Part shown: positions 1 to 21,186 of the stretch, piece after piece | Layout of the letters: the number at the start of each line of letters is the position of its first letter | Numbering within the stretch: position 1 is the stretch's first letter | Source: a virus | Virus record (IMG/VR): IMGVR_UViG_3300036830_000362 | Location: 1 to 21,186 of that record | Reading direction: 5' to 3' (one strand) | Length of the DNA stretch: 21,186 nt | Notes under the pieces: generated by a model | Seen by the model: the letters and a program-made list of their open reading frames with translations, nothing else | Database searches by the model: none | What the model was told of the DNA's origin: nothing | Translations under genes and position numbers: made by a program

Positions 1-326
1 AAAGCCATGGAGACGCGCTTCCCATCGGAGACGACCTGGCCGCGGACGATAAAGTTCGGGTTCGCGTTGGGGGGAAGCAATTCGATCAGCTTCACGCCAG
101 AAACCACAAAAGTACGGGCGCTCGCGGCGCGGGTGGTAATTTCGCCGCGGATAGGATCAGCGCCGAGATCGTAGAGCAGATACAATCCGCCGCGCTGGTA
201 AAGCGTCGCTGCGCTTTTGCCTTGCCCGCTCTCGTCCGGCTCCAGATAGAAATTCTTGCTGGTCTGGCAGTCAGCGTTAAGCGACTCCGAGCGATACGCG
301 GGAGCGACGAATGCGATGCGGGCCAT
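1..326 (-). CDS. Head-closure / packaged-DNA stabilisation protein, P22 gp10-like (partial)
   Basis: The reading frame is open from an ATG at 326 to the left window edge, giving 108 codons, so the C-terminal part is missing. The N-terminal pattern (APAYRSESLNADCQ, then KNFYLEPDESGQGKSA, then LYQRGGLYLLYDL and PIRGEI) matches what I recognise as the start of P22 gp10-like proteins, which plug the portal vertex after DNA packaging. That family opens with a 'Y..RS...DAQ..VN.Y.E' segment followed by a 'PG' and 'G.VRG' stretch. The gene lies 20 bp after the secreted protein at 347-1339 and two genes after the gp4-like adaptor, the position gp10 holds in P22-like phages. No Shine-Dalgarno sequence precedes the ATG, so the exact start is uncertain. 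The family call is inference from pattern and position. Confidence 0.6.
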   Translation of the reverse strand, partial: MARIAFVAPAYRSESLNADCQTSKNFYLEPDESGQGKSAATLYQRGGLYLLYDLGADPIRGEITTRAASARTFVVSGVKLIELLPPNANPNFIVRGQVVSDGKRVSMA

Positions 327-346
327 GGGGAAGGTAAGACGGTGTC

Positions 347-1339
347 TTAGTTATGAAGCGTCAGCGCTGGAACCGGAACCTGCGAATAGGCGTCCGCGGG
401 AACCGTCGCTAGCGTGTTAGGGATCGTGCCGCTGGTCGATGCGCCGCAAGTGTTGCCGCCCTGAAACGAGGGATACAAACTGCCGCCCAACTTTGCCGCC
501 GGGGAAGCCGCAGAACTCGTAAGCGTCGCGTAATACTTGGTGTTGGGTGCCAAGCTGCACGACGCTGCCCAGCTCTGCGTCTGAATCCCGGTTGCCGGAA
601 ATAACGTTGTGCCGGCGAGTGGCCCGGTGTGGCACACCAGCGCTCCGCTCGTCGCATTCGACACTCCGAGGTCGTAAACGTTGGCCGTGTTATCCGCAGT
701 GGTGACGTCGTAGCTGACCTTGGTGAAGGTGCCTCCGAAAGCGCCAGTAATGAAGCCGTTGCAATTGACCGTGTTTTGCACCAGCCCTGCGGTGGAGTTC
801 GCCGACCCGAAATTCGTGCTGAGGATCGGCGCGATGAGCGAGTTGTCGACGAGCTGCCCGTTGGAATTCGATCCCAGCACCGTGGCGGACGCCGGGACCG
901 CTCCGCCGTTTACGCTATTGTTGAGCACTGCAACCGGCTTGCTCGGGTTCAGCGCGACGTTCGCCGTTCCAGAAGAATACGAAGAGCCGCGCACGCGGAG
1001 ATAGGTGTAGCTTGCAACCTGTGCCTGCCAGGTTCCCGTCGACGTCGTCGAAGTGACCGCGGCGCCGCCGGCCGGTGGCGTGGCCGCAACGCTGACCCAG
1101 GTTGCGCCGTTGTCGGCGGAGATCTCGAATTGAAGCGTGCCCGAATACGTTCCGGACACCGTGATCGCAGCCGAGCCGGTGTTCTGCGCGAGAGGAAGAA
1201 TCACGCAAGCCGTGGAAGCTGTTTGCGGCGTGCAACTGGAAGCCTGCGATGTGATGCTCCCCACAATGGCCACACCCTGGGCATGAGTAAACTCTGCTCC
1301 CATGAGCAACGCCAAACACAAAAGTAGTTTCTGTTTCAT
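347..1339 (-). CDS. Secreted beta-rich protein within the head-tail gene cluster
   Basis: This 330-residue protein begins with a clear Sec signal peptide (MKQKLLLCLALLMGAEFTHA, probable cleavage after HA-Q). The start is supported by GGGAG five bases upstream. The mature chain is rich in Ser, Thr, Gly and Ala. Residues about 50-125 look like a beta-sandwich (SGTYSGTLQFEISADNGATW, later YTYLRVRGSSYSSGTA). Residues about 185-300 form a second domain (NVYDLGVSNATSGALVC, then CSLAPNTKYYATLTSS), whose layout resembles the C-terminal half of the protein at 3085-4107. Several cysteines (CTPQTASTACV, NTCG) suggest disulphides formed outside the cytoplasm. It lies between the gp4-like and gp10-like genes, so a virion or host-surface role is likely, but no specific function can be assigned. 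A Sec signal on a gene in a tail-adaptor operon is unusual. Confidence 0.75.
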   Translation of the reverse strand: MKQKLLLCLALLMGAEFTHAQGVAIVGSITSQASSCTPQTASTACVILPLAQNTGSAAITVSGTYSGTLQFEISADNGATWVSVAATPPAGGAAVTSTTSTGTWQAQVASYTYLRVRGSSYSSGTANVALNPSKPVAVLNNSVNGGAVPASATVLGSNSNGQLVDNSLIAPILSTNFGSANSTAGLVQNTVNCNGFITGAFGGTFTKVSYDVTTADNTANVYDLGVSNATSGALVCHTGPLAGTTLFPATGIQTQSWAASCSLAPNTKYYATLTSSAASPAAKLGGSLYPSFQGGNTCGASTSGTIPNTLATVPADAYSQVPVPALTLHN

Positions 1340-1341
1340 AG

Positions 1342-2118
1342 TTACTCCCTGAGTCCAGTCAGAAAATTGAAGTCCGGCCTTCCGCCGCGGTGCTCGCTGG
1401 GCAGCCCGCCGCAGTTGGTGTCGATGCGCGGGGGGCCGTCGTTATTGCCCTGAATGATGCGCATCGCCCGATTCCACTGCTCGCGCAGCTCGGGCGACAC
1501 GCTTCGGCTGTAGGAGGGCGCGAGCTTGACCGCAAGATCGGAAACGATCGCGTCCCAGTAGCCCTGCACGAAGCCGAGCTTGGAATCGAGCGAAACCGCC
1601 TGCGCCAGCGAGTTCCAGATCTCCAGGCGGACCGGGTTCGAAACACTGCAGATCGGATAGAAGTTGCAGTTTCCCAGTGGACCGGCGGCGTCGTAGTAGA
1701 GGTCGGTCACGACTTCGCTGGTGAGCGCTTTCAACGGTACGTCCGCCCACCAGGCGTCATCGCGAATCCGGATCGGCGGTGAGTCGACCGGGTTGTTGCT
1801 GTTGGGATTGAGGATGAAGTTTGCCGAGACGATCTCGACCGGCCGGATCGCCAGCTTGAAGTCGCCGTTCGGGCCGATGGTGTGCGGGGCATGGTTGGCC
1901 TGCAGCGTGAACACAAGGAAGCTATGGGAGAAGATCATCTCCCGCCGCGCGTTGTGCTGGTCGATCGCGCGCTGAAGCTTTTCAAGGCCCCACTGCGCGT
2001 CTTCGGCCTGAAGCGGCTCGCCTTGCGCCTGCACGCCGATTTCGAGCAGGGCAGAGTAGATCAGATCGCGCGGCGAAGCCGTGATCGCCTGGTTGCCGAC
2101 ACTGAGAGCAACGGTCAC
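1342..2118 (-). CDS. Head-tail adaptor, P22 gp4-like (tail accessory factor)
   Basis: The 258-residue product starts at a GTG (MTVALSV) and contains the N-terminal pattern of P22 gp4-like adaptors: a SPRDLIYSALLEIGVQAQGE segment, then DAQWGLEKLQRAIDQ and a short RREMIFS helix. Next comes the ANHAPHTIGPNGDF / IRPVEIVSANFIL stretch that I associate with this family. In P22, gp4 binds under the portal ring, extends the DNA channel and precedes gp10. The C-terminal part (WDAIVSDLAVKLAPSYSRSV) matches the helical segment seen in these adaptors. The length exceeds P22 gp4 (about 166 residues) but is usual for environmental relatives. The gene follows the small protein at 2122-2505 by 3 bp. The Shine-Dalgarno is weak, so translation probably depends on coupling. 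Confidence 0.75.
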   Translation of the reverse strand: MTVALSVGNQAITASPRDLIYSALLEIGVQAQGEPLQAEDAQWGLEKLQRAIDQHNARREMIFSHSFLVFTLQANHAPHTIGPNGDFKLAIRPVEIVSANFILNPNSNNPVDSPPIRIRDDAWWADVPLKALTSEVVTDLYYDAAGPLGNCNFYPICSVSNPVRLEIWNSLAQAVSLDSKLGFVQGYWDAIVSDLAVKLAPSYSRSVSPELREQWNRAMRIIQGNNDGPPRIDTNCGGLPSEHRGGRPDFNFLTGLRE

Positions 2119-2121
2119 GCG

Positions 2122-2505
2122 CTACGCCGATTCCTTCCGTCGCGCGCGTCCCTTTGCGTTGCTGTAGAGCGCAGCGCGTTTGTCGGGGATCGGTTCGGGC
2201 AGGTAGGGTTCTTTCACCCAGCCATCGGCGAGCGCGGCTTCCAGTTCTTCTTCGGAATGAACCAGCTTGGACTCGTGCTCGGTTGCGACCAGTTCCTCTT
2301 CGACGATTTCATGCTTAGTGTTGCGGTGTTCGACGAGGAAGAAGGCATCGTTGGGGTGCTTGTAGACCACGCGCGGAAACTCCGCGTGCGGGATGGAGAT
2401 CACCGGCGGCTTTGCCGGATCGAGCGAGAGAATGGGCGGAAGATTCTGGCCGTTGCGGACAATCGGCTTGCCTTGCATCCGCTCTTCATCAACGGTAAAT
2501 GGCAT
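2122..2505 (-). CDS. Small phage protein of unknown function, related to 2809-3069
   Basis: The 127-residue product has a good start: ATG at 2505 with AGGAG six bases upstream. The middle holds FPRVVYKHPNDAF, and residues about 80-100 hold SEEELEAALADGWVKEP. Short motifs of the type 'yP..vYk' followed by 'eeE.eAa..dGW' recur in small proteins of phage head operons, and the pair also appears in the neighbour at 2809-3069 (FPLIVYKGKE, then EKELEAAREDGF). The two are probably diverged copies or share one domain. The C-terminus is basic (KGRARRKESA). No enzyme motif, signal peptide or membrane segment is seen. The setting between coat and adaptor genes suggests a structural or assembly role, which is inference only. 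Confidence 0.7.
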   Translation of the reverse strand: MPFTVDEERMQGKPIVRNGQNLPPILSLDPAKPPVISIPHAEFPRVVYKHPNDAFFLVEHRNTKHEIVEEELVATEHESKLVHSEEELEAALADGWVKEPYLPEPIPDKRAALYSNAKGRARRKESA

Positions 2506-2530
2506 TTGAGGCTCCTGTTAGACTTCGGCT

Positions 2531-2836
2531 ATGGATCGCCGGGGATTTCTAAAACTGTTGGGCGCGGGCGTGGGCGGACTGGCGCTTGATCAGGCGATTC
2601 CGTTCAATCGGGTGTGGAGCTTCCCGAAGAAGATCGTCATCGCGCAGCCGGTCGAACTGCTTGACTACAGCCGTAGATACGAAATTGCCCTCGAAAAATA
2701 TCGTCAGGCGTATTTCGAAGCGACGATGCGCGGGTCGGCTCTAATGAAGTGCTACTGGGAGCCAGCAGCCGTCGAGAACTTCAACCAGATCGAGCTGAAT
2801 CTTTTCAACTACTCTGACGCCGTGAACGCTTCGTGA
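2531..2836 (+). CDS. Small Tat-signal protein on the strand opposite to the virion operon
   Basis: The 101-residue frame opens with a classic twin-arginine signal: MDRRGFLKLLGAGVGGLAL, matching the R-R-x-F-L-K consensus followed by a weakly hydrophobic Gly/Ala/Leu stretch. After the signal comes a mixed segment (FPKKIVIAQPVELLDYSRRY), then an apparently helical part with alternating charges (EIALEKYRQAYFEATMRGSA) and a Tyr/Trp/Asn-rich end. The gene is transcribed against its neighbours. It starts 25 bp from the divergent start at 2505, and its last 28 bp overlap the end of the gene at 2809-3069. No Shine-Dalgarno is visible; the nearby CTCCT belongs to the minus-strand gene. I recall short Tat-signal proteins beside head genes in some environmental phages, but I cannot name a function. 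A chance frame is possible, though the intact Tat motif at the very N-terminus argues against it. Confidence 0.6.
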   Translation: MDRRGFLKLLGAGVGGLALDQAIPFNRVWSFPKKIVIAQPVELLDYSRRYEIALEKYRQAYFEATMRGSALMKCYWEPAAVENFNQIELNLFNYSDAVNAS

Positions 2837-3069
2837 TCGTATTCGCCGAAGCCGTCTTCTCTTGCCGCTTCCAGTTCTTTCTCGTCGGCCACTGAGCGCG
2901 ATTCCTTGCCCTTGTAGACGATCAGCGGAAAATCGTTGTGGATGTGCAGGCTGAACTTCACCGTGACTTCGCGCGGTGCATGCGGGTCTTTCGCCAGCTC
3001 GTCAAGTGCCTTGCGGATCTTCACGATGCCGCCTTGCTCGATCGTTGCGCCTTCAATATCGAATTTCAT
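2809..3069 (-). CDS. Small phage protein of unknown function, related to 2122-2505
   Basis: The 86-residue product starts at an ATG with GAGGA about seven bases upstream, directly downstream of the terminator at 3096-3138. The N-terminal half is KFDIEGATIEQGGIVKIRKA. It is followed by a beta-like segment (VTVKFSLHIHNDFPLIVYKG) and then DEKELEAAREDGFGEY. The FP-x-x-VYK core and the ELEAA-x-x-DG stretch are shared with the 127-residue neighbour. The last nine codons overlap the tail of the opposite-strand Tat gene. It has no signal peptide, membrane segment or catalytic motif. As the first gene after a strong terminator, it needs readthrough or its own promoter, which I could not identify. Confidence 0.7.
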   Translation of the reverse strand: MKFDIEGATIEQGGIVKIRKALDELAKDPHAPREVTVKFSLHIHNDFPLIVYKGKESRSVADEKELEAAREDGFGEYDHEAFTASE

Positions 3070-3084
3070 GGAATTGTCCTCGGA

Positions 3085-4107
3085 TCAGAATTTGGAAAAA
3101 CTGCGGCGCGGGGTTCGGATGCGCTGAACCCCGCGCCGTCCCTTCGGGAGGGAACAACGGCAACTTAACTCAGTAAAACTCCCAATAGCCGCCCAGCGCC
3201 GTGGTGAACGAAGCTGGAGGGGTGATCGGGTTGACGATGCTGCGGTGTTGACGCGGCGATAGGTGTCGGTCGTGCCGTTGGCTTGCAAGCACCCAAAGTA
3301 GGTCGCCGGTCCCACCGCGTAATAGGGAGCGGTGAAAGCGATCTGCTGGTAGGTCGATGCGCCTGCTGTCGTTGTGCCGGCCGTGGCCGTATTGGCAAGC
3401 AGGTTGCCGCTGGAATCCCGCAAGATGTACAGCCACTTGTTGGTTCCCACCGTGGTGCCGTTGAGCACTGCCAGGCCGGTCAAGAGCTTCGAGTAGGGAA
3501 GATTGATCTGGGTGCAGTACTCTTCCGTGTTCGCACCGGCGGCGTTTCCGCTGGTGTCGATCGCGGTTTGCAACGTGGCTCCGATTGTCGGCGACAGATA
3601 CGGCACCGACGGACGTTGCGTGCTGAGCGCGTCGCCCGTGACCCACTGCCCACCGATACAGTCTGAAGTCAGACCGCTGATGAACTGGATGCGCGGAAGA
3701 TACACTTCGCTGGATCGCGTACAGGAACCCGCCGGCACAGCCGGAGGATAGCCATACGCGCCATCGGAGAACGTCACCAGGTAGTTCGGGATCACAAAAA
3801 CCAGTGCGCCCGAAGCGTGCGCGCGGCCCGCGGTATGCGAAGCCGCCCGCATCACTTTTACGGTGGTGCCGCTGACCGATTGCACATCCATCAGTTCGCG
3901 GTCCACGTAAATCGACGTGGCTTTGGTCGGGTCGCTGGCGCTGGGTGCTGTGACCCCGGAGACGCTGGTCAGGTTGACATACTGGCCGTCACTGGTCGTG
4001 AGCGCCGCGGACAGTGTGGTGTTGGTGAGAATGGTCTGGCCGAACGCGGGAAGCGAAAGAGCCAGTGCCGCAAAGAGAGAGAGAACAGCGATTTTCGATT
4101 TGGTCAT
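3085..4107 (-). CDS. Secreted beta-rich protein next to the coat gene, with an apparent 3' frameshift
   Basis: As read, the product is 340 residues and begins with a Sec signal peptide (MTKSKIAVLSLFAALALSLP, cleavage near AFG-Q). Residues about 25-110 form a domain with YVDRELMDVQSVSGTTVKVM and AHASGALVFV, a pattern I associate with phage fibre or decoration proteins. Residues about 190-285 (WLYILRDSSGNLLANTAT, then ATYFGCLQANG) resemble the C-terminal half of the protein at 347-1339. After RRVNTAAS the frame turns into Arg/Ser-rich sequence and runs through a perfect terminator hairpin. Reading on in the -1 frame instead gives IVNPITPPASFTTALGGYWE and stops at 3170, before the hairpin. A one-base indel near 3232-3241, natural or from sequencing, is therefore likely. 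The expected intact gene is 3170-4107. It may decorate the capsid or bind cells, but this is unproven. Confidence 0.75.
   Translation of the reverse strand: MTKSKIAVLSLFAALALSLPAFGQTILTNTTLSAALTTSDGQYVNLTSVSGVTAPSASDPTKATSIYVDRELMDVQSVSGTTVKVMRAASHTAGRAHASGALVFVIPNYLVTFSDGAYGYPPAVPAGSCTRSSEVYLPRIQFISGLTSDCIGGQWVTGDALSTQRPSVPYLSPTIGATLQTAIDTSGNAAGANTEEYCTQINLPYSKLLTGLAVLNGTTVGTNKWLYILRDSSGNLLANTATAGTTTAGASTYQQIAFTAPYYAVGPATYFGCLQANGTTDTYRRVNTAASSTRSPLQLRSPRRWAAIGSFTELSCRCSLPKGRRGVQRIRTPRRSFSKF
3096..3138 (-). terminator. Strong Rho-independent terminator (minus strand)
   Basis: A perfect 13-bp stem (CGGCGCGGGGTTC at 3104-3116 paired with 3126-3138) with a 9-base loop is followed on the minus strand by CAG and five T residues (3096-3100). 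It lies just after the frame-corrected stop at 3170 and before the gene at 2809-3069. It would end transcription coming from the coat and secreted-protein genes. Confidence 0.85.
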
Positions 4108-4126
4108 GGTTTTGGTCTCGGTTGCG

Positions 4127-4150
4127 GGGCGGGATCAAGTGATCCCACCC
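4127..4150 (-). other. Intergenic hairpin between the coat gene and the secreted-protein gene
   Basis: On the minus strand GGGTGGGATCA (4140-4150) can pair with TGATCCCGCCC (4127-4137). This is an 11-bp stem with one G-T wobble and a 2-base centre that must open by a few pairs. No T tract follows, so it is not a standard terminator. Its place just after the coat stop suggests a partial attenuator or an mRNA 3'-end stabiliser. This reading is inference. Confidence 0.4.
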
Positions 4151-4167
4151 TCTGCCGAATCTCCTTC

Positions 4168-5403
4168 TTAGGCTCCCGCCACGGCGCAAGAGCCGTAGTC
4201 GGCGCGCAGAACGCCGAACCCGTAGCACATATCCCACCGGTTCGTGATCTTGCGGTTGAATTGATCCCAGGCCTCGACCCAAGCGACGGATGCTCCGGTG
4301 TCGGGGTCTTCCGCCAGCTCGGCGTGCTCGACCGCCTTCGGGTTCTCGAACTTGCCGAACGCTTTCGCGAAGGCGTATTTCGAGAGTCCGAGCGAGACGG
4401 TGCCGGAAACTCCGCTGGGGCTGGCAGTGCCAGGCCAGAAGGTCAGCGCTGCCGCGTTGCCGGGCAGGGCGTCGACATTCTGGTACTGCGATCCAGGCCC
4501 GTAGATCGCGGGATAGATCGGAATGGTGTCATTGCCGCCGGTGAGCGTGAAGTCCGGACCGGGGTTGGTGAATTGCTTCAGGCCCAGGCCATTGGCTTCG
4601 CGTGTCATCGGGTTGGTGGCATTGACGCTGGCGACGTTGAATTTGTCGCCGGACTTGATCACGTCGTTTGCGGTGCCAGTGACGACGAGCGATCCGCCGG
4701 ACTGTCCCGCTCCCACGACGGTGACGGCATGAGCAGCAGCGGTGCCGGCAACGTGCTTCTTCAGTGAGTTCGAACGGACCCACTTCCAGCCCGCCGCGTC
4801 GCCGAGCACTCCCTTGCGGTACATGTCGGAGATCGCTTTCTGCGGGTTGAACTGGGTGACGTTGTTCTTCACGTAGGAGCGCATCAACTGCGGCGTCAGA
4901 CAGAGATACTTCTCTCCGTCATCCGGGCAGGCATAGGCGAAAAGCACCTGCTCGGCCGCGAGCGCGAAGTCGATGGTGGTCGAGTCCGTGCCCAGCACGC
5001 CCTGTACGTTCGGGGAATTGATGCGGGCGAAATCGGCCGCGTCGGAATCGACTTTCTGCGCCAACGCCTGCCCCGCGGGGTAGTAGTAGGCTTCGTCGAG
5101 TTCCTTCTCCGAGCGTTCCATCTTGACCAGCTTCTCGTACGAGTCGCGGCCCCAGTGAACGCCCTTGATGCGGTCCAGGTTGACGGTGGTGGCGATGCGC
5201 GAGATGCCCTGCTCCTGATAGGCCAGGCCATCGGTGACAAGCCACTGTTGCGGGAATTTGATCTGCGCCTGCGAGCCGACCGGGAACGACTTTCCGAATT
5301 CCGACTCCCATTCGCTGTTGAACTGCGCAGCTACTTCGTAGCTGTTCTTGAAAAACCAAAGGATCTTCATCGAGACCCAGTTGGAGGTTATGAAATTGTT
5401 CAC
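4168..5403 (-). CDS. Major capsid protein, P22 coat (gp5)-like
   Basis: The 411-residue product starts at GTG with AAGG six bases upstream, 24 bp after the scaffold gene. The N-terminal half matches the P22 coat family: a helix (WVSMKILWFFKNSYEVAAQF), then EFGKSFPVGSQAQIKFPQQW, alternating strands (RIATTVNLDRIKGVHWGRDS) and EAYYYPAGQALAQKVDSDAA. Residues about 215-285 (AHAVTVVGAGQSGGSLVVTG, then VIKSGDKFNVASV and GLKQFT) look like the inserted beta-barrel 'I-domain' that marks P22-type coats. The C-terminus (NRKITNRWDMCYGFGVLRAD) carries the late strand typical of HK97-fold coats. About 430 residues is normal for P22 coat, so the gene looks complete. It would form the icosahedral shell with the scaffold encoded just upstream. 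Confidence 0.85.
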   Translation of the reverse strand: MNNFITSNWVSMKILWFFKNSYEVAAQFNSEWESEFGKSFPVGSQAQIKFPQQWLVTDGLAYQEQGISRIATTVNLDRIKGVHWGRDSYEKLVKMERSEKELDEAYYYPAGQALAQKVDSDAADFARINSPNVQGVLGTDSTTIDFALAAEQVLFAYACPDDGEKYLCLTPQLMRSYVKNNVTQFNPQKAISDMYRKGVLGDAAGWKWVRSNSLKKHVAGTAAAHAVTVVGAGQSGGSLVVTGTANDVIKSGDKFNVASVNATNPMTREANGLGLKQFTNPGPDFTLTGGNDTIPIYPAIYGPGSQYQNVDALPGNAAALTFWPGTASPSGVSGTVSLGLSKYAFAKAFGKFENPKAVEHAELAEDPDTGASVAWVEAWDQFNRKITNRWDMCYGFGVLRADYGSCAVAGA

Positions 5404-5427
5404 TTACGACCTTGTCCTTTTCTCGCC

Positions 5428-6621
5428 TCAGCGAGCGTGCTGGGCGCGAAGACGACGGTTTGATTCCGCTTCAAAGTCGCGAAAACTTCCCGTCTTCGCC
5501 GCCGTCGCCAGTGCATCTTCGCTAGCGGTCCCTCGACCACCCACTTCGGAAACTGGTTTCGGCGCGCGGGGTGTGGTTGTAGAAGCCGCGCCATCTTTGG
5601 ACTTGTCTTTGTCAGAGGATTTGTCTTTGTCGCTGACGAACTTGCCTGCATCGTCGCGCTGCTTGGCGTCGCCGGCGGCCGTCTTCCCGCCCTTGCCCTT
5701 TGCCAACTGCTCTTTCACCAGCGATTCGGTGACGGCAATCTGCTTCACGGCAGCGATCGGGTTGGTTTTCGCCAGGGTGACCAGGTCCGCAAACTTGGGA
5801 TCGGTCGACAGCACATACATCAGGTCGACGTAGACGTCGGAGGCGCCCACCGCGGCTTTCACCAGCGGGTGCACTTCCTTCGCCATCAGCTCGCCCGCCG
5901 CATCGCCCAGCTTCTCGGCGTCAAACTCGGGATAGCGTGTTTTCGCATCGTCGAGCTGGCGCTGGAGATTCTGTGCGGCGGCTTCCTGCTGGCTGCGCTG
6001 GCGTTCACTGCCGAGAGCCTGCGCGATCTTCTTGCTGTGCTCCTGATCGCGATAGGCTTCTTTGGCGGCGTCCCAGGCCTCGACCCCGTCCTCGTATTCC
6101 TTGCCTTTGTTTTTCGGATCGGCAAAGAACGTCTCCAGGAATTTCCGGAGCGGGGCGGGCGGCTTCAGCTCTTCCTTCGTCGCAGTTTGCGATTCCTGCT
6201 TACCGTCTCGCGTGTCGGAGGAAGATTTGCCTTTCTTGAGTTCGTCGCGTTCGGCGCGGACAGTTTTCAGCTCATCCAGCAGCTCTTTAAAGCGGTCAGC
6301 GGTGTCCTCTTTGTCCTTCAGATTCGGCTTCTGCTTTTTGTCGGTGGCCGAGCCCGACGCGCTATCGGCGGATTTCTTGTCTTTGCTTGCGGTGGCCGAG
6401 CCCGCAGTGTCGGCAGTTTTGTCGTTTTCGTTGGTGGCGGTGGCCGTGGCCGAGTCCGCCTTTGTCGGCTGTTCTCCGGTGGAGTTCCAGTGTTCGCGCT
6501 GCGCCTTGGACCAGGTGTGGGCGTTGGCGGCGTCGAACGCTGGAGCTTGCGGAGTTTCTACGGTTTCGGTCTGCGTGGTGGCCGAGTCCACAGTTGTCAC
6601 GGCGGCGACTGCTTCGTTCAT
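5428..6621 (-). CDS. Scaffolding protein of the head
   Basis: I place the start at the ATG at 6621 (MNEAVAAVTTVDSATTQTET), which has AAGGA nine bases upstream and gives 397 residues. The frame is open to a GTG at 6765, but the extra 48 codons look non-coding. The first 130 residues are low complexity (Ala/Thr/Ser/Asp/Lys, for example KDKKSADSASGSATDKK) and come from short DNA repeats of the GTGGCCGAG type. Residues about 130-165 and 210-245 are charged helices likely to form coiled coils (ADRFKELLDELKTVRAERDE; GSERQRSQQEAAAQNLQRQL). Near the end is a KFVSDKDKSSDKDKSKDG stretch. High charge, helical content and position between portal and coat fit a P22 gp8-type scaffold, which fills the procapsid and leaves before DNA entry. 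Sequence conservation is poor in this class, so the call rests mainly on context. Confidence 0.75.
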   Translation of the reverse strand: MNEAVAAVTTVDSATTQTETVETPQAPAFDAANAHTWSKAQREHWNSTGEQPTKADSATATATNENDKTADTAGSATASKDKKSADSASGSATDKKQKPNLKDKEDTADRFKELLDELKTVRAERDELKKGKSSSDTRDGKQESQTATKEELKPPAPLRKFLETFFADPKNKGKEYEDGVEAWDAAKEAYRDQEHSKKIAQALGSERQRSQQEAAAQNLQRQLDDAKTRYPEFDAEKLGDAAGELMAKEVHPLVKAAVGASDVYVDLMYVLSTDPKFADLVTLAKTNPIAAVKQIAVTESLVKEQLAKGKGGKTAAGDAKQRDDAGKFVSDKDKSSDKDKSKDGAASTTTPRAPKPVSEVGGRGTASEDALATAAKTGSFRDFEAESNRRLRAQHAR

Positions 6622-6802
6622 AAAGTCATTTCCTTGACGGGAGTAAAATTGGGGGCGTGCGAATGATGCGTTTCGTCTGCAAAACTGTGCGGCGAGGTCG
6701 GTGTTGATTGCGCGATCACTGAATCGATTCCCGATCGCGATATCTGGGTGGGCGATACGTACCACTTAGAGCATCTACCCGAAAAAGCCAGCTTCTTCCG
6801 CG
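6622..6802. other. 181-bp gap between portal and scaffold, no supported gene
   Basis: The scaffold frame stays open into this gap and a second minus-strand frame also crosses it, but neither has a start with a ribosome site. A plus-strand frame reading IPDRDIWVGDTYHLEHL is open across the portal end but lacks an ATG, GTG or TTG in a sensible place. I see no tRNA, terminator or clear promoter. Confidence 0.4.
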
Positions 6803-8944
6803 CTATTCTTCCCCACCCTGAGGAGCGGCCGCGGGCTGTGCCGCTGCCTGCGCCTGAGCGATGACGGCATTCTTGTCCGCCATCACGTGCTGATGAGCCT
6901 GGTCGTCCTTCTGAAGCGCCAATTCGTGCGCGGCGTGATGGTTCTCGGTCTGTGTCTCCTGGAATAACGTTCGCCGCTCGGATTCGTCTTGCGCCTTGGT
7001 CTGGACATTGGCGATGTAAGCCTTCAGATCGACATTGAGCTGGGCGATCTTCGATTCGAACGCGCCCTTCAGTTGCTCGATCTGCAGCTTGTACTCGTTG
7101 TCGATGACCTTGCCGGCTTTTTCCAGCTTCAGTTGATCCAGCTCCTGCTTCAGTAGCCCCATGTTCTGTTGCGCCATCTGAAGTTCCTGCTGGGCCTGCT
7201 GGAGCTGCTGTGCCGACTGATCGTCAGGCGCGAGCATCTTCTGCATTTCGTCGCCGATCGCGCCGATGTTCTTCAGCTTGATCGCGAGCGCGAGGAACTT
7301 GCCGGCTGTTCCAGGCGGCAAAAGCTGCGCGATGGGTTCGATTGTCTTGATGATCGTGTCCGCGAATTCCGCCTGCTCTTCGCGCTGCGAGAGATAGCTG
7401 GGCCCGTCTGAAATCGTGATCTCAAACTTGCCGCGGTGCGCAAAGAAGAAGTCGGACTCATCCAGGTGCTCGGAATCGGCAGGCAGCGCGGCATTGCGCT
7501 GCTTCAGCATTTCATTGAAGCCGGTACGCGGGGCCACACCCAGCTTCACGTCTTCGTCCTTGTCGTCTTTGCCGAGCAACTGCTGGGGCAGGGAATCCAG
7601 TTCTGCGAGTTTGGTGATGAGTTCGTTCAACTGCATCCCGGAATTACAAAGCGCGCGCACGAAGTTGTCGGTGAAGTGGTAGCTGCCGATCGCTTCCTGC
7701 GTCTGGATCTTCTCCAGGGCGATGCCGGATTTCTCGTTTTGGCGCTGCGCGGCCGTTGGAAGCGGCGTGACGCCCATTGCGGCCTGAATGGCTCTGCGCC
7801 AGGCCTCGCGCGACATCTCATATGCCTGTGGGTTCGGCTGGAACTGACTGCGCACCGGCGGCGGAAAATTGCCCATCGTCTGCGCGTTCCAGTCGGTCGG
7901 GATCTTGTACTCGAGGTAAGCCGTGGGAACCTTGTGCGCGTATTTCCACTGCTCGGGGTCGACCGAGCCTTCGACAACCATCATGGGCGCGCGCGGCGCC
8001 ATGGAGAACTCTTCGGCTTCCTGCGATGCCACGTAGGCGAGCATCTGTTGCGGATCGCGGGCGCGGCGTACGAGCGAGAAGATCATGCGCTTAAAATTGC
8101 CCCCGTCCTTGACGTACTTTTCCTCGCCGAACATGCCGATAAGCGGAATCCAGCTTCCGATCCACTCGTTGGTTTCAAGGATCTCGACGCCGTTGGTGAT
8201 GTACTGCGTAACTTTGTGCTGCTTCTCCCCGTCCTTCGCGGTGATCTCTTCGCGTGTCCAGTATTCGGCGACGATGATGTCTTCGCCATCGAACCAATCG
8301 GGAGCTTTCTCGACGTCCGGGCCGGTGAAGCTGCGTTTCTTTGCATTGGGATATTTACGGCCGAACTTGGTCTTGCGGATCTTGTCGAGAACGAACGCGA
8401 TGTTGCCATCGGAGAAGTCCGCCTCGCGCGCGTCCGGATCCAGGTAGACGGTGAACTGGTTGGGGATGCGGCGGATCCGCGGCTCCTGCTCGCCCTTGGG
8501 CCCGGTGACGATCGTGACCAGGCGCCAGAAGCCGAAGCCCGATTCGATCACAGCTTCGGAAGCCGTGGTGTAGATGGATTGCGCTTTGGAGGCATATTCG
8601 ATGCCGCGGAGGTAGGACTGCCGGTGCTCGGCGTCCTGGTCGGTGGCGTTCTCCGATCGCGGAGAAACCTTGACGGAGCGCTTGTTCTGCCGGAGATTGT
8701 TGTTCGCCTGCTTGGTGTACTGGCTGATTTCATCGGGCCAGATCGTGGGCCGCCCCTTGCGGTCGTCGACGAAGTCCTTGGGCGGTTTCCCGGCGACGAA
8801 CTGCATGTCCTTCGCGCCTTCGTCATACGGCTCGCGCCAGTACTCCCGCACATAGCGGAAGTCGTCGCGAATCTGTTTGAGCAGGGTTTCATCGGCTTCG
8901 GAGTTGGCGGTGTCCTCCCCTTGCTTTTTGGTTTCGTCGGGCAT
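6803..8944 (-). CDS. Portal protein, P22 gp1-like
   Basis: The 713-residue product matches the large P22-type portal family (P22 gp1 is 725 residues). The N-terminal region has KQIRDDFRYVREYWREPYDE and RPTIWPDEISQYTKQANNNL, followed by NKRSVKVSP and the core strand SGFGFWRLVTIVTGPKGEQE. Next come DPDAREADFSDGNIAFV and GMFGEEKYVKDG. The wing and stem contain MTREEIT-like and QNEKSGIALEKIQTQEAIGS segments. The last 150 residues are Gln-rich helices (QQLQQAQQELQMAQQNMGLL), fitting the coiled barrel that projects into the head in P22. It would form the dodecameric DNA channel at one vertex, binding terminase during packaging and the gp4-like adaptor afterwards. The ATG at 8944 lacks a visible Shine-Dalgarno. 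The long plus-strand frame opposite is a codon-bias shadow. Confidence 0.9.
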   Translation of the reverse strand: MPDETKKQGEDTANSEADETLLKQIRDDFRYVREYWREPYDEGAKDMQFVAGKPPKDFVDDRKGRPTIWPDEISQYTKQANNNLRQNKRSVKVSPRSENATDQDAEHRQSYLRGIEYASKAQSIYTTASEAVIESGFGFWRLVTIVTGPKGEQEPRIRRIPNQFTVYLDPDAREADFSDGNIAFVLDKIRKTKFGRKYPNAKKRSFTGPDVEKAPDWFDGEDIIVAEYWTREEITAKDGEKQHKVTQYITNGVEILETNEWIGSWIPLIGMFGEEKYVKDGGNFKRMIFSLVRRARDPQQMLAYVASQEAEEFSMAPRAPMMVVEGSVDPEQWKYAHKVPTAYLEYKIPTDWNAQTMGNFPPPVRSQFQPNPQAYEMSREAWRRAIQAAMGVTPLPTAAQRQNEKSGIALEKIQTQEAIGSYHFTDNFVRALCNSGMQLNELITKLAELDSLPQQLLGKDDKDEDVKLGVAPRTGFNEMLKQRNAALPADSEHLDESDFFFAHRGKFEITISDGPSYLSQREEQAEFADTIIKTIEPIAQLLPPGTAGKFLALAIKLKNIGAIGDEMQKMLAPDDQSAQQLQQAQQELQMAQQNMGLLKQELDQLKLEKAGKVIDNEYKLQIEQLKGAFESKIAQLNVDLKAYIANVQTKAQDESERRTLFQETQTENHHAAHELALQKDDQAHQHVMADKNAVIAQAQAAAQPAAAPQGGEE

Positions 8945-8965
8945 TCGCAGAGGGAAGAGAAGCGA

Positions 8966-9259
8966 TTAGAACTGGGCTTTCACGAAGTGTTTGAAATCTT
9001 CGTTGTCGTCGTGGTAGACCATGTCCTTCATCACCATCCCGCGGCTGAATGCGGGTGGGTTGTCGAAGCAGGTGATGAACATTTCGCCATTCGGGCGAGA
9101 AAAGTAGTAGCAGCGTTCGCTGGCGTCCCGGAAGGTCACGGTGCACGGGCCGGTGTGCTTGTCGATGTGGCGAGAGACAGTGCGGCAGAAAAAGAATGCG
9201 ACAACAACGACGAGCACAAACCCGCCGAGAAAATTAAGAGCTTGTTTCGTTCCAAACAT
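8966..9259 (-). CDS. Small membrane-anchored protein of unknown function
   Basis: I choose the ATG at 9259 (MFGTKQALNFLGGFVLVVVV), which overlaps the stop of the upstream 53-codon gene as TGATG and has GGAGGA seven bases upstream. A GTG one codon earlier is the alternative. The 97-residue product has one N-terminal membrane helix (residues about 9-25) with few positive residues before it and a basic stretch just after (CRTVSRHIDKH). A soluble domain with paired cysteines follows (PCTVTFRDASERCYYF, ITCFDNP). That domain reads like a small beta fold. No family is recognised. It lies 21 bp before the portal gene in the packaging operon. Confidence 0.65.
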   Translation of the reverse strand: MFGTKQALNFLGGFVLVVVVAFFFCRTVSRHIDKHTGPCTVTFRDASERCYYFSRPNGEMFITCFDNPPAFSRGMVMKDMVYHDDNEDFKHFVKAQF

Positions 9260-9420
9260 CACTTCGTCCTCCGTGTGACGACTTTGCGGCCGGGGCGTTG
9301 GTGATCGTAGCTGGAGCTGGAGCCGCGGAACTTGGCGATGTCGGCCTTCATTGTCTTGCGGCTATCCTGCTTGGCGGAATCTTTATTTCCGCGCATCGCG
9401 GCGTCTTCACACTTACGCAT
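9259..9420 (-). CDS. Very small basic protein (53 residues)
   Basis: Read from ATG at 9420 to TGA at 9261-9259, it begins MRKCEDAAMRGNKDSAKQDS and continues RKTMKADIAKFRGSS, ending VVTRRTK. It is strongly basic. The ATG overlaps the end of the upstream gene (ATGCGTAA), and its stop forms TGATG with the next start, so it is joined to both neighbours. GGAGAG lies about nine bases upstream. No family or function is recognised. The double overlap is the main evidence that it is a gene. Confidence 0.55.
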   Translation of the reverse strand: MRKCEDAAMRGNKDSAKQDSRKTMKADIAKFRGSSSSYDHQRPGRKVVTRRTK

Positions 9421-10012
9421 CGAGCTTCACTCTCCGGTCGGTGATGTATAGCTTCTCCCGCCCTGACAACTCGACCACTTCTGCCGCGCGGGCTTCGGCG
9501 CACTTGGGACAGGTCTCCTTGTTGTCGACCTTGTCGCGCACCCAGCCGGCTTTCCGCGCTTCGATCATGGCAGCCACCGGTGTTGGCGCTTCAAATCTGC
9601 CTTCCGCGCTGCACAGATAGCACTTCACTCGAGCGATGGCGTAGAGCATGCGCGGTCTCGCCGGAACCTTGACCTTGTGGCCGCCGATATTGATCTCGAT
9701 CGGCTTCGGCGCATCGCCCACCACTTTCATTCGTCCCTGCGACACCAGCTCGCCGGCACGTAGTGCGATCATCGCGAGATAGGAATCCAGAGGCTTCGCC
9801 TTGAAGCCCAGGCGCGGCTTCAGCGCGTGGTAGGCCTCATAGCGCTGCTCCGGTTCGCACTCGTTGAGCAGATCGCGGAGATACTCGTGCTTGTCGCCCG
9901 GCCAGTTCGAAACCAGGTTGGCGAGTTCCTGGATAAGATCCGGCGAACCGAGGCACGAGAGCCCCTCTTTCACCAGCATGGTTTCGACCTTGCGCTTTTC
10001 CTTTTGATCCAC
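9413..10012 (-). CDS. Phage protein with a four-cysteine zinc-ribbon
   Basis: The 199-residue product starts at GTG (MDQKEKRKVETMLVKEGLSC), two bases after the stop of the upstream gene. The N-terminal 75 residues are helical (LIQELANLVSNWPGDKHEYL, RDLLNECEPEQRYEAYHALK). The C-terminal half holds a probable zinc site: VKCYLCSAEG at about residue 130 and ETCPKCAEARA at about residue 168, giving CxxC...CxxC. Between the two lies PTPVAAMIEARKAGWVRDKV, whose 'A...GW' rhythm recurs in phage zinc-ribbon proteins. No catalytic motif is seen. The position between terminase and portal suggests a packaging or late-regulatory accessory, but there is no direct support for that. Confidence 0.7.
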   Translation of the reverse strand: MDQKEKRKVETMLVKEGLSCLGSPDLIQELANLVSNWPGDKHEYLRDLLNECEPEQRYEAYHALKPRLGFKAKPLDSYLAMIALRAGELVSQGRMKVVGDAPKPIEINIGGHKVKVPARPRMLYAIARVKCYLCSAEGRFEAPTPVAAMIEARKAGWVRDKVDNKETCPKCAEARAAEVVELSGREKLYITDRRVKLDA

Positions 10013-10014
10013 GG

Positions 10015-10263
10015 TTAGCTTTCTTCCTCGTCCTTCGCGTTGATGGAGAGATGCTCTTTCAGGTGCGCCATGAGCTTGGCGCCTTCGCTCTTGCCGAAGA
10101 CGTGGGATTCCGGTTCGCGGTACGGCCCATCGCCGGAGTTAAAGCGGTGGCTCACGGTGTGGCCGCCGTTCTCTGCCTTCTCGACCTCGATCGAGCGCAG
10201 TTCCTTGGGCGCCATCTTTCGCGATTTGGGGCGTGCGCTGAGTGCTTCTGCGTAGTCAGCCAT
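10015..10263 (-). CDS. Small conserved-type phage protein, unknown function
   Basis: This 82-residue protein has a well-supported ATG at 10263 (AGGAAGG six bases upstream). The sequence runs SARPKSRKMAPKELRSIEVE, then ENGGHTVSHRF, then ESHVFGKSEGAKLMAHLKEH. The pattern of 'eNGG..V.H.f' followed by 'hvF...EG..l..HL..HL' is one I have seen in small unannotated phage proteins near terminase genes. The basic N-terminus may bind nucleic acid. It starts three bases downstream of the 67-residue gene and would be translated with it. Confidence 0.7.
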   Translation of the reverse strand: MADYAEALSARPKSRKMAPKELRSIEVEKAENGGHTVSHRFNSGDGPYREPESHVFGKSEGAKLMAHLKEHLSINAKDEEES

Positions 10264-10266
10264 GAG

Positions 10267-10470
10267 TTACCTTCCTAAAATCTGATTTGCTTTGGCGCGG
10301 ATCGTCGCCGCCTGGCTGGCGCTGATGCGGCCTTTCTTCTGCTGCTGTGTCGCGCGGCTCTTTGCATTCGCTGCGTGAGATTTGTCCGGCATCGGGTATT
10401 TGCGTTGCTTGGGCATCCCGAATTCCTTTGCGGGGATCCGCTTTCGCGCTACTGCGTTGAGTTTCGCCAT
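10267..10470 (-). CDS. Small basic phage protein of the 'YPMPDKSHA' type
   Basis: I start at ATG 10470 (MAKLNAVARKRIPAKEFGMP) because it forms TGATG with the terminase stop and has GGAG ten bases upstream; a GTG nine bases earlier is possible. The 67-residue product contains RKYPMPDKSHAANAKSRATQ, then KKGRISASQAATIRAKANQI. This combination of 'P.r.yP..d.sHA..A..rA' with 'g..s......I..kA...L' recurs in small proteins beside phage head genes. It is very basic and probably helical. Its function is not known to me. A role bound to DNA or to the capsid is a guess. Confidence 0.75.
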   Translation of the reverse strand: MAKLNAVARKRIPAKEFGMPKQRKYPMPDKSHAANAKSRATQQQKKGRISASQAATIRAKANQILGR

Positions 10471-11984
10471 CAGCTCCACACTCCAACACTCGGCGGCGGC
10501 CCGGAGGTTCCGGTCGATCGGCGCGGCGCGGCCACAGGCATGGCGAACGTCAGTGCCAGTGCATCGCCGTCGTCCGGTGAGCTGTATTGCAGGCCCATCT
10601 TGGCGAAACGCCGGCGCATGTCTTCCTTCGACTCAAGCTTCACGCGCTGCAGGCGGTCATAGACCAGGATGGGCTTCTGGAGATCGGCTGCCAGGTCGCG
10701 GTCCTTGTCGATCGAGCCGCCTTCCTGGAGCCAGGACTTCATCTTTCCCCACATCTCATCGCGCCGGTATGCGTACTTCGGATCCGTCGAGTCCTGGCCG
10801 AAGTTCACTTCCATCACGTTCTTGTGCCCCAGCTCGCGCAACCTGGCTACGACCGGGCCCGCGATGCCGGCGGAATCGGCAAACAGCATCGCCACCTTGT
10901 CTCCGCTGTAGGTGCGCGAGAGTACATCGGCAAGCTTGTTGATCATCACTGCGGGGTTGCGGGTGAATTCGCCTTTGACCTTCACCGGCGGGATCGATCG
11001 CGCGTCGTTGCCTTTGCGGAAGCGGACGACGTTGTCGTCGGTGCCGCCCCACGCAAAGTCGGCGCCGGCAACAAGCGGAGCATCCGGAAGGACGTAGAGA
11101 GTGCGCTCCTGTGCGGTCCCAACTGTTTCGAGATCGATGAACTTGCCGCCGCCGGCGACGGGAAACAGGCCGCGGTAACGAACGCGCACGGTGTCCGAAT
11201 CTTCGCCGTAGACCGCGATCGTTTCATTGATCTCTGCAATGTTGGTGCCTTCGACTTCGCGGCTGTCGATGACTTCCGCGTGCCATCGGCCGCGCTGCTC
11301 GCCGTGGACCGCTTCGTAGAACGCGCCGTCCGGCCGCGTCGACTGGCTCATCAGCAGCCAGATGATTTCTGTGTTTGCATCAGTAAGCGCGCCTTCGACA
11401 GTGGTGTAGATCGAATCGGAGATCTCGCTGGCTTCGTCGAAGATGATCACCAGACGCTTGCCTTTGTTGTGGGCGCCGGCGAAGGCCTGCGGATTGTCTT
11501 CCGACCAGGTCGCAAAGTCTGTGCGCCAGGTGGTCTCGTGCTCCGCGTCATTCACCTTGATCGACGTCACGTGCACGTCGAACCAGTCTTTGTTGATCGC
11601 GTTGCGAAACCACTTCGAGATCTCGGGCTGGGTTTTCGTTTTGAGCTGATCCCCGGTGTTCGCCGTGACCAGGACCTTGCAATCGAGGCATGTCGACTTC
11701 GCCCAGTGGACGATCATGCCGATCAGCGAGGATTTTCCGATGCCGTGACCGCTGGAGATGGCTTTGCGATAGGGCTTGAAGCGGGTCTTGGGATTCTGAA
11801 GATGCTCGCTGAGTTCCTTCAGCACTTTGACCTGGAAGCGCCGCGGCTGATCGTGCTCGAGATCCGTGCCTGGTTCGCCCCAGGGAAACGAAAACAGAGC
11901 GCAACCCAGCGGATCCCAGCGGAAGCTGAGCATCTTCTCCACGAGCTGCTGCTCGTAGTCGACTTCAGCGCAGGCTGCGGACAC
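10470..11984 (-). CDS. Terminase large subunit
   Basis: This ATP-driven packaging motor and nuclease is recognised by its motifs. Numbered from the GTG at 11984 (504 residues), the Walker A loop SGHGIGKSS is at about 78-86 and the Walker B strand LVIIFDEAS at about 178-186, with the coupling motif LLMSQSTRPDG near 210. The RNase H-type nuclease acidic residues are in AGADFAWGG (Asp at about 309), AMLFADSAGIAGPV (Asp at about 370) and SPDDGDALALTF (about 471-474). The GTG at 11984 has GAGAAAGG eight bases upstream and overlaps the small terminase end by 20 bp; a GTG at 12023 would add 13 residues and has no ribosome site. All catalytic positions look intact. It would cut concatemers and pump DNA through the portal. 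Confidence 0.92.
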   Translation of the reverse strand: MSAACAEVDYEQQLVEKMLSFRWDPLGCALFSFPWGEPGTDLEHDQPRRFQVKVLKELSEHLQNPKTRFKPYRKAISSGHGIGKSSLIGMIVHWAKSTCLDCKVLVTANTGDQLKTKTQPEISKWFRNAINKDWFDVHVTSIKVNDAEHETTWRTDFATWSEDNPQAFAGAHNKGKRLVIIFDEASEISDSIYTTVEGALTDANTEIIWLLMSQSTRPDGAFYEAVHGEQRGRWHAEVIDSREVEGTNIAEINETIAVYGEDSDTVRVRYRGLFPVAGGGKFIDLETVGTAQERTLYVLPDAPLVAGADFAWGGTDDNVVRFRKGNDARSIPPVKVKGEFTRNPAVMINKLADVLSRTYSGDKVAMLFADSAGIAGPVVARLRELGHKNVMEVNFGQDSTDPKYAYRRDEMWGKMKSWLQEGGSIDKDRDLAADLQKPILVYDRLQRVKLESKEDMRRRFAKMGLQYSSPDDGDALALTFAMPVAAPRRSTGTSGPPPSVGVWS

Positions 11985-12492
11985 GTTGTTCGCCTTTCTC
12001 CATCGCGAGGCGGAAGCGTTCACTGAGATTCAGGTTCACGTTGTGCTCGATCGGCTTGTCGTGCAGATGGTTCACTGTGACGACTGCTTTGCCTTTGGCT
12101 TTGTCGTAGAGGTATTTCCGGGTCTCGAGAGCGGTGCGATCGGAGAACCACAGCAGGGCCCAGCCCTGCACCTCAAACGACAACTTCTGAAATTTCTTTT
12201 CGGCCGATCGCTTCCTGTCGATTAAAACTTGCCGGCGGGCTTCGTATTCTTCCAGCTTCTCGCGTTCGTCGGCCGTCGCGTTCTCGGGAATCTCTATCGC
12301 CTCACTCACCGAGATGTGGCGATCGACCATCACTTGCGGGTCGATCCCGTTCAGCTCATCGATGAGCTGCTGCGCATAGTCTTTGCCGTGGATCGTGCGG
12401 CCGTCGATGACCTGGACCGGCGCTTCGCGTTTCTTCCGGCCGCAACCAGCCCGGGCGCCGCCCTTTTTCTTCTTCTCGCTGGCCTCAGACAC
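11965..12492 (-). CDS. Probable terminase small subunit
   Basis: This 175-residue protein is encoded directly before, and overlapping, the large terminase. The N-terminus is Lys/Arg/Gly-rich (KKKKGGARAGCGRKKREAPV), the GGARxGxGRKK opening I know from many small terminases. The middle carries long charged helices (ATADEREKLEEYEARRQVLI, DRKRSAEKKFQKLSFEVQGW) that could form an oligomerisation domain. A likely portal- or TerL-facing tail ends MEKGEQRVRSLR. It would recognise the packaging site and recruit the large subunit. No clear helix-turn-helix is seen, so the call rests on context and N-terminal pattern. The GTG start has no Shine-Dalgarno, and a weak promoter lies only a few bases upstream, so the mRNA may have almost no leader. 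Confidence 0.65.
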   Translation of the reverse strand: MSEASEKKKKGGARAGCGRKKREAPVQVIDGRTIHGKDYAQQLIDELNGIDPQVMVDRHISVSEAIEIPENATADEREKLEEYEARRQVLIDRKRSAEKKFQKLSFEVQGWALLWFSDRTALETRKYLYDKAKGKAVVTVNHLHDKPIEHNVNLNLSERFRLAMEKGEQRVRSLR

Positions 12493-12505
12493 GTTTGAAA
12501 TCGGC

Positions 12506-12536
12506 GATATATTTCAATCTTTTCAAACGAAATCAA
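12506..12536 (-). promoter_or_regulatory. Weak candidate promoter for the terminase operon
   Basis: On the minus strand a TTGATT box (12531-12536) is followed, after a long 19-bp spacer, by TATATC (12506-12511). The GTG of the small terminase at 12492 would lie about 7 bases after the predicted start site, matching the lack of a Shine-Dalgarno. Two TTGAAA hexamers sit in the spacer. Box scores and spacing are poor, so this is tentative. Confidence 0.3.
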
Positions 12537-12613
12537 CCCCTCTGGCGGGGAGTCCGACGGCGAATCAATGACTTAGCCGCAATGAGTGGGGAATTCTGCA
12601 TTTGAAAAGATTG

Positions 12614-12640
12614 AAAAAACTGCTTTAGATCTCAGCAGTT
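12614..12640 (-). terminator. Rho-independent terminator downstream of the recombinase operon
   Basis: On the minus strand AACTGCT (12634-12640) and AGCAGTT (12618-12624) form a perfect 7-bp stem with a 9-base loop, followed at once by TTTT; the two closing T residues of the stem extend the run to six. It lies after the recombinase stop and before the terminase genes, so it separates the two transcription units. Confidence 0.65.
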
Positions 12641-12722
12641 AGGTTGAAATCGATTGATTTCGTTTGATTCTTTTGGGGCTGCGGAGGGGAAAAACAGCCC
12701 AAATTGGACCGTAAGTTGTTGA

Positions 12723-12748
12723 TGTTTCATTTCGGACGATATGAAACA
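12723..12748. repeat. Perfect 8-bp inverted repeat after the recombinase gene
   Basis: TGTTTCAT (12723-12730) and ATGAAACA (12741-12748) are perfect inverted copies around a 10-base centre. They begin 8 bp beyond the recombinase stop. No T tract follows on either strand, so a protein-binding site, possibly for the recombinase itself, is as likely as a hairpin. Confidence 0.45.
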
Positions 12749-12755
12749 GGCGCAA

Positions 12756-13307
12756 TCAGGCGATTTTGCGCTGTTCCTGGCGCCAGCGAGTCGTTCTGCT
12801 GGGACCGCGTTTTGCGTCGATCTTGCGGCCAGGGATCCGGCCTTCCGCTTTCGCCAGGGCCAGGCCCGCCTTGGTGCGCTCGGCGATCACGTTGCGCTCG
12901 AATTCTGCAAACACCGCGAGCATGCCGAACATTGCCTTGCCGGCCGTCGATCGCAAATCAAATCCGTCCTTCAAGCTCACGAAAGAAACCTTCGCGTCAT
13001 CCAGTTCGGCAATGAGATTGTGAAGATCCCGGACCGATCGACCGAAGCGATCGAGCCGCCACACGAGTACCGCGTCGACATCGCGCAGTCCTTTGGTGAC
13101 GTCCTGCATGAGTTTCAACAGTTGCGGCCGCTTCGTATTCTTTCCGCTTAAACGATCGACATATTCGGCCGAGATGGTGTGCTTGTTCGCCTTCGCCCAC
13201 TCGCGCAGCTCGCGGAGCTGGACCTCAGGGTTCTGCTCTTTGAGCAGAGATTCGGAGACCTGGCCACGTTGCGGCTTCGAGACTCGGGCATAGATCGCGA
13301 TTTTCAT
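12756..13307 (-). CDS. Serine recombinase (resolvase/invertase catalytic domain), short C-terminus
   Basis: From ATG 13307 the product is 183 residues. It opens MKIAIYARVSKPQRGQ, with the nucleophile Ser10 in the RVS motif. It continues with the usual VQLRELREWAKANKHTISAE and SGKNTKRPQLLKLM, then VLVWRLDRFGRSVRDL, which supplies Arg84, Asp86 and Arg87. The helix AVFAEFERNVIAERTKAGLA and the GRIPGRK hinge follow. After the hinge only about 20 basic residues remain (DAKRGPSRTTRWRQEQRKIA); the helix-turn-helix that resolvases normally carry there is absent, and I find none in the other frames nearby. The start forms TGATG with the secreted-protein gene upstream. It may invert or resolve DNA with help from a separate binding factor. 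No crossover site is proven. Confidence 0.85.
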   Translation of the reverse strand: MKIAIYARVSKPQRGQVSESLLKEQNPEVQLRELREWAKANKHTISAEYVDRLSGKNTKRPQLLKLMQDVTKGLRDVDAVLVWRLDRFGRSVRDLHNLIAELDDAKVSFVSLKDGFDLRSTAGKAMFGMLAVFAEFERNVIAERTKAGLALAKAEGRIPGRKIDAKRGPSRTTRWRQEQRKIA

Positions 13308-13669
13308 CAGCGCGATCTTACCTCGTAGCGGAAGCTGCAACCCTTTTTGAACGTCACCACGGCCTGGACCAGGCGCGAGTGCTTCCGATCGGGCTCGCCG
13401 TCGACCACGGGCGCTTCGACCTGGGCTTTCTCGCCGGCATCGATCTTGTCGATGCAGCTCCGGTCCCAGACGGCAACCGTGTACTGCTTGGGTTCGCAGG
13501 CGAAGAGGGCTTTGGCTGGGTTCCAGACTTTGCAAAGTCCGTCACCGCATTCGGAAGAGTAAGGGCAGGAGTCTTGCGGAAGAGGCGGATCGGCGAGGGC
13601 GGTGCCGATCGAGCGCGCGGAAAAGAAGCCGAGCACAAGTACAGCGAGGAATTTCAGGCGAAGACTCAT
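13307..13669 (-). CDS. Small exported cysteine-rich protein
   Basis: From ATG 13669 (GGAAG four bases upstream) the product is 120 residues and begins with a signal peptide (MSLRLKFLAVLVLGFFSARS, then IGTALA-DPP). The mature part is cysteine-rich: DSCPYSSECGDGLCKVWNP, FACEPKQYTV, DRSCIDKID and, near the end, KKGCSFRYEVRS, six to seven cysteines suited to disulphides. It lies in an operon of micro-genes. Its ATG overlaps the stop of the 33-residue gene (ATGA), and its own stop forms TGATG with the recombinase. No family is recognised. Export plus disulphides suggests action in the periplasm or outside, such as altering the host surface, but that is a guess. Confidence 0.7.
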   Translation of the reverse strand: MSLRLKFLAVLVLGFFSARSIGTALADPPLPQDSCPYSSECGDGLCKVWNPAKALFACEPKQYTVAVWDRSCIDKIDAGEKAQVEAPVVDGEPDRKHSRLVQAVVTFKKGCSFRYEVRSR

Positions 13670-13767
13670 CGGTCTTCCGCTCCGCAGATCATGCAGATGT
13701 AGCAGCGGAATCTCTTGCTCCACTTCAGCCAGGAGCGACAGGCGTGTCCGTCGTTTCCGTAGCTCAT
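13666..13767 (-). CDS. 33-residue CxxC mini-protein
   Basis: The frame begins MSYGNDGHACRSWLKWSKRF and ends RCYICMICGAEDR. Both ends overlap neighbours by the four bases ATGA: the start with the stop of the helix-turn-helix gene, and the stop with the start of the secreted gene. AAGG lies four bases upstream. The cysteines (C10, then CYIC and C29 in a CxxCxxC layout) suggest a small metal-binding knuckle. It is too short for most gene finders. The double overlap makes it credible; the function is unknown. Confidence 0.6.
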   Translation of the reverse strand: MSYGNDGHACRSWLKWSKRFRCYICMICGAEDR

Positions 13768-14096
13768 GCGGCCTTGGGGATCTCGCGATCTTCGCGGCGC
13801 CGGCGAGACGGCGCAGGGAACTTGATGGGCTGCTTGAGCCACTCGCCGAAAATATTCGGATCGACTTCGTGGTCATCGCATGCGCAGGGCACGCCAACTT
13901 CTTTTCGGTGCGCGTGGATCCACACCGCCAGTCCTTCCTGCGTTTCGGTTCCGGTCATCCAGAACCACTCTTTCTTTGCATTTTTGACATAGCCAACCTG
14001 CGTACCGAGCTCGTCGGCAATTTCGCGCTCATGCAGACCCTCAAGCAGAAGGCGGGCTACGTTCCACAACATCCAGTCTGGGACACGGCGATTCAA
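13764..14096 (-). CDS. Helix-turn-helix DNA-binding protein
   Basis: I choose the TTG at 14096 (MNRRVPDWMLWNVARLLLEG; 110 residues) because it overlaps the upstream stop as TTGA and has GAGG eight bases upstream; a GTG at 14138 would add 14 residues but has no ribosome site. Residues about 12-42 (VARLLLEGLHEREIADELGT, then QVGYVKNAKKEW) read as a LuxR/sigma-region-4 type helix-turn-helix, with 'EIA..LG....YVKN' as turn and recognition helix. A cluster CACDDHEVD follows at about residue 70 and may bind metal. The C-terminus is basic (SRRRREDREIP). It is a likely transcription factor for this operon or the phage, and a candidate partner for nearby inverted repeats. Confidence 0.65.
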   Translation of the reverse strand: MNRRVPDWMLWNVARLLLEGLHEREIADELGTQVGYVKNAKKEWFWMTGTETQEGLAVWIHAHRKEVGVPCACDDHEVDPNIFGEWLKQPIKFPAPSRRRREDREIPKAA

Positions 14097-14269
14097 GCGC
14101 TCGGCCTCAATTCCGGCATCGCCTGCTTGTGCAACCACCAGCCGGCCGCGCGGCTCGCATAGACAGGGTTACACTGCTCGCGCGACTCGCGCAGAAGCTC
14201 GAGGATAAACTTGCGCTCTTCGGGCGTGTACTCGGCCCGCTTGTGCGTGTTGGAGTAGCGGCGTCTCAT
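14093..14269 (-). CDS. 58-residue basic protein of unknown function
   Basis: Read from ATG 14269 it begins MRRRYSNTHKRAEYTPEERK, continues FILELLRESREQCNPVYASR and ends MPELRPSA. The ATG overlaps the upstream stop as ATGA, and its stop overlaps the TTG of the helix-turn-helix gene as TTGA. The protein is basic and largely helical. The TPEERKFILELL stretch looks like the first helix of a small DNA-binding fold, but a full motif is not visible. No family is assigned. Confidence 0.6.
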   Translation of the reverse strand: MRRRYSNTHKRAEYTPEERKFILELLRESREQCNPVYASRAAGWWLHKQAMPELRPSA

Positions 14270-14505
14270 CGCAAAGCCTGAAACAAAACTTCCAATCCCT
14301 TAAATGCCAGAGCGGTGATGATCGCAGTCAGCGCCGTGTTCACGATCTGGGAGCGGCGCAATTTATCTTGCAGCTCGCTTACGTTGCGGATCAGCGCCTG
14401 GTTTACGTCGTGACATTTGCTGAGGCTCTTCTTCAGCCCCGCGATGGAGTTGCGGTCAAATTCCCGGCTCCCGCCCGCTTGGTAGAGGCAGCGAATGTCC
14501 TTCAC
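14266..14505 (-). CDS. Small tail-anchored coiled-coil membrane protein
   Basis: The 79-residue product starts at GTG 14505. Residues about 20-52 are heptad-like (IAGLKKSLSKCHDVNQALIR, NVSELQDKLRRS). Residues about 55-76 form one hydrophobic helix (IVNTALTAIITALAFKGLEV) followed by only a few residues, so the protein is probably anchored by its C-terminal tail. It overlaps the end of the upstream 60-residue gene by 50 bp and the 58-residue gene by ATGA. A coiled coil with one membrane helix recalls small phage lysis-accessory or superinfection proteins, but nothing specific is recognised. The start is uncertain, as only a weak ribosome site is seen. Confidence 0.55.
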   Translation of the reverse strand: MKDIRCLYQAGGSREFDRNSIAGLKKSLSKCHDVNQALIRNVSELQDKLRRSQIVNTALTAIITALAFKGLEVLFQALR

Positions 14506-14638
14506 TGCGCCCGCCGATTTCGTAACCGTCGAAAATCACCAGCGAAAGCAGCATCGTCATCTCCGGCCCAACCGTCCCATCCGTCGTAGCTCTTACGGTC
14601 GCCACGTCGCAGATCGCCAGAATTTCTTCGATCAGCAC
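14456..14638 (-). CDS. Possible 60-residue protein, unknown function
   Basis: From a GTG at 14638, eight bases after the upstream stop, the frame reads MLIEEILAICDVATVRATTD, then VGPEMTMLLSLVIFDGYEIG. I prefer it to the overlapping frame 14502-14642, because counting third codon positions by hand gives about 71% G/C here against about 43% there, and the genes around have G/C-rich third positions. The product looks like a compact helical protein. No ribosome site is visible, so the gene call is modest. Confidence 0.4.
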   Translation of the reverse strand: MLIEEILAICDVATVRATTDGTVGPEMTMLLSLVIFDGYEIGGRSEGHSLPLPSGREPGI

Positions 14639-14645
14639 GCATGGC

Positions 14646-15026
14646 TCAGGCGGGAAGTTGCTGCACCAATTCCAAGGGTGTGCCGAAGTAGGCGATGGCG
14701 CGTGCCGTAGCAACCAATCGGCCGCGATCTCGCCGTGTGCTCATCCCTTTTATCGGGTCATCGAAGCGACTGTTCCCAACTTCCAGCGGTGGAAGCGGAC
14801 AGGGCCGTGGCCGCGCAAGTTTCTCCAAGGCTTCCGGCGCGGCGACTACGAGCTGCTGACCCGAATAGAGAAAGGCCCGGCAGACAATACCTTTCGCGGG
14901 ATTGTCGCGGTCCACCCAGTCGGCGCGTCCGTTTTCTACTTCTCCGGATGCGTAGGTCAGACTTTTGCGCTGGATGGGGCTATCGATCGCGGGGTTGGAC
15001 CCGCGGCTGAACACACGAACTCTCAT
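14646..15026 (-). CDS. Phage protein of unknown function (126 residues)
   Basis: The frame begins MRVRVFSRGSNPAIDSPIQR and is the first gene of the minus-strand micro-gene operon. It has mixed composition, with an aliphatic middle (AKGIVCRAFLYSGQQLVVAA, then PEALEKLARPRP) and a basic C-terminal third (GMSTRRDRGRLVATARAIAY). No Shine-Dalgarno precedes ATG 15026; a GTG four codons later, preceded by GAGAG, is an alternative start. There is no signal peptide, membrane segment or known catalytic motif. Identity as a gene rests on length, codon use and its place at the head of the overlapping series. Confidence 0.5.
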   Translation of the reverse strand: MRVRVFSRGSNPAIDSPIQRKSLTYASGEVENGRADWVDRDNPAKGIVCRAFLYSGQQLVVAAPEALEKLARPRPCPLPPLEVGNSRFDDPIKGMSTRRDRGRLVATARAIAYFGTPLELVQQLPA

Positions 15027-15144
15027 GGAAGGGGATACCGCAATTGGCAGAGATTTTGCGCTCTCGCGGGCGCTGGCACTACGGAAGGGCGGAGACTGGC
15101 GATGTAGTTCGGGCGTCAGAGACGCGGCGATTTAGGGTCACTGT

Positions 15145-15189
15145 CCGCCGCCCGTTGCAGTCCGAGGATGGATGCGGAACGGGCGGCGG
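15145..15189 (-). terminator. Long perfect hairpin, possible terminator without a T tract
   Basis: CCGCCGCCCGTT (15145-15156) and AACGGGCGGCGG (15178-15189) form a perfect 12-bp stem around a 21-base loop. No T run follows. The arm GAACGGGCGG is repeated at 15211-15220, so a second pairing is possible. Downstream of the GloVer gene it may act as a back-up terminator. Confidence 0.45.
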
Positions 15190-15213
15190 CGCAAGTTACC
15201 GAGGTGCTGTGAA

Positions 15214-15232
15214 CGGGCGGGGGAAGCGCCCG
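15214..15232 (-). terminator. Hairpin just after the GloVer gene
   Basis: CGGGCG (15214-15219) pairs with CGCCCG (15227-15232) around a 7-base loop, eight bases beyond the stop of the minus-strand GloVer gene. On the minus strand only TT follows, so it is at best a weak intrinsic terminator. Confidence 0.4.
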
Positions 15233-15239
15233 AATCAGC

Positions 15240-16472
15240 TCATTGAGGCGTTAATTTGAAGACGGCGCCCTGTCCGAAGGTCCCGCCCTCAGAGAGCGTT
15301 CCATAGAAATTCCCCTGCGCATCGCGGATTACGCCCCCGGTCGGATGCCAGCCGTCGCTGGTGGTGCCTTCGTTCGGGAAGCTGTAGAGTAAGGTCTCTT
15401 TCTCGGTGCCTGGGTTGTAGCCGAAGACGACCCCGCCGCCGCCGCAGTTGCAGATTGGGTCGATGAAAGCTCCGCCTTCGCGCATCGTTCCGTACAAAAT
15501 GCCGCTTGAGAACATCAGCGGTCCCTGCGGATTCCACCCTTGCGCGCTGTCGCTCTGGCAGTCGGTGCAGAACCAGGTGTTGCGAAAGACGCGCCGACCT
15601 GGGCTCACGCGCCAGATACCCACGCCGATCTGACGAAAGCCGGTCAGTCCGCCAAAGAAATCTCCAGACGTGCTCCGGGTGAAGTAACTTTCGCCGGCGA
15701 AGGTGCCCTTGTCGATAGGAGTCAGCGCGAGTGGGGTATACTTGCGAGCCGCTGTCAATTCAAACAGCGTGCCTCCGACCCCGCTAAAAGCAGTGCCGAA
15801 AGTGTTGCCTTGTCCGTCGCGCATGATGTTCCAGCTTGGGGTGGTGCCGCCGCCAGCCAGGCCGTAAAACTCGAACAGCACCGAATACGTACCGGCGCTC
15901 GTGATTTTGAACAAATTGCCGCAGCCGGACAGAACTCCGCCGATGAGACATGGGTTCGTTTGCCGCCCGCCCTGCGAGGTTGCGCCGTAAATGTTTCCCT
16001 GGCCGTCGAGAAGCAGAGGCGTCAGTGGAATCTGCCCATCCAATCCCGTACATCCGGAAATTTGGAAGCAGTCCCCGCCGAACTGGTGCAGGACGGTGTA
16101 GTTGCCCTGGGTGTCGATTTTGTAGACCAACCCGACCAGCATCGTTCCGCCCGCGCTAGTAGTGCCATACAAATTGCCGGCGGCGTCGAGGGTCACGCCG
16201 GTCATCGGGAATTTGCCGTTGTCTCCGCAGTCGAAGTTGTAGAGCACGGTCTGGGTTCCGTCAGTTGTGAGTTTGAATACAGTGCCGCAGTTGAATTGCC
16301 CACCGGCCAAGGTTGTTCCATATAAGTTGCCGGCGCCGTCGAAGGCGAGACCGCCCACGGGCTCGGCGCCCTCTCCTGGCGCGAAGCTGTAAAGCAGGGA
16401 TTCGTTGTTGGTCTGGGCGAAGGTGTATCGGCCAAGGCACACCAGCAGAAAATAGAGTGCAAATCTCTTCAT
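15240..16472 (-). CDS. Exported GloVer-repeat protein (beta-propeller-like), likely moron
   Basis: From ATG 16472 (AGGAG five bases upstream) the 410-residue product starts with a signal peptide (MKRFALYFLLVCLGRYTFAQ). The rest is built of repeats of the form 'G...D..GNLYGTT..GG....G.VFK....G..TVLY.F'. I count about seven, for example GLAFDGAGNLYGTTLAGG, GVTLDAAGNLYGTTSAGG, LLLDGQGNIYGATSQGG and GVIRDAQGNFYGTLSEGG. This is the GloVer (Gloeobacter/Verrucomicrobia) repeat, common in secreted proteins of Acidobacteriota. Seven repeats would suit a seven-bladed propeller. The function of the family is not known; binding at the cell surface is possible. The gene has its own ribosome site and downstream hairpins and is unlike phage genes, so it is probably host-derived cargo expressed from the prophage. 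Confidence 0.8.
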   Translation of the reverse strand: MKRFALYFLLVCLGRYTFAQTNNESLLYSFAPGEGAEPVGGLAFDGAGNLYGTTLAGGQFNCGTVFKLTTDGTQTVLYNFDCGDNGKFPMTGVTLDAAGNLYGTTSAGGTMLVGLVYKIDTQGNYTVLHQFGGDCFQISGCTGLDGQIPLTPLLLDGQGNIYGATSQGGRQTNPCLIGGVLSGCGNLFKITSAGTYSVLFEFYGLAGGGTTPSWNIMRDGQGNTFGTAFSGVGGTLFELTAARKYTPLALTPIDKGTFAGESYFTRSTSGDFFGGLTGFRQIGVGIWRVSPGRRVFRNTWFCTDCQSDSAQGWNPQGPLMFSSGILYGTMREGGAFIDPICNCGGGGVVFGYNPGTEKETLLYSFPNEGTTSDGWHPTGGVIRDAQGNFYGTLSEGGTFGQGAVFKLTPQ

Positions 16473-16588
16473 AATTGCTCCTGAGAGAACGAAGTTTGCG
16501 GGGGAAGCCCTGGGGTCTGAAACAAAAATCTCTGATCGTCTATGTCGCGGTTGCGCCGCGCGAGTGTACAACGGGTCCCGGCCCGCCG

Positions 16589-16834
16589 TCATCGTGAACG
16601 TTTTTGCAGCTTCTTCTTGCGTTCCATCTGCGCTGCCAGCTTCTTCAGCTTCTTGGTGCCCTCATCGATCACGGCCTTGGTTTCGGCCGTCTTCTTTTCC
16701 AATTTGGCCCAGCGAGCCTGCACGGCCTTCCGCGCCGCTTCCGAGCGCTGTTCTTTCGTTAGATTCTTTGCTCGAGCCTGCCCGCCGGAACGGGCAATCC
16801 TAGCTTTGTATTCTTCGAGAGATTCGGGTGCCAT
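16589..16834 (-). CDS. Small basic helical protein, possible DNA-binding protein
   Basis: The 81-residue product contains ARSGGQARAKNLTKEQRSEA, then ARKAVQARWAKLEKK, a widespread short motif ('GG.aRA..L..e.R...A.kA..aRW'), and a long Lys-rich helix (EGTKKLKKLAAQMERKKKLQ). It is strongly basic and probably helical throughout. The motif family has no function that I know; nucleic-acid binding is plausible. The ATG at 16834 has no Shine-Dalgarno, and the predicted leftward -10 box ends six bases before it, so the mRNA may be leaderless. It is the first leftward gene opposite the early operon, the place where phages often keep a regulator. Confidence 0.65.
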   Translation of the reverse strand: MAPESLEEYKARIARSGGQARAKNLTKEQRSEAARKAVQARWAKLEKKTAETKAVIDEGTKKLKKLAAQMERKKKLQKRSR

Positions 16835-16840
16835 GCGGGG

Positions 16841-16869
16841 ACAATAACAAAAAACTACGTACTAAGCAA
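16841..16869 (-). promoter_or_regulatory. Candidate leftward promoter with an operator half-site in its spacer
   Basis: On the minus strand TTGCTT (16864-16869) and TATTGT (16841-16846) are separated by 17 bp, each matching four of six consensus bases. The half-site TACGTACTAAG (16856-16866) overlaps the -35 box and spacer. The start site would fall at or beside ATG 16834. Confidence 0.45.
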
Positions 16870-16877
16870 GAATTATC

Positions 16878-16906
16878 TTGACATACGTACTAAGTACGTA
16901 TAGATT
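16878..16906 (+). promoter_or_regulatory. Candidate rightward early promoter
   Basis: A perfect TTGACA -35 box (16878-16883) is followed by a 17-bp spacer and TAGATT (16901-16906; four of six). TATAGA at 16899 with a 15-bp spacer is an alternative. The early genes start at 16940 after GGAGGAG. The whole spacer is the palindrome described at 16884-16900. Confidence 0.65.
16884..16900. promoter_or_regulatory. 17-bp palindromic operator in the early promoter spacer
   Basis: TACGTACTAAGTACGTA is a perfect dyad with 8-bp arms and a single central base. It exactly fills the space between the -35 and -10 boxes of the rightward promoter. The left arm plus centre (TACGTACTAAG) recurs as a direct copy at 16856-16866, 28 bp away. 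This is the geometry of a dimeric repressor site, and binding would block RNA polymerase. The repressor is not identified. Confidence 0.7.
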
Positions 16907-16939
16907 GTATTCACGCTCGACGGAGGAGCGGAAAGCAAA

Positions 16940-17167
16940 ATGACGATCGAAGAAAAACTCGAAGCACTCACTCAAACGGTGGAGCTGTTGGCTGGAATGC
17001 AGAAAACCAACGAAGAACAGATCGCCAAACTCACGGGAAGCGTCTTCCAGTTGCTCGAACACGCCGAGCAGACGCAGGATGCAATCTCGAAGCTCGGCCA
17101 TAACTCGAACGTGATGTTCGACGCCTTGCAGAATCACGAAAGCCGCATCAGCACTCTGGAAGGTTAA
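16940..17167 (+). CDS. Small coiled-coil protein, first early gene
   Basis: The 75-residue product is almost entirely heptad-patterned: MTIEEKLEALTQTVELLAGM, then KTNEEQIAKLTGSVFQLLEH and AISKLGHNSNVMFDALQNHE. It is acidic and should form a coiled-coil dimer or trimer. GGAGGAG lies 11 bases before the ATG, and the gene follows the palindromic promoter. No family is recognised. Possible roles include an inhibitor or oligomerisation partner, but the sequence does not decide. Confidence 0.7.
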   Translation: MTIEEKLEALTQTVELLAGMQKTNEEQIAKLTGSVFQLLEHAEQTQDAISKLGHNSNVMFDALQNHESRISTLEG

Positions 17168-17171
17168 CCTT

Positions 17172-17214
17172 TAGCCGCCCCGAGTAGGCGTTCGACGCGC
17201 CTGCTCGGGGCTAA
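17172..17214 (+). terminator. Strong intergenic hairpin after the coiled-coil gene, no T tract
   Basis: CCCCGAGTAGGCG (17178-17190) pairs with CGCCTGCTCGGGG (17198-17210), a 13-bp stem with one G-T wobble and a 7-base loop. Outer TTAGC and GCTAA can extend it past a small bulge. CCAAAT follows, so it is not a classical terminator and may act as an attenuator or protect the upstream mRNA. Confidence 0.45.
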
Positions 17215-17241
17215 CCAAATCAGGAAACGGAGATTCCCAAA

Positions 17242-17427
17242 ATGGCTGCACCCACTCTACCAGTAACCCCGTCCGGCATTTCCGCAAGCTACCAGCAACT
17301 CGTCCTCGAACATCTTCGCCTGGTCAACTCCGCCTATGCCGCGGTCGCCTATCTGAACATGGGCGAAGTCAGCAAAGCCCAAGACGCGCTCCAGGGCGCG
17401 ATCGCCGACGTCGAAGGGAGTCACTAA
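17242..17427 (+). CDS. Small protein of unknown function (61 residues)
   Basis: The product begins MAAPTLPVTPSGISASYQQL, then continues VLEHLRLVNSAYAAVAYLNM and GEVSKAQDALQGAIADVEGS. After a Pro/Ser-rich start it appears to be two helices, arranged like a single TPR-style hairpin. GGAG lies nine bases before the ATG. The next gene starts one base after its stop, so it is probably translated with the annealing-protein candidate. Confidence 0.65.
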   Translation: MAAPTLPVTPSGISASYQQLVLEHLRLVNSAYAAVAYLNMGEVSKAQDALQGAIADVEGSH

Positions 17428-17428
17428 C

Positions 17429-18163
17429 ATGGCAACGCAACCGATGAATTCCGCCGAAGTTATTCAGCCCTCCGACCTTCACCACATCGCGCTTCGCCAA
17501 CCGGAACCGATGCAACTTGCCATGTCCCGCGCTCCGGAGATCGTCCTGGCCGAAGCCGCGACGGCCGCCAAGGCGCTCCGCGAAGTGATCGAATCGAAGC
17601 CGACCAAATGCGTGATTAACGGCAAGACGTTTTTGCAGTTCGAGGACTGGCAGACGCTCGGCCGCTTCTACGGAGTCACCGTGGCTGCGCGGGAAACCAC
17701 GTACATCGAACAGGGCCGCGTGCGTGGGTACGAATGCCACGCCGAAGCGATCCGCGCCGATGGCCAGGTCATCTCCGCCGCGCAAGCCATGTGCCTGGAC
17801 GACGAATCGAAGTGGAGCGACAAGCCGCTGTTCCAGCTCCGCTCGATGGCGCAGACCCGCGCCCAGGCGAAAGCGCTCCGCAACGTTCTCGCGTGGGTTG
17901 TGGTCATGGCCGGATACGCGCCAACTCCCGCCGAGGAGATGGACGGCAAGACTAGCAACTCGATCGCTCCGCGGGGGCAGTACACGCCGATGCCGCAGGA
18001 TCGCGTCCGCAAGCTTTGCTTCGAGATCGCCGGATCGGCGAGCTTGCCCGAACTTCGCGCCCGCTATTTCTCCGCAGGGAACGAAGCCAAGAAGTTCAAC
18101 GACCGCCAGGCGCTCGACGCCTTCATCGCTGCCAAGGATGAGAGAAAGGCGAAGCTGCAATGA
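17429..18163 (+). CDS. Candidate single-strand annealing protein (recombinase partner of the exonuclease)
   Basis: The 244-residue product overlaps the following exonuclease gene as ATGA. Its core runs KCVINGKTFLQFEDWQTLGR (about 60-79), FYGVTVAARETTYIE, YECHAEAIRADGQVISAAQA, and then SMAQTRAQAKALRNVLAWVV (about 139-158) with MAGYAPTPAEEM. I have seen the 'FLQFEDWQTLGRFYG' and 'MAQTRA.AKALRN...WVV.LAG' pair in unannotated phage and actinobacterial proteins. A beta-rich core followed by a TRAxxxAL helix recalls Rad52/Erf-like annealing proteins, and phage exonucleases of this type are normally paired with one. The C-terminal 55 residues are a helical domain (DRVRKLCFEIAGSASLPELR). The function is inferred from context and loose pattern, not shown. 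Confidence 0.5.
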   Translation: MATQPMNSAEVIQPSDLHHIALRQPEPMQLAMSRAPEIVLAEAATAAKALREVIESKPTKCVINGKTFLQFEDWQTLGRFYGVTVAARETTYIEQGRVRGYECHAEAIRADGQVISAAQAMCLDDESKWSDKPLFQLRSMAQTRAQAKALRNVLAWVVVMAGYAPTPAEEMDGKTSNSIAPRGQYTPMPQDRVRKLCFEIAGSASLPELRARYFSAGNEAKKFNDRQALDAFIAAKDERKAKLQ

Positions 18164-18852
18164 CGACGCCTGGCCTTTACCTTGACGTGCAGCAGGGAAC
18201 TCCGGAGTGGCTGCAAGCTCGCTGCGGACTTCCCACTGCCTCCCGCGCCGCCGACATCATCGCGATGCTGAAAAGCGGCAAGGGCGAACGCTCGGAACGC
18301 CGCGACTATCGCGCCGAAGTGATCTGCGAGATCCTCACCGGGAACCCGTACCCTCGCCGGGTCACGCCGGAGATGCAGTGGGGCATCGACCACGAAGCCG
18401 ATGCCCGCGTGGCCTACGAACTCCAGTGCGGCGTGCTGGTCGATACCTGCGGGTTCGTGTTGCATCCGGAAGTGGATCGCTTCGGCGCTTCGCCGGACGG
18501 CCTGGTGGGCGACGATGGGCAGATTCAAATCAAGTGCCCGACGTCGGCCACGCATCTGGAATACTGGCGTTCTGGCGTCGTGCCGATCGAGCACATGCCG
18601 CAGATGCTGGCGGAGATGAGCTGCACCGGACGCGACTGGTGCGATTTCGTGAGCTACGATCCGCGGATGCCCGAGCACCTGCAATTGTTCGTGAAGCGCT
18701 TCGAGCGCAACGACCAGCACATCGCAATTCTCGAAAAGGAAGTGCGGCACTTCAACGCGGAGATCGACCAGGTCCTAGCGGGCCTGCCTGGGAAACCGCA
18801 AGCCATCGCCGAAGTGCTGGAATGGCCGAATGCAGACGAAACCGATTTTTAA
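18160..18852 (+). CDS. YqaJ / lambda-exonuclease family recombinase nuclease
   Basis: The 230-residue product has the ordered motifs of lambda-type exonucleases: QQGTPEWLQARCGLPTASRA (residues 11-30), EMQWGIDHEADARVAYE (71-87, with the helix Glu at 79), GASPDGLVGDDGQIQIKCP (109-127) and, further on, HMPQMLAEMSCTGRDWCDFV (145-164). Asp113 and Lys125 are the expected metal-site residues, but the acidic residue two before the lysine, normally Glu, is Gln123 (codon CAA at 18526-18528). The enzyme would resect double-stranded ends 5' to 3' and hand the strand to the annealing protein encoded just before it. About 230 residues is the family size. The start overlaps the previous stop as ATGA. The Gln may reduce activity. 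Confidence 0.85.
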   Translation: MTTPGLYLDVQQGTPEWLQARCGLPTASRAADIIAMLKSGKGERSERRDYRAEVICEILTGNPYPRRVTPEMQWGIDHEADARVAYELQCGVLVDTCGFVLHPEVDRFGASPDGLVGDDGQIQIKCPTSATHLEYWRSGVVPIEHMPQMLAEMSCTGRDWCDFVSYDPRMPEHLQLFVKRFERNDQHIAILEKEVRHFNAEIDQVLAGLPGKPQAIAEVLEWPNADETDF

Positions 18853-18884
18853 GTTTGCGAGCCGTTGTTCCTCCGTCGCAAAAA

Positions 18885-18922
18885 CCCGGCCGCGTTCTTC
18901 GTAGAGTGGGAACGCGGCCGGG
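18885..18922 (-). terminator. Perfect 13-bp hairpin with a T tract on the minus strand
   Basis: CCCGGCCGCGTTC (18885-18897) pairs perfectly with 18910-18922 around a 12-base loop. On the minus strand TTTTT follows the stem directly, as in a Rho-independent terminator for leftward transcripts. On the plus strand no T tract follows. It lies between the exonuclease and the next early gene and could stop leftward readthrough into the early operon. Confidence 0.6.
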
Positions 18923-18955
18923 GAAATTACCAACTTTGAATTTCAGGAGATGACT

Positions 18956-19441
18956 ATGTTTCGATCTGAAGCACAGCAGTGTCAGGCAATCCGCGTTCTG
19001 CTTTCTTCCCTTAATCTGCAACATCTGTGGACTGAAAAAGGGCCGACTCGCAAGGCGTGCGACTACCTTGAACGCTCACCGCTTTCGCATGGCGAACAGA
19101 TCATGCTGCGTTGCGCCTTCGATTTCTGGAACGGCGAAGGCAAGGTGCTGCTCTATCGCGATCTGTTGGGGACGCTCGACGCGGCTCGACTCGAAAGCGT
19201 TCTAACTCTCGCTTCAGCCGCAAGCGCCGGGATGGAAGCCGTGGATCAGTGGATGGTCGGCCAACAAATACGCGACCGCCAAGCCGCTGCCAATAACGAA
19301 CTACTGCTCGCGCTGGTAGAACTCACTTCGGCTGTGCAAGATGGCCTTCGCCGTCACGCTGCTGGCGATCCAAACGCAATCGCTTCCAATCTAATTTCCG
19401 CGACGCTCGATCAAGCACTGAAAGCGATCATCAAACATTGA
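18956..19441 (+). CDS. Early phage protein of unknown function with a 'FDFWNG' motif
   Basis: I start at ATG 18956 with AGGAG six bases upstream; the ATG two codons earlier touches the ribosome site. The 161-residue product holds LERSPLSHGEQIMLRCAFDF, then WNGEGKVLLYRDLLGTLDAA and RLESVLTLASAASAG. The 'LS..eq.mL..AFD.WNG.G' pattern is one I recall from uncharacterised proteins of high-GC bacteria and phages. The rest is helical with a Leu-rich region (NNELLLALVELTSAVQDGLR). There is no nuclease or kinase motif. Its stop overlaps the start of the HNH gene as TTGA. Confidence 0.7.
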   Translation: MFRSEAQQCQAIRVLLSSLNLQHLWTEKGPTRKACDYLERSPLSHGEQIMLRCAFDFWNGEGKVLLYRDLLGTLDAARLESVLTLASAASAGMEAVDQWMVGQQIRDRQAAANNELLLALVELTSAVQDGLRRHAAGDPNAIASNLISATLDQALKAIIKH

Positions 19442-19797
19442 TCCGCCGCCGCCCCATCCCGCGCACCGCCTACCACTGGCACCCGGAGCCGAAACCAGCC
19501 AGCCTGCGTTTCGAACTGCTCTGCAACGGAGCTGTGCGCCGTTACCCGGATGGAAGGGAAGTGTGCCAGGACAACGCCGCCGGATGGCGCGAGTACAAGC
19601 GCCGCGTACAAGTGATGGTGCAACGCCAGAGATACCGCTGCTGCCTCTGTAAACGCCGTTTAAGCGCGTCCGATGCCACGTTTGAACATCAGAGGCGCCG
19701 AGGCATGCACGCAGCCTTTAGAGACGACCGAATCGCGAAAGACGGGCAGGAGTGGAACGGGGCGGCGCACTGGGTGTGTAACCACGAGAAGGGCTAG
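19438..19797 (+). CDS. HNH-type endonuclease
   Basis: The 119-residue product begins at TTG 19438, overlapping the previous stop (TTGA). The C-terminal half carries a compact HNH/zinc motif: RYRCCLCKRRLSASDATFEH (65-84, the conserved EH at 83-84), HAAFRDDRIAKDG (91-103), then NGAAHWVCNHEKG (107-119), with Asn107 and the CN..KG ending typical of HNH proteins in which a CxxC pair helps bind zinc. The N-terminal 60 residues are basic and include PKPASLRFELLCNGAVRRYP. It could nick DNA in recombination or replication. It ends four bases into the convergent gene (shared CTAG). Confidence 0.75.
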   Translation: MIRRRPIPRTAYHWHPEPKPASLRFELLCNGAVRRYPDGREVCQDNAAGWREYKRRVQVMVQRQRYRCCLCKRRLSASDATFEHQRRRGMHAAFRDDRIAKDGQEWNGAAHWVCNHEKG

Positions 19798-19880
19798 CGC
19801 TCGCATCGAAACACCCACCAAAGCACGACCCCGGCGAGAATGATTAGGTAGCCGACATTTTCAGGTGTCCACTCCTTCAC
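19794..19880 (-). CDS. 28-residue single-span membrane peptide
   Basis: From GTG 19880 the peptide reads VKEWTPENVGYLIILAGVVL then WWVFRCER: one membrane helix with a short positive tail. The GTG overlaps the upstream stop as GTGA, and GGAGG lies about seven bases upstream. Its stop TAG shares CTAG with the end of the HNH gene on the other strand. A longer frame upstream exists but lies inside the previous gene. The function is unknown; holin-like or host-membrane activity is possible. Confidence 0.5.
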   Translation of the reverse strand: MKEWTPENVGYLIILAGVVLWWVFRCER

Positions 19881-20059
19881 TTCTTCGCCTCCGCCTTCCA
19901 TGCGTTCACAATCAGCGAGCATGTGCTGAATCCTGCCGCCCACGCATTGACTAAAATAGTCAGTCCAGTCGCAAGCGGGTGACGCGACGGAAGCGCAAAA
20001 CAAAACGCAGCAGCCATGAAAGAATTCACAATTATGCAGACGAGTAAAAGTAAACTCAC
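19877..20059 (-). CDS. 60-residue protein with two membrane helices
   Basis: From GTG 20059 (GTGA overlap with the upstream stop, GGAGG ten bases upstream) it reads VSLLLLVCIIVNSFMAAAFC, then LPSRHPLATGLTILVNAWAA and ends SLIVNAWKAEAKK. Helices at about 1-23 and 30-54 are joined by a short polar loop, with a basic end. Size and topology fit a small two-span holin or anti-superinfection protein, but no lysis enzyme is nearby, so neither is established. Confidence 0.55.
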   Translation of the reverse strand: MSLLLLVCIIVNSFMAAAFCFALPSRHPLATGLTILVNAWAAGFSTCSLIVNAWKAEAKK

Positions 20060-20253
20060 GACTTCTTCGCCTCCACCTGGTACGGGGTGTAGTTCGGATT
20101 GCCGGAGTTCAGGCGGTTCAAAAGTTGACACGCCTTCGCCCATGTCAAAATGTGTTCGCCCGCGACGCCCGCGCCCAGCAGCATCAAAACTAGTTGGTAG
20201 TCTTCTCTGCTCATGGTGAGCACGACTTGTCCGTTCTGTTCGGAGTAGGCCAT
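20056..20253 (-). CDS. Small phage protein with an 'NRLNSGNPNYTPY' motif
   Basis: The 65-residue product begins MAYSEQNGQVVLTMSREDYQ, continues LVLMLLGAGVAGEHILTWAK and ends with NRLNSGNPNYTPYQVEAKKS. The 'l..l..a.G.........ll..lN..N.GNP..TPY' layout recurs in small phage proteins of unknown role. Its start forms TGATG with the upstream gene. The last codons (GGAGGCGAAGAAG, encoding EAKK) double as the ribosome site of the next gene. Confidence 0.65.
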   Translation of the reverse strand: MAYSEQNGQVVLTMSREDYQLVLMLLGAGVAGEHILTWAKACQLLNRLNSGNPNYTPYQVEAKKS

Positions 20254-20492
20254 CAGAGTTTTACTCCTATCAGAGCAGCCTGATGCTCATCAACGGATTC
20301 TCGCCACCGTGCTATCTCTTCTGGCGATGCGAGTCCAATCACGACAGAAAGAGGACGCCAAAAGAAGCCCACAGGAATGCCGCTCGCGTAGATGGTCACG
20401 CCAAAGGCCCACGATGTTTTCAGCGTGTACGAGACAGAGCCGATAAAGGATTGCTTATTGCCCTTGCGATCTATGACTGCTACTCGTTCCAT
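20253..20492 (-). CDS. Small protein of unknown function (79 residues)
   Basis: The product begins MERVAVIDRKGNKQSFIGSV, then SYTLKTSWAFGVTIYASGIP and VGFFWRPLSVVIGLASPEEI, and ends with a helix (ARWRESVDEHQAALIGVKL). It looks like a beta-rich domain with a C-terminal helix. The ATG has GGAGG nine bases upstream and lies inside the end of the zinc-ribbon gene (38-bp overlap). No family is recognised. Confidence 0.6.
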   Translation of the reverse strand: MERVAVIDRKGNKQSFIGSVSYTLKTSWAFGVTIYASGIPVGFFWRPLSVVIGLASPEEIARWRESVDEHQAALIGVKL

Positions 20493-20667
20493 CTCTCTTT
20501 TCCTCCAGCTTAAACGGCGTGCTCAACCCGCAGTGCTTGCACTCGATGACCACGTACTCACCGAATTTCTCGACCGAAGCGCCCGCCGGAAAGACTTCTC
20601 CGCAGTGCACGCACCTTGGCGGATTCGCGGTGGGGAAGTCGGCGATGGTGGCGGAAGGGGTGGTCAT
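20455..20667 (-). CDS. Small zinc-ribbon protein
   Basis: I start at ATG 20667 because it overlaps the upstream stop as ATGA; the frame extends further but that part lies inside the previous gene. The 70-residue product contains PRCVHCGEVFPAGASVEKFG and VVIECKHCGLSTPFKLEEK: two CxxC knuckles about 26 residues apart, a standard zinc ribbon. The tail is Ser/Lys-rich. It may bind nucleic acid or protein; nothing more specific can be said. Confidence 0.6.
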   Translation of the reverse strand: MTTPSATIADFPTANPPRCVHCGEVFPAGASVEKFGEYVVIECKHCGLSTPFKLEEKRDGTSSSHRSQGQ

Positions 20668-20939
20668 GCTTTCGACTCGCGAAAAGGAATTGGGTGACCA
20701 TTCAACTTGAGCCACAGAAGCTTCATTCCGGCGTAGTTCAAGCTGTCTCGAAAAACGTCAGGAACATCCAAGGCCGCGACCAACTCGGCGAAATCGATGT
20801 TTACGGGAATGCTCCACGGCGGCCCGATAGCAACGTCCTTACCGAAAAATTCAAAACCAACTTTTCCTCCCGAGTGCACTAGCACGCAGCTTTCGCCGCT
20901 CGCAGGGTCGGTGGTTTTATGCCAGTCAATTTGACTCAC
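20664..20939 (-). CDS. Small protein of unknown function (91 residues)
   Basis: The frame starts at GTG 20939 (GTGA overlap with the upstream gene) and begins MSQIDWHKTTDPASGESCVL, then VHSGGKVGFEFFGKDVAIGP, PWSIPVNIDFAELVAALDVP and a final KLNGHPIPFRESKA. It is mixed alpha/beta without signal or membrane segment. No family is recognised. The tight overlaps on both sides support it as a gene. Confidence 0.55.
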   Translation of the reverse strand: MSQIDWHKTTDPASGESCVLVHSGGKVGFEFFGKDVAIGPPWSIPVNIDFAELVAALDVPDVFRDSLNYAGMKLLWLKLNGHPIPFRESKA

Positions 20940-21186
20940 GTCGTCTCATTCCAGTTCCGCGGCTGCTCCTGCCGCAACGTCTTTGGCCCGCGGCTGCACA
21001 ACCGCAAGCGATCCCGCGCCGGGAGTACCGAAGGCAGCTCGTCGATCGGCGGACGCAGAGCTTCGGCCAGTTCTTCGAGCAACCTGCGCATGTCGGAAGC
21101 GTCTCGCACTCCGGTGCCGTCAGCGAGCTTGAGCACCGGGATCGCTTCGCCGGTTAGGATCAAGGCTGCGGAGATGTCGCGCCGGG
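20936..21186 (-). CDS. Partial protein of unknown function, N-terminus outside the window
   Basis: The frame is open to the right window edge and ends at TGA 20938-20936, giving at least 82 codons. It reads ISAALILTGEAIPVLKLADG, then TGVRDASDMRRLLEELAEAL and RPPIDELPSVLPARDR. It has a helical, acidic middle and a Gln/Arg/Asn-rich tail. A TTG at 21163 could start it, but the frame continues upstream without interruption. No motif is recognised. Confidence 0.5.
   Translation of the reverse strand, partial: RRDISAALILTGEAIPVLKLADGTGVRDASDMRRLLEELAEALRPPIDELPSVLPARDRLRLCSRGPKTLRQEQPRNWNETT

Follow-up and report, generated by a model that had tools for sequence, protein, structure and literature searches.

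A predicted recombination gene pair and its neighbours

The window, that is, the whole 21,186-base stretch that was analysed (IMG/VR virus record IMGVR_UViG_3300036830_000362), carries two overlapping plus-strand genes. The upstream gene (17429..18163, +) encodes a 244-residue protein that is predicted, from its open reading frame, a fold model, fold searches and exchange with Erf, to be a single-strand annealing protein, and the downstream gene (18160..18852, +) encodes a 230-residue YqaJ/lambda-type exonuclease recognised by Pfam, PHROG and PDB matches. The initial annotation had described a 244-residue gene overlapping a lambda-type exonuclease gene by ATGA, and both observations were borne out. 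The overlap (18160..18163, +) consists of the exonuclease ATG at 18160 and the TGA stop codon of the annealing gene at 18161-18163, implying probable translational coupling. Since the 244-residue reading frame has more than 420 relatives in viral contigs and strong GC3 periodicity, which was found in the exonuclease gene alike, it is not attributable to chance. No SSB gene was found in the window, the record being a 21-kb fragment.

The head genes of the window (portal, major head protein and large terminase) all lie on the minus strand and are separated from the recombination module, which begins on the plus strand near 16940, by a serine recombinase of the invertase/resolvase type (12756-13535, -, and 16592-16940). 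Beyond the exonuclease, 19438-19797 (+) encodes a 119-residue protein with CCLC, H and CN motifs and the look of an HNH-type endonuclease (PHROG HNH match, E = 0.1), counterparts of which lie downstream in three related loci (L007, L014 and L054).

The exonuclease matched Pfam YqaJ (2.9e-21) and, in the PDB, both 3syy (1.6e-53), which we take to be Laribacter LHK-Exo, and lambda exonuclease (1avq, 1.9e-22); judged by sequence, it is a member of the lambda-type exonuclease family. The catalytic residues D113 and K125 are conserved and the position of the ExK glutamate is occupied by Gln123 (IQIKCP; codons 123-125, 18526-18534, +). The window has glutamine here, as do 12 of 13 close relatives and also L109 and L110, and the glutamate was present in L010, L032, L107 and L111. 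Because the other catalytic residues are conserved, the Gln123 form may be a natural variant that remains active, or else an altered nuclease.

The survey of co-occurrence with YqaJ exonucleases that had been proposed with the annotation placed an exonuclease of this type directly or next downstream of the annealing gene in 14 of 78 non-redundant loci. A second, unlike PD-(D/E)XK exonuclease was directly or next downstream in 15 more of the 78; its cluster comprises 17 proteins, two of which lie further away, and by exclusion it is to this cluster that the matches to the exonuclease families phrog_298 and phrog_466 belong. Proteins of this second group are about 200 residues long and are encoded directly downstream in L017, L018, L019, L054, L060 and others, outside the clade of the window. 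Other neighbours among the 78 loci were Gp157 or Mu Gam-like genes (about five), NinB (two) and a Holliday junction resolvase match (one or two). Of the 36 genomic loci described below, roughly half had a recognisable gene for the second exonuclease or for Gp157, and single SSB and NinB genes were also present. Phage annealing genes are usually accompanied by Gp157, Gam, SSB and YqaJ (PMC8093625), and the finding that the new family pairs again and again with two dissimilar nuclease groups, and with Gp157, supports the annealing reading.

Sequence family and predicted fold

The absence of any nameable match to RecT, Beta, Erf or Sak proteins, remarked on in the initial annotation, extended to the family, since none of 14 diverse members matched the Pfam ERF, Rad52, SSAP_Sak or RecT models at E = 1. 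The 244-residue protein itself had no match in Pfam or NCBIfam even at E = 10, and none among PDB sequences in single-sequence or profile searches. Its sole catalogue entry was phrog_19042 (3e-18), labelled "unknown function", which was also matched by the other 13 of 13 members of a broader alignment, A3, and was not named in the literature searched. One family member matched a RecT-like PHROG, at E = 0.16 only, and three A3 members weakly matched a Mu GemA model (6e-4).

The first scan of viral contigs recovered 15 loci, 14 of which had the same core, and a profile scan recovered 423 relatives, from which 79 loci were kept. A tblastn search of the phage record collection with the annealing protein gave no match, and none was obtained when genome contigs were scanned with the close alignment A2. 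With A3, 36 loci were found in genome contigs, in records named Chloroflexota, Bryobacterales (Acidobacteriota), Pseudomonadota, Myxococcales, Patescibacteria, Verrucomicrobia, the Planctomycete-like Singulisphaera and one Methanophagales archaeon. One relative, L298, was located in an archaeal assembly of Methanophagales (ANME-1), on a contig of 1.19 Mb, and may be part of a provirus or the product of a binning error. Distant relatives with a core identity of 32-40%, annotated as hypothetical, were found on plasmids of Thiothrix and Leptospira; because these (L022 and L023 in Thiothrix, L024-L026 in Leptospira) directly precede Gp157 or PD-(D/E)XK nuclease genes, their position suggests that the plasmids are phages or phage-derived.

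The AlphaFold2 model of the 244-residue protein, built with 72 sequences, had a mean pLDDT of 89.9, mostly above 90 in residues 36-160. These residues form the predicted RAD52-like annealing core (17534..17908, +), the part exchanged for Erf in the locus L016, and comprise helix alpha1 (36-56), a beta1-beta2 hairpin (61-68, with strands 61-63 and 66-68; 17609..17632, +), alpha2 (71-80), a three-stranded beta3-beta5 sheet (83-95, 98-109 and 114-123) and alpha3 (134-160; 17828..17908, +). The order of elements, as seen in a model rather than a solved structure, is that of the common core of RAD52 and RecT, namely beta1-beta2, alpha2, beta3-beta5 and alpha3 (PMC9772228).

In a Foldseek search of the PDB, ranks 1-11 were all human RAD52 (probability 0.99-1.00, best E 3.4e-3), no match reached E = 0.001, and the TM-scores to RAD52 chains were 0.39-0.65 when target-normalised and 0.25-0.32 when query-normalised. 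Against BFVD there were 65 matches at E <= 1e-3; among the 50 matches listed, all 13 that were functionally named were RecT, Erf, Sak3, annealing or recombination proteins, and one Sak3 protein matched at E = 6.2e-6. A Pfam-recognised Erf, that of L016, was modelled in the same way as a yardstick, and its topology and tail were those of the window protein. Its best match to an annealing protein in the PDB was Mgm101 (E = 0.1), so that by the Foldseek PDB test the window protein is more RAD52-like than a true Erf. The comparison with annealing folds for which the initial annotation had called thus returned a related fold rather than an unrelated one, RAD52-like by AlphaFold2 and by Foldseek against both collections, and the core of the 244-residue protein is predicted to have the RAD52 annealase fold.

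The most conserved element of the family was alpha3 (mean 0.87), which was delimited by the model and by conservation. It contains the TRAxAxALRN motif (TRAQAKALRN, residues 143-152, in the window protein) and, among its basic residues, R144 and K148 are invariant and R151 is conserved at 93%. Across 72 viral members the invariant residues include C122, E126, W129, S139, M140, Q142, T143, R144, K148 and E169. The TRAxAxALRN helix had been singled out as the Rad52-like part of the protein; its identity with alpha3 of the predicted core supports this view, as alpha3 carries inner-strand DNA contacts in RAD52 (T148, K152, R153 and R156) and in LiRecT (K206, R210, N211 and S214) (PMC9772228). The spacing of R144 and K148 equals that of LiRecT K206 and R210, a reading of the spacing and not of a superposition. 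By likeness to these two helices, alpha3 of the 244-residue protein would contact DNA.

Core exchange with Erf and the C-terminal tail

In L016, the N-terminal residues are those of the new family and the tail is 73% identical, and between them lies an Erf core (Pfam ERF 2.6e-9, phrog_155 3.7e-19); the exonuclease encoded downstream is 63% identical. The DNA of L016 and the window is 73.9% identical across a 739-base segment that begins with the tail, at position 1115, and extends through the exonuclease gene, and on the upstream side homology of L016 to L002 and L014 (75-79%) ends at position 586, approximately codon 13. The flanks are thus homologous, the cores have no DNA homology, and the exchange is limited to the core.

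All 20 Erf-type reading frames recovered as relatives of L016 were near the same exonuclease family, one of them (L106) being on the same contig as L016. In a tree of 33 exonucleases, labelled by partner as 19 Erf and 14 new family, the label changed five times, and at least four of these changes are forced by well-supported branches. The mixed sister pairs were L110 (Erf) with L007 (new family), supported at 98/93, and L114 (Erf) with L041 (new family), at 100/100. Phages have therefore repeatedly swapped the new-family protein and Erf in place, before the same exonuclease family. This core exchange is the strongest evidence for the annealing reading, and it would also fit another role in handling ssDNA that both proteins have.

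The two types were also mutually exclusive. ERF, RecT, Rad52 and SSAP_Sak (Sak3) were found in none of 41 viral records of the new family, a count that has no baseline rate beside it and comes from records of 32-66 kb that are perhaps incomplete, and the new family was found in none of 20 Erf or Rad52 records. The positive controls of these searches were recovered in 14 of 14 and 13 of 13 cases. Every record searched held the new family or the Erf/Rad52 type, never both.

The C-terminal tail (residues 185-244; 17981..18160, +) is predicted by AlphaFold2 to consist of three helices (190-201, 206-222 and 226-243). A profile of the last 75 or so residues, for which the only input was 13 new-family proteins paired with a YqaJ-type exonuclease, matched 14 of 19 Erf proteins that have the same exonuclease family (1e-30 to 9e-4) and the new-family protein of L041 (1e-12). 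It gave no match to any of the 54 new-family members whose partner is unknown or of another kind, which indicates that the tail goes with the exonuclease and not with the core. Four of the five Erf proteins without the tail are in the most distant exonuclease clade (L119, L121, L122 and L124). A Fisher test of tail against exonuclease gave p = 8e-15, but this figure should not be read as a true probability, given that the sequences share ancestry and that the tail model was itself seeded by 13 of the 14 positives; what counts as independent in the association is L041 and the 14 Erf tails. Some members pairing with the second exonuclease have another type of tail, which also occurs in L020, L021 and L046.

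The C-terminal three-helix bundle of Red-beta binds lambda exonuclease and SSB (PMC8303780), and by this analogy the tail is proposed to be an exonuclease-docking module. When the tail was compared by profile with the C-terminal domain of Red-beta, no relation in sequence emerged, and the resemblance is therefore one of architecture alone.

Probable identity of the protein and its proposed role

The 244-residue protein is very probably a single-strand annealing protein that forms a Red-like pair with the downstream exonuclease. The initial annotation had put the gene forward as an annealing-protein candidate, and it is supported in this by the predicted RAD52-like fold, the exchange with Erf, the absence of another annealing gene from the records and the pairing with nucleases and Gp157.

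A different assignment, as a highly diverged Erf, Sak (Rad52) or Sak3 and hence a distant branch of a named family, draws on the fold class, genomic position and tail that the protein has in common with Erf, and on an alpha3 motif that by eye resembles those of Sak3 and Sak. It is, however, opposed by the failure of the Pfam ERF, Rad52 and SSAP_Sak models to match any of the 14 diverse members, by the missing DNA homology of the L016 core between homologous flanks, and by profile-profile comparison with hhalign, in which the core had a probability of at most 0.6% against Erf (19 proteins), Sak and Sak3; we regard it as unlikely. In control searches the Pfam Rad52/Sak and Sak3 models did find ul36 Sak and p2 Sak3. 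The accepted families Erf, Sak and Sak3 were equally unlike each other in the same hhalign test, so that the negative result is weak evidence either way, and the new family has much the same standing as they do: a separate sequence family in one fold class. Our verdict is that these proteins form a new sequence family of predicted RAD52-fold annealing proteins, apart from Erf, Rad52/Sak and Sak3 by sequence.

Annealing by the new-family proteins is predicted only, and Gp157, Mu Gam-like and NinB genes are found in the same neighbourhoods, as might be expected if the protein were a non-annealing accessory of the exonuclease, such as an end-protection protein, an ssDNA-binding protein or a recombination mediator. 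The predicted core is nevertheless that of RAD52 and not an OB or coiled-coil fold, Erf, itself an annealing family, takes its place one for one, and no further annealing gene was recognised in the records among the four families searched for, which makes an accessory role quite improbable. Phage genomes are mosaic and other loci near the module vary too, so the Erf exchange might be random mosaicism that is uninformative on function. We give this very little credence, since the exchange in L016 is confined to the core, with homologous start, tail and exonuclease on either side, the partner label changes at least four times on the exonuclease tree, and the records searched hold one type or the other.

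Compared with known systems, the new family resembles Erf (PF04404, phrog_155) in its predicted alpha-hairpin-alpha-sheet-alpha order, its slot before the same exonuclease and, often, its tail, but its core has no detectable sequence similarity, and the Erf motifs SYxxRYxL and GEDDNDGN are absent, the new family having SMAQTRA and TPAEE. It resembles RAD52 and phage Sak (PF04098) in the predicted common core, the basic alpha3 and the best PDB matches to human RAD52, but there is no sequence match and it is a short phage protein with its own tail. A Sak3 protein (PF06378) is among the BFVD fold matches, whereas no profile match was found. As in lambda Red (Exo and Red-beta), a lambda-type exonuclease is accompanied by an annealing protein ending in a small three-helix domain; unlike Red-beta, the new family is not RecT/Red-beta (PF03837) and its tail has no detectable sequence relation. 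Close structural resemblance to annealases has been reported for 3,143 proteins that lack annotation (PMC11783212). That set may include the new-family proteins, and the structural idea therefore has some precedent.

In the proposed two-gene Red-like recombination module, the exonuclease would resect 5' ends and the annealing protein, held on the exonuclease by its C-terminal tail as in the Red-beta analogy, would load onto the new 3' overhang and pair it with complementary DNA in phage recombination and repair. In this scheme, alpha3 with R144, K148 and R151 would lie at the base of an ssDNA groove, with the beta1-beta2 hairpin opposite. We infer oligomerisation, ssDNA binding, annealing and docking by the tail from the evidence above.

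On balance, we lean towards the view that this is an additional RAD52-fold annealase family, carried by phages and prophages from a wide range of bacterial phyla and from at least one archaeal genome record. In this view the cores are exchangeable cassettes, flanked by a start that stays fixed and by a C-terminal adaptor that is portable and matches the cognate exonuclease, so that the adaptor and not the core would determine which exonuclease is used. Because the natural swaps replace the core and leave tail and exonuclease unchanged, they offer a way to test a long-standing question, namely whether the tail determines which exonuclease is compatible, irrespective of the core. Recombineering is driven by annealing proteins and is limited in its reach by host range (PMC8093625, PMC10711431), which makes the relatives from Acidobacteriota, Chloroflexota and other phyla candidate tools. 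The assignment gives a likely function to more than 420 viral proteins that lie outside Pfam and NCBIfam and are labelled unknown in PHROGs, and thereby to the recombination modules of many phages of little-studied bacteria.
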